Positions 1-64,000 of a DNA stretch of 64,000 bases are shown here, piece by piece. The stretch covers positions 1 to 64,000 of the forward strand of contig SVNP01000002.1 of the NCBI GenBank assembly GCA_015066805.1. Reading direction: 5' to 3'. Numbering within the stretch: position 1 is the first letter of the stretch; each line of letters starts with the position of its first letter. Source of the DNA: Ruminococcus sp. GTDB lineage: Bacteria; Bacillota; Clostridia; Oscillospirales; Ruminococcaceae. The position numbers and the translations under genes are program-made. The notes below the pieces were generated by a model. The model was not told the origin of the DNA. It ran no database searches and saw only the letters and a program-made list of their open reading frames with translations.

Positions 1-192
1 ATTCGTCAAGTTATTACAGCTTGCCTTCGTGAACAGTGCTGGTTAAAGCTTACATCTAAAGATTTCTTTATCCACTTTGGCTATGACTACTATATGTACA
101 TTGGTTCTTCACTTCCCACCGATAGTGTTATAGAAACTGCAACACACTATGGTCTTTATTGTGAGCAATACTCCAGTCCGTATACCTGTTGA
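1..192 (+). CDS. C-terminal end of an unknown protein (5' truncated by window)
   Basis: Frame 1 is open from the first base to a TGA at 190-192, giving 63 residues that end in YSSPYTC. The visible part is rich in aromatics (FIHFGYDYYMYIG) and has no membrane segment. It has the look of a small cytoplasmic protein of the immunity or accessory type, but I do not recognise the family. Base composition is AT-rich compared with the rest of the window. The next gene follows 108 bases later. The missing N-terminus prevents a better call. Confidence 0.55.
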   Translation: MRQVITACLREQCWLKLTSKDFFIHFGYDYYMYIGSSLPTDSVIETATHYGLYCEQYSSPYTC

Positions 193-300
193 CAATACCC
201 AGCAGGCAGGCAAATTCCGATATATCAAACACTTTGGTAGACTCCCTACCTAAAGGGACAACTGTCGAGTGCGTAGTATTGATGTCAAAGGAGAACAACA

Positions 301-582
301 ATGACAACACTTGAAAGGGCGCTGAGCTCTATTGGAAAAAAATGCTTTGTAGATTATTTTGATGACTTCAAAACTTGCAATGATAAAGCGGCATTGGCTC
401 GTAAATTGCTGACAACCAACAGTAATGCTACCTCGATTACTGCACAGATGACACGAATTAATTATGCGCGATGGATTTTTGATACGCATCAGGAAAAAGA
501 AGCATTGTACATCATTATTACCTCAAATCGATTGGATGATGTCACAAAAAGAAAAGCCGCAGCATTATTCGATCTCTTGTAA
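301..582 (+). CDS. small hypothetical protein (93 aa)
   Basis: ATG at 301 is preceded by AAGGAGAACAACA, a good ribosome binding site, so the start is well supported. The protein is soluble, charged and probably helical (for example KAALARKLL and RKAAALFDLL), with no signal peptide or known motif that I recognise. Codon use is AT-rich like the partial gene before it and unlike the genes after 630, which suggests the pair belongs to an acquired accessory segment. It could be an antitoxin or immunity-type partner of the upstream gene, but nothing in the sequence proves that. Confidence 0.55.
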   Translation: MTTLERALSSIGKKCFVDYFDDFKTCNDKAALARKLLTTNSNATSITAQMTRINYARWIFDTHQEKEALYIIITSNRLDDVTKRKAAALFDLL

Positions 583-631
583 CGTCAATAGCCCCCACAA
601 ACATATTCATATCACAGGAGGACAAACTGAC

Positions 632-1201
632 ATGGAACTGTCGCTGAACAAAGAAACCCTTGCCGACCCGAAGAAAAGACTTCTCATCGGCGTGCTGACT
701 ATTATCATCTGCCTTGTGGCCATTCATATTTCCGGCCTGTATGCAGGCGTGACCAAAGAAAGCTGCATGGAGATTCAAGGCAAGTTCGAGGAATGCAAAT
801 CTCGTTCCTCCCAGACCTCCACAGGCGATGTTTCATACTATCTGATGCTGGAGGAGCAGGGGAGTGATTATGCCATCCATGCTTCCTGCGAGGATGGTGT
901 ACTGATCGAAGATCTGCTGAAACTGCGTGCCGGTGCGCCTGTCAGACTGCTGGTGGATGAACCCACCGGTACGGTATATGAGATCGAAGTGCGAGGGGAA
1001 ATGTGGCTTTCCTTTGAGGATGCACAGAAGCAGATCGGCGGCAATATGAAGCTGATTAAGTATATGGTCTATATTTTCATGGCAGTGGGTGCAGTGTGTG
1101 TCGTGACTGCCGTGGGTGCATTTTTGTTCCGCAAAAAGGAAACAGATGTACCGGAGCCTGTGGAAACACAGGCAGAAAACCACGATTCTGCGTCTATGTG
1201 A
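632..1201 (+). CDS. two-TM membrane protein, unknown function
   Basis: The track ORF begins at 464, but ATG 632 follows CACAGGAGGACAAACTGAC, a strong Shine-Dalgarno, so the protein is 189 aa. A hydrophobic segment lies near residues 17-40 (LLIGVLTIIICLVAIHISGLYAG). A roughly 100-residue polar domain with cysteines follows, then a second membrane segment near 140-165, and then a charged tail. The arrangement predicts two membrane passes with a central extracytoplasmic domain. I do not recognise the family, and it shares no operon signal with the following phosphatase. Confidence 0.65.
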   Translation: MELSLNKETLADPKKRLLIGVLTIIICLVAIHISGLYAGVTKESCMEIQGKFEECKSRSSQTSTGDVSYYLMLEEQGSDYAIHASCEDGVLIEDLLKLRAGAPVRLLVDEPTGTVYEIEVRGEMWLSFEDAQKQIGGNMKLIKYMVYIFMAVGAVCVVTAVGAFLFRKKETDVPEPVETQAENHDSASM

Positions 1202-1305
1202 CAGATCGTGTCACGGATGTGACAAAGCGTTTCTTTACCATTCACTGATTTTGTGTTATTGTGGAATCAGCCCCAAGGGGCAGAAAACGGAAAGGACACA
1301 GAATC

Positions 1306-2001
1306 ATGAAGAAAAAGAACCGAAACGGAATCAGACTGCTTGCTGCAGGCGGAATATTTACCGCTTTATTCGTCCTGTGGACGCTTTTGGTGCTGACAGT
1401 GGATGTACAGCCCTTGGGTCAGAACGGAACCAATATCGGATTTGCGGCACTGAATACCCGATTTCATCGGTGGACAGGCGTGCATATGCTGCTTTATACT
1501 ATTACGGATTGGCTTGGTCTGGTGCCGCTGTGCATTTGCATGATTTTCGGCGGAACAGGGCTTTTTCAGCTTGTAAAACGAAAAAGCCTGCTGCGGGTGG
1601 ACAGAGATCTTCTGCTGCTTGGGTTATACTACATTACAGTGATCTTCTGCTATCTTCTGTTTGAGGTTGTACCCATCAATTATCGCCCGATTCCCATTGC
1701 AGGATATATGGAGGCATCCTATCCGTCTTCCACCACACTGCTGGTGCTGAGTGTAATGCCTACGGTCAGCTTTCAGGTGCAGGGCAGGATGCGAAAAGGG
1801 GCGGCGAGAATGGCTGTCCATGTGCTTGTGATCCTGTTTACGGTTTGTATGGTGGCAGGCAGAGCGGCTTCCGGGGTGCATTGGATCACGGATATTGTCG
1901 GTGCGATGCTGCTCAGTACAGGCTTGTATCTGCTGTATTGCGGCTGTGTCCGACGGATGACGGAAACGCATAAACGGGGTGAGGACTTTGGAGTTTCATG
2001 A
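1306..2001 (+). CDS. PAP2-family membrane phosphatase
   Basis: The 231-aa protein starts at ATG 1306 (AAAGGACACAG upstream); the track start at 1261 is a GTG without a site. Several membrane segments surround the PAP2 superfamily signatures: SYPSSTT corresponds to the PSGH-like motif 2 and GRAASGVHWITDIVG to the SR-X5-H-X3-D motif 3, with the catalytic His and Asp present. Family members dephosphorylate lipid phosphates such as phosphatidate or undecaprenyl pyrophosphate at the membrane. The last codons overlap the next gene, an XRE-type regulator with membrane segments, so the two are probably translated together. Confidence 0.8.
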   Translation: MKKKNRNGIRLLAAGGIFTALFVLWTLLVLTVDVQPLGQNGTNIGFAALNTRFHRWTGVHMLLYTITDWLGLVPLCICMIFGGTGLFQLVKRKSLLRVDRDLLLLGLYYITVIFCYLLFEVVPINYRPIPIAGYMEASYPSSTTLLVLSVMPTVSFQVQGRMRKGAARMAVHVLVILFTVCMVAGRAASGVHWITDIVGAMLLSTGLYLLYCGCVRRMTETHKRGEDFGVS

Positions 2002-2605
2002 AAAATTGCAGCAGCTTCGTAAAAACCGAAATCTGACGCAGGAGGAGCTTGCACAGGCATTGTATGTATCCAGAACTGCTGTTTCCAAATGGGAATCGGG
2101 CAAGGGATACCCGGGCATTGGTTCGCTGAAGGATCTTGCAGGTTTCTTTGGGGTGACTGTGGATGCGCTGCTTTCTTCGGAAGAGCTGATGACTGCGGCA
2201 AAGACGGAAAACCGTGCCAATCTTCTGGGCATTTGCGATCTGCTGTTTGGCATAACGGATCTGATGAGCCTGACACTGATGCTGCTGCCTTTGTATCCGC
2301 AGGTGACGGAAGGGCATATTACATCGGTGAGCCTGTTTGCATGCCATGAATTCGCCCTGCCCTTACGCTGTATCCTTTGGGTATTGCTGATCGCTTTGTG
2401 TACGCTGGGGCTGGTGAAGATTCTGTTTTACAGGAGGAAACGGGAACAGGGCCGCAGAAGCCTCAACGGAGGATCACTTGTCATCGTTGTTTGTCTGGTG
2501 CTTTTGCTGATCTTTTTACGGGCGCCCTACGCCGCAGCCATGGCCTTTTTGCTGCTGCTGCTCCAAGGCGTGCTGATTCTGCACACAGCAAAGGCACAAA
2601 GCTGA
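1988..2605 (+). CDS. XRE-family regulator fused to a membrane domain
   Basis: Residues 1-65 form a classic HTH_3 domain (LRKNRNLTQEELAQALYVSRTAVSKWESGKGYP), so this is a DNA-binding regulator. The remainder contains three to four hydrophobic segments, including a long one near the C-terminus (VIVVCLVLLLIFLRAPYAAAM), so it is likely membrane-anchored. No ATG exists in frame. TTG 1988 lies about five bases after GGGGTGAGG and is my preferred start; GTG 1979 is the alternative. It overlaps the PAP2 phosphatase by 14 bases and may sense a membrane state linked to that enzyme. Confidence 0.75.
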   Translation: MEFHEKLQQLRKNRNLTQEELAQALYVSRTAVSKWESGKGYPGIGSLKDLAGFFGVTVDALLSSEELMTAAKTENRANLLGICDLLFGITDLMSLTLMLLPLYPQVTEGHITSVSLFACHEFALPLRCILWVLLIALCTLGLVKILFYRRKREQGRRSLNGGSLVIVVCLVLLLIFLRAPYAAAMAFLLLLLQGVLILHTAKAQS

Positions 2606-2624
2606 AATAACTGATGCCGTAAGC

Positions 2625-2674
2625 AACAGCCGTTATCATAGGTTGAAAGTAGCCTGTGATAACGGTTGTTTTTG
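2625..2674 (+). terminator. intrinsic terminator after the XRE regulator
   Basis: A long imperfect stem (ACAGCCGTTATCATAGGT paired with GCCTGTGATAACGGTTGT) around an 8-base loop is followed by TTTTTG. It ends the PAP2-XRE transcript. Confidence 0.7.
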
Positions 2675-2813
2675 TAAGCGACCATGCGCCTGAAAAATTC
2701 ACAAAGCGTTCACGACTTTTTGTGCATATTGTGATATGATGAAAAGGAAGGCGGGAGGCCTTCCCACAAAGACCAAAGCAGATAAAATCCAGTTGAAATG
2801 AGAGGGAAACAGT

Positions 2814-3830
2814 ATGAAAGTTCTTTTGATCGGCGGAACGGGAACCATCAGTATGGCAATTACACGCCTGCTGGCGCAGCAGGGGCATGAGGTGATCCTG
2901 CTGAACCGCGGCAGCCGCACGCCGGAGCTGCCACAGGGGGTATCCGTGCTGCAGGGGGATATCAACAATGAGGCGGAGATTGCAGCCAAGCTGGGCGATA
3001 TGCAGTTTGATGCCGTAGGAGAATTCATTGGTTTTGTGCCTGCCCAGTTGGAACGGGATTTCCGCTTGTTTCGTGGCAGAACCCGTCAGTATTTGTATAT
3101 CAGCTCTGCATCTGCTTACCAAAAGCCTTTAAGCGACCCAGTGATTACGGAAAGCACACCGCTGGCCAATCCCTACTGGCAGTATTCACGGGATAAGATC
3201 GCCTGTGAAGAATATCTGACAGAGCGATATCGGAAAGACGGCTTCCCCGTTACGATCGTGCGTCCCAGCCATACCTATGATGAACGCTCTGTGCCTTTGG
3301 GGGTACACGGCAGAATGGGAAGCTGGCAGGTCATCAAGCGGATGCTGGAGGGAAAGCCTGTGATCATTCACGGTGATGGTACCTCTTTGTGGACGATCAC
3401 CCACAACAGCGATTTTGCCAAGGCATATTGCGGTCTGGTGGGAAATATCCACGCTATTGGCCAGACATACCATATCACCTCCGATGAAAGCGTCACATGG
3501 GATCAGATCTACGGCATCATTGCCGATGCTTTGCAGGTGCCGCTGCGTGCCGTGCATCTGCCCTCGGAATTTCTGGCTGCGGTCAGCGATTACGATCTGG
3601 AGGGCAGTCTGATCGGTGACAAAGCCAATACCGTGATCTTTGATAACAGCAAGATCAAGCGTGCCGTACCCGGTTTTACTGCCACTGTCCGTGCCGATCA
3701 GGGTATCCGCAGCACTGTGGCGCATATTCTGGCACACCCCGAGCTGCAGCAGGAGGATCCTGAGTTTGATGCGTGGTGCGATCGTGTGATCGCCGCTGCA
3801 GAGCAGGCTAAGGCAGCCTTGCAGCTTTGA
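2814..3830 (+). CDS. NAD-dependent epimerase/dehydratase-like SDR protein
   Basis: The 338-aa protein begins with a Rossmann nucleotide-binding motif (LLIGGTGTISMAI) and has a YxxxK-like element (YWQYSRDK) near residues 122-129, as in extended or atypical short-chain dehydrogenases. The length fits the family. The ATG at 2814 follows GAGAGGGAAACAGT. These enzymes use NAD(P) to epimerise, dehydrate or reduce sugar nucleotides and other alcohols, and the substrate cannot be read from the sequence. It stands alone between terminators, so it is monocistronic. It belongs to the group often labelled NAD-dependent epimerase or CSP41-like, not to RmlB or GalE proper. Confidence 0.8.
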   Translation: MKVLLIGGTGTISMAITRLLAQQGHEVILLNRGSRTPELPQGVSVLQGDINNEAEIAAKLGDMQFDAVGEFIGFVPAQLERDFRLFRGRTRQYLYISSASAYQKPLSDPVITESTPLANPYWQYSRDKIACEEYLTERYRKDGFPVTIVRPSHTYDERSVPLGVHGRMGSWQVIKRMLEGKPVIIHGDGTSLWTITHNSDFAKAYCGLVGNIHAIGQTYHITSDESVTWDQIYGIIADALQVPLRAVHLPSEFLAAVSDYDLEGSLIGDKANTVIFDNSKIKRAVPGFTATVRADQGIRSTVAHILAHPELQQEDPEFDAWCDRVIAAAEQAKAALQL

Positions 3831-3841
3831 ATTCATATCAT

Positions 3842-3877
3842 AAAGCCCCCTTTTATTTCAGACACAAGGGGGCTTTT
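3842..3877 (+). terminator. intrinsic terminator
   Basis: AAAGCCCCC and GGGGGCTTT form a perfect nine-base stem separated by 17 bases and followed by TTGC. It lies 12 bases after the SDR stop codon. Confidence 0.8.
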
Positions 3878-4160
3878 GCTTTGGGGATACGCATATGAAA
3901 TATGGCGCAGTCGGCACGGCCCAGAGCCGAAATTCGCTGCAATTACACAGATTGCAACGGCAAATGAAAACCGGAGAAAAACAAAGAAAATCTATGGCTT
4001 TGCGGTGATATTTTCAAAAAACGGCTATATTTGGCTGCCCGAAGAAAAAACGGTTTCTTTTGCGCCTTGTGATTGGGTCTATGCTATGGTATAATCCATA
4101 CATGATGTTTCCGTTTCTGACGGAAAAGGAAGAATACCGGCATTTGCTGTTGGAGGAACT
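3878..4160. other. intergenic stretch without a supported gene
   Basis: The gap between the SDR gene and the next small gene is about 330 bases including the terminator. A 72-codon ORF (3876-4094) starts inside the terminator stem and has no ribosome binding site, so I do not call it. The only signal here is the promoter at 4067-4095. Confidence 0.6.
4067..4095 (+). promoter_or_regulatory. sigma-A type promoter
   Basis: TTGTGA, 17 bases, TATAAT with an upstream TATGG. It drives the small membrane protein gene at 4161. Confidence 0.7.
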
Positions 4161-4439
4161 ATGAGTGTCGTTGTGGAAATTCTTTTGGAGCTGTTTCTTG
4201 AGGGCGCACTGGAATGCGGAACCGATCCGCAGGTGCCACGATGGATCCGCATTTTGTCCTGTCTGCTGTTGTCCCTTTTGGCTGCCGCAGGCGTTTTGCT
4301 TGTAGTCAGCTTGGTTGTAAGCTGCAGTATGGATGGTCGTTTTGCCGCAGCCGTCGTTGTCGGCAGTATCGGTGTGGGTGTATTGGGCTTACTGATATGG
4401 TCTGTCTGCAAAAAGTGCAAAGAGCATCATTGCGAATAA
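4161..4439 (+). CDS. small two-TM membrane protein (92 aa)
   Basis: ATG 4161 follows TTGGAGGAACT and lies about 65 bases after a consensus promoter, which supports a real gene. Residues 30-55 and 60-82 are hydrophobic; the C-terminal tail is short, charged and cysteine/histidine-bearing (CKKCKEHHCE), which might bind a metal. I do not recognise the family. It is monocistronic: a shared terminator separates it from the convergent CPBP protease gene. Confidence 0.6.
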   Translation: MSVVVEILLELFLEGALECGTDPQVPRWIRILSCLLLSLLAAAGVLLVVSLVVSCSMDGRFAAAVVVGSIGVGVLGLLIWSVCKKCKEHHCE

Positions 4440-4484
4440 AAAACCGCCCTCTTACGGAATGATATCCGTAGGGGGCGGTTTTGC
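4438..4484. terminator. bidirectional terminator between convergent genes
   Basis: AAAAAACCGCCC and GGGCGGTTTT bracket an inner stem TACGGA/TCCGTA. A-run and T-run on both sides allow it to stop the plus-strand small gene and the minus-strand ABC/CPBP operon. Confidence 0.75.
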
Positions 4485-5351
4485 TTATGCTTTTTTCTTC
4501 CCCATCAGCAGCAGTACCATGAAAACTGCGCCCGTAACGGCCATGGGGATCATGGCTGTTACCGTAAAGGGAAACAGATCCGCAGGCATGAGAGCAGGGT
4601 TTGCCGCTGCCATGATGCCGGTTACCGTACCGGTGATATTGTTGTTCAGTGCGTGTGCAATGCTTGCAGGGTAAACCGAGTTGGTTTTCTCTTGCAGATA
4701 GCTGAAATAGCAGCCCACCAGAATGCAGAATACGCACATCACCAGCATGCCTGCCCATGGGAAGAAGTTATAATCCTTGCCGAAGTTATGACCGTTCCAT
4801 GTCATGGGAGCGTGCCATAAGCCCCAGATGATGCCGCTGACCACAAGGGCTGCGGGGCGGGGCATAAGCTGTTCCAGCTTGGGAGTGAGATAGCCTCTCC
4901 AGCCAAATTCTTCACCAAAGTAGAGGAAGCTCAGGGGCAGGCAGAAGGTGACTGCCTGTATGAAGGATGTGACAGTCATAGTGCGGTCTTTTTCCCACAG
5001 AAAACGCAGGGTATCGGCAACGGCTTTATTTTCCGCTGCCTGATAAAAAGCACAGATCACACCAACTGTGCAGGCGATGACAGGCAGCAGTGCCAGTGCA
5101 TAAAACAGCAATGTGCGGTGTCCGTGACCCTTGCCCGGCATCAGATACAGATCCTTGCAGCCTTCTCTTGTAATCAATCTTGTGAGGATATTTGCAAGCA
5201 TGGGCGCAAAGCAAATCAGCAGCAGAGAAAGCTGTGAGGCTGTGGTATCCTTCATATATCCAAATGCGGGAATGAGAACGAAGGGCGGTGCATAGGCAAG
5301 AACGGTATAAAGAACCACCCGAAAAAGCGTTTTTTTCTTTTCAGCCGTCAT
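4485..5351 (-). CDS. CPBP-family intramembrane glutamic protease
   Basis: The 288-aa multi-pass membrane protein carries the CPBP (CaaX protease and bacteriocin-processing) motifs: GEEFGWRGYL with the glutamate pair at 147-148, GLWHAP with His180, and a later SIAHALNNN motif. Family members cleave peptides within the membrane, process peptides or confer self-immunity. It is the last gene of a minus-strand operon with a GntR regulator, ABC ATPase and two permeases, and it overlaps the preceding permease by 11 bases. The neighbourhood fits peptide or antimicrobial resistance, but this is inference. All catalytic residues are present. Confidence 0.85.
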   Translation of the reverse strand: MTAEKKKTLFRVVLYTVLAYAPPFVLIPAFGYMKDTTASQLSLLLICFAPMLANILTRLITREGCKDLYLMPGKGHGHRTLLFYALALLPVIACTVGVICAFYQAAENKAVADTLRFLWEKDRTMTVTSFIQAVTFCLPLSFLYFGEEFGWRGYLTPKLEQLMPRPAALVVSGIIWGLWHAPMTWNGHNFGKDYNFFPWAGMLVMCVFCILVGCYFSYLQEKTNSVYPASIAHALNNNITGTVTGIMAAANPALMPADLFPFTVTAMIPMAVTGAVFMVLLLMGKKKA

Positions 5352-6108
5352 AGTGGTTCACTCCCTTCGCATAGGCCTTGCAGGAATATACATAAGAAAT
5401 GCCAAAGGCCGCCAGGCTGATGCAGGGCAGGGCTGCCATAACGGTGCTGACTGTCTGACTTTTTTCCTCGCCTACCATCATGTTGTACAGCTTTTCGCCG
5501 AAGGCATCCGCATCGTTGAAGATTGCCAGATCACCGAACAGGAAGTAGACGAATCCCAAAAACAGGATGCCCAGCAGAATAATCAGGCGGATATGATTGC
5601 CCCGCTTATAGCCAAAGCGGATGGAGAAGGGAAATGAGGTTGCGAACATCAGCAGCACAAGATAAAACATGGGCAGATAGAGCAGAGAACAATCCACAGG
5701 CAGCTTTGTGATCGCCGCAAGAATGGTTTCTGCAAGATAGGGCAATATGACTGCGGGCATGGCAGCCAGTATACAGAAGAAGTATTTTGCGGTGATATAT
5801 CCCTTTGCGGCACCGGGAGCGCTGATGGCAAAGCCTGCCCAGATCTTCCGTTCATCGGTTTTGGCAAGGCGGTCGGTAATGAATGTTGCGATCATTGCAG
5901 AAAAAATAGAGATGGACATTATCATGGATGTGGTAGGCTGCATATAGTACGCAAGATATTCCTCGGTGGTCATCTGTTCGATTTCCCATGTCATTTCCGT
6001 CGGGAAAAGCACAGAGTACATCAGAATGAAAAAGAACACGCACCATGCGCTCATGCCCAGAAGCAGCCAACGGTTGAGCCGCCAGTCTTTATAGAGATAG
6101 CCTGCCAT
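5341..6108 (-). CDS. ABC-2 type transporter permease
   Basis: The track ORF runs to 6573, but its first 155 residues are a shadow of the neighbouring gene. ATG at 6108 follows GAGGGAGAAATA and shares its A with the upstream stop (TAATG), so the protein is 255 aa. It has about six membrane segments with charged loops, typical of ABC-2 permeases, and no recognisable catalytic motif. It pairs with the permease at 6108-6857 and the ATPase at 6854-7735 to form an exporter at the cytoplasmic membrane. Confidence 0.75.
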   Translation of the reverse strand: MAGYLYKDWRLNRWLLLGMSAWCVFFFILMYSVLFPTEMTWEIEQMTTEEYLAYYMQPTTSMIMSISIFSAMIATFITDRLAKTDERKIWAGFAISAPGAAKGYITAKYFFCILAAMPAVILPYLAETILAAITKLPVDCSLLYLPMFYLVLLMFATSFPFSIRFGYKRGNHIRLIILLGILFLGFVYFLFGDLAIFNDADAFGEKLYNMMVGEEKSQTVSTVMAALPCISLAAFGISYVYSCKAYAKGVNHYDG

Positions 6109-6857
6109 TATTTCTCCCTCCTTTTGAACAGTGCATTCATGGCAAAGAATGAGCCGGTGAGCAATACGGCAATGATGCCCAGTGCCCACGGTACCAGTTT
6201 TTTCAGGAATGCCATCATATCGCCTTTTATGGTGGTCATAAACCAGTTTTCCAGATCGGTCCATACTTCCTCCGGCAGCAGTGCCAGCAGGAACATGAAT
6301 GCTACATAAAGTGCAACCAGAACCATTGCAGGTGCAACACCTGTTTTGGAACGTGTCAGCAGCGTCAGAATTGTCATCAGCAGAGACATACCGCAGCACA
6401 GCACCATCAGCAATACAATCGGAAGGAGAAGCTCTTCGGGCAGCATATCCACACCGTAGATTTTTCGGTTGATGAATGCATTGCCTACTGCCAGAACAAA
6501 TCCCACCAGCAGCTCCGCAGCCATCAGACCCATCTTCACAAGGGTATAGTGCACGGGCTTGTAGGGCATACAACGCTGAAAACGCATCCAGCCCACAGCA
6601 TAGTCGGAAGCTATCACTCCAAAGGTTTCCGCAGGCATCAGCATAATAATAAACGAGCTGAAATAGGTGAAAATACCGAACAGCAAGGAATGGATTCCCT
6701 GAATGTCTTCCTCCGAAGCATAGATCTTGCCCAGATTGCCGTACAGCATGCTGAGATACAGCAGCAGCCCCAGCAGATTGAATACAAAAAAGGTAATGAT
6801 CACGGCGAGGATGCCTTTACGCTGTAAGTACAGTTCCCGATAGAACAGACCTTTCAT
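6108..6857 (-). CDS. ABC-2 type transporter permease
   Basis: The 249-aa membrane protein has about six hydrophobic segments (first at roughly residues 17-40) and a charged N-terminus. I choose ATG 6857 because it sits in an ATGA overlap with the ATPase stop; the track start at 6866 is a GTG three codons earlier. It is the second permease of the exporter, and tight coupling on both sides (ATGA and TAATG) indicates stoichiometric translation. The substrate is unknown. Such GntR/ATPase/two-permease sets usually respond to cell-wall or peptide stress. Confidence 0.78.
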   Translation of the reverse strand: MKGLFYRELYLQRKGILAVIITFFVFNLLGLLLYLSMLYGNLGKIYASEEDIQGIHSLLFGIFTYFSSFIIMLMPAETFGVIASDYAVGWMRFQRCMPYKPVHYTLVKMGLMAAELLVGFVLAVGNAFINRKIYGVDMLPEELLLPIVLLMVLCCGMSLLMTILTLLTRSKTGVAPAMVLVALYVAFMFLLALLPEEVWTDLENWFMTTIKGDMMAFLKKLVPWALGIIAVLLTGSFFAMNALFKRREK

Positions 6858-7735
6858 GTTGTCCACTCCTTCTTTTCGGCATTGACATAGAAGCGCATCA
6901 GTTCTTCCAGCGTGGTGTTATCCATCACAAGCTGACTGTATTTGCGCTTGCAGGCGGCACGGTCGGCAACCAGAACTTCTGCGCCAAAATCGCTGATTCG
7001 TGCGCTGACAATATCGGCAGGATCCATATCGGCGTAATCCTTTTTGGTGCATTTGATGATGGCATGATTTTCAAGGATCTCATCCTTGTAGCCGGTAAGG
7101 AGCAGCTTGCCCTTGTGGATAAAGGTGACGCTGTCCGCAATACGGTCCAGATCGCTGGTGATGTGGGAGGACATGAGGATGCTGTTGGAATCATCCTGCA
7201 AATACTCCTGAAAGATATCCAGGATCTCGTTTCGCACCACAGGGTCAAGACCTGTTGTGGCTTCGTCCATGATCAGCAGCTTTGCCCCGTGAGAAAGTGC
7301 CGCAGCGATTTGCAGCTTCATCTTCATGCCCTTGGAAAACTGACCGAACTTCTTCTTTTCGGGGAGCTGCAGACGCTTCAGGTAGCCAAAGAAGGTTTCG
7401 CTGTTCCAGTTGCGGTAAATGCCCTTCATCATGATGTTGAGCTGCTTGGCATTGAGCTGGTCGTGGAAGGGGAGTGCATCGAAAATGGCAGCAATATGCT
7501 CTTTGATCTCGTACTCATGCTCCAGATGATCCATACCGAAAATGCGGATAGTGCCGCTGTCGGCCTTGATGATATTCAGTATGGTGTTGATGGTGGTGGA
7601 TTTACCCGCACCGTTCTGACCGATAAAGCCCATAATACTGCCCTTGGGCACACAGAAGCTCACATCATCCAGCGTAAAGCCGTCATATCGCTTGGTCAGA
7701 TGTTCGATCTCGATGGCGTTTTCGTAAGGTTTCAT
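6854..7735 (-). CDS. ABC transporter ATP-binding protein
   Basis: The 293-aa ATPase has Walker A GQNGAGKST (residues 39-47), Walker B LLIMDE (153-158), a D-loop and the switch histidine in MSSH. Its signature motif is FSKGMKMK at 133 instead of LSGGQ, a form common in ABC-2 exporters of the YtrB/CcmA type. About 70 residues after the switch His may form a regulatory tail. It overlaps the GntR gene by four bases (ATGA) and energises the two downstream permeases. Confidence 0.9.
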   Translation of the reverse strand: MKPYENAIEIEHLTKRYDGFTLDDVSFCVPKGSIMGFIGQNGAGKSTTINTILNIIKADSGTIRIFGMDHLEHEYEIKEHIAAIFDALPFHDQLNAKQLNIMMKGIYRNWNSETFFGYLKRLQLPEKKKFGQFSKGMKMKLQIAAALSHGAKLLIMDEATTGLDPVVRNEILDIFQEYLQDDSNSILMSSHITSDLDRIADSVTFIHKGKLLLTGYKDEILENHAIIKCTKKDYADMDPADIVSARISDFGAEVLVADRAACKRKYSQLVMDNTTLEELMRFYVNAEKKEWTT

Positions 7736-8112
7736 TTCGTATTCCCTCCGTAAATCATGGCAGTCAGTTCCTGCAGTTCTTCCAGTTCCAGGCCGTATTG
7801 CTTTGCCTTTATGCAGATTTCCTCCAAGGTGGCTTCGATCTGCCGTAAATGCTCCTCACGGAGCAGCTCGGCATTCTGTGCCTTGACAAAGCTGCCCTTG
7901 CCTGTGTAGGATTCAATGAAGCCCTGGCGTTCCAGTTCTTCGTATGCACGTTTGGTGGTGATCACGCTGATGCGGAGCTGTTGTGCCAGCATCCGCATAG
8001 AGGGCAGTGCCTCGCCCTCTTTGAGTTCGCCCTCCAAAATCATTGCCTTGAGCTGGGCAACGATCTGCTCATAGATGGGCGTACCCGAAGCATTGCTGAT
8101 AATAACATCCAT
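7732..8112 (-). CDS. GntR-family regulator, YtrA type
   Basis: The 126-aa protein has an N-terminal winged helix of GntR type (YEQIVAQLKAMILEGELKEGEALPSMRMLAQQ, then VITTKRAYEELERQGFIE) and a short C-terminal helical region. That is typical of the YtrA subfamily, which lacks a large ligand domain. ATG 8112 follows GAGAGG; the longer track ORF to 8529 is an antisense artefact over the hairpin array. It heads the ABC/CPBP operon and very likely represses it through the palindrome at 8136-8156. Confidence 0.85.
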   Translation of the reverse strand: MDVIISNASGTPIYEQIVAQLKAMILEGELKEGEALPSMRMLAQQLRISVITTKRAYEELERQGFIESYTGKGSFVKAQNAELLREEHLRQIEATLEEICIKAKQYGLELEELQELTAMIYGGNTK

Positions 8113-8135
8113 GGAATGTACCTCTCGAGGATAAA

Positions 8136-8156
8136 GTGTATATATACGATATACAC
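8136..8156 (-). promoter_or_regulatory. GntR (YtrA-type) operator palindrome
   Basis: GTGTATAT, 5 bases, ATATACAC forms a perfect inverted repeat just downstream of the -10 element of the operon promoter. A further half site GTGTATATG lies in the promoter spacer. The position predicts autorepression by the GntR protein. Confidence 0.6.
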
Positions 8157-8157
8157 A

Positions 8158-8186
8158 ATAATAACACATATACACACTCTTGTCAA
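8158..8186 (-). promoter_or_regulatory. consensus promoter of the GntR-ABC-CPBP operon
   Basis: On the minus strand TTGACA (8181-8186), a 17-base spacer and TATTAT (8158-8163) are directly followed by the GTGTATAT palindrome. Confidence 0.8.
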
Positions 8187-8235
8187 GGGGTTTTTGAAAT
8201 TTTTTTGCAGGTTTTTCATTTGGTGGGATTTCTGC

Positions 8236-8278
8236 CGAAAAAAGAATCCCGAAGCTTCCTGAAAAAAGCTTCGGGATT
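8236..8278 (-). terminator. strong intrinsic terminator reading leftwards
   Basis: A perfect 13-base stem AATCCCGAAGCTT/AAGCTTCGGGATT with an 8-base loop is followed on the minus strand by CTTTTTTCGG. It would terminate transcripts that start at the lipoprotein promoter and cross the hairpin array. Confidence 0.65.
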
Positions 8279-8580
8279 GCGTCCGTAGAGAACAACCATT
8301 TGACAACTCCGGGGATAATATTGGAGCGACCTCGTTGAAAACGTTCCACCGGAACGTTTTCAAGAGAAAGTTGCTGCAAAAATGAAACAAGGGGAAAGCG
8401 GTCTTGTTCGCTTTCCCCTCGAAATGCTGTCGCATTTCTCACCCTATTTCTCCGCGCGCCGTAAGAATGGCGCAAGGAGTTTCGCCATCTGCGGATGGCA
8501 ACAAGGGACGCTGTCCCTTGACTCTGCAAGCCTTTGAAAAGGCTTGACCGAAACCTTAATAATGACTTTTGTGCGGCTGA
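8279..8580 (-). repeat. array of perfect short hairpins in a 300-base gene-free stretch
   Basis: Successive inverted repeats fill the interval: TTGAAAACGTTCC/GGAACGTTTTCAA (8335-8363), GGGGAAAGCG/CGCTTTCCCC (8391-8418), GAAATGC/GCATTTC (8421-8438), GCGCC/GGCGC (8456-8473), GCCATC/GATGGC (8484-8499), CAAGGGAC/GTCCCTTG (8502-8520) and CAAGCCTT/AAGGCTTG (8527-8546). There is no supported ORF. It lies in the likely 3' untranslated region of the minus-strand lipoprotein gene. It may be a dispersed palindromic element or a structured RNA. Confidence 0.6.
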
Positions 8581-9411
8581 TTAGGGGATAATGGAACCGT
8601 TACTGTCCAAACGCCATTCGCCGGTTGCGGTATCCCGTACAATGGTGTAGCGGGTGGAGTAGGTCTCGGTGTGGGCGACATCAATATACCAGTCTCTTAC
8701 GGCTACAAAGGAGTCCTCTGTCACATTCAGGATGTGAATGGGCGCATCGTCTTTATAGTCATAAATGCATGGCTGTACTCTTTCGTATATGTGAACATAG
8801 AGCTTTCCGTTGTACATGATGAAGCCTTTTGCCGTTTCGTTTTCGATGGTATCGCCCACGGCAATGTCCGTAAAATCGGCTGTCAGATCACCGGCCAGCA
8901 ATTGATCGAAATGCTGCCGGGAGAGAACGGACTTTGCGTAGTTCTCAATATCCTCAATGCTGTTGAATCGCTTGTCGGTATTTCTGCAATAGACACCGTA
9001 GTGATCATAGGCATCCTCATATTCGGGGATCCGGAAGGAGATCATGTCGCTTTCGTCGTATGTCGTACCGTAGGTGTAGATGTTCAGAATGTCCTCAAAA
9101 CGGTAGGTGAGATCCAGACCGATGCTCTCGTATTGGCTGTAATCATCGCCGGTATAGGGGATATCCGACGTGGTGGTTGTGGTTGTTTCCGTTGTAGTTG
9201 CTTCCGTTGTAGTTGTGGTGGTTGCCCGGGTTGTGGTTGTGGTTTCCGCCGTTGTGCTTGTGGTGGTCGTGCTTTCCGCAGAACTGCCGGAATCCGTATT
9301 CTCATCGGAACAGGCAGTCAGAAGGGCGGAGCCGGCAAGCAGCAGGGCCACAGATACAGTCAGTGCCTTTTTGTTGCGTACGGCTTGCGAGAGATGATGC
9401 TTGGTTTTCAT
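8581..9411 (-). CDS. threonine-rich lipoprotein, unknown function
   Basis: The 276-aa protein has a lipoprotein signal peptide ending in the lipobox LTAC at about residues 31-34. A linker of about 50 residues is made almost only of Thr, Ser, Ala and Glu (TTTTT runs), and a folded domain of about 190 residues follows. The linker is typical of cell-surface proteins in ruminococci and may be glycosylated or span the wall. The C-terminal domain is rich in Tyr and Asp, and I do not recognise the family. ATG 9411 follows GAGAAAGAACT, and a perfect promoter lies 100 bases upstream. Confidence 0.75.
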   Translation of the reverse strand: MKTKHHLSQAVRNKKALTVSVALLLAGSALLTACSDENTDSGSSAESTTTTSTTAETTTTTRATTTTTTEATTTETTTTTTSDIPYTGDDYSQYESIGLDLTYRFEDILNIYTYGTTYDESDMISFRIPEYEDAYDHYGVYCRNTDKRFNSIEDIENYAKSVLSRQHFDQLLAGDLTADFTDIAVGDTIENETAKGFIMYNGKLYVHIYERVQPCIYDYKDDAPIHILNVTEDSFVAVRDWYIDVAHTETYSTRYTIVRDTATGEWRLDSNGSIIP

Positions 9412-9510
9412 AGTTCTTTCTCCTTATTGTAGTGATTTTGCTGTAATTGTCGTTTGGTTTTTGGAGGCGTTTTTCGGTGGATATGGAAGCGGCAATCCAC
9501 GGGCTATCAT

Positions 9511-9539
9511 ATTATAACATTTTTCTTTGCATGTGTCAA
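9511..9539 (-). promoter_or_regulatory. perfect consensus promoter of the lipoprotein gene
   Basis: On the minus strand TTGACA (9534-9539), 17 bases, TATAAT (9511-9516). Both hexamers match the consensus exactly. Confidence 0.85.
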
Positions 9540-9693
9540 TACAAAATCGCATGCAGACGAGATTTTTTCGGGATTTCGTGCATATGAGGCGCTGCGGCGG
9601 GATGTTATGCAATATTGGGACACATCCGGCATAAGGTATATGGAAAAATACCCGCCGTGCTTTGTGCACTTGCATGACAGAAGGGAGCAGAGA

Positions 9694-10827
9694 ATGATGA
9701 AACAATGGGGCAGATCTTTGGTGTGGGCGATCGTCTGGACTTTGCTGTGGAGGTGCCTTCCCATACAGACCTTTGCAGAACCCTCCGAAGATACATACTG
9801 TACCGTGCTGATGGAAGCGGAAACCGGTGTGGTTTTAGATGGCACAGGCTATGATACGCTCTGTGCGGCGGGCACGCTGACCAAGCTTATGACCGTATAT
9901 CTTGCGGCGCAGGCTGTGGAAGAGGAGCTTCTGACGGCAGATACGCTTGTTGCCGCCCCTGCTGCCGCACAGGAGCAGAAAGGTGCGGTCATCTGGCTGG
10001 AGACAGGTGATAAAATGTCTGTGGCAGATCTGCTGAAGGGCGTGATCATCGGCAACGCCAACGATGCTGCCGTAACACTGGCTTGTGGGATCTCCGGCAC
10101 AGAGGAACAGTTTGTAATGGAGATGAACCGTGCCGCCTTTGAGCTGGGAATGCACCATACCCGTTTTGCGGATGCTACAGGGCTTGCTCCTGAAAATGTT
10201 TCCACTCCGCAGGATATGGCTTTGCTTTGCCGTGCGCTGCTGCCATACGAATGGCTGACCCCTATGTTTACCGCATGGCGGGATTTTCTGCGGGAGGGTA
10301 CCACAGAGCTTGTCTCGGAGAATATCCTTACCAAAAATTACGAAGGGCTGCTGGGCTTCAAGGCCGGTCACGGTGATGCCTGCGGCTATACGCTGGCGGC
10401 TGCGGCTCAGCGGGAGGACTTTTGCTGCATTGCGGTGGTTATGGGCTGCCAAGATGAAAACGAAAGGTTTTCCGTAGGAAAAAGGCTGCTTGCCAAGGGC
10501 TTTGAGGGCTTTACCGTCACGACTCCGGATTTTTCCACCGAGTTTATGAAGCCCGTGACTGTCCGCCACGGTATGGATGCCGCCGTTCTGACAGAACCCG
10601 CTGCGCTGTTCAGTGCGGCAGTGCCCAAGGGAGAGAGCATCGGCTGTGTGGTCGTTTTGCCTAATTATGCAGAGGCTCCCGTGCGTCGGGGGGATGCCTT
10701 GGGGTGGGTGGCGTTTTATTGCGAAGATACGTTGCTTTACGAAACACCCCTCTGTGCTGCCGCCGATGTGGAGCGCAGAGCCTTTTGGGATACCTTTGCC
10801 CTCCTTTTGGGAAATATGTTCAAATAA
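9694..10827 (+). CDS. DD-carboxypeptidase-like protein with altered catalytic motifs
   Basis: The 377-aa protein starts at ATG 9694 after AAGGGAGCAGAGA (track start 9454 is upstream of the signal peptide). A signal peptide (WAIVWTLLWRCLPIQTFA) precedes an S11-type penicillin-binding fold. The three family motifs are recognisable, but each is changed at the Ser or Thr position: SxxK reads T61-L-T-K64, SxN reads N121-A-N123 and KTG reads K223-A-G225. A beta-rich C-terminal domain follows, as in PBP5/DacF proteins, with a C-terminal segment that could be amphipathic. Canonical members remove the terminal D-Ala from peptidoglycan stem peptides. Activity here is doubtful, and a scaffold or lineage-specific variant is possible. 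Confidence 0.8.
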   Translation: MMKQWGRSLVWAIVWTLLWRCLPIQTFAEPSEDTYCTVLMEAETGVVLDGTGYDTLCAAGTLTKLMTVYLAAQAVEEELLTADTLVAAPAAAQEQKGAVIWLETGDKMSVADLLKGVIIGNANDAAVTLACGISGTEEQFVMEMNRAAFELGMHHTRFADATGLAPENVSTPQDMALLCRALLPYEWLTPMFTAWRDFLREGTTELVSENILTKNYEGLLGFKAGHGDACGYTLAAAAQREDFCCIAVVMGCQDENERFSVGKRLLAKGFEGFTVTTPDFSTEFMKPVTVRHGMDAAVLTEPAALFSAAVPKGESIGCVVVLPNYAEAPVRRGDALGWVAFYCEDTLLYETPLCAAADVERRAFWDTFALLLGNMFK

Positions 10828-10869
10828 AGGAGCAAAATTTGGCGTTTTTTCCAAAAATCCGTAAAACAC

Positions 10870-10898
10870 TTGCAATTTCTGTGAAGATATAGTAAAAT
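10870..10898 (+). promoter_or_regulatory. promoter of pgi
   Basis: TTGCAA, 17 bases, TAAAAT, about 100 bases before the pgi start. The leader contains two small hairpins (GGGATG/CATCCC at 10930-10948 and CGCCC/GGGCG at 10952-10968). Confidence 0.6.
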
Positions 10899-10994
10899 GG
10901 ATGTAAAGTGCAGTTGCTATCGCCGGAAGGGGATGCCGCTGCCATCCCATTCGCCCGCAGTAGGGGCGTAATCAATAACTGGAGGATATGCAAT

Positions 10995-12329
10995 ATGGCT
11001 TTGAAGCTGAACAAAAGCTACCTTTCCTCGTTCCTGGGTGCCGATGAACTGACCGGCATTGCAGGACAGACAGAGGCTGCTGCTGCCGTTCTGCACGAGA
11101 AGTCCGGTCTGGGCAACGATTTCCTTGGCTGGCTGACTCTGCCGACGGATTATGATAAGGAGGAGTTCGCTCGTATTCAGAGGGCAGCGGAGAAAATTCA
11201 GAAGACTGCGGATGTGCTGATCGTCATCGGCATCGGCGGTTCCTATCTGGGTGCCCGTGCCGCAATTGAGTTCCTGAAGTCCCCCTTCTACAACAATATG
11301 AAGAAGAATACGCCCGACATCTACTATGTGGGCAATAACATCTCCCCCACCTACCTCAACGAGGTACTGTCTATCTGCGAGGGCAGAGAGATCGCCGTGA
11401 ACGTGATCTCCAAGTCCGGCACTACTACCGAGCCTGCCCTGGCTTTCCGCATCTTCAAAAAGCTGCTGGAAGACCGTTACGGCAAGGATGGCGCAAGAGA
11501 GCGCATCTACTGCACCACCGATAAGGCACGGGGCACCCTGAAGAATCTGGCCGATGCAGAAGGCTATGAGAGCTTTGTGATCCCGGATGATGTGGGCGGC
11601 CGTTTCTCCGTTCTCACCGCAGTAGGTCTGCTGCCCATCGCCGCAGCCGGCTGTGATATCGAAAAGCTGATGGCAGGCGCAAGAGCCGCACAGGAAGCCT
11701 ATACCGCTCCCTTTGCCGAGAACGACTGCTACCAGTATGCCGCACTCCGCAACATCTTCTACCGTAAGGGCAAGGCTGTGGAGATGATGGTCAGCTACGA
11801 TCCCTCCTTCACCATGATGAACGAGTGGTACAAGCAGTTGTACGGCGAGTCCGAGGGCAAGGACAACAAGGGTCTGTTCCCCTCCTCCGCCATTTTCTCT
11901 ACCGATCTGCACTCCATGGGTCAGTACATCCAGGACGGCGCACGCATCCTCTTTGAAACCGTTGTGGATATCAAGACCCCCAAGCAGGATCTGTTCCTGG
12001 AGCCCGATGCCGAGAACGCTGACGGCCTCAACTTCCTGACCAACCAGAACATGAGCATCGTAAACCGCCGTGCTCTGGAAGGCACCATTCTGGCTCATAC
12101 CGAGGGCGGCGTGCCCAACATCGTGCTGGAGCTGGATGACACCACCGAGGAGACACTGGGCTGGCTGATCTACTTCTTCGAGAAGGCCTGCGCTGTGTCC
12201 GGCTATATGCTGGGTGTGAATCCGTTCAATCAGCCCGGTGTGGAGAGCTACAAGAAGAATATGTTTGCACTGCTGGGCAAGCCCGGCTATGAGGATATGA
12301 AGGCAGAGCTGGAGGCTAAGCTCAGCTGA
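10995..12329 (+). CDS. pgi: glucose-6-phosphate isomerase
   Basis: The 444-aa enzyme interconverts glucose 6-phosphate and fructose 6-phosphate in glycolysis and supplies hexose phosphates for the sugar-nucleotide pathways seen later in the window. Typical motifs are visible: [35 protein letters not shown] and the C-terminal [14 protein letters not shown] that carries the active-site lysine. The length matches the short Firmicutes form. ATG 10995 follows TGGAGGATATGCAAT; the track start at 10908 lies in the leader. It is transcribed from its own promoter. Confidence 0.95.
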
Positions 12330-12385
12330 GCAGTACGCAAAGCAACCATCCGCGCAATACACTAATTATCGAAGGGAGAATACTT

Positions 12386-12805
12386 ATGATTCAAGTAATT
12401 ACCGGTAAAAAGGGCTCCGGCAAGACCAAGGTTCTGCTGGGCATGATCGACGACGCAGTGGCTGCAACCAATGGTGCCATCATCTGCATCGAAAAGTGCA
12501 TGAAGCTGACCTACAGCGTAAACCACAAGGTTCGTCTGGTGGACGCTGAGCGTTACAACATCAACGGCTTTGATATGTTCTACGGCTTTGTTGCGGGCGT
12601 TCTGGCAGGCAACTACGATATCAAGGAAGTCTTCGTTGACGGCATCCTGAAGATCGGTGGCCGCAACTACGACGCTCTGGGTGAGCTGCTGGAGAAGCTG
12701 GACATCCTGACCGGCGATGACGTGGCAATGGTATTTACCGTTTCCGCAGACGACGACGAGCTGCCTGAGTCTGTGCTGAAATACCTGATTCCCAAGAACG
12801 ATTGA
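12386..12805 (+). CDS. small P-loop protein (PilT-like label in clostridia)
   Basis: The 139-aa protein opens with a Walker A motif (ITGKKGSGKTK, residues 5-15) and has a hydrophobic strand ending in Asp (KEVFVDGILK), which could serve as Walker B. The C-terminal third is acidic and helical. At this size it is a minimal nucleotide-binding protein; similar clostridial proteins are often labelled twitching motility PilT-like without evidence. The start has a good site (GAAGGGAGAATACTT). It lies between pgi and the yceD-rpmF pair, 57 bases after pgi, and could be cotranscribed with pgi. Confidence 0.65.
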   Translation: MIQVITGKKGSGKTKVLLGMIDDAVAATNGAIICIEKCMKLTYSVNHKVRLVDAERYNINGFDMFYGFVAGVLAGNYDIKEVFVDGILKIGGRNYDALGELLEKLDILTGDDVAMVFTVSADDDELPESVLKYLIPKND

Positions 12806-12845
12806 TTCGGATTTTGTTGAAAACGACTGCAATTTCCGAAATCTA

Positions 12846-12874
12846 TTGACAAAAGGGAGCGTTTTGGGTATAAT
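12846..12874 (+). promoter_or_regulatory. consensus promoter of yceD-rpmF
   Basis: TTGACA, 17 bases, TATAAT, both hexamers perfect, about 49 bases before the YceD-like gene. Confidence 0.85.
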
Positions 12875-12922
12875 AAACCCTGTAACGCTCTGTGCAAAAC
12901 CGAAAGGCAGGTACATTGAACC

Positions 12923-13402
12923 ATGGAAATGCAATCTGAGGCCGTAAGCTATCTGGTTTCCGTTCGTCCTTTGCTCTATCGCCCCGGCGAGAAGCGTAAT
13001 GTGGAAGTGACGATCGATGCCGAGACCGCTGCGGGCTTTGGTATGCGTTTTACGCAGCTTCCCCAAGTGAAGGGCGTATTGGAAAACCGTGCCGGTGTGC
13101 TGTTTTTCCGGTATACAGCGGAATGTGTCGCCGATCTGGAGTGCGACCGCTGTCTGGCATCTGTTGCGATGAAACTGTGTGAGAGCTTCGAGCACGTTGT
13201 GGTAACAGAGACCGCCACCGAGCAAAACGACTCCGATTATCTGCTGACTGCCGACGCAATGCTGGATGTGGCAGAGGTCGCTATGACCGACCTGCGGCTG
13301 GCGTTGCCGTCGAAGATCCTCTGCAGCGAGGAATGCCTCGGTATCTGCCCCCGGTGTGGGACAAACCGGAATGAGAGCCATTGCTCCTGCGGGCAGGAAT
13401 GA
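12923..13402 (+). CDS. YceD/DUF177-family protein
   Basis: The 159-aa protein has the DUF177 layout: a beta-rich N-terminal half, a CDRC pair (residues 74-77, ECDRCLASV), and a C-terminal cysteine cluster (CSEECLGICPRCG...CSCG) that suggests zinc binding. The family is linked to 23S rRNA and ribosome maturation and is almost always encoded directly before rpmF, as here. ATG 12923 is preceded by GAAAGGCAGG at 11 bases; ATG 12929 is a possible alternative. It shares the promoter at 12846 with L32. Confidence 0.85.
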   Translation: MEMQSEAVSYLVSVRPLLYRPGEKRNVEVTIDAETAAGFGMRFTQLPQVKGVLENRAGVLFFRYTAECVADLECDRCLASVAMKLCESFEHVVVTETATEQNDSDYLLTADAMLDVAEVAMTDLRLALPSKILCSEECLGICPRCGTNRNESHCSCGQE

Positions 13403-13465
13403 TTCACACATAATCGCAGAGACGTATTCTAAAATCCCGCGCAATTCATAGAAGGAGGTGCCAAC

Positions 13466-13651
13466 ATGGCTGTTCCAAAGGGAAAAACATCCAAAGCAAG
13501 ACGCAATACCCGTCGTTCCGCAGTGTGGAAGCTCGAGATGCCCGCAATGAGTACCTGCACGAACTGCGGCGCAATCAAAGCGCCTCACAAGGTATGCAAG
13601 AACTGTGGCTTCTATAAGGGCGTTGCAGTGATCAAAATCGACGAGGAGTAA
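13466..13651 (+). CDS. rpmF: 50S ribosomal protein L32
   Basis: The 61-aa protein begins MAVPKGKTSKARRNTRRS, the canonical L32 start, and has two CxxC pairs (CTNC and CKNC), so it is the zinc-binding form. An AGAAGGAGGTGCCAAC site gives very strong initiation. It follows yceD by 63 bases and ends at a terminator. It is a structural protein of the large ribosomal subunit. Confidence 0.97.
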   Translation: MAVPKGKTSKARRNTRRSAVWKLEMPAMSTCTNCGAIKAPHKVCKNCGFYKGVAVIKIDEE

Positions 13652-13690
13652 TAGCTGCTGCTATTAGCCTGATTTTGTTATGCTATGTGG

Positions 13691-13730
13691 CAACGGGGAG
13701 AGTCTTTTGCAGCTCTCCCCGTTGTATTTT
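13691..13730 (+). terminator. intrinsic terminator after rpmF
   Basis: CAACGGGGAGA/TCTCCCCGTTG forms a perfect 11-base stem with a 12-base loop, followed by TATTTTG. Confidence 0.8.
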
Positions 13731-13759
13731 GTCAGAATAAAAAAGAAAGGAGTGGCCCT

Positions 13760-15070
13760 ATGATCAAGATCACAGAGGTGGCGGCAGGTTCCCCTGCGGC
13801 CCGTGCCGGTGTGCTGTGTGGCGATGCGCTCATTGCTGTCAACGGGCTTGTGATCCGTGATGTGCTGGATTATCGCTATGCCATTACGGAAAAAAAGCTG
13901 GAGCTGACGCTGAGCCGCAGCGGCGCAGAGCAGACTGTCACGGTGGAAAAAGGGGAGTACGAAGACCCCGGATTGTCTTTTCCCACCGCACTGATGGACA
14001 AAAAGCAGATCTGCGGCAACCATTGCGTGTTCTGCTTTATCGACCAGAACCCAAAGGGGATGCGGAAATCCATTTACCTGAAGGATGACGATGCCCGCCT
14101 TTCCTTTCTGCACGGCAGTTATATTACGCTGACTAACCTCACCGATGCGGATGTGGACCGTATCATCAAAATGCACCTGACAGTGAATGTTTCGGTGCAT
14201 ACCACCGACCCGGAACTGCGCTGCCGTATGCTTGGCAACCCCAAGGCGGGCGATGCGCTGCGGCATCTGTACCGTATGGCGGAGCATGGCGTGATGATGG
14301 ATTGCCAGATCGTGCTGTGCCCCGGCTGGAATGACGGAGATGCTCTGCACCGCACCCTGGCGGATCTGTTCCGGTTGGTGCCTGCGGTCACCAGTATCGC
14401 TGTGGTGCCTCTGGGTATGACAAAGCATCGTACCCACCTTTGCAGGCTGGAGCCCTTTACCAAGGAAACGGCACGGGCTGCCGTGGAACAGATCGAGGCG
14501 GTACAGCGTTGGAGCCTCAGTGAGCATGGCAATCGGATCGTATATGCCGCAGATGAGTTGTATCTGCTGGCGGAGCTGCCTTTGCCCCAAGCTGATGCCT
14601 ACGAGGGATATCCCCAGTACGAAAACGGCGTGGGTATGCTGCGCTGTCTGATGGATGAGTTTTATGATGCTCTGGCGGATGCGGAGTATGATGGAGCGGA
14701 AAAGCATCTGACCATTGCAACAGGTACTGCTGCTGCGCCCTTTTTTGAACAGATGATGAACGATCTGCACGAGAAATTTCCTATGGTCAATGTCAATGTG
14801 ATCGCAGTACGCAACGATTTCTACGGAGAATCGGTGACGGTGGCGGGTCTGCTGACCGGGCAGGATCTGCTGGCACGGCTGAGGGGCAAAAATCTGGGCG
14901 AGGCGGTGCTGCTTTCCGAGACCTGCCTGCGCTATGACGATCTCTTTCTGGATGATATGTCCCGTGAGGAGCTGGAAGAAGCACTGGGCGTTCCTGTGAT
15001 CAAAAATCAGGTGGATGGCTATGTGCTGCTGGAGACGATACTGGGCACAGAGGCTGGCAATTGTGGATAA
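13760..15070 (+). CDS. DUF512 family radical-SAM-like protein with N-terminal PDZ
   Basis: The 436-aa protein starts at ATG 13760 (AAAGAAAGGAGTGGCCCT upstream). Residues 1-62 resemble a PDZ domain (GSPAARAGVLCGDALIAVNG). They are followed by CGNHCVFCFIDQ, a C-X3-C-X2-C cluster at Cys85, 89 and 92 that matches the radical SAM iron-sulfur motif, and then the DUF512 C-terminal domain. The biochemical function is unknown. In clostridia the gene is commonly next to der, as here, suggesting a link to ribosome biogenesis. It overlaps the next small gene by 8 bases. Confidence 0.85.
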   Translation: MIKITEVAAGSPAARAGVLCGDALIAVNGLVIRDVLDYRYAITEKKLELTLSRSGAEQTVTVEKGEYEDPGLSFPTALMDKKQICGNHCVFCFIDQNPKGMRKSIYLKDDDARLSFLHGSYITLTNLTDADVDRIIKMHLTVNVSVHTTDPELRCRMLGNPKAGDALRHLYRMAEHGVMMDCQIVLCPGWNDGDALHRTLADLFRLVPAVTSIAVVPLGMTKHRTHLCRLEPFTKETARAAVEQIEAVQRWSLSEHGNRIVYAADELYLLAELPLPQADAYEGYPQYENGVGMLRCLMDEFYDALADAEYDGAEKHLTIATGTAAAPFFEQMMNDLHEKFPMVNVNVIAVRNDFYGESVTVAGLLTGQDLLARLRGKNLGEAVLLSETCLRYDDLFLDDMSREELEEALGVPVIKNQVDGYVLLETILGTEAGNCG

Positions 15071-15644
15071 TGTACTGTTGGTGCTGTATGGTTTCTTGGT
15101 GATCGGTACGGTTCTTTTGTTTCGCCGGATGAAGAAACGGCAGCAGAAGAAAAACGGGCTATTTCGTTATGCGGCGGCGGTCATGCAGGGCATCTGGGTC
15201 GGATTTCTGTTTTGCGGCGGTGCTTTTGTGCTGTTTAATGCCATGATGACAGAAGCGGACTATTGTATCTTTACCGAAAGCCGCAAAGAAACAATCGCTG
15301 AGAGAACCGGTATTGCCGAGGATGAAGGCGTGCAGTTCACCCGGTTTCGGCATACATTCGGCGGACCGGATGGTTCGCTTATACGGTTGGAGCTGGAATG
15401 CGATACGGACGGCATGACTTTTTTGGAAGATTGCTGTGACGGCACCTTGTCGGTATATACAGTGGATGGTGTTGTCTATGATGTGGACGATCAGAACGGT
15501 AATGATGTGATGCGTGGGACAGTGCAGCAATGCACCAATGATCCGGAATGCGTGGGGTTTTATCAGTATTATCTCGGGAATAGAGGATACAATGTATGGT
15601 TTTACGCTGAAGAGGATCACTACAGAGTGTGGATTCTGAGCTGA
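15063..15644 (+). CDS. two-TM membrane protein, unknown function
   Basis: I place the start at GTG 15063, just before the first hydrophobic segment (NVLLVLYGFLVIGTVLLF), giving 193 aa. The track start at 15015 would add residues read from inside the DUF512 gene. A second membrane segment (IWVGFLFCGGAFVLF) is followed by an extracytoplasmic domain of about 120 residues that is acidic and aromatic and contains three or four cysteines. No family is recognised. It is cotranslated with DUF512 and precedes der by 57 bases. Confidence 0.65.
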   Translation: MDNVLLVLYGFLVIGTVLLFRRMKKRQQKKNGLFRYAAAVMQGIWVGFLFCGGAFVLFNAMMTEADYCIFTESRKETIAERTGIAEDEGVQFTRFRHTFGGPDGSLIRLELECDTDGMTFLEDCCDGTLSVYTVDGVVYDVDDQNGNDVMRGTVQQCTNDPECVGFYQYYLGNRGYNVWFYAEEDHYRVWILS

Positions 15645-15701
15645 GACGATAGATGCAGCCTGTGTTGTGTCGGCTGCAAGAAGAAAGGAGACAGATATCC
15701 T

Positions 15702-17039
15702 ATGGATTTACCGATTGTAGCGGTGGTTGGCCGCCCCAATGTGGGAAAATCGACATTGTTTAATAAACTGGTGGGTCAGCGGCTCTCCATTGTGGAGGAC
15801 ACCCCCGGCGTGACCCGTGACCGTATCTACGCCCGCTGTGAGTGGTGCAGCCGCAATTTTATGCTGGTGGATACAGGAGGTATCGAACCCAAGACCAATG
15901 ATACTCTGCTGGCGCAGATGAGACGGCAGGCAGAGCTTGCCATTGACAGCGCAGAGGTCATCATTCTGGTCACCGATATCCGTGCCGGTGTAACAGCCAA
16001 TGATATTGCTGTGGCCGAAATGCTCCAGAAATCGGGCAAGCCCATTATTCTGTGTGTCAATAAGTGCGACAGCATCGGTGAGCCGCCCATGGAGTTTTAT
16101 GAGTTCTACAATCTGGGTCTGGGAGATCCCTTTGCTGTTTCCTCTCTTCACGGCAACGGTACGGGTGATCTGCTGGATGCTGTGCTGGCGGCTCTGCCTT
16201 CCGCACCTGAGGAGGGCGAGGCGGATGAACGCATCAGTGTGGCGGTAATCGGCAAGCCCAATGTGGGCAAATCCAGCTTGATCAACTATATTGCAGGTGA
16301 GGAACGCAGCATCGTTGCGGATATGGCAGGCACTACCCGTGATGCCATTGATCTGCCTGTGGACCGTGAGGAAGGCAAGTTCCTGTTTATTGATACGGCA
16401 GGCATCCGCAAAAAGGCAAAGGTTACCGATGCGGTGGAGCATTACAGCGTGCTGCGTGCCTATATGGCGGTGGACCGTGCCGATGTGTGTATCATCCTCA
16501 TTGATGCCACCACAGGCTACACCGAGCAGGACAGCAAGGTGGCAGGCTATGCCCATCAGCAGGGCAAGGGCTGTATTGTTGTGGTCAATAAGTGGGATCT
16601 GGTGGAAAAAGACGGTCACACCATGCAGGAATTCACCAAAAAGCTGGAGCATGATTTCAGCTTTATGAGCTATGCACCATTCCTGTTCATCAGTGCCAAA
16701 ACCGGCCAGCGGGTCAATCGGCTGTTTGAGATGATCCGTACCGTAGCGGCAAATCATGCCATGCGAATTACAACGGGCAAGCTCAATGATGTGCTGGCAT
16801 ATGCTACTGCCCGTGTGCAGCCTCCCACCGATAAGGGCAAGCGTCTGAAGATCTATTACCTGACACAGGCAAGTACGCAGCCGCCTACGTTCGTGTTCTT
16901 TGTAAACCGTGCGGATCTGTTCCATTTCTCCTATCAGAGGTATCTGGAAAACCAGCTCCGTGAGACCTTTGGCATGATGGGTACGCCTGTCCGGTTTATT
17001 ATCCGTGAGCGTGGCAATGATAACGGTACCAAATCCTAA
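15702..17039 (+). CDS. der: ribosome biogenesis GTPase Der (EngA)
   Basis: The 445-aa protein has two tandem GTPase domains, each with a GRPNVGKS or GKPNVGKS P-loop (residues 10-17 and about 185-192), DTGG/DTAG switch II motifs and NKCD/NKWD specificity motifs. A KH-like C-terminal domain follows. Der acts in maturation of the 50S subunit. An AAGAAAGGAGACAGATATCCT site precedes the ATG. It is in a co-directional set with DUF512, plsY and gpsA, a conserved clostridial arrangement. Confidence 0.97.
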   Translation: MDLPIVAVVGRPNVGKSTLFNKLVGQRLSIVEDTPGVTRDRIYARCEWCSRNFMLVDTGGIEPKTNDTLLAQMRRQAELAIDSAEVIILVTDIRAGVTANDIAVAEMLQKSGKPIILCVNKCDSIGEPPMEFYEFYNLGLGDPFAVSSLHGNGTGDLLDAVLAALPSAPEEGEADERISVAVIGKPNVGKSSLINYIAGEERSIVADMAGTTRDAIDLPVDREEGKFLFIDTAGIRKKAKVTDAVEHYSVLRAYMAVDRADVCIILIDATTGYTEQDSKVAGYAHQQGKGCIVVVNKWDLVEKDGHTMQEFTKKLEHDFSFMSYAPFLFISAKTGQRVNRLFEMIRTVAANHAMRITTGKLNDVLAYATARVQPPTDKGKRLKIYYLTQASTQPPTFVFFVNRADLFHFSYQRYLENQLRETFGMMGTPVRFIIRERGNDNGTKS

Positions 17040-17056
17040 ATGCAAGGAGCAAAACT

Positions 17057-17764
17057 ATGACAGCTTTGTTATATGTGGCAGCGGCATTGCTGGCGGCTGC
17101 CTGCGGCTATCTCATTGGCAGCGTGAACGGTGCCATTATTACCGTGCGCCTGCTGAAGGGCAAGGATGTTCGTGATTATGGCAGCAAAAATGCCGGCCTG
17201 ACCAATACCATACGTTGCTTTGGAAAGGGCTGCGGCGTGCTGACACTGATCATTGATATCGGCAAAGGTGCGGCTGCCATTGCAGCAGCGATTTTGTTGA
17301 GCAAGTGGCTGGGCTGGGCTCCTTTGGCGGACGGCACCGGCAACGATTACCGCTGGCTGGGCTTTATTGCGGCCGCATTTGCCATTCTGGGGCATATGAA
17401 GCCCATTTACTACCGCTTCCGCGGCGGAAAAGGCGTGCTGGTGGGTGTCAGCGTATTTCTGGTGCTGAACCCTTTGACGTTTGTGATCCTGATGGCGATT
17501 TTCGGGCTGCTGCTGTGGCGGAGCAAGTATGTTTCCCTTTCTTCCATTGTGGCAACAGCCTGTGTCATTCCCACTACCTTTTTGCTGGAGATTTTCCTGC
17601 GGGGCACTACCATGGGTATGGCTTTGCTGTATACCGGCATTGTTGCGGTAATGGCTGCCATGATCATTGGCTGCCACCATGAGAACATTCAACGCCTTCG
17701 TGCCGGCACCGAACGCAGAATCGGTGATCCCAAGCCGAAGGAAGTCACCGAATCCAAAGAATAA
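17057..17764 (+). CDS. plsY: glycerol-3-phosphate acyltransferase PlsY
   Basis: The 235-aa multi-pass membrane enzyme transfers an acyl group from acyl phosphate to glycerol 3-phosphate, the first step of phospholipid synthesis. The family motifs are present: GSVNGAIITVRLLKGKDVRDYGSKNAG near the N-terminus and GHMKPIYYRFRGGKGV in the middle. It is 17 bases after der and 13 bases before gpsA, which makes its substrate, so the two form a functional pair. It is slightly longer than usual because of a charged C-terminal tail. Confidence 0.95.
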   Translation: MTALLYVAAALLAAACGYLIGSVNGAIITVRLLKGKDVRDYGSKNAGLTNTIRCFGKGCGVLTLIIDIGKGAAAIAAAILLSKWLGWAPLADGTGNDYRWLGFIAAAFAILGHMKPIYYRFRGGKGVLVGVSVFLVLNPLTFVILMAIFGLLLWRSKYVSLSSIVATACVIPTTFLLEIFLRGTTMGMALLYTGIVAVMAAMIIGCHHENIQRLRAGTERRIGDPKPKEVTESKE

Positions 17765-17777
17765 AGGGGTGTTTTGT

Positions 17778-18773
17778 ATGGCAAATATCACGATTTTAGG
17801 CGGCGGCTTTGGCAGTGCGCTGGCGGTACTGCTCCATGGTATGGAGCACCATGTGACCCTTTGGAGCGCATTGCCTGATGAGATCGAGGCAATCCGTCGG
17901 GATGGCGAGCAGAAAGCAAAGCTCCCCGGCGTGAAGATCCCAAAGGAAATTGAACTGACCACCGATATTTCCGCAGTCAGCGGTGCCGATATGGTGCTGT
18001 TTGTCATTCCCTCCGCCTTTGTGCGGCAGACGGTACGTCTGGCATCGCCCCATATCCGCAAGGGCACCATTGTGTGCAATGCCGGAAAGGGCATTGAAGA
18101 AGGCACCTTGCAGCTTATGAGTACCGTGTTCAAGGAGGAGATCCCTCAGGCAAGGCTGGTGATCCTGACAGGCCCCTGCCACGCCGAGGAGGTGGCAAGA
18201 GGGATCCCCACCACCATTGTTGCCGCATCGGAGGATGCGGAGGCTGCCATGCAGGTGCAGGAGTGGGTCAGCTCGCCCATATTCCGTGTGTACCTCAATG
18301 AGGATGTGACCGGCTGTGAGCTGGGCGGTGCCCTGAAAAATGTCATTGCCCTCAGTGCAGGCATCAGCGACGGACTGGGGTACGGCGATAACACGAAGGC
18401 CGCCTTGATGACCAGAGGACTCCACGAAATTGCCAGACTGGGCGTGGCCATGGGCGCAAAGGTGGAAACCTTTGCGGGGCTTACGGGTCTGGGCGATCTC
18501 ATCGTGACCTGTACAAGCATGCACAGCCGCAATCGGCGGGCGGGCATTCTCATCGGGCAGGGGGTTTCTCCCGAAGATGCCGTAAAGCAGGTGGGTACTG
18601 TGGAAGGCTATTATTGCTGCCACACAGCTTATCATCTGGCAAAGAAATGCGGCGTGGAAATGCCCATTACCGAGCTGTTGTATGCGGTTTTGTATCAAAA
18701 TGCCGATGTGACTACGGCTCTGGCCCGATTGATGGGCAGACCCAAACGGCATGAACGGGAAAAACTCGGGTAA
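17778..18773 (+). CDS. gpsA: NAD(P)-dependent glycerol-3-phosphate dehydrogenase
   Basis: The 331-aa enzyme starts at ATG 17778 after AAAGGGGTGTTTTGT; the track start lies inside plsY. ITILGGGFGSALAVLL is the dinucleotide-binding motif and GCELGGALKNVIALSAGISDG the conserved catalytic region with lysine. It reduces dihydroxyacetone phosphate to glycerol 3-phosphate for PlsY. A terminator follows. Confidence 0.95.
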   Translation: MANITILGGGFGSALAVLLHGMEHHVTLWSALPDEIEAIRRDGEQKAKLPGVKIPKEIELTTDISAVSGADMVLFVIPSAFVRQTVRLASPHIRKGTIVCNAGKGIEEGTLQLMSTVFKEEIPQARLVILTGPCHAEEVARGIPTTIVAASEDAEAAMQVQEWVSSPIFRVYLNEDVTGCELGGALKNVIALSAGISDGLGYGDNTKAALMTRGLHEIARLGVAMGAKVETFAGLTGLGDLIVTCTSMHSRNRRAGILIGQGVSPEDAVKQVGTVEGYYCCHTAYHLAKKCGVEMPITELLYAVLYQNADVTTALARLMGRPKRHEREKLG

Positions 18774-18806
18774 ATCGCCGAAAAAACCATTTGTGCAGTT
18801 TTCATA

Positions 18807-18846
18807 AAAATTGAGGGTGCCTTTTGCCGTGCGCCCTCAATTTTCA
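18807..18846 (+). terminator. intrinsic terminator after gpsA
   Basis: AAAATTGAGGGTGC/GCGCCCTCAATTTT forms a long stem with a 10-base loop. The 120 bases that follow before the rplM promoter hold no supported gene. Confidence 0.8.
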
Positions 18847-18969
18847 TTTGCGGACAAAAAAATTCACCCAAAAAATGAAATGAACTCCGAGGATGAGAGA
18901 GTATATGAGCGTGAAAACAAGAAAAACGGAGCAATATGGGGGTATTTTTAATTTTCGGCAATTTGACCG

Positions 18970-18998
18970 TTGACTTTTCTGCGGGATAGGTGTATAAT
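18970..18998 (+). promoter_or_regulatory. promoter of rplM-rpsI
   Basis: TTGACT, 17 bases, TATAAT, about 74 bases before the L13 start codon. Confidence 0.8.
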
Positions 18999-19007
18999 AA
19001 ATCTTGC

Positions 19008-19045
19008 ACTGTCGGAGCAGCGTACCCGTCGCCGGCTCCGACCCA
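19008..19045 (+). promoter_or_regulatory. candidate L13 leader (autoregulatory 5' UTR hairpin)
   Basis: GTCGGAGC (19011-19018) pairs with GCTCCGAC (19035-19042) across a 16-base loop immediately after the predicted transcription start. Firmicutes rplM-rpsI mRNAs are known to carry L13-binding leaders at this place. I infer identity from position and structure only, without a covariance search. Confidence 0.5.
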
Positions 19046-19071
19046 TAAAATATCTGATGGAGGAAGTTACT

Positions 19072-19500
19072 ATGTCAACAACCATGCCTAAGGTTGCCGA
19101 GATCAACCGGAAATGGTATATCCTTGACGCAGCAGGTCAGCCTCTTGGCCGCGTTGCTGCAAAGGCTGCTACGATCCTTCGTGGTAAGCACAAGCCCGAT
19201 TTCACTCCCAATGTGGATTGCGGCGATCACGTTATCATCATCAACTGCGCTGAGGCAGTTCTGACCGGTAAGAAGCTGGATCAGAAGTTCGAGATCTGGC
19301 ACACCGGCTGGATCGGCCACCTGAAGAAGGTTTCCTACCGCGAACTGATGGCAAAGCGTCCCGAGCACGCAATGTTCATTGCTGTTAAGGGTATGCTGAA
19401 GGACAATGCCATCGGCAGAGCATCTATGAAGCGTCTCCGCGTTTACGCAGGAGCAGACCACAAGAATCAGGCCCAGAAGCCTGAAATGTACGAGCTGTAA
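19072..19500 (+). CDS. rplM: 50S ribosomal protein L13
   Basis: The 142-aa protein starts at ATG 19072 (GATGGAGGAAGTTACT). [31 protein letters not shown] and [13 protein letters not shown] are L13 signatures. The first four residues before the conserved region are a short lineage extension. It is followed after 14 bases by rpsI, the universal partner. It binds 23S rRNA and initiates 50S assembly. Confidence 0.97.
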
Positions 19501-19514
19501 GGAGGGCGTCTGCA

Positions 19515-19934
19515 ATGAGCGAAATCACTGTATCTTATCAGTCTAAGCTGAAGTCTTACTACGGCACCGGCAGAAGAAAGCACTCCGTTGCAAGAGTTCG
19601 TCTGTACCCCGGTAACGGCAATGTAACCATTAACGGCAGAACCATCGACAACTACTTTGGTCTGGAGACCCTGAAGCTGATCGTTCGTCAGCCTCTGGCT
19701 CTCACCGGCACTGCAGAGCAGTTCGATATCGTCTGCACTGTTGCAGGCGGCGGTGTGACCGGTCAGGCAGGTGCTATCCGTCACGGTGTTGCACGTGCAC
19801 TGCTCCAGTTTGATGCTGAGCTGCGTCCTGCTCTGAAGAAGGCAGGCTTCCTGACTCGTGACCCCAGAATGAAGGAGAGAAAGAAGTACGGCCTGAAGGC
19901 TGCACGTCGCGCTCCTCAGTTCTCCAAGAGATAA
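19515..19934 (+). CDS. rpsI: 30S ribosomal protein S9
   Basis: The 139-aa protein has the S9 motifs [19 protein letters not shown] and the basic C-terminal tail [17 protein letters not shown] that reaches the P-site tRNA. It starts after AAGGAGGGCGTCTGCA and ends before a strong terminator. It is cotranscribed with rplM. Confidence 0.97.
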
Positions 19935-19945
19935 TTTGTTCTTGC

Positions 19946-19980
19946 AAAAAACCACGCAGATGCTTCTGCGTGGTTTTTTT
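19946..19980 (+). terminator. intrinsic terminator after rpsI
   Basis: AAAAAACCACGCAGA/TCTGCGTGGTTTTTT with a four-base loop and a seven-T run. Confidence 0.9.
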
Positions 19981-20024
19981 GTTGCGGATGAGTATGAACA
20001 AATTGTAAATTCCGGAGTTTCCTC

Positions 20025-20054
20025 TTGACAGTTGAGTGTTCGATCAACTATAAT
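20025..20054 (+). promoter_or_regulatory. promoter of the ArsR-CDF operon
   Basis: TTGACA, 18 bases, TATAAT. The spacer consists of the first operator palindrome. Confidence 0.8.
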
Positions 20055-20079
20055 AGATACAGTTGAACAATAACTCAAC
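20031..20079 (+). promoter_or_regulatory. two ArsR-type operator palindromes
   Basis: GTTGA-N8-TCAAC occurs twice: at 20031-20048, filling the promoter spacer, and at 20062-20079, between the -10 box and the ribosome binding site. Centre spacing is 31 bases, about three helical turns, so two dimers could bind the same face and block RNA polymerase. Confidence 0.65.
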
Positions 20080-20096
20080 CGAAAGGAGAACCGATC

Positions 20097-20471
20097 ATGA
20101 GCCGGAATGAATTTATCTGTGACTGCAATTGCATTCATGAGGAGCAGGTGGAAAAGACCCTTGCCCGTATGCCCGATGCCGAAACACTGGATCGGCTGGC
20201 AGCTTTCTACAAGATGATCGGGGACAGTACCCGCTGCAAGATCCTGTTTGCCCTGCTGGAACAGCCCATGTGCGTGTGCGATCTGGCCAATGTGCTTTCC
20301 ATGACCAAGTCGGCGGTGTCCCATCAGCTCAGCAAAATGCGGGGGTGTAGCATGATCACCTGCGAAAAACGCGGCAAAGAAGTTTACTATCGGCTGGATG
20401 ACCATCATGTTTCCACGATTTTTGAGCTGAGCCTGACGCATATCTGCCACCGAAAGGAGGAAGAAGCATGA
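20097..20471 (+). CDS. ArsR/SmtB-family metal-responsive repressor
   Basis: The 124-aa winged-helix protein has the metal box PMCVCDLANVL in the DNA-binding helix and the recognition helix TKSAVSHQLSKM. Cysteines near the N-terminus (CDCNC) resemble those of CadC-type Cd/Pb/Zn sensors, and a C-terminal His/Cys segment (HHVS...HICH) may add a second site. It should release its two operators when metal binds. It overlaps the downstream CDF transporter by four bases (ATGA), which sets up classic efflux autoregulation. Confidence 0.9.
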   Translation: MSRNEFICDCNCIHEEQVEKTLARMPDAETLDRLAAFYKMIGDSTRCKILFALLEQPMCVCDLANVLSMTKSAVSHQLSKMRGCSMITCEKRGKEVYYRLDDHHVSTIFELSLTHICHRKEEEA

Positions 20472-21364
20472 AAACGGAAAAGAATATCCTCATTGCGTTT
20501 TTGCTGAATTTGTTTTTCTCGCTACTGGAGCTGGTGGGCGGTGTGTTCACCAACAGTGTTGCCATTCTTTCCGATGCGGTCCATGATTTCGGTGATGCCC
20601 TCAGTATCGGCGTCTCATGGATTCTGGAGCGAAAAAGCAAGCAGCAGCCTGATGATCGGTTTACCTACGGCTACGGCAGATATTCGGTGATCGGCAGCGT
20701 GATTACCACGCTGGTGCTGGTATTCGGCTCCGGTATGGTGATGATCCATGCGGTAGAGCGATTGTTTAAGCCCCATGCGGTACACAGCGGCGGTATGCTT
20801 GTGCTGGCGGTGATCGGCCTTGCGGTAAATTTAGTGGCTGCCTTTGTTACAAGAGAGGGCGATTCTCTGAACCGTAAAGCTGTGAATCTGCATATGCTGG
20901 AGGATGTGCTGGGCTGGGCGGTGGTGCTGGTGGGTGCCGTTATCATGCACTTTACGGGCTGGAGCATTATTGATCCGCTGCTTTCTGCGACTCTGGCGGT
21001 GTATATCCTGATTCATGCTGTGGGACATCTGAAGGAATCCCTGAACTTGTTTCTGGAGGGCGCACCCGAGGGCGTATCTGCTGCGGAGGTGCGGCAGGCT
21101 GCACTGGCTGTGGAAGGCGTTGAGGACGTGCATCATGTGCATTTGTGGAGCATGGACGGCTACCGCCATTTTGCAACCATGCATCTGGTTGCCCAAGGTG
21201 ATGCGGCGATCATCAAGCATGAGGTGAGAGAAGCCTTGGAGGCTTTGCATATCAGCCATGTTACGTTGGAACTGGAGCATCCCGCAGAGGATTGCCATGC
21301 GGCAAGCTGTAATGGCGGAAAGAGAGATAAAGCCTGTCACGGGCATTATCACCACCATCATTGA
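20468..21364 (+). CDS. cation diffusion facilitator (zinc/cadmium efflux)
   Basis: The 298-aa protein has six membrane segments, with the metal site SDAVHDFGDALS in TM2 (Asp and His ligands) and HMLEDVLGWAVV in TM5, followed by a cytoplasmic metal-binding domain (VEDVHHVHLWSMDG). The C-terminus is rich in Cys and His (CHAASCNGGKRDKACHGHYHHHH), which suits a metal-capturing tail. The CDF family exports Zn, Cd or Co in exchange for protons. The upstream ArsR repressor strongly supports a CzcD-like resistance role. Confidence 0.92.
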   Translation: MKTEKNILIAFLLNLFFSLLELVGGVFTNSVAILSDAVHDFGDALSIGVSWILERKSKQQPDDRFTYGYGRYSVIGSVITTLVLVFGSGMVMIHAVERLFKPHAVHSGGMLVLAVIGLAVNLVAAFVTREGDSLNRKAVNLHMLEDVLGWAVVLVGAVIMHFTGWSIIDPLLSATLAVYILIHAVGHLKESLNLFLEGAPEGVSAAEVRQAALAVEGVEDVHHVHLWSMDGYRHFATMHLVAQGDAAIIKHEVREALEALHISHVTLELEHPAEDCHAASCNGGKRDKACHGHYHHHH

Positions 21365-21466
21365 GCAGAAAAACGACTGCTGTCAAAAAACAGAGCATTT
21401 GGCAGAAAACGGGAGAAAACTACGGAAAATACGCAAAAAGCCATTTCCACTTCGTTTTCTTGCGGT

Positions 21467-21495
21467 TTGCGAAGTTTGTCGGATTATGGTATGAT
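21467..21495 (+). promoter_or_regulatory. promoter of the zinc-ribbon pair
   Basis: TTGCGA, 17 bases, TATGAT with an upstream TATGG, about 44 bases before the gene at 21539. Confidence 0.6.
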
Positions 21496-21538
21496 AAAAG
21501 CACAGACGCTTTCATATAACATTTGGAGGTATTACATT

Positions 21539-21934
21539 ATGAATTGTCCTCATTGCGGCGCACCGCAGGAGGGGAATCTGCACTTCTGCACACATTGCGG
21601 GCAAACCCTGATGCAGAACGGCGTTCCCATGCAGCCTGCACATACCATGCCCGTACCGCCGATATATCCTGCACTGCAGGTGCCGGAAGACCACAAGCCC
21701 ATTTCCCCTTGGGGATATCTGGGCTACACGCTGCTGTACTGTATTCCCGTGCTGGGGTGGATCTTCCTGCTGATCTTTTCTTTCGGCGGCAGCAAGAACA
21801 TCAATGTGCGGAATTATGCCCGTTCCTATGGCATTCTGTACCTGATCTCCGTTATCCTTGCTGTTGTGATTCTGGTGCTGATGTTCGCTTTGTTCGGCAG
21901 TCTGCTGGCAGCCTTGGAAGGCATGCCTGCTTAA
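21539..21934 (+). CDS. zinc-ribbon membrane protein, copy 1
   Basis: The 131-aa protein starts at ATG 21539 after TTTGGAGGTATTACATT. It begins with a zinc ribbon (CPHCG...CTHCG, residues 3-21). A proline-rich linker (MPVPPIYPALQVPEDHKP) and a two-TM domain follow (WGYLGYTLLYCIPVLGWIFLLIFSFG and YLISVILAVVILVLMFALFG). The sequence SPWGYLGYTLLY...GSKNINVRNYARSYGILY is repeated almost motif for motif in the next gene, so the two are tandem paralogues. Function is unknown; similar clostridial proteins are annotated only as zinc-ribbon domain proteins. Confidence 0.75.
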   Translation: MNCPHCGAPQEGNLHFCTHCGQTLMQNGVPMQPAHTMPVPPIYPALQVPEDHKPISPWGYLGYTLLYCIPVLGWIFLLIFSFGGSKNINVRNYARSYGILYLISVILAVVILVLMFALFGSLLAALEGMPA

Positions 21935-21947
21935 AGGAGGGAATACG

Positions 21948-22292
21948 ATGAATTGTCCGAATTGCGGCAGCTATATGCATGAAGGCACCACCTATTGCTC
22001 TCATTGCGGTGTGCAGACCATACCCACGCAGGTGCCTGTTGAGTATAAGCCCATTACCCCTTGGGGCTATGTGGGTTACTATATCCTGTACCAGATCCCT
22101 CTGATCGGCTTTATCATTATGCTGATCAATGCTTTTGGCAGCAATACCAATGTGCATCTGAAGAACCTTTCCCGCTGCTATCTGATTTTGTACATCATTG
22201 CCGTTGTGATCTATGTGATCTATTTTGCGCTGATCATTATCGGCATATCGGCTTCGCCCGAATTTGCTTATTCTGCCTGTATATCCGTTTGA
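21948..22292 (+). CDS. zinc-ribbon membrane protein, copy 2
   Basis: The 114-aa paralogue of the preceding gene keeps the same order: zinc ribbon (CPNCG...CSHCG), a shorter linker, then PWGYVGYYILYQIPLIGFIIMLINAFG and a second membrane segment. The linker is about 15 residues shorter than in copy 1. It starts 13 bases after copy 1 with AAAGGAGGGAATACG and ends at a terminator, so the two form a bicistronic unit. A paired or heteromeric membrane role is plausible but unproven. Confidence 0.75.
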   Translation: MNCPNCGSYMHEGTTYCSHCGVQTIPTQVPVEYKPITPWGYVGYYILYQIPLIGFIIMLINAFGSNTNVHLKNLSRCYLILYIIAVVIYVIYFALIIIGISASPEFAYSACISV

Positions 22293-22296
22293 AGTC

Positions 22297-22334
22297 AGCA
22301 AGGATGTCTCTGTGTGGGGCATCCTTGCTTTTTT
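22297..22334 (+). terminator. intrinsic terminator after the zinc-ribbon pair
   Basis: AGCAAGGATG/CATCCTTGCT stem followed by TTTTTTG. Confidence 0.85.
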
Positions 22335-22441
22335 GACAGCATAGCATGATCGTAGATGCCACTTTTTGAGAATCAGACTGCGGTTTTTTGTCGGATTTGC
22401 AGAAAACACAAGGGCGGGACTTCCGCCTGCGTGAAAAATAC

Positions 22442-22470
22442 TTGCATTCTGCAATGAAATCTGCTATAAT
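22442..22470 (+). promoter_or_regulatory. promoter of glnN
   Basis: TTGCAT, 17 bases, TATAAT. In the leader, AAGAAC (22502-22507) and GTTCTT (22527-22532) flank the ribosome binding site AAAGGAGA and could form a stem that exposes or hides it. Confidence 0.7.
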
Positions 22471-22532
22471 ATTACGTTGAGAATCCCTCGATGAGGGGGT
22501 GAAGAACAGATCGCAAAAAAAGGAGAGTTCTT

Positions 22533-24638
22533 ATGGAAACCTGCGATGTGAAGCGTACTGCTGCGCCGGATGAATATTTCGGCTGTAATGTATTCAATGA
22601 GAGCGTTATGCGGAGCTATCTGCCCCGCAAGGTGTTTGAGGCGGTTCTGCGTACCAAGCGTATGGGTACTGCGCTGCCCAAGGATACCGCCGATGTAGTG
22701 GCCAGTGCCATGAAGGACTGGGCTGTCAGCAAGGGTTGTACCCACTATACCCACTGGTTCCAGCCTATGACCGGCATTACCGCCGAGAAGCATGATGCCT
22801 TTTTATCTCCTTCCGGAGATGGCGTGATCCTGGAGTTTTCCGGTAAGGAGCTGATCAAGGGCGAGCCGGATGCTTCCTCCTTCCCTTCGGGCGGTCTGCG
22901 TGCCACCTTTGAGGCCAGAGGCTATACTGCATGGGATCCCACCTCGGATGCCTTTATCAAGGATCGTACCCTGTGCATTCCCACTGCTTTCTGTTCCTAT
23001 ACCGGCGAGGTGCTGGATAAAAAAACCCCCCTGCTCCGTTCCATGGAGGTCGTCAGTCGTCAGACTGTCCGTATGCTGCGTTTGTTCGGCAATACCAATG
23101 TGCAGCGTGTAGTGACCACCGTCGGCCCTGAGCAGGAGTATTTCCTCATTGACAAAGCCGCCTACGACAGTCGTGAGGATCTGATTCTGACCGGCCGTAC
23201 TTTGTTCGGCGCAAAGCCTCCCCGCGGTGAGGAAATGGATGACCACTATTTCGGCAACCTGACCCAGCGTGTTTCCGATTTTATGCGTGAGCTGGATGAG
23301 GAGCTGTGGAAGCTGGGCATCTACGCCAAAACCGAGCATAACGAGGTCGCACCGGCCCAGCATGAGCTGGCACCTGTGTACACCACTGCCAATATCGCTG
23401 CCGACCACAATCAGCTTACCATGGAGCTGATGAAAAAAACTGCCCTCAAGCACGGTCTGGTCTGCCTGCTGCATGAAAAGCCCTTTGCAGGTGTCAGCGG
23501 ATCGGGCAAGCATAACAACTGGTCCCTGACTACCGATGATGGACAGAATCTGCTGGACCCCGGCGATACCCCCCAGGATAACCTGCAGTTTTTGCTGGTG
23601 CTGTGTGCCTTCCTGAAAGGCATCAAGGAGTATGCACCGCTGCTGCGTCTGGCTTCTGCCTCGGCAGGCAATGATAACCGCCTGGGCGGTAACGAAGCGC
23701 CGCCTACCGTGATCTCCGTATTCATCGGTGATGATCTGCAGCGTGTGCTGGATGCCATCGAGCAGGGTAAGCCTCTGGATGGCTGCGGTAAGGAAAAGTT
23801 CAATCTGGGTGTGGATGCCATGCCTCAGTTCCGCAAGGACAGCACCGACCGTAACCGTACCTCTCCCATTGCCTTTACGGGCAACAAGTTCGAGTTCCGT
23901 ATGCTGGGTGCTGCGGATTCCATCTCCTGCTGCAATTTTATTCTCAACACCATTTTTGCATGGGAAATGGATCAGTTTGCCACCGAGCTGGAGCAGGCAG
24001 AGGACTTTGAAACTGCCCTGAAGGAGCTGCTGGTACGCAATATCCGTGAAAATAAGGACATCATCTTTAATGGCAACGGCTACGGCGATGCATGGTTTGA
24101 TGAGTGCAAACGCCGCAATCTGCCCAATTATCCCTCTACCGTGGAGGCCCTGGAGCAGTACACCCGTGATGAGTTCGTGGCGATCTTTGAGAAATACGGC
24201 GTGCTGAACCGTGCAGAGATCACCTCCCGTCGGGATATTTTGCTGGAAAATTACAGCAAGACCGTACATATCGAGGCCAAAACCATGCTGGATATGGCAA
24301 GAAAGCTGATTTTGCCCACCGCCATCTCCTATGCAAAGGAGATCTGCGATGCCATTACCGCAAAGCGGATTGTGAATCTGGATGCCAGAGTGGAGGAGGC
24401 GATTGCCGCCGAAGTCAACGATCTGACAGCCTGCCTGTATGATGCGGTCAATGAGCTGGCTGCCAAGATCAATGATATCGCTCGCTGTGAGGGTGCGCTG
24501 GAAACCGCATCCTACATCCGCAAGAACATTGTACCTGCCATGGAGCGTCTGCGTACTCCCGCCGATGCGCTGGAGCTGCTGGTGCCTGCGGACAAGTGGC
24601 CCTTCCCGTCCTATTCCGATATTCTCTATAACATCTGA
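22533..24638 (+). CDS. glnN: glutamine synthetase type III
   Basis: The 701-aa length identifies the type III enzyme (GSI is about 450 aa). Visible motifs include a [10 protein letters not shown] glutamate-binding region, [16 protein letters not shown] with metal ligands, the ATP-site [11 protein letters not shown], and [21 protein letters not shown] makes glutamine from glutamate, ammonia and ATP and is typical of Bacteroidetes, ruminococci and some other anaerobes. It has its own promoter and no ammonium transporter or PII gene beside it. The long C-terminal helical extension is as expected for the type. Confidence 0.96.
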
Positions 24639-24671
24639 TGACCCTTTTTTCCGGAAAGTGAGCTGATTCCC

Positions 24672-25727
24672 TTGCGCGAGGATGCTGTCCTGTGCCTTCT
24701 GCCGGAGCTGCTGCTGCCTTGGTATGCGGCAAATGCCCGTGATCTTCCGTGGCGGAAAGACCGTGAGCCGTACCATGTATGGCTTTCGGAGATCATGCTG
24801 CAGCAAACCCGAGTGGAGGCTGTAAAGCCCTACTACCTTCGCTTTTTGGCGCAGCTACCGCAGGTTGGTGATCTTGCCCGCTGCGAGGATGATGCACTGA
24901 TGAAGCTGTGGGAGGGGCTGGGCTATTATAGCCGTGCAAGAAATCTGAAAAAAGCCGCACAGGTCATTGCCGAACAGTACCATGGCGTGTTCCCCGCAGA
25001 TCATAAAAAGCTGCTGGCATTGCCGGGCGTAGGTGATTATACCGCAGGTGCGGTGGCATCCATTTGCTTTGAGCTGCCTGAGCCTGCCGTGGACGGCAAT
25101 GTGCTGCGGGTCATCAGCCGATTGTGCGCCGATGGCCGTTGTGTGGATGATGCAGCCGTGAAAAAAGAGATCCGTGGGCTGCTGCTGCCTGTGTATGAGG
25201 CTTGCAGCCATCGCGGAACACTGACACAGGCCTTGATGGAGCTTGGCGCAACGATCTGTATTCCCAATGGCAAGCCCCTGTGCCATGTCTGCCCTTGCAA
25301 AGCTGTCTGCCGTGCAAGGCAGGAGGGGAGCACTGAGCAATATCCTGTGCGGAAGCAGAAAAAACCTCGTAAGATCGAGAAATACACCGTGTATGTACTG
25401 CGCTGCGGTGATGAGATTGCCTTGCAAAAACGCCCTGCAAAGGGCTTACTGGCAGGGCTTTGGGAGCTGCCGCATACCGATGGGCATTGTTCCATGCAGC
25501 AGGCTCTGCGTATGGCCGAAAGCTGGGGCTGTCATCCCACGGAAGCGGTATCGGTCACCGGCTGTACCCATATCTTTACCCATATAGAATGGCATATGCA
25601 GAGCATATATCTGCTGTGCAGCCGCCGCTGCGAAGGATTTACTTGGGTCAGCCTGCAATCGCTGGCGGAAGAAACGCCGCTGCCAACGGCTTTCCGTGTG
25701 GCGTTGCCCGATTTTGAACAAATATGA
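24672..25727 (+). CDS. mutY: A/G-specific adenine DNA glycosylase
   Basis: The 351-aa protein begins at TTG 24672; no in-frame ATG fits, and GGAAAGTGAG lies 11 bases upstream. It has the catalytic glutamate region (WLSEIMLQQTRVE), a helix-hairpin-helix with GVGDYTAGA, the catalytic Asp in VDGNVLRVISR, and a four-cysteine iron-sulfur cluster (C-X7-C-X2-C-X5-C). A C-terminal NUDIX-like MutT domain recognises 8-oxoG (LAGLWELPHTDG). It removes adenine mispaired with 8-oxoguanine. It follows glnN by 33 bases and may be cotranscribed. Confidence 0.93.
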   Translation: MREDAVLCLLPELLLPWYAANARDLPWRKDREPYHVWLSEIMLQQTRVEAVKPYYLRFLAQLPQVGDLARCEDDALMKLWEGLGYYSRARNLKKAAQVIAEQYHGVFPADHKKLLALPGVGDYTAGAVASICFELPEPAVDGNVLRVISRLCADGRCVDDAAVKKEIRGLLLPVYEACSHRGTLTQALMELGATICIPNGKPLCHVCPCKAVCRARQEGSTEQYPVRKQKKPRKIEKYTVYVLRCGDEIALQKRPAKGLLAGLWELPHTDGHCSMQQALRMAESWGCHPTEAVSVTGCTHIFTHIEWHMQSIYLLCSRRCEGFTWVSLQSLAEETPLPTAFRVALPDFEQI

Positions 25728-25731
25728 CAAT

Positions 25732-25775
25732 CAAGCCGTTGTACGCAGAAAGGTACAGCGGCTTGCTGTGTTTTG
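25732..25775 (+). terminator. probable terminator after mutY
   Basis: CAAGCCGTTGTAC pairs with GTACAGCGGCTTG around eight bases; the following run is the weaker CTGTGTTTTG. Confidence 0.6.
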
Positions 25776-25800
25776 CTGTACGTTTTTTCTGTCGGAATGC

Positions 25801-25828
25801 TTGACAGATGCGGAAAATATGGTATAAT
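25801..25828 (+). promoter_or_regulatory. promoter of the SGNH lipoprotein operon
   Basis: TTGACA, 16 bases, TATAAT with a TATGG extension upstream of the -10 box. Confidence 0.8.
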
Positions 25829-25871
25829 AAAAAGGATAGGTTGATTTTTTCCGAAAAGAAGGAATTTGTGT

Positions 25872-27080
25872 ATGAAATCATTGTTTTGGTACGGAAAACG
25901 CGTTGTTGCCGCTGCTTTGGCAGCTCTGATGACGGCTCCGGTTTTATGCGGCTGCGAGGAAGGCAGCAAAGCCCCCGAAACTCCGGAGGAGTTTCACGAT
26001 GCCATGGTGGATCGTTCTGTTGTCAGCGTAGGCAATACAGAACGCATCGGCAAGGTGTTTGACCGTGCTGCCAAGGGCGAGGATATCATCATTGCTTACA
26101 TCGGCGGCTCTATTACCGAGGGCTATTCGGTGGGTTCCCAGTCGCCGCTGTGTTATGCTTCTCTGTCGGCACAGCAGTTTCAGGCGGATTATATGCAGGG
26201 CGGTACCGTAACCTGCCAGAACAACGGACTTTCGGGTACGCCTTCCGTTCTGGGCAACCTGCGTGCGCCCAAAGAGATGCTGGCGACTTCTCCCGATGTG
26301 ATCTTCATTGAATTTGCAGTCAATGACGGCGGAGAATACCAGTACCAGACCGCCTACGAGAGTCTGGTGAAAACCTGCGTGGAGCAGGAAAACCAGCCTG
26401 CCGTGATTTTGCTGTTTACCTACATGGAAACAGGCCATACCTGTCAGGAAAATCAGCAGGCAATCGGTGAGCATTATGATCTTGGCATGATCAGTGTGCG
26501 GGATGCCATCTTGCCCGAAATGAATGAGGGCAGAATGATCTGGGATGATTATGCCGATGATGACGTGCATCCCAATCAGGCAGGGCATGCTCTGGTGGCG
26601 GAGTTCATTGACCGTTACTTTGAAAAAGCTGCCGCTGTGAAAAAATCCGAAGCCTACACCGTGCCTGCGGAGACCCTGCACCCCGATGTACATCTGGGGG
26701 CTGCTTTGTGGGATGCCACCAATCTGCGGTTCCGTGAGGGCGCATGGGATATGCGAAGCTCCAACAGCCATTTTAATGCAGGCTTTACCTATGTTCCCGG
26801 CAGAGATAACGAATCCTTGTGGTTTGAAGTGACTGCCAAGGATCTGTTTGTGGTGTATAAAAAGGCTGCATCCAACAATTACGGCATGATCGGCGTGTAT
26901 GTGAATGGTTCTCTGGAGGCCATTGTGAACGGCTACGGTGCCAACGCATGGGGCGGCCCTGCGGTGGATCTGGTTTACGAGGGTGAAAGCGAACAGAAGC
27001 TGGAAGTGGAGATCCGTATGCTGGATGACCATGTGGATAAAGCCTTTGAAGTGTTTGCCATCGGTACCTCTGCCCAATGA
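25872..27080 (+). CDS. SGNH/GDSL hydrolase lipoprotein
   Basis: The 402-aa protein starts at ATG 25872 and has a lipoprotein signal with the lipobox LCGC at about residues 26-29. The hydrolase domain shows all blocks of the SGNH fold: IGGSITEG (Ser nucleophile), NNGLSG (Gly/Asn), FAVNDGG (Asn) and DDVHPNQAGH (Asp-His pair). After about residue 260 a beta-sandwich domain follows, probably for carbohydrate binding. Such enzymes remove acetyl esters from plant or cell-wall polysaccharides at the cell surface; the substrate is inferred. It overlaps the next membrane protein gene by four bases. Confidence 0.85.
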   Translation: MKSLFWYGKRVVAAALAALMTAPVLCGCEEGSKAPETPEEFHDAMVDRSVVSVGNTERIGKVFDRAAKGEDIIIAYIGGSITEGYSVGSQSPLCYASLSAQQFQADYMQGGTVTCQNNGLSGTPSVLGNLRAPKEMLATSPDVIFIEFAVNDGGEYQYQTAYESLVKTCVEQENQPAVILLFTYMETGHTCQENQQAIGEHYDLGMISVRDAILPEMNEGRMIWDDYADDDVHPNQAGHALVAEFIDRYFEKAAAVKKSEAYTVPAETLHPDVHLGAALWDATNLRFREGAWDMRSSNSHFNAGFTYVPGRDNESLWFEVTAKDLFVVYKKAASNNYGMIGVYVNGSLEAIVNGYGANAWGGPAVDLVYEGESEQKLEVEIRMLDDHVDKAFEVFAIGTSAQ

Positions 27081-27622
27081 ACGGACAGCAGCAACGAAAA
27101 AAGCCGCACATCAGCTATCGGGTAGCGTTAGGTGGCATTGTGGCGGCTTTATGCCTGATGACTATGCTGATGGCGGGTGTGTTCCCTATATTATACATTG
27201 CCGCACCTATGGTCGCCGGTGTGCTGCTGGTGATTCTGGTGGAGGAAGTAAGCACAGGCTGGGCTTTGCTCACCTATGCCGCTACCGCTGTGCTTTCCGT
27301 ATTTGTGGTGCCCGATAAGGAAGCGACGCTGATGTTTGTGCTGTTTTTCGGGTACTATCCGCTGCTTCGCCCGAAGATCAAACGGTTTTCGTCCAAGGCA
27401 CTGCGTCTGTTTCTAAAAATTGCCTTGTATCAGGCATTCCTGATGGCGGATTATCTGCTGACCGTGTATGTGCTGGGTATGCCCACCTTTGATGAGTTTG
27501 CGCCTTGGGTGCTGCCCCTTCTGGATCTTGCGGCAACAGCGGTGTTTTTGATGTATGACAGCCTGCTGGACGGTATGACGGCATTTTATCGGCAGGTGGT
27601 GCGGAAACGGCTGAGAAGGTGA
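27077..27622 (+). CDS. multi-pass membrane protein, unknown function
   Basis: The 181-aa protein has five to six hydrophobic segments after a short basic N-terminus (MNGQQQRKKPHISYRVAL) and ends with a basic tail. The ATGA overlap with the SGNH hydrolase argues for cotranslation. The pattern resembles small clostridial integral membrane proteins sometimes compared with ECF transporter S components, but I see no diagnostic motif and give no function. Confidence 0.65.
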   Translation: MNGQQQRKKPHISYRVALGGIVAALCLMTMLMAGVFPILYIAAPMVAGVLLVILVEEVSTGWALLTYAATAVLSVFVVPDKEATLMFVLFFGYYPLLRPKIKRFSSKALRLFLKIALYQAFLMADYLLTVYVLGMPTFDEFAPWVLPLLDLAATAVFLMYDSLLDGMTAFYRQVVRKRLRR

Positions 27623-27636
27623 AAGAGGGGAGCATT

Positions 27637-28008
27637 ATGGGCTTTTCCGTGCGGTTTCGGAAGAAAACAGCAGGTCTCAATGCTGAGGAATTGCAGCAGT
27701 ATCGAAGCTGGAAGCGGCTGATGCTTGGGGTTTGTCTTGGCAGCTCGGTTGTGCTGAGGATAATAGGGTTTGTGTTTTCTGTCATAGAGCTTACCATCCT
27801 CGGCTGTATTCTCACCCTGATTGTTTTTCCTGTTATCATTGCTGCGCTGCTGACGCTTCGTTGTCCGGAGGTCTGGTATCGGGTGTGGTACAGCAAGCAT
27901 CGCGGCAAGCGTTTTTCATGTTTTATGGAACTGATACAGCTCATCCTATGCTTCGAGGCACTCTGGTTGCTGATCGCATATGGATGGATCTGTTTTCTGG
28001 CATACTGA
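27637..28008 (+). CDS. small membrane protein, unknown function
   Basis: The 123-aa protein starts at ATG 27637 after AGAGGGGAGC; the track GTG at 27619 has a weaker site. A basic N-terminal segment is followed by two closely spaced membrane segments (LMLGVCLGSSVVLRIIGFVF and LGCILTLIVFPVIIAALLTL) and a third near the C-terminus. It is 14 bases after the previous membrane gene and 36 before aspS. No family is recognised. Confidence 0.6.
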   Translation: MGFSVRFRKKTAGLNAEELQQYRSWKRLMLGVCLGSSVVLRIIGFVFSVIELTILGCILTLIVFPVIIAALLTLRCPEVWYRVWYSKHRGKRFSCFMELIQLILCFEALWLLIAYGWICFLAY

Positions 28009-28044
28009 ATGATTGTAAATTATTTTTGATAAGGAGATAAAACT

Positions 28045-29817
28045 ATGGATACCATGCAAGGATTGAAGCGTACCCACTATTGCGGTGAGGTGCTGGAAGC
28101 AGGCAAAATCGTTACAGTAGGCGGCTTCTGCGATACCGTGAGAAACAAGGGCGGTATCATTTTCATTGTGCTGCGTGACCGCACAGGCGTTGTGCAGCTT
28201 ACCTTTGACGATACCACCGACAAGGAGATCTTTGAGAAGGCTGCGTCCTGCCACAGCGAATATGTAGTCATGGCACAGGGCGAGGTGCGCGAGCGTGAAA
28301 GCAAGAATGACAAGATCCCCACAGGCCATGTGGAGATCTATGTCACCGATTTCCGTATTCTTGCCAAGGCACAGACCCCTCCCTTTGAGATCACCCCCGA
28401 GACCAAGGTCAACGAGGAGCTGCGCCTGAAGTACCGTTATCTGGATCTGCGCCGTGCTCCCTTGCAGCAGAATCTGATTCTGCGTCACAAGATCGCACAG
28501 TGCGCCCGTGAGTATTTCTACAAAAACGGCTTTTTAGAGATTGAAACCCCTATGATGATGAAGTCCACACCCGAAGGTGCAAGAGATTATCTGGTGCCTT
28601 CCCGTGTGCATCACGGCGAGTTTTATGCGCTGCCCCAGTCTCCCCAGATCTACAAGCAGCTTCTGATGGTGGCGGGCTATGACCGCTATATTCAGCTTGC
28701 CCGCTGTTTCCGTGATGAGGATCTGCGTGCAGACCGTCAGCCCGAATTTACCCAGATCGACCTGGAAATGTCCTTTGTGGATGTGGATGATATTCTGGAT
28801 CTCACCGAGGGCTTCCTCATTGAGCTGTTTGAGAAGGTCATGGGCAGAGAGCTGAAAACACCGCTGCCCCGTCTGACCTACACCGAGGCAATGAATCGTT
28901 TCGGCTCCGATAAGCCCGATCTGCGTTTCGGCATGGAACTGCAGGATCTCTCCGATATTGTAAAGGACTGCGCTTTCCCCGTATTTGCCAATGCGCTGGC
29001 TGAGGGTGGTACGGTTCGCTGCGTTGTGGCGAAAAATGCCGCCCAGAAGCTCACCAGAAAAGAGATCGACAAGCTGACCGAGATGGTCAGAGGCATTGGC
29101 GCAAAGGGGCTTGCCTATGTGCGCTGGGTGGATGAAGCGCCCGCCTGCTCCTTCGGCAAATTCCTGCAGGAGGGTGAGCTGGACGGCATCCTCAAGGCTG
29201 TGTCTGCCGAGCAGGGCGACGTGGTGCTGATCGTTGCCGATAAGACCTCTGTAACGCTGCCGGTGCTGGGCGCATTGAGAAATCACTTGGCAAAGCAGCT
29301 TGAGCTGATCCCCGCCGGGGAGTTCAATTTCCTGTGGATCACACAGTTCCCCTTCTTCGAGAAGGACGAGGAAACCGGCGAGTGGCTTGCGATGCATCAC
29401 CCCTTTACCATGCCCATGGATGAGTGCCTGCCTTATCTGGACAGCGCACCCGAGAAGGTCTTTGCCAAGGCATATGATCTGGTGCTCAACGGCACCGAGC
29501 TTTGCTCCGGTTCTATCCGTATTACCGATTACGAGCTGCAGCAGAAGATGTTTGAGGCTCTGGGACTGACACCGGAAGAGATCGAAGCCAAATTCGGATT
29601 TTTGGTGCAGGCATACCGCTACGGCGCACCGCCTCACGGTGGTCTGGGTATCGGTCTTGACAGACTTGCCATGGTGCTTGCGGAGGCTGATAGCCTGCGT
29701 GATGTGGTGGCATTCCCCAAGGTGCAGAATGCCCGTGAGCTGATGAGCGGCTGTCCTTCTCCTGTGGAGCAGGAAAATCTGGATGTGCTTGGCATTGCCT
29801 GCACGGAAAAGGAATAA
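28045..29817 (+). CDS. aspS: aspartyl-tRNA synthetase
   Basis: The 590-aa enzyme has the N-terminal OB-fold anticodon-binding domain (residues 1-110), class II motifs (FLEIETPMM and RCFRDEDLRADRQPEFTQID), the bacterial GAD insertion domain in the middle, and motif 3 (GLGIGLDRLAMVLA). It charges tRNA-Asp. The OB fold and GAD domain mark the bacterial type; whether it is discriminating cannot be judged here. AAGGAGATAAAACT precedes the ATG. There is no T-box leader in the short upstream gap. Confidence 0.97.
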   Translation: MDTMQGLKRTHYCGEVLEAGKIVTVGGFCDTVRNKGGIIFIVLRDRTGVVQLTFDDTTDKEIFEKAASCHSEYVVMAQGEVRERESKNDKIPTGHVEIYVTDFRILAKAQTPPFEITPETKVNEELRLKYRYLDLRRAPLQQNLILRHKIAQCAREYFYKNGFLEIETPMMMKSTPEGARDYLVPSRVHHGEFYALPQSPQIYKQLLMVAGYDRYIQLARCFRDEDLRADRQPEFTQIDLEMSFVDVDDILDLTEGFLIELFEKVMGRELKTPLPRLTYTEAMNRFGSDKPDLRFGMELQDLSDIVKDCAFPVFANALAEGGTVRCVVAKNAAQKLTRKEIDKLTEMVRGIGAKGLAYVRWVDEAPACSFGKFLQEGELDGILKAVSAEQGDVVLIVADKTSVTLPVLGALRNHLAKQLELIPAGEFNFLWITQFPFFEKDEETGEWLAMHHPFTMPMDECLPYLDSAPEKVFAKAYDLVLNGTELCSGSIRITDYELQQKMFEALGLTPEEIEAKFGFLVQAYRYGAPPHGGLGIGLDRLAMVLAEADSLRDVVAFPKVQNARELMSGCPSPVEQENLDVLGIACTEKE

Positions 29818-29844
29818 AATCAAAAATAGAGGAGGGAAACCCCC

Positions 29845-30882
29845 ATGACCACCACTGAATTGCTGGCAAAGGTGCGGCTGGATCTCACCGGAGATCTGCA
29901 GAAGGATATGCAGATCATTCAGGACTATGCCGCAAAGTACAAAAAGGAAGAAAACGGTGCGGAGCTGGCTGCTGCTCTGGCAGAATTTGCCTTTACCATG
30001 ATGCCCGAGGATCTGCAGGCGCAGATGCGGGAAACCACCTTTGTGCGTGATATGCGCATGGATAAGGCTTTCCATATGGCAATGGAGATGATCCGTGAGA
30101 ACCGTTTGGAGGAGGCGGAGCAGCTTCTGTTCGAGATTTCTGAGAAGATCCGCATCCACTTTGAGGAAACGGATAAGAAATGGTTCAGCTTCCGCAACCC
30201 CTTTGAGTACCATCTGTACCGTTTCTACTATCCTACCGTTACGGAATTTGACCGTGCGCCCTTTGATTTTGCTCATTATCTCTCCATGTACGGCTATGTG
30301 CTGCTGGAAAATCATAAGGTGCCGGAGGCTGCCGAGGCTGTGGAACGCGGTATCCGCTTTAATCCTGTCAGCGCAGATGCACGCTTTGAGCTGGCGGAGA
30401 TCTACAAGTTCTCCGGTACGCCCGACAAACTGCTGGCTGTTATCAAGGATACGCTGCGGATCTGCACCAGTGCTTCCCGTATTGCCAGAACCCTCTGCAA
30501 CATGGGCTACTACTGTGTGCTGCAGCAGGAGTTTTATGATGCTGCCGTGTTCTATTTCTGCTCTCTGCGGTTTGAATTCCATAAGCCTGTGGAGTTTGAA
30601 CTGATGGACGTTGTGCGTCGTCTGGAATCCATGGGCAAGCGGTTTGATCCGCCCACCAACGGACAGGTGCTGGATACCTTTGAAAAATACGGTATGTCGC
30701 CGCCACCCAATGATGATTTGGTAAATCTGGCTGTCACACTGGGTCAGTCTGCCAATGAGCATCGGCAGCCCAGACTGGAAGGCCTGTTCTATCGTGTGGC
30801 ATACGATCTGACCAATGATCCCCGTTTTAAGGAGATCCTTGATCGCATTGATGCCCAACTGAGCAGCGGTGCGACGGAATAA
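29845..30882 (+). CDS. TPR-like helical protein, unknown function
   Basis: The 345-aa soluble protein starts after AGAGGAGGGAAACCCCC. It is almost entirely alpha-helical, and the central part has tetratricopeptide-like helix pairs (AEAVERGIRFNPVSADARFELAEIYKFSG, near residues 165-195). No catalytic motif or signal peptide is seen. It lies 27 bases after aspS and is probably in the same transcript. It is likely a protein-protein interaction factor conserved in ruminococci. Confidence 0.7.
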   Translation: MTTTELLAKVRLDLTGDLQKDMQIIQDYAAKYKKEENGAELAAALAEFAFTMMPEDLQAQMRETTFVRDMRMDKAFHMAMEMIRENRLEEAEQLLFEISEKIRIHFEETDKKWFSFRNPFEYHLYRFYYPTVTEFDRAPFDFAHYLSMYGYVLLENHKVPEAAEAVERGIRFNPVSADARFELAEIYKFSGTPDKLLAVIKDTLRICTSASRIARTLCNMGYYCVLQQEFYDAAVFYFCSLRFEFHKPVEFELMDVVRRLESMGKRFDPPTNGQVLDTFEKYGMSPPPNDDLVNLAVTLGQSANEHRQPRLEGLFYRVAYDLTNDPRFKEILDRIDAQLSSGATE

Positions 30883-30948
30883 GCGGATATTTTAGTTCTT
30901 TGGGGTGCAGCCTTTGTACCCTACTGTGATTTGGAGGAAACATTACAT

Positions 30949-32268
30949 ATGATAGGGCAGATTCTCTTGCAGATCCTGCTGATTGCGCTGAATGCGGTGT
31001 TCGCCTGTGCGGAAATCGCAATCATATCCATCAATGATACCAAGCTGGAGCATATGGCTTCCGGCGGCGATAAACGTGCGGCTCGTCTGGTGAAGCTGAC
31101 CTCCCAGCCCGCAAGATTTCTGGCCACCATTCAGGTAGCCATTACCCTTTCGGGCTTTCTGGGTTCTGCCTTTGCAGCGGATAATTTCTCAGTTTACCTG
31201 ACCAAATGGCTGCTTTCTCTGGGCGTGCCGCTGGCAGAGGCGACCCTGGATACCATCTCCGTGCTGCTGATCACCATTTTGCTTTCATATCTAACATTGG
31301 TGTTCGGTGAGCTGGTGCCAAAACGGATCGGTATGAAAAATGCTGAAAAGCTGGGCCTTGCACTTTCTTCGCTGATCGCCTTTATTTCCACGGCCTTTAA
31401 GCCACTGGTTTCTCTGCTGACTGCTTCCACCAACGGTATTCTGCGGCTGGTGGGTATTGATCCCAATGCAGAATCCGAAACAGTCACCGAGGAAGAGATC
31501 CGCATGATGGTGGATGCCGGCAGCGAAAAGGGCGCCATTGATGATACCGAACGGGAACTGATCCAGAACGTATTTGCCTTTGATGATATCTGTGCAGAGG
31601 ATATCTGCACCCACCGTACCGATGCGGTGTTTCTTTCCACCGAGGATACCATGGAGCAGTGGTATCGGCAGATCTATGATACCCGCCACAGCTTTTATCC
31701 CGTTTGCGGAGAAAGCAGTGATCGTATTGTGGGCGTGCTTTCCGCAGCAGATTATTTCCGTCTGGAAGACAGAGGGCGTGAGACTGTGATGGCAATTGTC
31801 CGCCCTGCCTATTTTGTGCCTGCTGCCATGACTGCCAATGTGCTGTTTACCGAGATGAAACGCAATCACGAGCGTTTTGCCGTGGTGCTGGATGAATACG
31901 GCGGTACCGCAGGTGTGATCACCCTGACAGACCTGATTGAGGAGCTGGTGGGTGATCTGGGGGATGACGAGGAACAGGACATCGAAACGGAAATGGTGCA
32001 GATCGACGCGGATACATGGAAAATCGGAGGCAGTATGCGCCTTGCGGAGATCAACGAGGCACTGGGTGTTTCTCTGGATGGTGATTATGATACCCTCAGC
32101 GGCTATCTGTTCGGTTCTCTGGGCAGCATTCCCAAGGACGGCAGCCACCTGAAGCTGCAGACAGACCGCATTGAAGCGGAGATCCTGAATGTACGCAATC
32201 ATAAGGCAGAAACTGTCCTTGTGAAAATCCGTAAGGATGTGCCGGACCAGGACACAAACGAAGCATAA
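30949..32268 (+). CDS. CNNM/CBS-domain transporter-like protein (HlyC/CorC family)
   Basis: The 439-aa protein starts at ATG 30949 after TTGGAGGAAACATTACAT (track start is the TTG within that site). Residues 1-175 form the CNNM/DUF21 membrane domain with three to four segments, including the conserved NAVFACAEIAIISIN and VFGELVPKRIG. A pair of CBS domains (about 205-330) contains VLDEYGGTAGVITLTDLIEELVGDL, and a CorC_HlyC domain forms the C-terminus. The family is linked to Mg2+/Co2+ efflux; the label haemolysin is historical. Confidence 0.9.
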   Translation: MIGQILLQILLIALNAVFACAEIAIISINDTKLEHMASGGDKRAARLVKLTSQPARFLATIQVAITLSGFLGSAFAADNFSVYLTKWLLSLGVPLAEATLDTISVLLITILLSYLTLVFGELVPKRIGMKNAEKLGLALSSLIAFISTAFKPLVSLLTASTNGILRLVGIDPNAESETVTEEEIRMMVDAGSEKGAIDDTERELIQNVFAFDDICAEDICTHRTDAVFLSTEDTMEQWYRQIYDTRHSFYPVCGESSDRIVGVLSAADYFRLEDRGRETVMAIVRPAYFVPAAMTANVLFTEMKRNHERFAVVLDEYGGTAGVITLTDLIEELVGDLGDDEEQDIETEMVQIDADTWKIGGSMRLAEINEALGVSLDGDYDTLSGYLFGSLGSIPKDGSHLKLQTDRIEAEILNVRNHKAETVLVKIRKDVPDQDTNEA

Positions 32269-32273
32269 CAAAG

Positions 32274-32308
32274 GACCGCAATCCTCGTTATGGGGGTTGC
32301 GGTTTTCT
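32274..32308 (+). terminator. intrinsic terminator before the exopolysaccharide locus
   Basis: ACCGCAATCC pairs with GGTTGCGGT across a short loop and runs into TTTTC. The remaining 150 bases to the next promoter hold no gene. Confidence 0.65.
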
Positions 32309-32459
32309 GATATCCGGTTTGGGTGAAAAATCACGGAGAGAAAAGGAAAAACCTGTGATTTGGAGGAGGAAATCGTCGAAAAATCAGCGAGGTTTTTTCC
32401 GGAGTTTTGGCGAAAACGGAGAAATGCTTTTAGCTTTTGCCAAAACCGCTCGTTTTTCC

Positions 32460-32488
32460 TTGCAACTTCAACAGGGGTGTGCTATAAT
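32460..32488 (+). promoter_or_regulatory. promoter of the exopolysaccharide locus
   Basis: TTGCAA, 17 bases, TATAAT, about 80 bases before the Wzz-like gene. No other strong promoter was noticed before 50647, so the locus may be one transcript of about 18 kb. Confidence 0.7.
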
Positions 32489-32568
32489 ATTTTAGATACC
32501 CATACTACAATGGTTTTATCATGCCTACTTGCGTGAAATGCCAAAATCAGGAATGTGAGGAATAGTTT

Positions 32569-34107
32569 ATGCTGGAAGAAAAGAATATCAATCTGGTGTT
32601 GAAAGAGGGCAACTCCGATGAGAAGCCCTTGCTGACTTTGCGGGGGCTTGCTCGGCAGACCAAGCGGATTTTTGTACTTTGGCTGGTATGCGCTGTCGTA
32701 CTGGGCCTGGTTTCCGGCTGTACTGCTCTGCTGCTGAACAAGAAGCAAATGAGAGTGCAGGCTGCCGTAGAGTTTACCTTCAGCGGCGTGGAAAACGGCA
32801 AGGATCCTGCAGGCAATGAGTTCGATGCTGCCAAGCAGTTGAAATCTCCTGTGGTGCTGAAGAACGCACTGGACACACTGGGCTATGATGCCAATACCCT
32901 GAGTGTGGATAATCTGCGTGATAATATTACTGTCAAGAGTATTATTCCCGAGGATGCCATTGATAAGCTGCTGGCTTATAAAAGCGTTTTTGATGCGGGC
33001 AACAGCAACGCACTGAATGCTGTGCAGGCTATGCTGAATGTATCCTATCACCCCACCCGCTACATCATCAGCTTTGATCCCGCAGAGGTAGGTGTCAGCG
33101 GTGAGGAAGGCACACAGGTGATGAATGCCGTTCTGGATGCATACAAGCAGTATTTCTATGAAACCTACGGCTACAACAAGGCTCTGGGTACTGCCGTGCT
33201 GGCAGTGGATTATCATGACTACGATTACGAGCGTGCCATTGAGGTTTTTGATAACTCTCTGGAATCCGCGCAGCGTTATGTGAATACCCTCGCCAATGAG
33301 GATTCTACCGGCTTCCGTTCCGTGAAAACCGGTTACTCTTTCACCGACCTTGCCAATGCACTGGGTACACTGCGCAGCGAGGATCTGGGCTGGATCTCCT
33401 CCTATGTGACCGTGAACAATGTCACCAAGGACAGAGATATGCTGCTGACCAACTATGAGTACCGCATTGAGAACCTGAAGCGTCAGAAGACTGCTGCGGA
33501 AACCAATCTGGCTTCCATTGAGGCTTCCATTGCGGCTTACCAGAAGGATACCGTACTTATCGTAGGCTCCGATAAGAACTCTTCCGATGTCACCTTCTCT
33601 CAGGCTTCCGATCAGTATGACAATATGATCAACCGCAAGCTGTCTACTCAGGCAGAGATCGCAGAATGCACGAAGGACATCGCTTACTACGAGGAGCGCG
33701 TGAACGAGCTGCAGATGGCCAGCAATTCCGCTACCAAGGCACAGATGAACTATCTGGATGAGCAGTTGGATAAGCTGTACAACAAGATCACTGCTCTGCT
33801 GGAGAACGTGGATGCTACCGCTGACGAATTCTATGAGAACGTGGCCTTTGCAAACGCATATTCCGTAACCGTACCTGCATCGGTTTCCGATTCCGGCAGC
33901 CTGACGGATGTGATCGTTCTGGTTTTGGTGCTGGAAGTTCTTTTGTTTGTGGTGTTTGCTATGATCATTGTCTGCCGTGCATTTGTGCAGCAGTACCGTG
34001 TGAATAACCCGATTGCCGTTGCTGAAGCAGCCGAGGAAGCTGTCCCTGCCGATGAGGAGAAAGAGCAGAAATCCGCTAAGGAAAAGAACGGCAAAAAGAA
34101 CGCCTGA
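32569..34107 (+). CDS. Wzz-like polysaccharide chain-length/co-polymerase protein
   Basis: The 512-aa protein has one membrane segment near residues 34-57, a 390-residue extracytoplasmic region with long coiled-coil helices, and a second segment near 444-472 (VIVLVLVLEVLLFVVFAMIIV). It ends in a charged cytoplasmic tail. This N- and C-terminal membrane layout with a helical periplasmic-type domain is that of polysaccharide co-polymerases. It has no fused tyrosine kinase, and no CpsD-like kinase lies in the window. As first gene of the locus it probably sets polymer length together with the EpsG-like polymerase. Confidence 0.75.
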   Translation: MLEEKNINLVLKEGNSDEKPLLTLRGLARQTKRIFVLWLVCAVVLGLVSGCTALLLNKKQMRVQAAVEFTFSGVENGKDPAGNEFDAAKQLKSPVVLKNALDTLGYDANTLSVDNLRDNITVKSIIPEDAIDKLLAYKSVFDAGNSNALNAVQAMLNVSYHPTRYIISFDPAEVGVSGEEGTQVMNAVLDAYKQYFYETYGYNKALGTAVLAVDYHDYDYERAIEVFDNSLESAQRYVNTLANEDSTGFRSVKTGYSFTDLANALGTLRSEDLGWISSYVTVNNVTKDRDMLLTNYEYRIENLKRQKTAAETNLASIEASIAAYQKDTVLIVGSDKNSSDVTFSQASDQYDNMINRKLSTQAEIAECTKDIAYYEERVNELQMASNSATKAQMNYLDEQLDKLYNKITALLENVDATADEFYENVAFANAYSVTVPASVSDSGSLTDVIVLVLVLEVLLFVVFAMIIVCRAFVQQYRVNNPIAVAEAAEEAVPADEEKEQKSAKEKNGKKNA

Positions 34108-34145
34108 ACAAGGCAAATTCAATAAAGAAGGAATGAGTGGGAAAC

Positions 34146-35411
34146 ATGGCAAAACCTTTTGAAAAACGTATCTGGCTGGCAACTCCTACCATGCACGGCG
34201 ATGAGATCCGCTATGTGCAGGAGGCCTATGATACCAACTGGATGTCTACTGTGGGCGAAAACATCAACCAGGTGGAAAAACAGGTTGCGGAATATGCCGG
34301 TTGCAAGTATGCAGTGGCACTTTCCTGCGGTACCGCATCGCTGCATCTGGCAATTAAGCTGGCAGGCGAGCGGCTTTACGGTATGCCCAAGCCCTTTGAG
34401 GGCACATTGCAGGGGCATCGGGTGTTCTGCTCCGATATGACCTTTGATGCCACAGTTAACCCTGTTGCGTACGAAAATGGTGAGGCGATCTTCATTGATA
34501 CGGAACGGGATACCTGGAATATGGATCCTGTGGCGCTGGAAAAAGCCTTTGCCCTGTACCCCGATGTAAAACTGGTGGTGCTGGTACATCTGTACGGCAC
34601 ACCCGCAAAGCTGGATGAGATCCGTGCCATCTGCGAGGCAAACGGTGCCCTGCTGGTGGAGGATGCTGCCGAATCCTTTGGCGCAACCTATCATGGCAAG
34701 CAGACCGGTACCTTCGGTTGCTGCAGTGCGATTAGCTTTAACGGCAACAAGATCATAACAGGCAGTGCCGGCGGTATGTTCCTGACCGACAGCAAAGAGG
34801 ATGCGGAAAAGATCCGCAAATGGTCGACCCAGAGCCGTGAAGCCGCTGCATGGTATCAGCACGAGGAGATCGGCTACAATTACAGAATGTCCAATGTGAT
34901 CGCAGGTGTGGTCAGAGGACAGATGCCCTATCTGGAGGAGCATATTGCCCGTAAAAAGGCGATCTACGAACGCTACAAGGAGGGCTTCAAGGAGCTTCCT
35001 GTGCAGATGAACCCCTATATTGAAGGTGAGATGGAGCCCAACTTCTGGCTCTCCTGCATGATCATTGATGCATCTGCCATGTGCCGTCAGGTGCGTGGCG
35101 AGCAGGATGCCCTCTATATCAGCGAGCCGGGCAAGACCTGCCCCACTGAGATCCTGGAGGTGCTGGCAAAGCATAACGCAGAGGGCAGACCCATCTGGAA
35201 GCCCATGCATATGCAGCCCATTTACCGCATGAATCCCTTTGTGACTGCACAGGGCAACGGCAGAGCCAAAACCAATGCCTACATTGCAGGCAGCATTGAG
35301 GACGTGGGCATGGATATTTTCAACCGTGGTCTGTGCCTGCCCAGCGATATCAATATGACTGCAGAAGAGCAGGATTGTATCATTGAAATTGTGAAGGGAT
35401 GTTTTGCGTGA
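34146..35411 (+). CDS. DegT/DnrJ/EryC1-family sugar aminotransferase
   Basis: The 421-aa PLP enzyme shows family blocks ALSCGTASLHLAI, LLVEDAAESFGA (PLP-ring Asp) and SFNGNKIITG with the Schiff-base lysine. Members transaminate keto sugar nucleotides; this long form resembles EpsN/PglE-type enzymes that make 4-amino sugars such as bacillosamine precursors. The next gene encodes the phosphoglycosyl transferase, as in EpsN/EpsL loci, so its product may be the first sugar. ATG 34146 is chosen; GTG 34137, closer to AAGGAATGA, is an alternative adding three residues. No UDP-GlcNAc 4,6-dehydratase is in the window. Confidence 0.88.
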   Translation: MAKPFEKRIWLATPTMHGDEIRYVQEAYDTNWMSTVGENINQVEKQVAEYAGCKYAVALSCGTASLHLAIKLAGERLYGMPKPFEGTLQGHRVFCSDMTFDATVNPVAYENGEAIFIDTERDTWNMDPVALEKAFALYPDVKLVVLVHLYGTPAKLDEIRAICEANGALLVEDAAESFGATYHGKQTGTFGCCSAISFNGNKIITGSAGGMFLTDSKEDAEKIRKWSTQSREAAAWYQHEEIGYNYRMSNVIAGVVRGQMPYLEEHIARKKAIYERYKEGFKELPVQMNPYIEGEMEPNFWLSCMIIDASAMCRQVRGEQDALYISEPGKTCPTEILEVLAKHNAEGRPIWKPMHMQPIYRMNPFVTAQGNGRAKTNAYIAGSIEDVGMDIFNRGLCLPSDINMTAEEQDCIIEIVKGCFA

Positions 35412-36082
35412 AAATGCTGTACAGCGTGGTAAAACGGTTTTTTGATATTTTTTTGTGTGCATTTGCATTGCTGGTGCTGAGTCCGTTCTTTCTCATTGCT
35501 GCGGTCGGCGTTAAGCTTTCCAGTCCCGGCCCCGTATTTTATCGTTCGGACAGAGTTGGTAAGAACGGCGTTCCATTCCACTTCTACAAATTCCGATCCA
35601 TGCACGAAACCAACAATAATAAGCATATGTGCGTGGCAGATGCCGAGAGACTGTTTCCTTTCGGTAAATTTATCAGAAAAACAAAAATTGATGAGTTGCC
35701 GCAGCTTCTGAACGTAATCAAGGGCGATATGTCCATCGTTGGCCCTCGTCCCATGACAATGGCCAGCCAGATGTACACAGGCGAATATGAAAGGGTCAGA
35801 ACGGTAAGACCCGGTCTGACCAGTGCGGCCAGTCTTTATGATTACGTGGTCGGTGATACATACACAGACAACGATGCATACAAAAGAGAGGTATATCCCG
35901 TAAAGCAAAAGCTGGAGCTTTACTATGTAGATCACATTTCCTTTGGCTATGATGTCAGTCTGGTATTCCGCACGATTTACCTGATTATTGCAGTGGCTTT
36001 TGGAAAAAAGGACTTCCGTGAGATGCCGGAGCTTTCCAAGATCAGAACAAAAGAGAGTAAACAGGAGGTAAGTGTACAATGA
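35408..36082 (+). CDS. initiating sugar-1-phosphate transferase (PglC/EpsL type)
   Basis: The 224-aa protein starts at GTG 35408 in a GTGA overlap with the aminotransferase, nine bases after GAAGGG. One N-terminal hydrophobic segment (FDIFLCAFALLVLSPFFLIAAVGVKL) precedes the catalytic core: SPGPVFYRSDRVGKNG, FYKFRSMH, TKIDELPQLLNVIKGDMSIVGPRP. It is the short monotopic form. It transfers a sugar 1-phosphate from a UDP-sugar to undecaprenyl phosphate and so starts the repeat unit. The following ATP-grasp gene overlaps by four bases. Confidence 0.92.
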   Translation: MKMLYSVVKRFFDIFLCAFALLVLSPFFLIAAVGVKLSSPGPVFYRSDRVGKNGVPFHFYKFRSMHETNNNKHMCVADAERLFPFGKFIRKTKIDELPQLLNVIKGDMSIVGPRPMTMASQMYTGEYERVRTVRPGLTSAASLYDYVVGDTYTDNDAYKREVYPVKQKLELYYVDHISFGYDVSLVFRTIYLIIAVAFGKKDFREMPELSKIRTKESKQEVSVQ

Positions 36083-37236
36083 ACTTCAACGGTGTTAAGG
36101 TGCTGCTGACAGACGGCGGTGCCAGACAGACGCTGACTATTCTGCATGGTCTGAAGGAGATCGGCTGCCATGTGACGGTGCTTTGCTCCACCAAGCTGGA
36201 TGTTTGCTACAACTCCAAACTGCCTGATGCCAGAATTTTGGATTATGATGCTGCCGGTTCTCATGACGGTTTTGAAGCCTTTATCATGAAGGTGCTGAAA
36301 GAAAACAAATTTGATGTGCTGCTCCCGGTGGCAGAGATCACTACCAACAAGGTTACACTCCATGAGGATGAGATCAAGCAGTATGTGAAAATTGCTTGTG
36401 CACCCAGAGCCGCATATATCCAGGCCTTTAATAAGCAGAGAACTTTTGAAAAAGCTCTGGATCTGGGAATTCCCTGCCCTTATACCAGACGGGAAAGTCA
36501 GACCGTTGAGGAGTACCTCAGCAAGGCAAAGTTCCCTGTTATTATCAAGCCCAGACAGGGCCTTGGCTCCATCGGCTTCCATAAGTTTGAAACCAGAGAA
36601 GAGTTTGACAAGGCACTTGCAGAAAAGACCTTTAACCCCGATGAGTATGTCATCCAGGAGTTTGTAAAGTTTGAGAAGCGGATCGGCACCTACATTTTCA
36701 TGGATCAGAATTGCAAAACCTGTGCTTCCATGGCGCAGGAGGTGCTCAGATGGTATCCGATTGATGCGGGTACCGCTGTGTTGACCCGTTCCATTGATGC
36801 TCCCGACCCCATCCGCCATTCCCGTGAGCTGCTGAAAGCTCTGGAGTGGCACGGTTTTGCCAATGTGGGCTTCATGATCGACAGTGAAACCGGTGAAGCT
36901 AAGCTGCTGGAGATCAATGGCAGAATCTCGGCCGGCGTAAAGCTTAGCTGGTTCTGTGGCATCAATATTGCAAAGCAGTTGATGGAAATGGCTTACGATC
37001 AGGAGGTAACGGTATATCCCGAAAATACCAAGTTCGGTCTGATGGCGCGACACAGCCATGCGGATATTTCCTGGTTCCTGAAGTCCAAGGACAGATTTTC
37101 CTGCAAGCCTTCCTGGTTCAGTTGGAAGAATACCACCGACCTTGTGTACTGGAAGCATGATATTAAGCCCTATTTTACCTATACCTTGCAGAAGATCTTC
37201 CGCTATAAGGAAGACATCAATAAGAGAAAGCATTGA
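36079..37236 (+). CDS. ATP-grasp ligase 1
   Basis: The 385-aa protein has a Rossmann-like N-terminal domain (VKVLLTDGGARQTLTILHGL), the ATP-grasp lysine and Gly-rich loop (FPVIIKPRQGLGSIGF, residues 152-167) and the metal-binding end (KLLEINGRISAG). ATP-grasp enzymes activate a carboxylate as acyl phosphate and join it to an amine or thiol. It is translationally coupled to the phosphoglycosyl transferase and followed by a PIG-L deacetylase, which could expose the amine it modifies. The substrate is inferred. Annotation pipelines often call it carbamoyl-phosphate synthase-like, which is misleading. Confidence 0.8.
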   Translation: MNFNGVKVLLTDGGARQTLTILHGLKEIGCHVTVLCSTKLDVCYNSKLPDARILDYDAAGSHDGFEAFIMKVLKENKFDVLLPVAEITTNKVTLHEDEIKQYVKIACAPRAAYIQAFNKQRTFEKALDLGIPCPYTRRESQTVEEYLSKAKFPVIIKPRQGLGSIGFHKFETREEFDKALAEKTFNPDEYVIQEFVKFEKRIGTYIFMDQNCKTCASMAQEVLRWYPIDAGTAVLTRSIDAPDPIRHSRELLKALEWHGFANVGFMIDSETGEAKLLEINGRISAGVKLSWFCGINIAKQLMEMAYDQEVTVYPENTKFGLMARHSHADISWFLKSKDRFSCKPSWFSWKNTTDLVYWKHDIKPYFTYTLQKIFRYKEDINKRKH

Positions 37237-37248
37237 TGGGAGATAATA

Positions 37249-37899
37249 ATGAAAGTTTTGGTATTTGCACCGCATAATGATGACGAGGTGCTTGGCGCAG
37301 GCGGCACCATCGCCAAGCATATTGCTAAGGGGGATGAGGTTTACGTTTGTGAAGTGACCGCTTCCCTGGTGGAAAGCAGAAAGCAGCTTATGCAGAATGA
37401 AGCACGGAAGGTGCATCGCTTTCTGGGTGTGAAAGAAACGATCTTCTTAGATTTCCCCGTTGTGGAGCTCCCCCATGTGGAAACCAGAAAGTTCAATAAT
37501 GCGGTGACAGAGGTAACTGCACGCATTCAGCCGGAGATCGTGTACATTCCCTTCAGCGGTGATATGCACAGGGATCATGCCATGGTAGCGGAAGCCGCCA
37601 TGGTAGCAGTCCGCCCCATTGCTGCGCCTTATGTCAAAACCGTGCTGGCATATGAAACACTTTCCGAAACCGGCTGGCATTATCCCACTGCGGATAAAGC
37701 TTTCATTCCTAACGTGTTCATTGATATTACCGAGCACATTGAGGATAAGGTTACAGCTATGGAGATGTATGAGGCACAACTGAAAGAGGACCCCCACCCC
37801 AGATCGGGAGAGGGTATTCGTGCTCTTGCAAAATTCCGTGGCGGCACGATCGGGGTCTCCTATGCGGAAGCCTTTATGTGTATCAGATACCGTGACTGA
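37249..37899 (+). CDS. PIG-L (LmbE-type) deacetylase
   Basis: The 216-aa protein begins with the zinc site VFAPHNDDEVLGAGG (PHxDD variant with Asn), and the second histidine motif is HRDH near residue 105. PIG-L enzymes remove N-acetyl groups from GlcNAc derivatives or lipid-linked sugars. Between an ATP-grasp ligase and a glycosyltransferase, it probably frees an amine on a repeat-unit sugar. It starts 12 bases after the ATP-grasp gene. Confidence 0.88.
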   Translation: MKVLVFAPHNDDEVLGAGGTIAKHIAKGDEVYVCEVTASLVESRKQLMQNEARKVHRFLGVKETIFLDFPVVELPHVETRKFNNAVTEVTARIQPEIVYIPFSGDMHRDHAMVAEAAMVAVRPIAAPYVKTVLAYETLSETGWHYPTADKAFIPNVFIDITEHIEDKVTAMEMYEAQLKEDPHPRSGEGIRALAKFRGGTIGVSYAEAFMCIRYRD

Positions 37900-37941
37900 G
37901 CGGAGTTCTGAAAAAGCAATACAACAGCAGGGGGAATGAAA

Positions 37942-39015
37942 ATGAATCATCCTTTTTTCAGTGTTATTATTCCCGTGTATAATGTTGCTCAGACGTTTTT
38001 TGAAGAGTGCATTAGCAGTATCTTGAACCAGACAATGGGCAGCTTTGAATTGATCCTTGTGGATGACGGAAGCCGTGCGGAGTGTGCAGCTCAATGCGAT
38101 GCTTTTGCCGAAAAAGATGCGAGAATCAGGGTGATTCACCAGGAAAATCAGGGCGTTTCCGTCGCACGGAACAATGGTATTCTGGCTGCTTGTGCAGACT
38201 GGATCGTGTTTGTAGATGCTGACGACTGGCTGGAACTCGATTCCCTGGAACGGCTATACAGCCGGCTGGACAGCAAATACGATATCTTGATGTTTCGCTG
38301 CATTCGTGAAACCGAAACCATGAGCAAGGTGATGGATTACGGCATTGAAACTGACCGCCTGTATGATTTGACGCAGTTTGAAAGCAAGGAGTTTTTCTAC
38401 CGTAAGGTCATGCGTGTGCCCAATGCCCAGAAGCAGAGAACTGAGCCCATGTATTACTCATGCGATAAGGTGTATAGGCGTGCCTTCCTGATGGAGAACG
38501 AGATCCGCTACCCTGTGGGTCTTGCCAAAAGCGAGGATAAGGTGTTTATTACCCGCTGTCTTGAAAAAATGCATTACTTTTATCATGTGGATGATGCTTT
38601 GTACCATTACAGAATGAATGATGCAAGCGTCTGCCACCGTTATTCCGCCAATATGGATGAACAGCGACTGATGTTGGCAAAGATGCTTGTGCCTATGGCG
38701 AATAACATGGATGCAGAATTGGGGGAGATGTCCGGCGATGCGTCCTATCACCATGTGTCCGATGACAATATGCGTTTTATTTTTGGTCTGCTGACTGACG
38801 TTCTGTACTTGAAATACTATCACAACGATAATCCCGACAAGAAAACTCGCCGCCGAGAGGCCTTGCGGTTTATGCATACATCTCCTTTTCGGGAGTCCAT
38901 CAAGGAAGTACCATATCGTGGCATGTCGTCCAGATCCAAAATCAAAAAGTTTTTGCTCAGTCTGAATATGGTAACAACATTTTGTTTGCTCAGCCGAAAA
39001 TACAGAAAAATGTAA
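37942..39015 (+). CDS. glycosyltransferase family 2
   Basis: The 357-aa GT-A enzyme has FSVIIPVYNV, the nucleotide-binding LILVDDGS and the metal motif VFVDADDWL (DxD) in the first 95 residues. A helical C-terminal region follows. It adds a sugar to the lipid-linked unit on the cytoplasmic face. ATG 37942 lies eight bases after CAGGGGGA; ATG 37936 would be too close. Composition from here to about 42700 is somewhat more AT-rich than the flanking locus. Confidence 0.9.
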   Translation: MNHPFFSVIIPVYNVAQTFFEECISSILNQTMGSFELILVDDGSRAECAAQCDAFAEKDARIRVIHQENQGVSVARNNGILAACADWIVFVDADDWLELDSLERLYSRLDSKYDILMFRCIRETETMSKVMDYGIETDRLYDLTQFESKEFFYRKVMRVPNAQKQRTEPMYYSCDKVYRRAFLMENEIRYPVGLAKSEDKVFITRCLEKMHYFYHVDDALYHYRMNDASVCHRYSANMDEQRLMLAKMLVPMANNMDAELGEMSGDASYHHVSDDNMRFIFGLLTDVLYLKYYHNDNPDKKTRRREALRFMHTSPFRESIKEVPYRGMSSRSKIKKFLLSLNMVTTFCLLSRKYRKM

Positions 39016-39072
39016 ACCAGAAACTGTAGGGGATACACTAATCCCCTAAAAAGCAAATAAAGGGGCAATGCA

Positions 39073-40200
39073 ATGCTAGGATATGTACTCATTCTCTCTG
39101 TTGCGGTGTTCGGCAACATGATTATTGATACCATCAACTCATCAAAGCAGTATAAAAAGCTCTTTATGTGCGTGGTGTGGGGAATGCTGATCCTTTTTGC
39201 AGTCCTGAGAGGATACGAGGTCGGAATCGACTACGCGAACCGCGTGCGTTCCTTTTCTTATATCTTTCAGCTTCCCTTTTCAGAATTGATTGAATTTACC
39301 AAAACTGAGAGTAACGGGCAGTATTTTTACACATTGTTTGTCTGGTCGGTGGGACAGGTCATCCCCAGCGTATGGCTTGTAAATTCCATCATGGATGTAT
39401 TCATCCTTTCGGTTTTTGGATGGTTTATTTACAGGTATTCCAATAACGTAGCGTTTTCCTCCATGATGTTTGCTGCCTTTGCGCTGACATCTATGGTGAA
39501 TATTACCCGCCAGTATGTGGCTGCAGCCATCTTTTTGATTGCTCTTCATTATTTTATTCAGGATAAGATGATGAAAGCCTTCCTTCTTATCATACTGGCT
39601 TCGCTGATGCATAGCAGTGCTATAGTGCTGATGGTGTTCTTTGTTCTGAAACTCATCGGATTCAGCTTTAATAAAGCCAAGATGTGGCTGTATTTGGCCG
39701 GTTCTCTGGCCATGTTTATACTGTTTGATCTGATTGTAGATATCTTTCTGGCTATCTTCCCTCAGTACTCATATGTGCTGGGTGACTGGGCCATGGGTGA
39801 TTCGGGCTTTTCCATCATCTGGCTGGGCATCTATTCCATGATCTTCTTTGGCGCTTACTTGACACTGACAAAAAAACAAACAGGGCTGCTGCGACTGCTG
39901 CACCTGAAGAATAACGAGGCAGAGCATAAAATCGGAATCATCATCATCGGCTTCATTTTTTATGCGGTGATTTCGCTGCTGCGTTCCAAAATGTGGCTGG
40001 TATCCCGTATGATCACCTATTTTATTTATGGCTTTTGTATGATCGTTTCCGAAATCATAGACAGACTGAAGTTTGACAGATCTATCCGGTACATCATTTC
40101 TGTGGTGATGTGCATCTTGTTCGCAGGATGGGGTGTGATCCTCTTTATGCAGGATGCTCACGGGCTGCTGCCTTATACCTTCATCTGGGATTCGATCTGA
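39073..40200 (+). CDS. EpsG-family polysaccharide polymerase
   Basis: The 375-aa protein has about ten membrane segments. Family features include RGYEVGIDYANRVRSF near residue 48 and the large loop with NITRQYVAAAIFLIALHY. EpsG/Wzy-like proteins polymerise lipid-linked repeat units outside the membrane. AAAGGGGCAATGCA precedes the ATG. A small hairpin (AGGGGAT/ATCCCCT) lies in the 57-base gap before it. Together with the flippase and Wzz-like protein this makes a Wzx/Wzy-type system. Confidence 0.83.
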   Translation: MLGYVLILSVAVFGNMIIDTINSSKQYKKLFMCVVWGMLILFAVLRGYEVGIDYANRVRSFSYIFQLPFSELIEFTKTESNGQYFYTLFVWSVGQVIPSVWLVNSIMDVFILSVFGWFIYRYSNNVAFSSMMFAAFALTSMVNITRQYVAAAIFLIALHYFIQDKMMKAFLLIILASLMHSSAIVLMVFFVLKLIGFSFNKAKMWLYLAGSLAMFILFDLIVDIFLAIFPQYSYVLGDWAMGDSGFSIIWLGIYSMIFFGAYLTLTKKQTGLLRLLHLKNNEAEHKIGIIIIGFIFYAVISLLRSKMWLVSRMITYFIYGFCMIVSEIIDRLKFDRSIRYIISVVMCILFAGWGVILFMQDAHGLLPYTFIWDSI

Positions 40201-40245
40201 CCCAACCTGCACAGAAATCGTAAGGAATATCGGGAGTAAAGTGGA

Positions 40246-41238
40246 ATGGAAAATCAGGAAGTAAAAGTAAGCATTTTGTGCCTTGCCTTTAATCATGAGA
40301 AGTACATCAGACAAGCCCTGGAAAGCTTTGTATCGCAGCAATGTGACTTTCCCTATGAGGTGCTTGTGCATGATGACGCATCTACCGACAAAACAGCAGA
40401 CATCATCGCTGAATTTGCCCGGAGGTATCCGGATATCATCAGACCCATTTTCCAGAAAGAAAACCAGCATTCCAAAAAAGTTCCGATCTGGAAAACCCAT
40501 GTAGTGCCTTTGATCCGCGGCAAATATGTCGCCATGTGTGAAGGCGATGATTACTGGACAGATCCGCTGAAGCTGCAGAAGCAATATGATATCATGGAGC
40601 AAAACTCCGATTGTACTATGTGCGTGCATAAGGTGCACGATGTCAACGAGGACGGAACCCCCACAAAGCATTTCCGTCCCTCAATTGCCTTGGAAGAAGG
40701 CAAACTGGATACAGCGGCATTTCTGAAGATACACCCCACATATCCTTTCCAGACTACCAGCTATTTTATGAGGGCAGATGTCTGGATCGCATATATCAAT
40801 GATCCGCCCCTGTTTCGTCTCTTGTCCGATGTGGGTGATGAACCTATGGTGCTGAATATGGCTGCGGAAGGAAACATCTACTACCTTGCGGATTGTATGT
40901 CCGCATATCGTAAATTCAGTGTGGGCAGTTGGTCTTCCTCGACTAAGAAAAACACACAAAAGCATCTTGTCCACGCCAAAAAAATGTATGATATGATGTG
41001 TGCCTATAATGAGTACACGGGTAATCGGTTTGACTGCAACCTGCAGTTTTACCGCTGCAGAGTGCTTTGGCTTGAGAAAAATTTCAAGGAGCTGGTGAAG
41101 AAAGAAAATGCACCCGGAATGAAACGCTTTTCTGTGCGTATGAGAATATATGCTTATGTCTGCTCGGTTTTCCCATTTGTGCATACTGTCAGGGAGAAAA
41201 CGCGTGCACTGCTCAAAGGAGGAAAACATGGCGCATAA
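40246..41238 (+). CDS. glycosyltransferase family 2
   Basis: The 330-aa GT-A enzyme has VSILCLAFNHEKYIRQALES, EVLVHDDASTDKT and the metal motif MCEGDDYWTDPLKL (residues 97-110), typical of GT2 proteins annotated as glycosyl transferase in capsule loci. It is the second and last clear glycosyltransferase of the locus, so the repeat unit may have only about three sugars unless other genes act in trans. The end overlaps the flippase gene by 11 bases. Confidence 0.9.
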   Translation: MENQEVKVSILCLAFNHEKYIRQALESFVSQQCDFPYEVLVHDDASTDKTADIIAEFARRYPDIIRPIFQKENQHSKKVPIWKTHVVPLIRGKYVAMCEGDDYWTDPLKLQKQYDIMEQNSDCTMCVHKVHDVNEDGTPTKHFRPSIALEEGKLDTAAFLKIHPTYPFQTTSYFMRADVWIAYINDPPLFRLLSDVGDEPMVLNMAAEGNIYYLADCMSAYRKFSVGSWSSSTKKNTQKHLVHAKKMYDMMCAYNEYTGNRFDCNLQFYRCRVLWLEKNFKELVKKENAPGMKRFSVRMRIYAYVCSVFPFVHTVREKTRALLKGGKHGA

Positions 41239-42685
41239 ATCCATCGCAAAAGATGTTATGTGGAAATTTCTTGAACGTTTCGGCTGTTTGGGTGTGCAGT
41301 TTGTTTTGCAGATTGTATTAGGCAGAATTCTCGGCACTGCTCTTTACGGTGAACTGTCATTCATGATCATTTTCACGACCCTTGCAAATGTTTTTGTGCA
41401 AAAGGGTTTCAATACCGCACTGATCCAGAACAAGGATGTGGATGAGGAAGATTACTCATCCGTATTCTGGGTCAGCATTGCCATTGCTGCGGTACTGTAT
41501 GGCGTGTTGTTTGCCGGTGCACCGTTCTTAAGCAGATTTTTCAAGATGCCCCATATTGTTGCGCCCTTCCGTGTTTTGGCATTGATGCTATTCCCCGGCG
41601 CGCTCAACTCTATTCAGGTTGCAAAAATCAGCCGCAAAATGGATTTCAAAAAGCTGTTTTTCAGCCATGTGGGAGCTATTTTGTTTTCCGGTTGTCTGGG
41701 TATTGTGATTGCAGTCAACGGCGGTGGATTGTGGGCACTGGTAGCGCAGAGTCTATCCAACATCACCGTTACCTGCATCATGATGATCTTTTTTGTTAAA
41801 GTCAGGATCAAGAGAGTCTGCAATATGCAGCGCATCAAAGTGCTGTTCGGCTTTGGCTGGAAGGTACTTGTTTCCAGCCTGATTGATACCATTTATCAGG
41901 ACCTGCGAAGCCTTGTCATTGGCAAGCAGTATGACAGTTCCACCCTTGGCTGTTATAACAAGGGCAAGCATTTCCCACAGTTTATTAACAACGCTGTTAA
42001 CGGCACGCTGCAAAGTGTCATGCTGCCTGTTATGTCCAAAAAGCAGGATGACAGTGTACAACTGAAGGCCATGATGCGAAATTCCATTAAGCTGAGTGCT
42101 TATGTGATGTTTCCGGTCATGGCAGGTCTTGCCGCAACGGCAACACCGCTGGTAGACCTGTTGCTGACCGAAAAATGGCTGCCTTGTGTGCCGTATCTGC
42201 GTATCTATTGCTTTACATTCGCATTCTACCCTGTAAATACCTGTAACCTGCAGGCAATCAACGCGATCGGCAGAAGCGATATCTTCCTTAAACTGGAGGT
42301 CATTAAGAAGGTATATGGCGTCATCGCTTTGATTATTGCTATGACTTGTTTCCATTCACCCATTGCCATTGCCATGACAGGAGCTATTACGACAATTCTG
42401 GGTTGCTTTGTCAATGCATTCCCCAACAAAAAGCTGATCGGCTATTCCTACTTTGAACAGATGAAGGATATGCTTCCTTCCTTTGTCATGGCCGTTATTA
42501 TGCTGGCAGGTGTTCTGTTGATGCAGTTGTTGGGACTGTCTTCTGTGGTGACGCTTTTGGTACAGGTACTGACAGGCGTTATCATTTACCTTGTTCTTTC
42601 CGTGATATTCAAGCCGGCAGGATTCACCATGCTGAAGGACATTATCTGCAATCTGCTGAAGAAAAAAAGACCGGCAAAAGCATAA
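41228..42685 (+). CDS. Wzx-type oligosaccharide flippase (MOP family)
   Basis: The 485-aa protein starts at ATG 41228 after AAAGGAGGAAAAC; the track start 41150 is inside the preceding gene. It has about 12-14 membrane segments and a MOP-type N-terminus (VMWKFLERFGCLGVQFVLQIVLGRILGTALYGELSF). The family flips undecaprenyl-linked repeat units to the outer face. It is coupled to the GT2 gene and followed by an ATP-grasp gene. Confidence 0.9.
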   Translation: MAHKSIAKDVMWKFLERFGCLGVQFVLQIVLGRILGTALYGELSFMIIFTTLANVFVQKGFNTALIQNKDVDEEDYSSVFWVSIAIAAVLYGVLFAGAPFLSRFFKMPHIVAPFRVLALMLFPGALNSIQVAKISRKMDFKKLFFSHVGAILFSGCLGIVIAVNGGGLWALVAQSLSNITVTCIMMIFFVKVRIKRVCNMQRIKVLFGFGWKVLVSSLIDTIYQDLRSLVIGKQYDSSTLGCYNKGKHFPQFINNAVNGTLQSVMLPVMSKKQDDSVQLKAMMRNSIKLSAYVMFPVMAGLAATATPLVDLLLTEKWLPCVPYLRIYCFTFAFYPVNTCNLQAINAIGRSDIFLKLEVIKKVYGVIALIIAMTCFHSPIAIAMTGAITTILGCFVNAFPNKKLIGYSYFEQMKDMLPSFVMAVIMLAGVLLMQLLGLSSVVTLLVQVLTGVIIYLVLSVIFKPAGFTMLKDIICNLLKKKRPAKA

Positions 42686-42715
42686 ATCCCAAAAAAGGGG
42701 AATTAGGAGTATAGT

Positions 42716-43915
42716 ATGAAAAGATTGTTGCTGCTTGGCGGCTCCCGTTATATTCTGCCGGTGATCGAAGCTGCCCATAAGCTGGGCTATTATGTCATCA
42801 CCTGCGACTATCTGCCCGATAATATTGCACATAAGTATGCCGATGAATACTGCAATGTCAGTATCATTGATAAAGAAGCCGTTCTGGAGGCTGCCAAAAA
42901 GCTGAACATTGACGGTGTGCTTTCCTTTGCCTGTGACCCCGGTGTTGCAACTGCCGCTTATGTGGCAGAGCAGCTTGGTCTGCCGCACAGCGGATCCTAT
43001 GAGTCCGTAAGCATTTTGCAGAATAAGGGCAGATTCCGTAAGTTCCTTGCGGATAACGGCTTCCGTGTGCCCAATGCAAAGGGCTATACTTCCGTGGAGG
43101 AAGCACTGGGTGATGTGGATTATTTCAACTGGCCCGTAATCGTCAAGCCTACGGATTCCGCAGGCAGCAAGGGCGTTACCCGTGTGGATGATCCTGCCAA
43201 GCTGCGGGAAAGTATTGAATATGCGTTGCAGTTTTCTCACAGCGATGAGTTTATCATCGAGGATTTTCTGGAGAAGGTGGGGCATTCCTCCGATACAGAC
43301 AGCTTTTCCGTGGATGGTAAGCTGAAGTTTGTGTCTTTTTCCGCCCAGCGGTTTGATGAAAACTGCGAAAATCCCTATACACCCTCCGCATATAGCTGGC
43401 CTTCTACGCTTTCCAAGGCACATGAGGAAGAGCTGACCGGTGAAATTCAGCGGCTGCTGACCCTGCTGGATATGAAAACTTCGATTTACAACATTGAAGT
43501 AAGAGAATGCACCAACGGCAATGCATACATCATGGAATGCTCTCCCAGAGGCGGCGGTAACCGTCTTGCAGAAATGCTGCGGTATGCCACCGGCGTGGAT
43601 CTTGTGACCAATGCGGTGCGTGCTGCTGTGGGCGATCCTGTGGTGGATGTGGAGCAGAAGCCTTACAACGGCTGCTGGGCAGAGGTGATTCTGCACAGCG
43701 AAAAGCCCGGCGTGTTTGATTCCCTTTGGATCTCCGATGAGATCAAGGAGAATATTGTGGAGCGTGATCTGTGGATCACGGCAGGCACCGAGGTGGGTGG
43801 ATTTTCCGGCGCAAACGAGGCCATCGGCACACTGGTGCTGCGCTTTGACACCAACGAGGAGCTGGAGCGTGTGCTGAGCGATCAGGCAAAATACATCAAG
43901 GTCGTGCTGAAGTAA
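42716..43915 (+). CDS. ATP-grasp ligase 2
   Basis: The 399-aa protein has an N-terminal Rossmann-like domain (RLLLLGGSRYILPVIEAAHKLGY), the ATP-grasp core WPVIVKPTDSAGSKGV (residues 141-156) and the metal-binding strand AYIMECSPRGGGNRLAE. The last motif is E-x-S-P-R instead of the common E-x-N-P-R, a form seen among amino-acid ligases. The C-terminal domain is of PurK/BacD type. Amide formation on a sugar amine is a likely role. The stop codon TAA is immediately followed by the ATG of the next gene. Confidence 0.8.
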   Translation: MKRLLLLGGSRYILPVIEAAHKLGYYVITCDYLPDNIAHKYADEYCNVSIIDKEAVLEAAKKLNIDGVLSFACDPGVATAAYVAEQLGLPHSGSYESVSILQNKGRFRKFLADNGFRVPNAKGYTSVEEALGDVDYFNWPVIVKPTDSAGSKGVTRVDDPAKLRESIEYALQFSHSDEFIIEDFLEKVGHSSDTDSFSVDGKLKFVSFSAQRFDENCENPYTPSAYSWPSTLSKAHEEELTGEIQRLLTLLDMKTSIYNIEVRECTNGNAYIMECSPRGGGNRLAEMLRYATGVDLVTNAVRAAVGDPVVDVEQKPYNGCWAEVILHSEKPGVFDSLWISDEIKENIVERDLWITAGTEVGGFSGANEAIGTLVLRFDTNEELERVLSDQAKYIKVVLK

Positions 43916-44875
43916 ATGGCTGCAAAAGAAATCGGAGGATATCTGGAGCTGGAGCGTTTTTCTTGGCCCATGCTCCATGAGGGCGCCGTGGCACTGAACT
44001 GTGGGCGCAATGCCCTTGCCTATGTGTTGCGTGCCCGTGGGATCCGGAAAATCAGGATCCCGGCCTTTTGCTGTGATACGGTAATGGCGGCCTGCCGCAA
44101 AGAAAAGGTTTCGGCTGCGTATTACGCCATTACCGAAGACTGGCTGCCCGAGGAGCAGACCCTTGCTCCCGATGAATGGCTGTATGTAGTGAATTTCTAC
44201 GGTCAGCTAAGCAATGAAAGCATCGGGGCACTGGTGCGGAAATATACCCGTGTGATTATAGACCACGCACAGGCATATTTTCAGATGCCCTTGCCCGGTG
44301 TGGATACGCTCTATACCTGCCGTAAGTTTTTCGGTGTGGCAGATGGCGCATTTTTGTATACCGACTGTAAGCTGAACGATACCCTTGCACAGGATGAATC
44401 CTTTGACAGAATGCAGTTTGTGCTGGGCCGATTTGAACGTTCCGCTTCGGAGTTTTATGCTCTGGCGGCTGCCAATAATGCGTTTTTTGAAAACGAGCCC
44501 GTTAAGCGGATGTCAAAGCTGACGGAAAATCTGCTGCATGCAGTGGATTATGAAGCCGTAAAGCAGCGCAGAACAGAAAACTTTGCGGTATTGCACCAAG
44601 CTTTCGGTGCGGTCAATCCGCTGCGGCTTACTGTGCCCGAGGGTGCCTTTATGTATCCCTTGTACCTGAAAAACGGTGCTGCGGTGCGTAAGGTGCTGCA
44701 GGGACAGAAGATCTTTATTCCCACCCTCTGGCCGGATGTGTTTGACATCTGTGAGGAAACGGCACGGGAATATGATCTTGCCAAGAATATTCTGCCGCTG
44801 CCGTGTGATCAGCGGTATGATGTGAATGATATGAAAGATATGATCCGGGCGGTAAAAGCTGCTATGGAGGAATAA
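43916..44875 (+). CDS. short DegT-like PLP-dependent enzyme
   Basis: The 319-aa protein is about 50 residues shorter than normal DegT aminotransferases. It keeps the fold landmarks: NCGRNALAYVLRARG (phosphate-binding turn), VIIDHAQAYFQM (Asp that contacts the PLP nitrogen) and TCRKFFGVADGAFLYTD, where the lysine should bind PLP. It has no separate ribosome binding site; ATG directly follows the TAA of ATP-grasp 2, so translation is probably coupled. The substrate is unknown, and it may act together with the ligase genes on both sides. Confidence 0.65.
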   Translation: MAAKEIGGYLELERFSWPMLHEGAVALNCGRNALAYVLRARGIRKIRIPAFCCDTVMAACRKEKVSAAYYAITEDWLPEEQTLAPDEWLYVVNFYGQLSNESIGALVRKYTRVIIDHAQAYFQMPLPGVDTLYTCRKFFGVADGAFLYTDCKLNDTLAQDESFDRMQFVLGRFERSASEFYALAAANNAFFENEPVKRMSKLTENLLHAVDYEAVKQRRTENFAVLHQAFGAVNPLRLTVPEGAFMYPLYLKNGAAVRKVLQGQKIFIPTLWPDVFDICEETAREYDLAKNILPLPCDQRYDVNDMKDMIRAVKAAMEE

Positions 44876-44888
44876 AGGAGAAGATCCC

Positions 44889-46187
44889 ATGGAACAGGTG
44901 AGCAAGGCTTTGCAGAATAAACGGCTGCTGCTGCTGGGCAGCACACCCAATATTGCAGGTATGGTAAAAACTGCACAGGCAATGGGCATCTATGTACTGG
45001 TGACCGACAACAAGGCACTGAAGGATGCGCCCGCAAAGCTGATTGCCGATGAATATGCCGACATCAGCCTGGCAGATATTGATGCCGTTGCCGATTATAT
45101 CAGGGAAAAGCAGATCGACGGCGTGCTGACCGGTTTTTCCGATTCTTACCTGACCTATTATCGGGCGATCTGTGAAAAAGCAGGGCTGCCCTGCTACGGC
45201 GATGCCCATACCTTTGACATCGCCACCGATAAAATGTGCTTTAAGCAGGCCTGTGTGGGTGCCGGTGTGGGAACCATTCCCGGTACCAATGCCTATGCCT
45301 ATGAGGAAGCAATGGCATTTGCAAAGAAAAACGGCTATCCGCTGATGCTGAAGCCTGCCGATAACAGCGGCTCCAGAGGTGTTATCAAGTGTGAGTGCGA
45401 GGATGAACTGAAGAATGCCTATGAATATGCACTGTCCTTCTCTCCCACAAAGAATGTCATCTGTGAGCGCTTCATGGATTGCGACGGCATCGGTGTTTCC
45501 TATCAGCTCATCGACGGCGAAGCTTATCTTTCTTCTACCTGTGACCGTGTGAATTACTGCGCCGCAGGGGATGGCTCCTCCATTACGGGCGATCTGCTGT
45601 ATCCCTCCAAGTATACCGAGCGATATATCCGTGAGATGGACAGTGCCGTAAAAACCATGCTGCGGCAGAACGGATTCCGTCACGGTATGGTCAGCCTGCA
45701 ATCCTTTGTGGATGAAAAGGGCTTTTATATGTGTGAGATGTGCTATCGTCCAAGCGGCGGCCACCACTACATTCTCATTGACGACCAGAACGGCATTGAC
45801 AGCCTGAAGCTGCTCATTGAATTTGCTGTGACCGGTAAAGTGGCAGCCTACGATCCTGCCAAGGAGACCCCCTTCTTCCATGAAATGTGCGCTATGACCC
45901 ATATCATCGGCAAACCGGGCGAGATCGTTGCCGTTGCGGAAGGCTATGATGCTCTTGCCGCAAAAGAGGGTGTTATTGACGTGGTGCAGGATATCTGCCC
46001 CGATACCGTCATCGGCAAGGACGGTACCACCGCACAGGTGGTGGCTACCGTATGGTTCAAGGGTGCTGATTTGGAAGCCCTTCGCAGCCGTGCCAACAGC
46101 TTTCCTGCCGTGCTGAAAATCGAAAACGCAGAGGGACAGTCCCTCATTAAAACCAGATACTTTACCCAGACCCGTGCTGCGGAGTGA
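44889..46187 (+). CDS. ATP-grasp ligase 3
   Basis: The 432-aa protein begins KRLLLLGSTPNIAGMVKTAQAMGIYVLVTD, has the core YPLMLKPADNSGSRGV (near residues 154-169) and the metal strand GFYMCEMCYRPSGGHHY. In this strand the usual Asn is Cys and a His replaces Asn after the GG pair, so the Mg site differs from standard ATP-grasp ligases. The C-terminal part (HIIGKPGEIVAVAEG...) is like that of L-amino-acid ligases. GAGAAGATCCC precedes the ATG. It lies between the short PLP enzyme and a VioA-like aminotransferase. Confidence 0.78.
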   Translation: MEQVSKALQNKRLLLLGSTPNIAGMVKTAQAMGIYVLVTDNKALKDAPAKLIADEYADISLADIDAVADYIREKQIDGVLTGFSDSYLTYYRAICEKAGLPCYGDAHTFDIATDKMCFKQACVGAGVGTIPGTNAYAYEEAMAFAKKNGYPLMLKPADNSGSRGVIKCECEDELKNAYEYALSFSPTKNVICERFMDCDGIGVSYQLIDGEAYLSSTCDRVNYCAAGDGSSITGDLLYPSKYTERYIREMDSAVKTMLRQNGFRHGMVSLQSFVDEKGFYMCEMCYRPSGGHHYILIDDQNGIDSLKLLIEFAVTGKVAAYDPAKETPFFHEMCAMTHIIGKPGEIVAVAEGYDALAAKEGVIDVVQDICPDTVIGKDGTTAQVVATVWFKGADLEALRSRANSFPAVLKIENAEGQSLIKTRYFTQTRAAE

Positions 46188-46223
46188 TCCGATCCATATT
46201 TTCATGAAACAGGTGTGACCGAT

Positions 46224-47321
46224 ATGATAAATGTAACCCGTTCCTCCATGCCCTCCTATGAGGAATACTGCGAGGAAATCAAAGATTTGTGGGAAAGCCG
46301 CTGGCTGACCAATAACGGTGCCAAGCACCGCCAATTGCAGACAGAGCTGGAGCAATATCTGGCAGTACCCCATGTGACCCTGTATACCAACGGTCATCTG
46401 GCATTGGAGCATATGCTGGATGCCATGCGGTTCCCAGAGGGCAGCGAGATCATCACCACGCCCTTTACCTTTGTATCCACAACCCATTCCATTGTGAGAA
46501 ACGGTCTTGTTCCCGTGTTCTGTGATGTGAATGATACCGACTACACCATGGATGTGACCAAGATCGAGGCGTTGATCACCGAAAAGACCGTGGCCATTAT
46601 GCCTGTGCATGTGTACGGCAATCTCTGTGATGTGGAGGCCATTGATGTCATTGCAAAAAAACACGGCTTAAAGGTCTTTTATGATGCCGCCCATGCCTTT
46701 GGCGTGAAGAAAAACGGCATCAGTGCAGCAAATTTCGGCGATGCTTCCATGTTCAGCTTCCACGCTACCAAGGTGTTCAACACCATTGAGGGCGGTGCGC
46801 TGTGCTATGCCGATGACAAAATGGTTTCTCTGCTGGATACCCTGAAGAATTTCGGTATTGACAGCCCAGAAACGGTAGCTTTTGTGGGCGGCAACGCTAA
46901 AATGAACGAGTTCCAGGCGGCTATGGGCATCTGCAATCTGCGGCATATCGACGGCGAGATCGCCAAGCGCAAAGCGGCTGTGGAGCAATACCGCAAGCGG
47001 CTTTCCGGCGTGTCGGGGATTCGTCTTTGCCCCGAGCAGGCCGGTGTAGAATCCAATTATGCATATTTCCCCGTGGTATTCGACGGCTACCGCCATACCC
47101 GTGACGATATCTTTGCCATGCTGAAGGAACAGGATATCATTGCGCGCAAATATTTCTATCCGCTGACCAATGACATCACCTGCTATGCAGCAATGGAAAC
47201 AGCCGGTGCAGACAAAACACCGGTTGCAAAGCACCTGGCAGCCCGTGTGCTGACCCTGCCACTGTATGCAGATCTGACTGTGGAAGACGTGAATCGCATC
47301 TGTGATGTGATCCTGCAATAA
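46224..47321 (+). CDS. DegT-family aminotransferase, VioA/FdtB-like
   Basis: The 365-aa PLP enzyme has the family blocks [27 protein letters not shown] and [16 protein letters not shown] with the PLP lysine. The SFHATK form is typical of enzymes acting on dTDP-4-keto-6-deoxyglucose. The two following genes, rmlA and rmlB, make exactly that compound, so a dTDP-4-amino-4,6-dideoxy-hexose is the probable product. ATG 46224 is preferred over GTG 46215. Confidence 0.88.
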
Positions 47322-47340
47322 AATCAAAGGGGGAGAACCT

Positions 47341-48225
47341 ATGAAGGGAATTATCCTTGCCGGAGGTTCCGGCACCAGGCTTTATCCGCTGACCCGAGTG
47401 ACATCAAAGCAGCTTTTACCCGTTTACGATAAGCCTATGATCTATTATCCGCTTTCTACGCTGATGCTGGCAGGAATCCGTGATATTCTGATTATTTCTA
47501 CTCCCACGGATACTCCCCGGTTTGAAGAGCTTCTGGGTGATGGCAGCAGCATGGGTGTTCATCTGACCTATGCAGTGCAGCCCAGCCCCGATGGATTGGC
47601 ACAGGCATTCCTCATCGGTGAGGAATTTGCAGGCAATGAGCCCTGTGCTATGATCCTTGGCGATAATATTTTCTACGGCGGCTGGTTCCGTAAAAATCTG
47701 CGGGAGGCCGTTGCCAATGCCGAAGCAGGCAAGGCAACCATCTTTGGCTACTATGTAAAGGACCCCGAGCGTTTTGGCATTGTGGAGTTTGACGGCAAAA
47801 ACAATGTGGTCTCCGTAGAGGAAAAGCCCAAGAAGCCGAAATCCAACTATGCCATTACCGGATTGTATTTCTATCCTGCAGGTGTCAGCGCAATGGCAAA
47901 GCAGGTCAGGCCTTCTGCCAGAGGTGAGCTGGAGATTACAGACCTCAACCGCCTGTATCTGGAGCAGGGCGATCTGAAGGTGCAGATCCTGGGACGCGGC
48001 TTTGCGTGGCTGGATACCGGTACCATGGAGAGCCTGATGGAAGCGGCATCCTTTGTGCAGACGGTGCAGAACCGTCAGGGCGTGGTGATCTCCGCCCCGG
48101 AGGAGGTTGCCTATTACGCTAAGTGGATCACCAAGGAGCAGCTTCTGGAAAGCGCGGCTCTTTACGGCAAATCCCCCTATGGCGAGCATCTGCGGAATGT
48201 GGCAGAGGATAAGTTTATTTTCTGA
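47341..48225 (+). CDS. rmlA: glucose-1-phosphate thymidylyltransferase
   Basis: The 294-aa enzyme shows [39 protein letters not shown], the RmlA active-site region, and [18 protein letters not shown] near the C-terminus. It makes dTDP-glucose from glucose 1-phosphate and dTTP. The length matches the family exactly. AAAGGGGGAGAACCT precedes the ATG. It forms a pair with rmlB; rmlC and rmlD are not present in the window. Confidence 0.96.
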
Positions 48226-48239
48226 TTGGAGAGAGAATT

Positions 48240-49274
48240 ATGACCATCATCGTAACCGGCGGTGCCGGATTTATCGGAAGCAATTTTGTGTTTCATATGC
48301 TGGATACTTACCCGGATTACCGTATCATTTGCCTGGATAAGCTGACCTATGCGGGTAATCTTTCTACCCTTGCCCCTGTGATGCAGAACCCCAATTTCCG
48401 CTTTGTAAAGGCAGATATCTGCGACCGTGAGGCAGTATATGCTCTGTTTGAGGAGGAGCATCCCGATATCGTTGTGAACTTTGCGGCGGAATCTCATGTG
48501 GATCGCTCCATTGAAAACCCCGAGATCTTTCTGCAGACCAATATTCTGGGTACACAGGTGCTGATGGATGCCTGCCGCAAGTATGGCATTCAGCGGTATC
48601 ATCAGGTTTCCACCGATGAGGTGTACGGCGATCTGCCTCTGGACAGACCCGACCTGTTCTTTACCGAGGAAACTCCCATTCATACCAGCAGCCCTTACAG
48701 CAGCTCCAAGGCAGGTGCAGACCTGCTGGTGCTGGCTTACCACAGAACCTATGGTCTGCCTGTGACCATCAGCCGCTGCTCCAATAACTACGGTCCCTAT
48801 CACTTCCCCGAAAAGCTGATCCCTCTGATGATCGCCAATGCGCTGAACGACAAGCCTCTGCCCGTTTACGGCGAGGGTCTGAATGTGCGTGACTGGCTGT
48901 ATGTGGAGGATCACTGCAAGGCCATTGATCTCATCATTCACAAGGGCAGAGTCGGTGAGGTGTACAACATCGGCGGCCACAACGAAATGGCAAATATTGA
49001 TATCGTGAAGATTATCTGCAAGGAGCTGGGTAAGCCCGAATCTCTGATCACCTATGTGGCAGACCGCAAGGGGCACGATATGCGCTATGCCATTGATCCC
49101 ACCAAGATCCACAATGAGCTGGGCTGGCTGCCCGAAACCATGTTTGCCGATGGCATCAAGAAAACCATTCAGTGGTACCTTGATAACAAGGATTGGTGGG
49201 AAACCATCATCAGCGGCGAGTATCAGAACTATTACGATACCATGTACCGTGATAAGTGGGGTGCCTTGGTATGA
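48240..49274 (+). CDS. rmlB: dTDP-glucose 4,6-dehydratase
   Basis: The 344-aa extended SDR has the NAD motif IIVTGGAGFIGSNFV (residues 3-17), the catalytic HQVSTDEVYGDL and YSSSKAGAD (YxxxK). It converts dTDP-glucose to dTDP-4-keto-6-deoxyglucose. In the absence of rmlC and rmlD here, the product more likely goes to the aminotransferase at 46224 than to rhamnose. It starts 14 bases after rmlA (TTGGAGAGAGAATT). Confidence 0.96.
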   Translation: MTIIVTGGAGFIGSNFVFHMLDTYPDYRIICLDKLTYAGNLSTLAPVMQNPNFRFVKADICDREAVYALFEEEHPDIVVNFAAESHVDRSIENPEIFLQTNILGTQVLMDACRKYGIQRYHQVSTDEVYGDLPLDRPDLFFTEETPIHTSSPYSSSKAGADLLVLAYHRTYGLPVTISRCSNNYGPYHFPEKLIPLMIANALNDKPLPVYGEGLNVRDWLYVEDHCKAIDLIIHKGRVGEVYNIGGHNEMANIDIVKIICKELGKPESLITYVADRKGHDMRYAIDPTKIHNELGWLPETMFADGIKKTIQWYLDNKDWWETIISGEYQNYYDTMYRDKWGALV

Positions 49275-49390
49275 GAGACCCTGCAGACTGCCATGAGATC
49301 CTCGGTTTCTGCTGCTGAGCAGGGCTGAAACAACGGATTCATAGCGACTGCTGTGACAACAAGCATAACAGAGAGGAATGTTTGCATATA

Positions 49391-50617
49391 ATGAAAGCTC
49401 TTGTTCTGGCGGGCGGTCTGCCCCAGATCGTTCTGATCAATCAACTGAAGCAGCGGGGTGTAACCACAATTCTTGCGGATGGTAACGAACATCCCCTTGC
49501 AAGACCTTACGCAGACCTGTTCTATCAGGTGAACATTTTCGATATCGAAGCAGTGAAGAAAATTGCTGTGGATGAGGGCGTGGATTTTCTCATTACCTGC
49601 TGTGCCGATCAGGTACTGCTGGTGGTGGCTCAGGTTTCCGAGATGCTGGGGCTGCCTTGGTACATTGATTATAAAACCGCAGTACGGGTATCCGATAAGC
49701 GGGAAATGAAGCGCATCTTCATGGAAAACAATATTCCCACTTCCCGCTATGTAGAGCTGGCGGAGCTGGATATGGAGCAGATCAAGGATCTGGCTTACCC
49801 GCTGATCGTAAAGCCTGTGGATGCTTACAGCTCCAAGGGCGTGCGTAAGGCTTTGAACGTAGATGAGCTGAAGCAATATTTTGCTGAGGCAGCACAGATC
49901 AGCCGTAACGGCGGTGTGATCGTAGAGGAATTCTGTCAGGGCGAAGAGATCAGCGTGGATCTGTATGTGGAGGATGGCGTTGCCCATGTGCTTTGTGTTT
50001 CCAACAGCGAGAAACTGAAGGACGAGGACCGCTTTATCATTTTCCGCGGAAAATATCCTGCCATTGCCGATACCGCACTTCTGGAACGGATCCGCTATGT
50101 GGCACAGCAGATCGTGGATGCCTTTGGTCTGAAGAACTGCCCCATGCTTATCCAGATGATCTCCAACGGCAAGGATGTGTCTGTTCTGGAGTTCTGCGCC
50201 AGAACCGGCGGTAATATGAAGTATATCCTTATTCAGCGGGTCAGCGGTTTTGATGTCATCAGTGCCGTGATTGATCTGACTATGGGCGTCCGTCCCAAGG
50301 TGGAGATCAAGCCGCCCCAGCATCAGTATGTGGTCAATGATTTCATTTACTGCAAGCCCGGTGTGTTTGATCACTTGGAGGGCTTTGATGCTCTGGTGGA
50401 GGAAGGCGTTCTTGCCGAGTATCATTGTCTGCGCCCCAAGGGGATGCAGGTGCGCGGTGTGGCCAGCAGCAGTGATCGTGTTGCCGGCTTTACTGTGGTT
50501 GCCGATTCCCTGGAGGAGTTTAACCAAAAGCACAGAGCCGTGGTGGAACGTGCGCGCATTATGGATGAAAACGGTGTGGATATTATGCGCCATGATCTGC
50601 TGCCTGATCTGCAGTAA
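49391..50617 (+). CDS. ATP-grasp ligase 4
   Basis: The 408-aa protein has the Rossmann-like start MKALVLAGGLPQIVLINQLKQRG, the core YPLIVKPVDAYSSKGVRK, in which the loop reads YSSKG instead of GGSRG, and the metal strand VSVLEFCARTGGNMKYI, again with Cys in place of the usual Asn. The C-terminal domain includes FIYCKPGVFDHLEG. ATG 49391 is the natural domain start but lies 13 bases after GAGAGGA; TTG 49382 is nearer that site. It is the last gene of the exopolysaccharide locus, 116 bases after rmlB. Confidence 0.78.
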   Translation: MKALVLAGGLPQIVLINQLKQRGVTTILADGNEHPLARPYADLFYQVNIFDIEAVKKIAVDEGVDFLITCCADQVLLVVAQVSEMLGLPWYIDYKTAVRVSDKREMKRIFMENNIPTSRYVELAELDMEQIKDLAYPLIVKPVDAYSSKGVRKALNVDELKQYFAEAAQISRNGGVIVEEFCQGEEISVDLYVEDGVAHVLCVSNSEKLKDEDRFIIFRGKYPAIADTALLERIRYVAQQIVDAFGLKNCPMLIQMISNGKDVSVLEFCARTGGNMKYILIQRVSGFDVISAVIDLTMGVRPKVEIKPPQHQYVVNDFIYCKPGVFDHLEGFDALVEEGVLAEYHCLRPKGMQVRGVASSSDRVAGFTVVADSLEEFNQKHRAVVERARIMDENGVDIMRHDLLPDLQ

Positions 50618-50646
50618 AAGTTTTTGAGAAAAATGCAGATTTGCTC

Positions 50647-50675
50647 TTGACTTTTATCTGAAAGTGTGCTATAAT
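50647..50675 (+). promoter_or_regulatory. promoter of the LysR-TRAP unit
   Basis: TTGACT, 17 bases, TATAAT. A hairpin (ATCAGGG/CCCTGAT with inner pairing, 50691-50719) lies just after the predicted start, in a leader of about 105 bases. Confidence 0.75.
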
Positions 50676-50787
50676 CGATTGTGTGAGTTTATCAGGGGCA
50701 GTTCCCTACTGTCCCTGATATTTATGCTTGCGGTATAACAAAAATGTAATACGCCATAACACCATTGGCGGTGGGAGGGAGGTGCCG

Positions 50788-51696
50788 ATGTCGCAGTTAA
50801 AATCCTACGAATATGTCATTGCCATCGTGGAGCAGGGAGGAATTTCTCAAGCGGCAGAGGCGCTGCATATTGCTCAGCCTGCGTTGAGCCGTTACCTGAA
50901 AAAGCTGGAAGCAGACCTGGAAACCGATCTGTTTGACCGCAGCGTGATCCCTATTCGGCTGACGGAAGCCGGCAGGCTGTATGTGGAAACCGGTCGGGAG
51001 ATCCTTGCGGCACAGCGGCAGCTTGCCAAGCAACTGGAGGAGCTGCGTTTGGGACGGAATGCCGTGGTTCGTGTCGGCATCAGCCCCACACGATCGCCTT
51101 ACTTGATGCCTGCGTTGATCGGTGCGTACCATTCTCTTCACCCTGAGGGCAGAGTGGTCATTGAGGAACACAATTCTGCGGAGCTGCATCGGCTGCTTTC
51201 CCAAGGAGAACTGGATCTGATGATCAGTTGGCTGGATGCGGATACCGCTGCCTTTGCCTGTGTGCCTCTGTTTGATGAGGAGATCCGGCTGGCAGTACCC
51301 GGAAGCTGGCATTGCAGCTCACAGGATGTGATGGACGTGGTACGGCAGCGGCAAATGATCTGTGTGGGCAAAGGACTGGCACTTTGGCATCTGACTCACA
51401 GGCTGATCGAAAATGTAGGTGCTAAGCAACCTGTCATTGAGTGTCAATCCATTGAAACCGCACTGTCCTTTGTCAAACGTGGGTTGGGAGCTACTCTGGT
51501 TCCTTCCTATATCGGTCAGTTTGGCTCGGCAGAGCAGAATCGGGCGCTGCAATTTATGGATCTTCCCACGGAGCAATTTCCCGATTCCGCGGCCTATCGG
51601 CGGCAGATATGTCTGTTTTACCGCCGTGAACAACGGCTGACCCAGGCAGAGCGAGCATTTATTGCTTGTGCAAGGGAGGTGGAGCGCGCCCCATGA
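50788..51696 (+). CDS. LysR-family transcriptional regulator
   Basis: The 302-aa protein starts at ATG 50788 after GGGAGGGAGGTGCCG. The N-terminal HTH reads GGISQAAEALHIAQPALSRYLKKLEADLETDLFDR (residues 17-52), and the rest is a periplasmic-binding-like effector domain. It most likely controls the TRAP-type permease genes that follow in the same direction in response to their substrate, although LysR genes are more often divergent from their targets. Confidence 0.9.
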   Translation: MSQLKSYEYVIAIVEQGGISQAAEALHIAQPALSRYLKKLEADLETDLFDRSVIPIRLTEAGRLYVETGREILAAQRQLAKQLEELRLGRNAVVRVGISPTRSPYLMPALIGAYHSLHPEGRVVIEEHNSAELHRLLSQGELDLMISWLDADTAAFACVPLFDEEIRLAVPGSWHCSSQDVMDVVRQRQMICVGKGLALWHLTHRLIENVGAKQPVIECQSIETALSFVKRGLGATLVPSYIGQFGSAEQNRALQFMDLPTEQFPDSAAYRRQICLFYRREQRLTQAERAFIACAREVERAP

Positions 51697-51806
51697 TCTG
51701 TCCAGCGCAGCTTCGCACTACCGTAAGCCCAAGATCTCTTCGCTGTCGGAGAGATGACAAGCAAATTTCTCAAGCGACAGAAAATCAAACATAAAGGAGT
51801 AAAAAG

Positions 51807-53165
51807 ATGATTCCGAATGCAGTTATCTACCTGGCGATCATGCTGGTGTTTGTCATCGCATGGTTTGTCTGGGTCAAACGCCCTGTTTATGAGGCGTTGT
51901 TCCTCAGCTTCCTGTTGTTGGTAGGCGTTACCAACACATGGGGCAACATTTTCACCTATATTGACGGTGCCCTGAACACCTCTCTGCTCTATTCCATGAT
52001 CGTGTTTGTGGCAATGTCCCAGTTGCTCTCTCACACTAAGGTGATCGACAGTTGTGTATATCTGATTCTTTCGCTGATGGGCAGACTGACCGGTGGTGCA
52101 GGCTATGCATCTATTGTTGCCTCCAGCTTTATGGGTGCCCTGTCCGGCTCCGGCCCCGGAAATGTTATGGCTACCGGTGTTATCACCATCCCCGCCATGA
52201 AGAAGTCCGGTTTCCCGCCTGAGCTTGCTGCCAATGTGGAGTCTGTATCCAGCTACATGGGTAATATGATCCCTCCCAGCTCCAATATCGTAGGTGCACT
52301 GGGTGCATTTATGGCTCTGTATCCTGACAGCGGCATTACCTCCGGACAGTTCTGGGTGGTGCTGTGGGGTGTCGCCATCTATTTCATCGTGCAGCGTATG
52401 CTGATGGTATTTGCTTTCTGCAAGTACTATAAGGTAAAGCCTATGGCAAAAGAGGATATCCCCAGTCTGAAGGAAACCTTCAGAACCGGCTGGAAGGGTC
52501 TGATGCTGCCCGTCATTATTCTGGTTCCCTTTATTCTGGATTCTGTTTGTGCCGATTGGATCGCAAGCCGTCTGGGCGATGCCGGTGCATCCTCCTTCTC
52601 CAAGTGCCTGCTGTTCTTCATTGCAGGTGTGGCAGCTATTTATACCTTGATCATCGCTGATGACAAAAAGTCCGTGACTCTGCCCAAGATGGCAAATCTG
52701 TTCACCTCTAAGATGAAGAGTCTGGTTGGCCCCATTGCAGCTTGTTTGTTTGGCTACATGGTGGGTGAGCTGTTCTCTGATATTGATGTTACTACCCAGC
52801 TCGGCACCTTCCTGGAGTCTCTGAATATGCCCTTGTGGGGTCTGGCACTGTTTATTCCTCTGCTGACCGCATTCCTGGGTATGATTATTCCCGGTTCTTC
52901 GCAGGTTGTTATCTTTGGACCTGTGTTCATTGCCGCATTTGCCGCTGCCGGTCTGGATCCTCTGCTTGCCGCTGCTATGCTGCCTTGTATCTGCGGTACT
53001 ATGTGCGGTATCACTCCGCCTCTGGCTCTGGGTATGTACGCTGGTATGTCCATTGCCGAGTCTGATTTCAAGAAAACGCTCATCAACGACCTTTGGTGGG
53101 TTGGCACACAGTATGTGCTGGAATTTGTCCTGCTGCTGGGCGTGCTGCCTGTGATCGGTCTGTAA
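51807..53165 (+). CDS. TRAP-type large permease (DctM-like)
   Basis: The 452-aa protein has about 11-12 membrane segments and the DctM signatures SGSGPGNVMATGVITIPAMKKSGFPPE and SYMGNMIPPSSNIVGALG, then a repeated half with PGSSQVVIFGP and CGITPPLALGMYAGMS. TRAP permeases import carboxylates using a sodium gradient and normally need a DctP binding protein. None is encoded nearby. TAAAGGAGTAAAAAG precedes the ATG. The neighbouring LysR gene suggests substrate-induced expression. Confidence 0.82.
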   Translation: MIPNAVIYLAIMLVFVIAWFVWVKRPVYEALFLSFLLLVGVTNTWGNIFTYIDGALNTSLLYSMIVFVAMSQLLSHTKVIDSCVYLILSLMGRLTGGAGYASIVASSFMGALSGSGPGNVMATGVITIPAMKKSGFPPELAANVESVSSYMGNMIPPSSNIVGALGAFMALYPDSGITSGQFWVVLWGVAIYFIVQRMLMVFAFCKYYKVKPMAKEDIPSLKETFRTGWKGLMLPVIILVPFILDSVCADWIASRLGDAGASSFSKCLLFFIAGVAAIYTLIIADDKKSVTLPKMANLFTSKMKSLVGPIAACLFGYMVGELFSDIDVTTQLGTFLESLNMPLWGLALFIPLLTAFLGMIIPGSSQVVIFGPVFIAAFAAAGLDPLLAAAMLPCICGTMCGITPPLALGMYAGMSIAESDFKKTLINDLWWVGTQYVLEFVLLLGVLPVIGL

Positions 53166-53177
53166 GGAGGGAATGTC

Positions 53178-53459
53178 ATGAAAAAGTTTTTGCAGGGTCT
53201 GATTAAGTTTTTGGATGTTGTTTATGGCTGGGGCATTCTCATCTGTCTGTTTGTGGGCGGTCTGATGTTCTTCGGCTTTGTTGCCGCCTTTATTGTGGGC
53301 GGTGAAACTGCAACCGAGATCTGCACATTTATTCATAAAACCATTTTCAAGTGGCTGATCTACGGCGGCAACATCATTGTGCTGCTGGGCCTGCTGAATA
53401 TGTACCTGAAGAAGCAGAAATCTCTGACCATCTCCGATACCAACCATGAGGCCGGCTGA
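53178..53459 (+). CDS. small two-TM protein, possible TRAP small subunit
   Basis: The 93-aa protein starts 12 bases after the large permease with AAGGAGGGAATGTC. It has two membrane segments (GWGILICLFVGGLMFFGFVAAFIVGG and WLIYGGNIIVLLGLLNMYL). DctQ small subunits usually have four segments, about 160 residues, and precede DctM, so this is either a reduced DctQ or an unrelated helper. A terminator follows, so it closes the LysR-TRAP unit. Confidence 0.65.
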   Translation: MKKFLQGLIKFLDVVYGWGILICLFVGGLMFFGFVAAFIVGGETATEICTFIHKTIFKWLIYGGNIIVLLGLLNMYLKKQKSLTISDTNHEAG

Positions 53460-53471
53460 TCCGGGTTGCAT

Positions 53472-53511
53472 AAGGAACGGCTCCCATTTATGTGGGAGCT
53501 GTTCTTTTTTT
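53472..53511 (+). terminator. intrinsic terminator of the LysR-TRAP unit
   Basis: AACGGCTCCCA pairs with TGGGAGCTGTT and is followed by a run of eight T with one C nearby. Confidence 0.85.
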
Positions 53512-53796
53512 GCGAAATGTTACTTTTTGAAGCATTGCTTCTTTCATCTGTAAACCGGATTTTTTTCGATTAACTGTCAGTAAAAATTAGGCAAAGAGTA
53601 CAAAGAGTTTTCAGGGTGGAAAATATTCTGGTGGAAATGCCGTTTGTTTACACTCTGTTAACAATCTGTAAATAGATGCGTAACAATGCGGGTTACAAAA
53701 TGTGCTATGATATGAATATCACTATGAGGCACATTGCTGCCCTGTGTCCTAATGCTGCACCTGCTATTTTTTGTATGGCGCATGACGGAGGCATGA
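53512..53796 (+). promoter_or_regulatory. gene-free upstream region of the surface-protein unit
   Basis: No ORF is supported in these 285 bases. A TATGAT box (53706-53711) with upstream GTGC is the only promoter-like element and lacks a good -35 hexamer. An inverted repeat GTAAC-N7-GTTAC (53680-53696) lies where a -35 box should be, so an activator or repressor site is possible. Confidence 0.4.
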
Positions 53797-54192
53797 ATGG
53801 AGCGAAAAGAACTACGCAGAATGCGTAAATTTGAGCTGCTGGAGCTGCTTTTGGAACAGGAAAGGGAGATCCAAAGCCTGCAAACGGAAAATGCAGCCCT
53901 GAAAGAGCGGCTTGATATCCAACAAATTAAAATTGAACAAGCCGGTTCCATTGCGGAAGCGGCACTTTCCCTCAGCGGTGTGTTTGAGGCGGCACAGAAT
54001 GCTGCCGATCTTTATCTCAGACTGTTGAAGAATCATCCGGAGGCATTGAATCTCGTTGAAACAGATCAAAGAACCGAACAAGGAAAACGTACAGGAAAGT
54101 CCGAAAGCGGAAAACACGCCAAGCGCGGACCGACCAAGCGTCAACGAAATCGAGAAAGAACTGCTGCGGCTGCAGAAGAAACAAAGCCGTAA
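53797..54192 (+). CDS. coiled-coil protein upstream of signal peptidase
   Basis: The 131-aa protein starts after CGGAGGCATGA. Residues 1-50 form a strong leucine-rich coiled coil (LLELLLEQEREIQSLQTENAALKERL). A short helical region follows, and the last 45 residues are highly charged and low in complexity (KRGPTKRQRNRERTAAAAEE). No family is recognised. The final 137 bases overlap the signal peptidase gene in another frame, so that tail is dual-coding if both genes are real. It may be a regulator or an assembly factor for the surface protein downstream. Confidence 0.6.
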   Translation: MERKELRRMRKFELLELLLEQEREIQSLQTENAALKERLDIQQIKIEQAGSIAEAALSLSGVFEAAQNAADLYLRLLKNHPEALNLVETDQRTEQGKRTGKSESGKHAKRGPTKRQRNRERTAAAAEETKP

Positions 54193-54691
54193 CCGTAATA
54201 TCCGTTATATCATCGCATTGGCTGCGGTGGCAGCGGCAACCATTATCATTGTAACAAATATATGGCTGCCGGTGCTGAAGATCGTTGGGTCCAGTATGCA
54301 GCCTTCCATTCAGAATAATGATGTGGTTGTGTGTTACAGCGGCACCAAGCAAATCGACTACGGCGATATTATCGCGTTTTACAACAATGATAACGTGCTG
54401 CTGAAGCGCGTTGTGGGCATGGAAAACGATGTCATCGACATCAATGAGGCGGGCGAGGTTTTTGTCAACGGACAGTTGATCGATGAACCCTATGCCTATT
54501 CCAAATCCTTGGAACCCTGTGATATTGAGTTTCCCGTTACCGTACCCAAAGACAGCTTTTTTGTTCTGGGCGACCAGAGAAACACCTCTCACGACAGCCG
54601 CACTTCCTCTGTGGGTATGATTCCCGTGGAGCGTATCATCGGAGAGGTGATCCTGCGGGTTTGGCCCATCGAGCATATCGACTTCCTATAA
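54056..54691 (+). CDS. lepB: signal peptidase I
   Basis: The 211-aa protein has a cytoplasmic N-terminal tail of about 50 residues, one membrane segment (YIIALAAVAAATIIIVTNIWL), the catalytic serine motif VGSSMQPSI, the lysine motif LLKRVVGMENDVI and the conserved FVLGDQRNTSHDSR. No ATG occurs before the membrane segment; TTG 54056, 12 bases after GGAGG, is the only good start. It would then overlap the coiled-coil gene by 137 bases. It probably cleaves the signal peptide of the giant protein encoded next. Confidence 0.9.
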   Translation: MKQIKEPNKENVQESPKAENTPSADRPSVNEIEKELLRLQKKQSRNRNIRYIIALAAVAAATIIIVTNIWLPVLKIVGSSMQPSIQNNDVVVCYSGTKQIDYGDIIAFYNNDNVLLKRVVGMENDVIDINEAGEVFVNGQLIDEPYAYSKSLEPCDIEFPVTVPKDSFFVLGDQRNTSHDSRTSSVGMIPVERIIGEVILRVWPIEHIDFL

Positions 54692-54741
54692 AAAGACAAA
54701 ACCAGTTTGTTCAATGATTCGGAAAGGCGGTGAAAGATCGC

Positions 54742-57700
54742 ATGAAATCTGCAACGATCCGTAAAATGGAAAATCATGCCAGACAGGTTGTTCGCAACGT
54801 GGCAATTTGTTTTGCTGTGCTCATGGGCATAGTGGCGTTGTATTATTGCCTGCTGCCTGCTTTGGCGGAAAACGCCAGCGAGACGGATGTGTATGTCTTC
54901 TTTGATAACGGTCTTTCAAAGTATGAGGGAAAAACAACGGATGGCGTAAAAACCGTTGTGGTAGGCTCCGTTTACAGCAGCGAGAGCGACTATTCCGCAG
55001 ACGCCACTCTGGAAATGAAGCTTCTGGCAGACGTGATCAGCGAAAACGGCGCACACTGGAATGCAGTGAAGGCACAACTGGGTGATGCAGTCAAGGGCGA
55101 CGGTACCATTACCAACATAAATCCAGCCAATGTATATGTATCTACTGCAACGGTGCGTGTAGGCAATTATATTACCTTCTCTGCATGGGATTCCGGCACG
55201 GTGTATGATACGATGGCCAATTATCGTGTCAACGCAGCTTCTCGTGAGTGGGGCTATGATTATGTTGATTTCCAGTGGGTTTCTCCCAAAACCGCAATGA
55301 CCTACGGCAACAATTGCTATTATGCTCCGCCCCAACTGATGATCAACCGCTATGCTGCAGAGGCTGCTATTTACAGCGGCGGCCCCAAGGCACTGCGCCA
55401 GATGATCTATCAGCACGGTGATACTTATAATACCACTGAGTATTATGATGCCAACGGAGACGGTACCATCGACACCAACGCAGGCGATATCAACATTCAG
55501 TTGAACGCTTCTTCCAAGCCGGAAGTCAATGGCGCATGGGCCAACCCGCAGAACGCCTACGGCAGAACCTTCTACGATGCTGTTCTGGATATGAAAGGCA
55601 AGTTTGGTGCTCCTACCGATGTAAATGATCTTGCGGCCAACAGCCAGAGCGCAAACGGCGTGACCCGGGAAGGCTCCGTAGCACTGAACGGCAACGGCGA
55701 CAACGGTCTGAGAGATGCCAATACCATTTATCATGCAACAGCTACTTTCTTTGATTACTTCTCCGACTGGGAGCTGGCAGGTAATCCTCTGGCAGAGCAT
55801 ATTACCTCCTATACCCATGACAGTGAGGACGGCAAGGCCAAAGAAGAGCTCTTTGCGCTGAATCAGACTGTAAGCGACGGCATGGTTGTTCTGACCGAGA
55901 ACTTTGACAACGCCGAAGATATGCTGGTGTTTACCAATGTCAGCGACAAGGCAAACTCTAATGTTAATGTAAGAGATAACGCCAATGACACGCATACGGC
56001 TGACGGTTCTCACTTTCTGCAGATTTACGCAAGAGGCATTGCAGAGTACAAGCTGCCTGCGGATGCCACAGGCGATGTGTTCAGTTCTTCTGTTTGGGTA
56101 AGACAGGCACACAATAAGACTGATACCTTGACAGTCAGTCTGTATTATGAATTGAACGGTACAGCGCATACGATCACACTGAATGAGTTCGCCTACACCG
56201 GCTGGAGCAATTGGACGTTGCTGGAAACCGGTCTGTTCTCCGTTCCGGATGGCGCGACCAACGCAGCATTGCGTTACAGCTCCGTTAACACCTACCGTCT
56301 GGATGATTTCACCTTGAAGTATGAAAGCAGCGGACGGAATGTGACCACTACTACTTATAACTGGGAACAGAAAACTCTGATCGATTTTGAAGATAGCACT
56401 AAGGCAAATCCTTCGGATTATGGCTTTAGCCTGATCAACACCGGTTGGGAACCCAATGTCAATGATATCCCTGAAGGCTACGGTGCATACCTGACCCTTT
56501 CCAATACGCTGGAAGATGCGTGGGAGCTGACTCCGGACAGCAATAAGCTGCTGAATGTATGGCACAATCCTCTGGTGTACAATACGGGCGTGCTGAGTGC
56601 GGGCAAATACCGTCTTACCGTAGATGTACAGGAAGTTTGTGTGTGGAATACGGACAATAACGGTCTGGATGAGTGGGGACTTGGCAGCGTTTACATCTAT
56701 ATTACCACAGATGGCGGTGCAACACTGGTTCCCATTGCCAGTCAAACCGGCATCAGCGGCAAGAGCGACGGAATCGGAACAGCAACACTGACAGGTGAGT
56801 TCACGCTGGATGCCGATGCAGACGCATTGCTTTGCTTCCAGACATTCCCCGGTCCTTATATCGAGTGGAATACCAGCATGGGAACCGACTCCTGCTACTA
56901 TGATAATATCAAGCTGGAGTACGAGCAGGCAACCACAGTCACAAATTGGGTTAACGGCGAAGAAGTTACCCTGACCGTGGATGCAAAGGAAAACAACAAT
57001 GCTCAGGACGATTACGCTAAGCAGCTTGGTATTACCCTGAGCAGCAAGAGCGATGTGGAAAACCGCAAGGGTATGGAGCTGTTCCTGAACATTGCCGATA
57101 CGAAGGATTCCAATGATGACGGTATTACCAAAAACGGCAATGTGGTTCCTCAGGGCTCCGGCGCATATTCCAACAAGGAAAACTACCTGATCGAAGGCAA
57201 CGCCTTTGCAACGGGTGCGGTGAAACTGGTGGCAAAGCACTATCATCAGTATTTTGATGGTTCCGTGACTGCTGCTAACCGCAAAATGGAATTTGTCAGC
57301 GAAGAGGTGCTGGCAGAGTATGCCGCAGGCAGCATTTTCATCAGTGAATATTTTGCGCCGCCCATCGGAGCAAATGCAACACGGCTTTCTTTGGTTGCCG
57401 TTGAAAGCGGCACTGAGATCCTCATCAGCCATATTGATGTTTCCAAGGCTCTGCTGAATACCAACGGTACTTTCTCCGAGGGTACCAACCGTATTGCTTA
57501 TTCCTATCAGGGCCTGAGCTTTAATGATGCCATCAGCCGCTATTATGTGGCCGCAGGTGCAGATGCCAACAGCGTAGTTCCTCTGTATTTCGGTTCCAAT
57601 AGCTGGATGACCGGTAATCTGCGTTACTATTTGGGTGACCGCAAAAATCAGCCGCTCTTTACTGCGGATGAGGTGCAAAAAGCACTGGAGTACATCGGCG

Positions 57701-60700
57701 TGGAATCTCTCCTGACCCGTGATGATTACATCAACACGCAGTACGGCGATACACCGATCAAATCCGATAACGGTAAGGATACCTATGTGGGTGCATATCT
57801 CATCCCCCTGAGCCGTGAGTATTGGATCAACCTGTTCGGTTATGGTCTGACCTACCCCGGCGATACCTCCGGTGTTGTGGCAAACGGCAATTCGCTGATC
57901 TACAACCGCAACCCCAACTGGGAAACCGACAATGAGCCTTTGGGTGGTTCTAACAGCCGCGGCGTTGAGAATCTTGTGATTTACAACCCCGATCTGGATA
58001 TCATCACCCTGGCCAATACCGCTCAGACGCTGGAAGCTCCCTACTTCAATACGGACTTCCTGCGGGGCGAAAACCCCGACAATGCCGTGTACGGCGATGT
58101 GTATGAGAATGTAGATTTCGCATTTGCATACAATGAAGATTCCGAGTATTACGAGTTCGATAGTACCAAGGCATGGTATGCCGTGCGTCTGACCCAGAAC
58201 GGTACCACCGGCAAGTATTACATGGATTACTACAATTACAGCCAGCTGGTTGACCATTATGACGGTTCCACTACCGGCAACGTGGTTTCCTATGCAGCCG
58301 ACAGCACTATCCGTTACCCCGGCGTAACCAAGGCTGACGGAAGCTGGGGCGATTCCAACGGTTCCAGCCAGACGCTGTATCAGTTCCTGCCCTTTAACTC
58401 TCCCGCAACCAACGACCGCTTTGCTACCGAGAACCTGATGTTCGGTATGAAGTTGGATATTCCTTTCAACATGGCAAAGACCCTGACCTATAACGGCGAT
58501 CAGCTTGCAACTACCACTACCAGTAACAGTATGTTCAAGTTCTCCGGCGACGATGACGTTTGGGTTTATGTTGACGGTCAGAAGGTTCTGGATATCGGCG
58601 GTACCCATACCGCAGTTGGCGGCTTTATTGATCTGAAGAACGGTTACGGTGTTCTGGGTTCTACTTACGCCGATTACACCGGTGTCTGGGAGAATTCTTC
58701 CGACTTGAGCACTCTCGCTCCCGCACTGACCAGCGGCAAGGATCAGGCCATCGTGTCTTTGGAAAAGGCTGCCTTTGCTGCACTGGCATCGCTGGAAGAG
58801 CTGGAGCTCGTCCGTGATGATGTCAATTCGCTGGGCGTCGGTCAGGCAACTGCCTGGATCGGCAATACCGAGCAGGTTCATGAGGAAGTAGATTTCTTTG
58901 ATGATGCTTACACCTTTGCAACCGCAGGCGGCAGTGTGGGATATTTCCAGTATCGTGCCCGTCTGGTGAAGGCAGGGGAGTATGTCATCGATATCAACAT
59001 CCCCAACAAGATCAACGGTTCTATGAACGGCGGTACCGTTACCTTTGATCTCTCCGTGTTTACCATGACAGAGAACGATGATAATACCACCTCCACCACC
59101 ATTATTGATGGCAACGAAAAGTTTGAGTACCAGATTATTGACCATGAGCTGACCATTTACTACATGGAGCGTGGTCTGAACAGCTCTAACTTCAAACTGG
59201 CATTTAACTTTGTTCCCAATGCAGACCGTGAAGTGGAAAAATCCTGGGGTGATGGTGCAGATGCACATACCGACGACGCTATTCTGGTTGCCCTTTACGG
59301 CGCAGACCCCGGTGAGGCAAGCGGTAAGTTCAATCTGTTGGATACCGATTACTCTCTGCTTCGTCTGATCGGACATACCGCACTGGAGAACAGCAGCAAT
59401 GATCTCATGTCTTCCGGCTTTATCGGCGATCAGGATAAGGTTTCCGTTCGCTTCCAGCTCGACGATGCAAACATCAACTCTGCTGCTGCATTGTCCATCA
59501 ATGGTATGCCCATTACCGAGGAAGTCTACAAGCAGCTCCATAACTCCGCCATGGGTCTGACCATCTACGTCGATAACAACGAAGTGCTCATCGACGAGGA
59601 TGACAACTATGTAGGGTTTGAGTTCTTTGATCCCAAGGATGCTGCCGATAAGCACAGCTACAACGCTGCCGGTTTTGAAACGCAGTATTGCACCAATGAC
59701 TGGGGCACAGGTAAGAACGTGACCGATGCCCAGAAGCATTCCGCCATTAAGCTGCATGATACCGCAACCGACAGCGGCACCGTGATCAAGATCGAGTTTA
59801 ACCAGGTAGATGTTACCAACAATATGCCTGAACCCGAAAATGGTGTGAACGGCTGGGGCTTCTTCAACACCAGCGCATGGCTGATTGAAGCGTTTGGCTG
59901 GGATGTGGATAATAACACCGCAGTTCCCGTTCTTTCCCGTGGTATTACCACTGCTTCGGAAAGCACTGTACACGCAACCGACCGGAAATCCGGCAATGCC
60001 CGTACCTTGAATGCTTCCGATATGCTGATCTACATCACCAATGTACTGCGCGAGCGCAATAACTCCGCAATTGCTGAGGAGAACGGAACGACGACTCTGT
60101 ACATTCAGGCTCCCAACGTAACTGCAAACGCTGTGGTTCCCGGTGATGAGATGACCCTGAACTACAATGAATCCAAATCCAGAAAGCCTTTGCTGGGCGT
60201 GGGCCGGTGGACAAATATTTTCAAGTTTGATGCTGAGAATTACACCATTGATGCAACCTACAACGGCAAGGCAGATCATTCTTTCCCCCATGTGCTGAAG
60301 ACCTTTACGGCAGCAGGCGATGCCCGTGCCACCATGATCGTTCTGGGCGGCGGCGAAAGCCTGAATCAGGCGTTGAATCTGGAAGATGTGGTTTATGATA
60401 CCACCTTTGCCGTAACAGACTTCGGATACTCTGAGCCTAAGCTTTATGGCGACGGCAATTTTGACTGGGATGGCGACGGTCAGCCTGATGTGGGCGTGTA
60501 CCTGCTGGATGAAGCATCCGATTGGTTGGCTTTGTGGGAGGGCCTGCCCTCTGCAAAGAATATCAACAATGCGGATTACAAATATCAGTATTTCATCCGT
60601 GAGCTTGCTATTCTGGAAAAGAACGACCAAGGCAAGTATGTAACCAAAACCGATGCCAACTACCGCACCACCTACTATGCAGATTATGTGGCAGAAGGCA

Positions 60701-63700
60701 ATGAGATCACTCCGGTATACTTCAAGATTAATGATGAAACCGTTGGCCTGTACTCTCTGGATACCGATGAGGGCAAGGTGGTCATCTCTAATGAGGAAGT
60801 AACCAAGGCAACCATTACCAAAGCCTGGGCAGGTGTGGATAACAGCGAGAAGATCGAAGTTCTTGTTGATGTTTATGTGGAAGACCCTGCGATCCCCGGC
60901 GTAATTACTCTGTATGATACCGTGACCATCGGTCCCGATAACAACTGGGCAGTTACTTTGGAAGATATGCTGGTCTACAACAATAACGAAACCAACCCCC
61001 AGAAGCTGATCTACTACGCAGCAGAAGAAGCGTTGGAGGACTTCACCGCAACCTATAACGGTGTGCGAGTGACCAAGACCTACGGCGGTTCCCAGTTGGT
61101 TGTGTATCAGCTCAATACCGTAACCACCGCAGATCCTGTTACCGGCGAGGATAAAGACTCCTACGCGCTGACTGTAACCAACCAGAAGAGCGGCTTTGTG
61201 CTGGAAGTTGACAAGTTTGATGAAGACGGCACAACTCCGTTGGAGGGCGCAACCTTTATTCTCTATGAGTGGACAGGTGAGGGCAACCCCAATGATTATC
61301 TGGATGCCAACGGCAAGAAGTCTTGGGATACCGACGGCGATGGCTTATGGAGCGCCGAAGAGATCATGGCGAACGTGGGCTTTGGCCTGTGGGTGCCTGT
61401 CTCCGATGGTGAGGAAACCGAAACCGAATCCGTAACCCCCCAGAACGAGGACAAAACCGCAAGCGTGGAAACGCCCCGCAGCAGAAAGGTGCTGAATAAG
61501 GTGGTGCAGACCGCTACCGCTACCGTTTCTCAGGTGAACGGCAGCACCACCTATACCACTGTGAAAAAGGTGGGGGCCATTGCGGCTACAGAGATTACCA
61601 GTGACATTTCTGTTAATTTCGCAAACACTACTTCAAGTGCATATTTTGATCTTGCTATAAAGGCTTCCCAAAAATCAGACAATCCGTTGACGTATAATGG
61701 AACAACTTATTCAAAAGCGTTGTCCATTGGTAGTGGACAGTCTCTCTCGTTTATTATTCCAGAGAACTATACTGCAACCGTGACTATGCTGATGCGTATG
61801 CGATATGTCGATAAGACCGCAACCATTGCATTTGATGGTGGAGATCCAATTCCTGTGCCGCTATACGATGATGACAATTGTGTAATTACGGTGGAGCTTA
61901 CGGCTGGTTCCCATTCGTTTACTCGTGTTTCTGGTGCAGAGATCCTTCTTTATTACATTGCAGTTGATGTTGAGCCTGTTGGAACCACCGCATCTTCTCA
62001 GGGCGGTGAAACCACCACAACAACCACTACCATGACAGCACAGCAAACCCTGATGAGTGCTGCAAGTCTGGTGATCAACGGTAACCCCGGCAATAACAAC
62101 TATGTGCAGGGTACCCAGTTCGTGTACTATCAGGCTGAGGGTAATAACATTCAGAGTAATGGAAACCTCAAGTCCCTCAACTTCAATACACATGAACAAT
62201 CCCTTACAATCGACGGCAACACCTATAAGACCAAGGGCGTGAAGATGCAGGGTCAAACCCGAATCGGCTTCTCCATTGGTATAAAGGGTACGTTGTATGT
62301 GTATGTCAACGGTCAGAATGGTGCAGGCAATATTAACATTACATCGTTGAGTACCGGCAGAGTTTATTCATCCGCTGTATCCGCAAGTGGCACTACCGGA
62401 GTGGAAGTGCTGACCTTTGAACTGGAAGAGTTCGGCGAATACTCCATTGCAAAGGGTGATGGCGCACAGTTCTTCGTGGAAGCCATTTACTTTGGCCCGC
62501 CACAAGTCCGGCTCCCCTTTGACAACGCAACCGATGCCGAGCTGATGATGGATCTTATCAACAACAACAAGCTTAGGTATGACAGCAATGATCCCGGCGA
62601 GTACGTTGACCCCGAAGAATGGTACAAATCCGAGCTGGCAACCCTGACCGCATATAAGCTCATCGAATACCAGATTAAGGTGCCTTACGCAGGTATTGGT
62701 GGCTGGACCAAGGAACAGGGCAACGGTACTCCTTTCCCACCTACTAACAACAACTGGGGTCAGGGCACCATCGACAATGAGATCACTTGCGCACAGATCC
62801 GCTTCCTTTCCAAGGTGTATCAGGCAACAGGTAATACTGATTTCTATGATTCTCTCATCAAGGGCATTGAGTTTATTCTGGGTGATGCATACGTTGGTGA
62901 GTATTACAAGGATAACAAGGGTGGCATCAACAGTGGCCAGCAAAAGGACACCGGCTTGCGTTACGCAAACGGCGGCTTTGCACAGCGTTTTGATGAAAGT
63001 GAAAGCGCATATCACCACCAGATCACTTTCAACGATAACGCAATGGTCAATGTGCTGCGTATCCTCAGTGAGATCGGTACAGCCAGCGGAGATTTCTCCT
63101 TCCTGACAGTAAAAAATCCGGAACTCGCAAAAGAGGCTCTGGATGCTGTTCACCAAGGTGTACAGTGCATCCTCGATTGTCAGATCATTGTCAATAACAA
63201 CGCATCTGATTATCAGTTTCAGTATACTTACAAGGATAAGTATGTGAACGGTGACGGCACTATTACCTCTCGGGTGAATATTCCCGTTGCGACTGACAAG
63301 TGGCACGGCAGATATACCGGTTGGTGCCAGCAGCATGATCCCCAAACGCTGGAACCCGGTTGGGCAAGAGCCTTTGAGCCGCCCTCTATCAGCGCCGGCG
63401 AAAGTGTAAACGTCATTACTTATCTGATTGAGTATTACAATTCTTCAATTTGCACACCTGAACTGAAAGCCGTACTTCCTCGCCGTATCAATGCGGCTGT
63501 GGATTGGATTTCTTCGGAAGATATTAAGCTTCACGTTGAATTGATCACCGGCACAGAAACGTATGTGAAAGACAAGGACGGCAATACAACAACCAATTCT
63601 AACAGTAGAATGTATCTGCAGGCAAGCGATACTTCCGTTCTGTGGGCTCGTTTCTATTCCGTTATGGATGGTGTAACTCCTCTTTGGTGTGACCGTGATT

Positions 63701-64000
63701 GGAGTGACAGTAAAACTGACAGCTTCCTTGATAACTTCCGTGATTCCTACGCTAACATGACAGGTGAACGTCGTAACGGCTACAATTACGCACAGACTTC
63801 CCCCAACAGCATCGCCTCCAACCCCGATGCCTACCGCATCCCCATTGATGGCACTACCGTAAAAGACCTGATCGTATATCCCTCCAAACCTATCAGCAAC
63901 GCCAGTTCTGTTGTGGCAAAAGGCTGGTACGATTACGGCGATGCATGGGCCATCATCGGCAGCATTAAAAACCAGGAGCTGGTTTACGGCGATGAAACTT
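54742..64000 (+). CDS. giant secreted protein with fibro-slime, Cna-B and PL10 pectate lyase modules (3' truncated by window)
   Basis: The frame is open from ATG 54742 (GGAAAGGCGGTGAAAGATCGC upstream) to the window end, at least 3086 residues; the ORF track omits it. Modules by residue: a signal/anchor segment about 20-43 (VAICFAVLMGIVALYYCLL); an unknown region with an EF-hand-like loop near 236; two carbohydrate-binding-like beta-sandwiches about 390-530 and 550-730; a fibro-slime core near 1264-1290 (FKFSGDDDVWVYVDGQKVLD); an EF-hand-like loop near 1909; a Cna-B domain about 2018-2150; and a SpaA-like domain about 2152-2240 with a further Ca-loop (DTDGDGLWSAEE). Then come beta-sandwiches about 2283-2415 and 2442-2588 joined by a Thr linker, and a PL10 pectate lyase about 2590-3017 (IDNEITCAQIRFLSKVYQATG, GWCQQHDPQTLEPGWARA, SVLWARFYS). 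It is secreted, may be wall-bound, and acts on pectin. Confidence 0.85.
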   Translation, partial: MKSATIRKMENHARQVVRNVAICFAVLMGIVALYYCLLPALAENASETDVYVFFDNGLSKYEGKTTDGVKTVVVGSVYSSESDYSADATLEMKLLADVISENGAHWNAVKAQLGDAVKGDGTITNINPANVYVSTATVRVGNYITFSAWDSGTVYDTMANYRVNAASREWGYDYVDFQWVSPKTAMTYGNNCYYAPPQLMINRYAAEAAIYSGGPKALRQMIYQHGDTYNTTEYYDANGDGTIDTNAGDINIQLNASSKPEVNGAWANPQNAYGRTFYDAVLDMKGKFGAPTDVNDLAANSQSANGVTREGSVALNGNGDNGLRDANTIYHATATFFDYFSDWELAGNPLAEHITSYTHDSEDGKAKEELFALNQTVSDGMVVLTENFDNAEDMLVFTNVSDKANSNVNVRDNANDTHTADGSHFLQIYARGIAEYKLPADATGDVFSSSVWVRQAHNKTDTLTVSLYYELNGTAHTITLNEFAYTGWSNWTLLETGLFSVPDGATNAALRYSSVNTYRLDDFTLKYESSGRNVTTTTYNWEQKTLIDFEDSTKANPSDYGFSLINTGWEPNVNDIPEGYGAYLTLSNTLEDAWELTPDSNKLLNVWHNPLVYNTGVLSAGKYRLTVDVQEVCVWNTDNNGLDEWGLGSVYIYITTDGGATLVPIASQTGISGKSDGIGTATLTGEFTLDADADALLCFQTFPGPYIEWNTSMGTDSCYYDNIKLEYEQATTVTNWVNGEEVTLTVDAKENNNAQDDYAKQLGITLSSKSDVENRKGMELFLNIADTKDSNDDGITKNGNVVPQGSGAYSNKENYLIEGNAFATGAVKLVAKHYHQYFDGSVTAANRKMEFVSEEVLAEYAAGSIFISEYFAPPIGANATRLSLVAVESGTEILISHIDVSKALLNTNGTFSEGTNRIAYSYQGLSFNDAISRYYVAAGADANSVVPLYFGSNSWMTGNLRYYLGDRKNQPLFTADEVQKALEYIGVESLLTRDDYINTQYGDTPIKSDNGKDTYVGAYLIPLSREYWINLFGYGLTYPGDTSGVVANGNSLIYNRNPNWETDNEPLGGSNSRGVENLVIYNPDLDIITLANTAQTLEAPYFNTDFLRGENPDNAVYGDVYENVDFAFAYNEDSEYYEFDSTKAWYAVRLTQNGTTGKYYMDYYNYSQLVDHYDGSTTGNVVSYAADSTIRYPGVTKADGSWGDSNGSSQTLYQFLPFNSPATNDRFATENLMFGMKLDIPFNMAKTLTYNGDQLATTTTSNSMFKFSGDDDVWVYVDGQKVLDIGGTHTAVGGFIDLKNGYGVLGSTYADYTGVWENSSDLSTLAPALTSGKDQAIVSLEKAAFAALASLEELELVRDDVNSLGVGQATAWIGNTEQVHEEVDFFDDAYTFATAGGSVGYFQYRARLVKAGEYVIDINIPNKINGSMNGGTVTFDLSVFTMTENDDNTTSTTIIDGNEKFEYQIIDHELTIYYMERGLNSSNFKLAFNFVPNADREVEKSWGDGADAHTDDAILVALYGADPGEASGKFNLLDTDYSLLRLIGHTALENSSNDLMSSGFIGDQDKVSVRFQLDDANINSAAALSINGMPITEEVYKQLHNSAMGLTIYVDNNEVLIDEDDNYVGFEFFDPKDAADKHSYNAAGFETQYCTNDWGTGKNVTDAQKHSAIKLHDTATDSGTVIKIEFNQVDVTNNMPEPENGVNGWGFFNTSAWLIEAFGWDVDNNTAVPVLSRGITTASESTVHATDRKSGNARTLNASDMLIYITNVLRERNNSAIAEENGTTTLYIQAPNVTANAVVPGDEMTLNYNESKSRKPLLGVGRWTNIFKFDAENYTIDATYNGKADHSFPHVLKTFTAAGDARATMIVLGGGESLNQALNLEDVVYDTTFAVTDFGYSEPKLYGDGNFDWDGDGQPDVGVYLLDEASDWLALWEGLPSAKNINNADYKYQYFIRELAILEKNDQGKYVTKTDANYRTTYYADYVAEGNEITPVYFKINDETVGLYSLDTDEGKVVISNEEVTKATITKAWAGVDNSEKIEVLVDVYVEDPAIPGVITLYDTVTIGPDNNWAVTLEDMLVYNNNETNPQKLIYYAAEEALEDFTATYNGVRVTKTYGGSQLVVYQLNTVTTADPVTGEDKDSYALTVTNQKSGFVLEVDKFDEDGTTPLEGATFILYEWTGEGNPNDYLDANGKKSWDTDGDGLWSAEEIMANVGFGLWVPVSDGEETETESVTPQNEDKTASVETPRSRKVLNKVVQTATATVSQVNGSTTYTTVKKVGAIAATEITSDISVNFANTTSSAYFDLAIKASQKSDNPLTYNGTTYSKALSIGSGQSLSFIIPENYTATVTMLMRMRYVDKTATIAFDGGDPIPVPLYDDDNCVITVELTAGSHSFTRVSGAEILLYYIAVDVEPVGTTASSQGGETTTTTTTMTAQQTLMSAASLVINGNPGNNNYVQGTQFVYYQAEGNNIQSNGNLKSLNFNTHEQSLTIDGNTYKTKGVKMQGQTRIGFSIGIKGTLYVYVNGQNGAGNINITSLSTGRVYSSAVSASGTTGVEVLTFELEEFGEYSIAKGDGAQFFVEAIYFGPPQVRLPFDNATDAELMMDLINNNKLRYDSNDPGEYVDPEEWYKSELATLTAYKLIEYQIKVPYAGIGGWTKEQGNGTPFPPTNNNWGQGTIDNEITCAQIRFLSKVYQATGNTDFYDSLIKGIEFILGDAYVGEYYKDNKGGINSGQQKDTGLRYANGGFAQRFDESESAYHHQITFNDNAMVNVLRILSEIGTASGDFSFLTVKNPELAKEALDAVHQGVQCILDCQIIVNNNASDYQFQYTYKDKYVNGDGTITSRVNIPVATDKWHGRYTGWCQQHDPQTLEPGWARAFEPPSISAGESVNVITYLIEYYNSSICTPELKAVLPRRINAAVDWISSEDIKLHVELITGTETYVKDKDGNTTTNSNSRMYLQASDTSVLWARFYSVMDGVTPLWCDRDWSDSKTDSFLDNFRDSYANMTGERRNGYNYAQTSPNSIASNPDAYRIPIDGTTVKDLIVYPSKPISNASSVVAKGWYDYGDAWAIIGSIKNQELVYGDET

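Follow-up and report, generated by a model that had tools for sequence, protein, structure and literature searches.

A conserved S11 D,D-carboxypeptidase homologue with altered catalytic motifs in Ruminococcus and its relatives is probably a pseudoenzyme

The stretch of Ruminococcus sp. DNA analysed here, 64,000 nucleotides in length and referred to below as the window, carries a gene for a D,D-carboxypeptidase-like protein in which all three catalytic motifs of the S11 family are changed. The question raised by this locus is whether such a protein is still a hydrolase or is kept for another task. In S11 enzymes, the serine of the SxxK motif attacks the carbonyl of the penultimate D-Ala, the SxN serine moves protons together with the lysines, and the KTG motif holds the substrate.

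The open reading frame occupies positions 9694-10827 of the forward strand and encodes 377 amino acids, as delimited by translation, Pfam matches and orthologues. It opens with a double ATG, the start being either 9694 or 9697, and its stop codon ends at 10827. A purine-rich stretch resembling a ribosome-binding site (aagggag, 9681-9687, forward strand) was noted by inspection 5' of the double ATG, and a GGAG-like sequence lies at the matching place in many orthologues. Residues 1-28 (9694-9777) form a probable signal peptide, with cleavage expected after QTFA; the initial annotation had described it as intact, and inspection of the hydrophobic N-terminus, a property found also among the orthologues of the genus, agreed with this. 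The Peptidase_S11 domain (PF00768; residues 30-252, 9781-10449) was recognized by Pfam with an E-value of 3.3e-43 and 148.3 bits against a cut-off of 27.6, and by AlphaFold and Foldseek as well. The matched part of a PBP5_C-like C-terminal domain (E 2.3e-4) covers residues 316-361 (10639-10776). Among 25 orthologues of the genus, all match the PF00768 profile and 24 match PBP5_C. The protein ends in a helix in the AlphaFold model (residues 364-376, 10783-10821), which by analogy with PBP5 and DacF is probably an amphipathic membrane anchor.

Alignment with solved PBP5/PBP6-type proteins placed all three catalytic sites exactly on the altered motifs that had initially been reported. Motif 1 (SxxK) reads TLTK at residues 61-64 (9874-9885), motif 2 (SxN) reads NAN at residues 121-123 (10054-10062), and motif 3 (KTG) reads KAG at residues 223-225 (10360-10368). 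The catalytic serine is thus absent (Thr61) while the SxxK lysine is present (Lys64), the SxN serine is replaced by Asn121, and KTG is lost with its lysine kept. A motif scan of the protein revealed no second intact set of SxxK, SxN and KTG; chance matches away from the aligned sites were SVGK at 260 and SEN at 208, with none for KTG.

The AlphaFold model, computed with 70 homologues in the input, reached a mean pLDDT of 95.7 and a pTM of 0.89, and the helix bearing the SxxK motif begins at the expected place. E. coli PBP6 and PBP5 were the best PDB matches in Foldseek, aligning over the full length with TM scores of 0.78-0.83. In the model, the PBP5/6 fold, the groove and the C-terminal domain are all retained, as had been supposed from the sequence, and identity to the two E. 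coli proteins is 24-30%.

A full-length or near-full-length orthologue was found in 25 of 30 genus genomes, with 49-67% identity in the search. Of the five remaining genomes, one (G028) has a C-terminal piece of the gene, situated at the end of a contig, and another (G022, 96% complete) seems truly to be without the gene. Motif 3 is KAG in 25/25 orthologues and motif 2 is NAN in 24/25 (NAS in one). Since these residues recur in independent assemblies, sequencing error at the codons was excluded. Position 61 is occupied by Ser in 12 orthologues and by Thr in 13, and the SxxK lysine is kept in all. The triple change first seen as three coordinated changes in one protein is, judged from these orthologues, two fixed changes and a further site at which Ser and Thr alternate in the genus. 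Nor does the window protein stand alone: the changes in motifs 2 and 3 mark out a family-wide clade, and motif 1 drifts.

The survey of homologues proposed at the outset was carried out across the genus, family and order, and it was evident that the alteration of motifs 2 and 3 is clade-wide. Profile searches gave a match in 246 of 299 same-family genomes, spread over 110 of 126 genera, and in 357 of 394 genomes of the order. In nearly all of them the match was single, and both counts mix altered and active types. By the motifs of the fetched loci, the matches separated into an active type (n = 34) and an altered type of 103 non-redundant proteins, the latter consisting of a main clade of 96 and a small sister clade of seven. 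A collection scan had used the patterns GNAND and KAGHG, which biases its hits for motifs 2 and 3 and leaves motif 1 unbiased; the profile searches, free of that bias, yielded the same split.

The active type has a Ser nucleophile in 34/34 proteins, SAN in 34/34 and KTG in 33/34. In the main altered clade, position 61 is T in 36, Y in 32, S in 20 and A in three proteins, with M, C, W, V and H once each, so that the hydroxyl-bearing residues T, S and Y together account for 88 of 96. All seven sister-clade proteins (L145, L150, L157, L158, L161, L182 and L192) carry His at this position, within motifs such as AHHSAK, GNANDA and KA/KS. The surroundings are far more constant. Lys64 and Asn121 are present in 103/103 altered proteins, and Lys223 is likewise invariant; within the main clade, Asp124 is 100% conserved, Asn123 of the SxN motif is kept in 98%, Ala224 is found in 94/96 and His226 in 79/96, and position 60, an Ala in the active type, is Gly in 96/96. 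Named members of the altered type include R. flavefaciens MA2007, YL228, Y1 and ATCC 19208, with GYLTK or GYLSK, GNANDA, and KAC or KAS. Outside the altered clade, too, motifs can be changed in part: an active-side relative (L162) combines ASLNK and SAN with KYG.

Two trees were built without the motif columns, one of 144 rows and a thinned one of 60 rows, both quick and computed without bootstrap. In the larger tree, the altered proteins formed one or two clades, motif 2 required two changes, and the nucleophile position at least 24, with Ser and Thr interchanging repeatedly at position 61 within the genus. In the smaller tree, they formed one clade with an SH-aLRT support of 97, nested among active-type proteins. 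A single origin of the Asn/Ala type is favoured over two by these trees. Among 24 close pairs of the altered clade, dN/dS ranged from 0.05 to 0.14, with a median of 0.085.

The gene order at the locus is the S11 gene, pgi (glucose-6-phosphate isomerase, PF00342; 10995-12329, forward strand), a gene for a 139-aa protein without a Pfam match, YceD, a DUF512 radical-SAM/PDZ protein and der. Of 80 altered-type loci, 75 included pgi, in most cases on the same strand, and a matching order surrounds the majority of active-type orthologues and each of the four His-type loci examined. With one match of the type in nearly every genome and the pgi neighbourhood common to both types, confusion with paralogues was ruled out. 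The single copy and the shared pgi/YceD/DUF512/der neighbourhood point to a loss of catalysis in place and not in an extra copy freed by duplication, a loss that probably happened once. A gene at 8581-9411 (reverse strand), divergent from the S11 gene and upstream of it, encodes a predicted lipoprotein that contains a low-complexity linker rich in Thr and matches no Pfam family.

Loss of a catalytic residue, purifying selection and a kept fold were thus all found in this group. Because the nucleophile position is Y, H, A, C, M, V or W across the clade, a Ser or Thr nucleophile is not required; and with Asn121 and Ala224 fixed while that position is free to become Tyr, His, Ala or Trp, selection cannot be maintaining acyl-enzyme chemistry in the clade. 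We consider it likely that the product of this gene is an S11 pseudoenzyme, conserved, exported and attached to the membrane, which is kept for a non-hydrolytic task and whose orthologue at the corresponding locus next to pgi in other Oscillospirales is an active S11 D,D-carboxypeptidase of PBP5/DacF type. The pseudoenzyme was one of three options named initially, and the variation at the nucleophile position supports it; the two others, a beta-lactam-insensitive enzyme and an enzyme with a new substrate, found no support for the clade. Together with a Thr-dependent enzyme, they are less likely than the pseudoenzyme.

The strongest competitor is a still active hydrolase that would use Thr (or Ser) as nucleophile and would have been retuned by the Asn/Ala pair to another substrate, such as a different stem-peptide end or an ester. 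The strong conservation of the pocket residues is consistent with this, as is the fact that position 61 is Ser or Thr in 25/25 genus orthologues, together with Lys64 and Lys223, and some residual activity is possible in members with Ser or Thr, which include the window protein, given that in the genus only these two residues occur and Lys64 is invariant. However, Y, H, A, C, W, M or V occupies position 61 in close relatives with otherwise the same signature, and the repeated Ser/Thr interchange within the genus also speaks against such an enzyme. A class A beta-lactamase is inactivated by a Ser-to-Thr change at its nucleophile, which counts against this reading as well. In E. coli PBP7, replacement by Ala of S67, S124 (the SxN serine) or K231 abolishes Bocillin binding (PMC11586513). 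An active hydrolase of this kind is, on balance, rather unlikely, and as a general reading a Thr-specific enzyme was rejected, Tyr, His, Ala, Cys, Met, Val and Trp all being found at the site in the same clade. Less probable still, and by a wide measure improbable, is a D,D-carboxypeptidase that stays active while insensitive to beta-lactams and keeps wall trimming going under antibiotics. It would explain altered penicillin-binding motifs in a kept fold, but the same residues perform peptide acylation, the nucleophile itself is gone in many members, and ordinary, presumably sensitive S11 paralogues are kept in the genome. A relaxed, decaying gene or a sequencing artefact, for which one could cite the incompleteness of the window assembly, can be dismissed, as the same residues occur in independent assemblies and in records of cultured R. 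flavefaciens, and open frames, the low dN/dS and conserved synteny, along with clade-wide fixation and an intact predicted fold, bear out the view that the variant is selected and not decayed.

For the pseudoenzyme, the following course can be proposed. In an ancestor within the family, Asn would have replaced the SxN serine and Ala the KTG threonine. Constraint on the nucleophile position would have been lost, and the protein retained for a non-hydrolytic task. Acyl-enzyme chemistry would be absent, from which an absence of D,D-carboxypeptidase activity and of covalent penicillin binding would follow. Held at the membrane by its C-terminal helix, the protein would bind peptidoglycan stem peptides or serve other wall enzymes as scaffold or regulator. 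For this it would draw on the C-terminal domain with its anchor and on the groove, which is retained (Lys64, Asn121, Asn123, Asp124, Lys223 and mostly His226). Such a peptidoglycan-binding or scaffolding role is the simplest reading and is probable. D,D-carboxypeptidase activity would be supplied by VanY-type peptidases and by the two S11 paralogues in which SxxK and KTG are intact. A bolder version, which we put forward tentatively and rate as rather doubtful, is that a whole lineage has gone from trimming pentapeptide stems to sensing them: the single-copy D,D-carboxypeptidase would have become an obligate non-catalytic protein of the wall, a receptor or a regulator, whose groove has been redesigned (G-x-x-x-K, G-N-A-N-D-A, K-A-x-H), a second S11 paralogue losing catalysis independently.

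Compared with the S11 D,D-carboxypeptidases PBP5, PBP6 and DacF, the window protein shares the fold, the two domains (Peptidase_S11 and PBP5_C), the signal peptide and the C-terminal helix, as well as the Lys of SxxK, the Asn of SxN and the Lys of KTG. In contrast to these enzymes, the altered clade has an unconserved catalytic Ser position, Asn for the SxN Ser and Ala for the KTG Thr. The pgi-linked active-type proteins of other Oscillospirales (among them L146, L168 and L180) are orthologous to the window protein by tree, single copy and neighbourhood, but differ from it in their intact S-x-x-K, S-A-N and K-T-G. E. coli PBP7, an S11 endopeptidase, offers a partial parallel: its inactive variants still reach midcell, localisation being independent of activity, whereas PBP7 itself is catalytically competent (PMC11586513). 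The degenerate LytM factors EnvC, NlpD and ActS are described as hydrolase folds without catalysis that control other hydrolases (PMC8416486, PMC8360153); the parallel is functional, and the folds are unrelated. Searches of the open-access literature turned up no account of S11 pseudoenzymes of this kind, and what appears to be new is that a standard S11 enzyme was converted in place, across a clade and with its synteny preserved.

A family match alone would name these proteins D-alanyl-D-alanine carboxypeptidases. Judged from the sequence data, that name is wrong for an entire branch of Ruminococcus-type bacteria that are abundant in the rumen and gut. The branch provides a natural series of Ser, Thr, Tyr, His and Ala forms with a fixed Asn/Ala signature, alongside active orthologues at the same locus. 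With this series, one can ask what S11 proteins do besides stem-peptide trimming, a question for which usually only E. coli point mutants serve, and the answer would bear on wall maturation and the beta-lactam response of these bacteria.

The window genome (assembly 79.6% complete) encodes three further S11 proteins. Two of them keep SxxK and KTG, with the motifs MASTTK, SGND and KTG (L001) and PASMTK, SGAD and KTG (L003). The third (L004:1396-2784, on G000:C16, outside the window) has a C-terminal membrane segment and reads ATLAQ, SSCEA and KTG. Its SxxK lysine is replaced in every genus orthologue covering the site, by Gln and once by His; several other genera have Q, N or D there, and others keep ASLTK. 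By its motifs, this paralogue is a second, putatively independent S11 pseudoenzyme, and S11 catalysis appears to have been lost more than once in the family. Strict coupling of the two losses was not seen, the L004-type paralogue being altered in some active-type genomes too. Four VanY-family matches in the same genome (G000:C4, C19, C35 and C21) are possible alternative D,D-carboxypeptidases. Two minor observations concern a class-B-type transpeptidase (L288, G000:C7), with the motifs SIFK and SCN and with KTS in place of the expected KTG, and a very long open reading frame of 1904 aa at 54916-60630 of the window (reverse strand).
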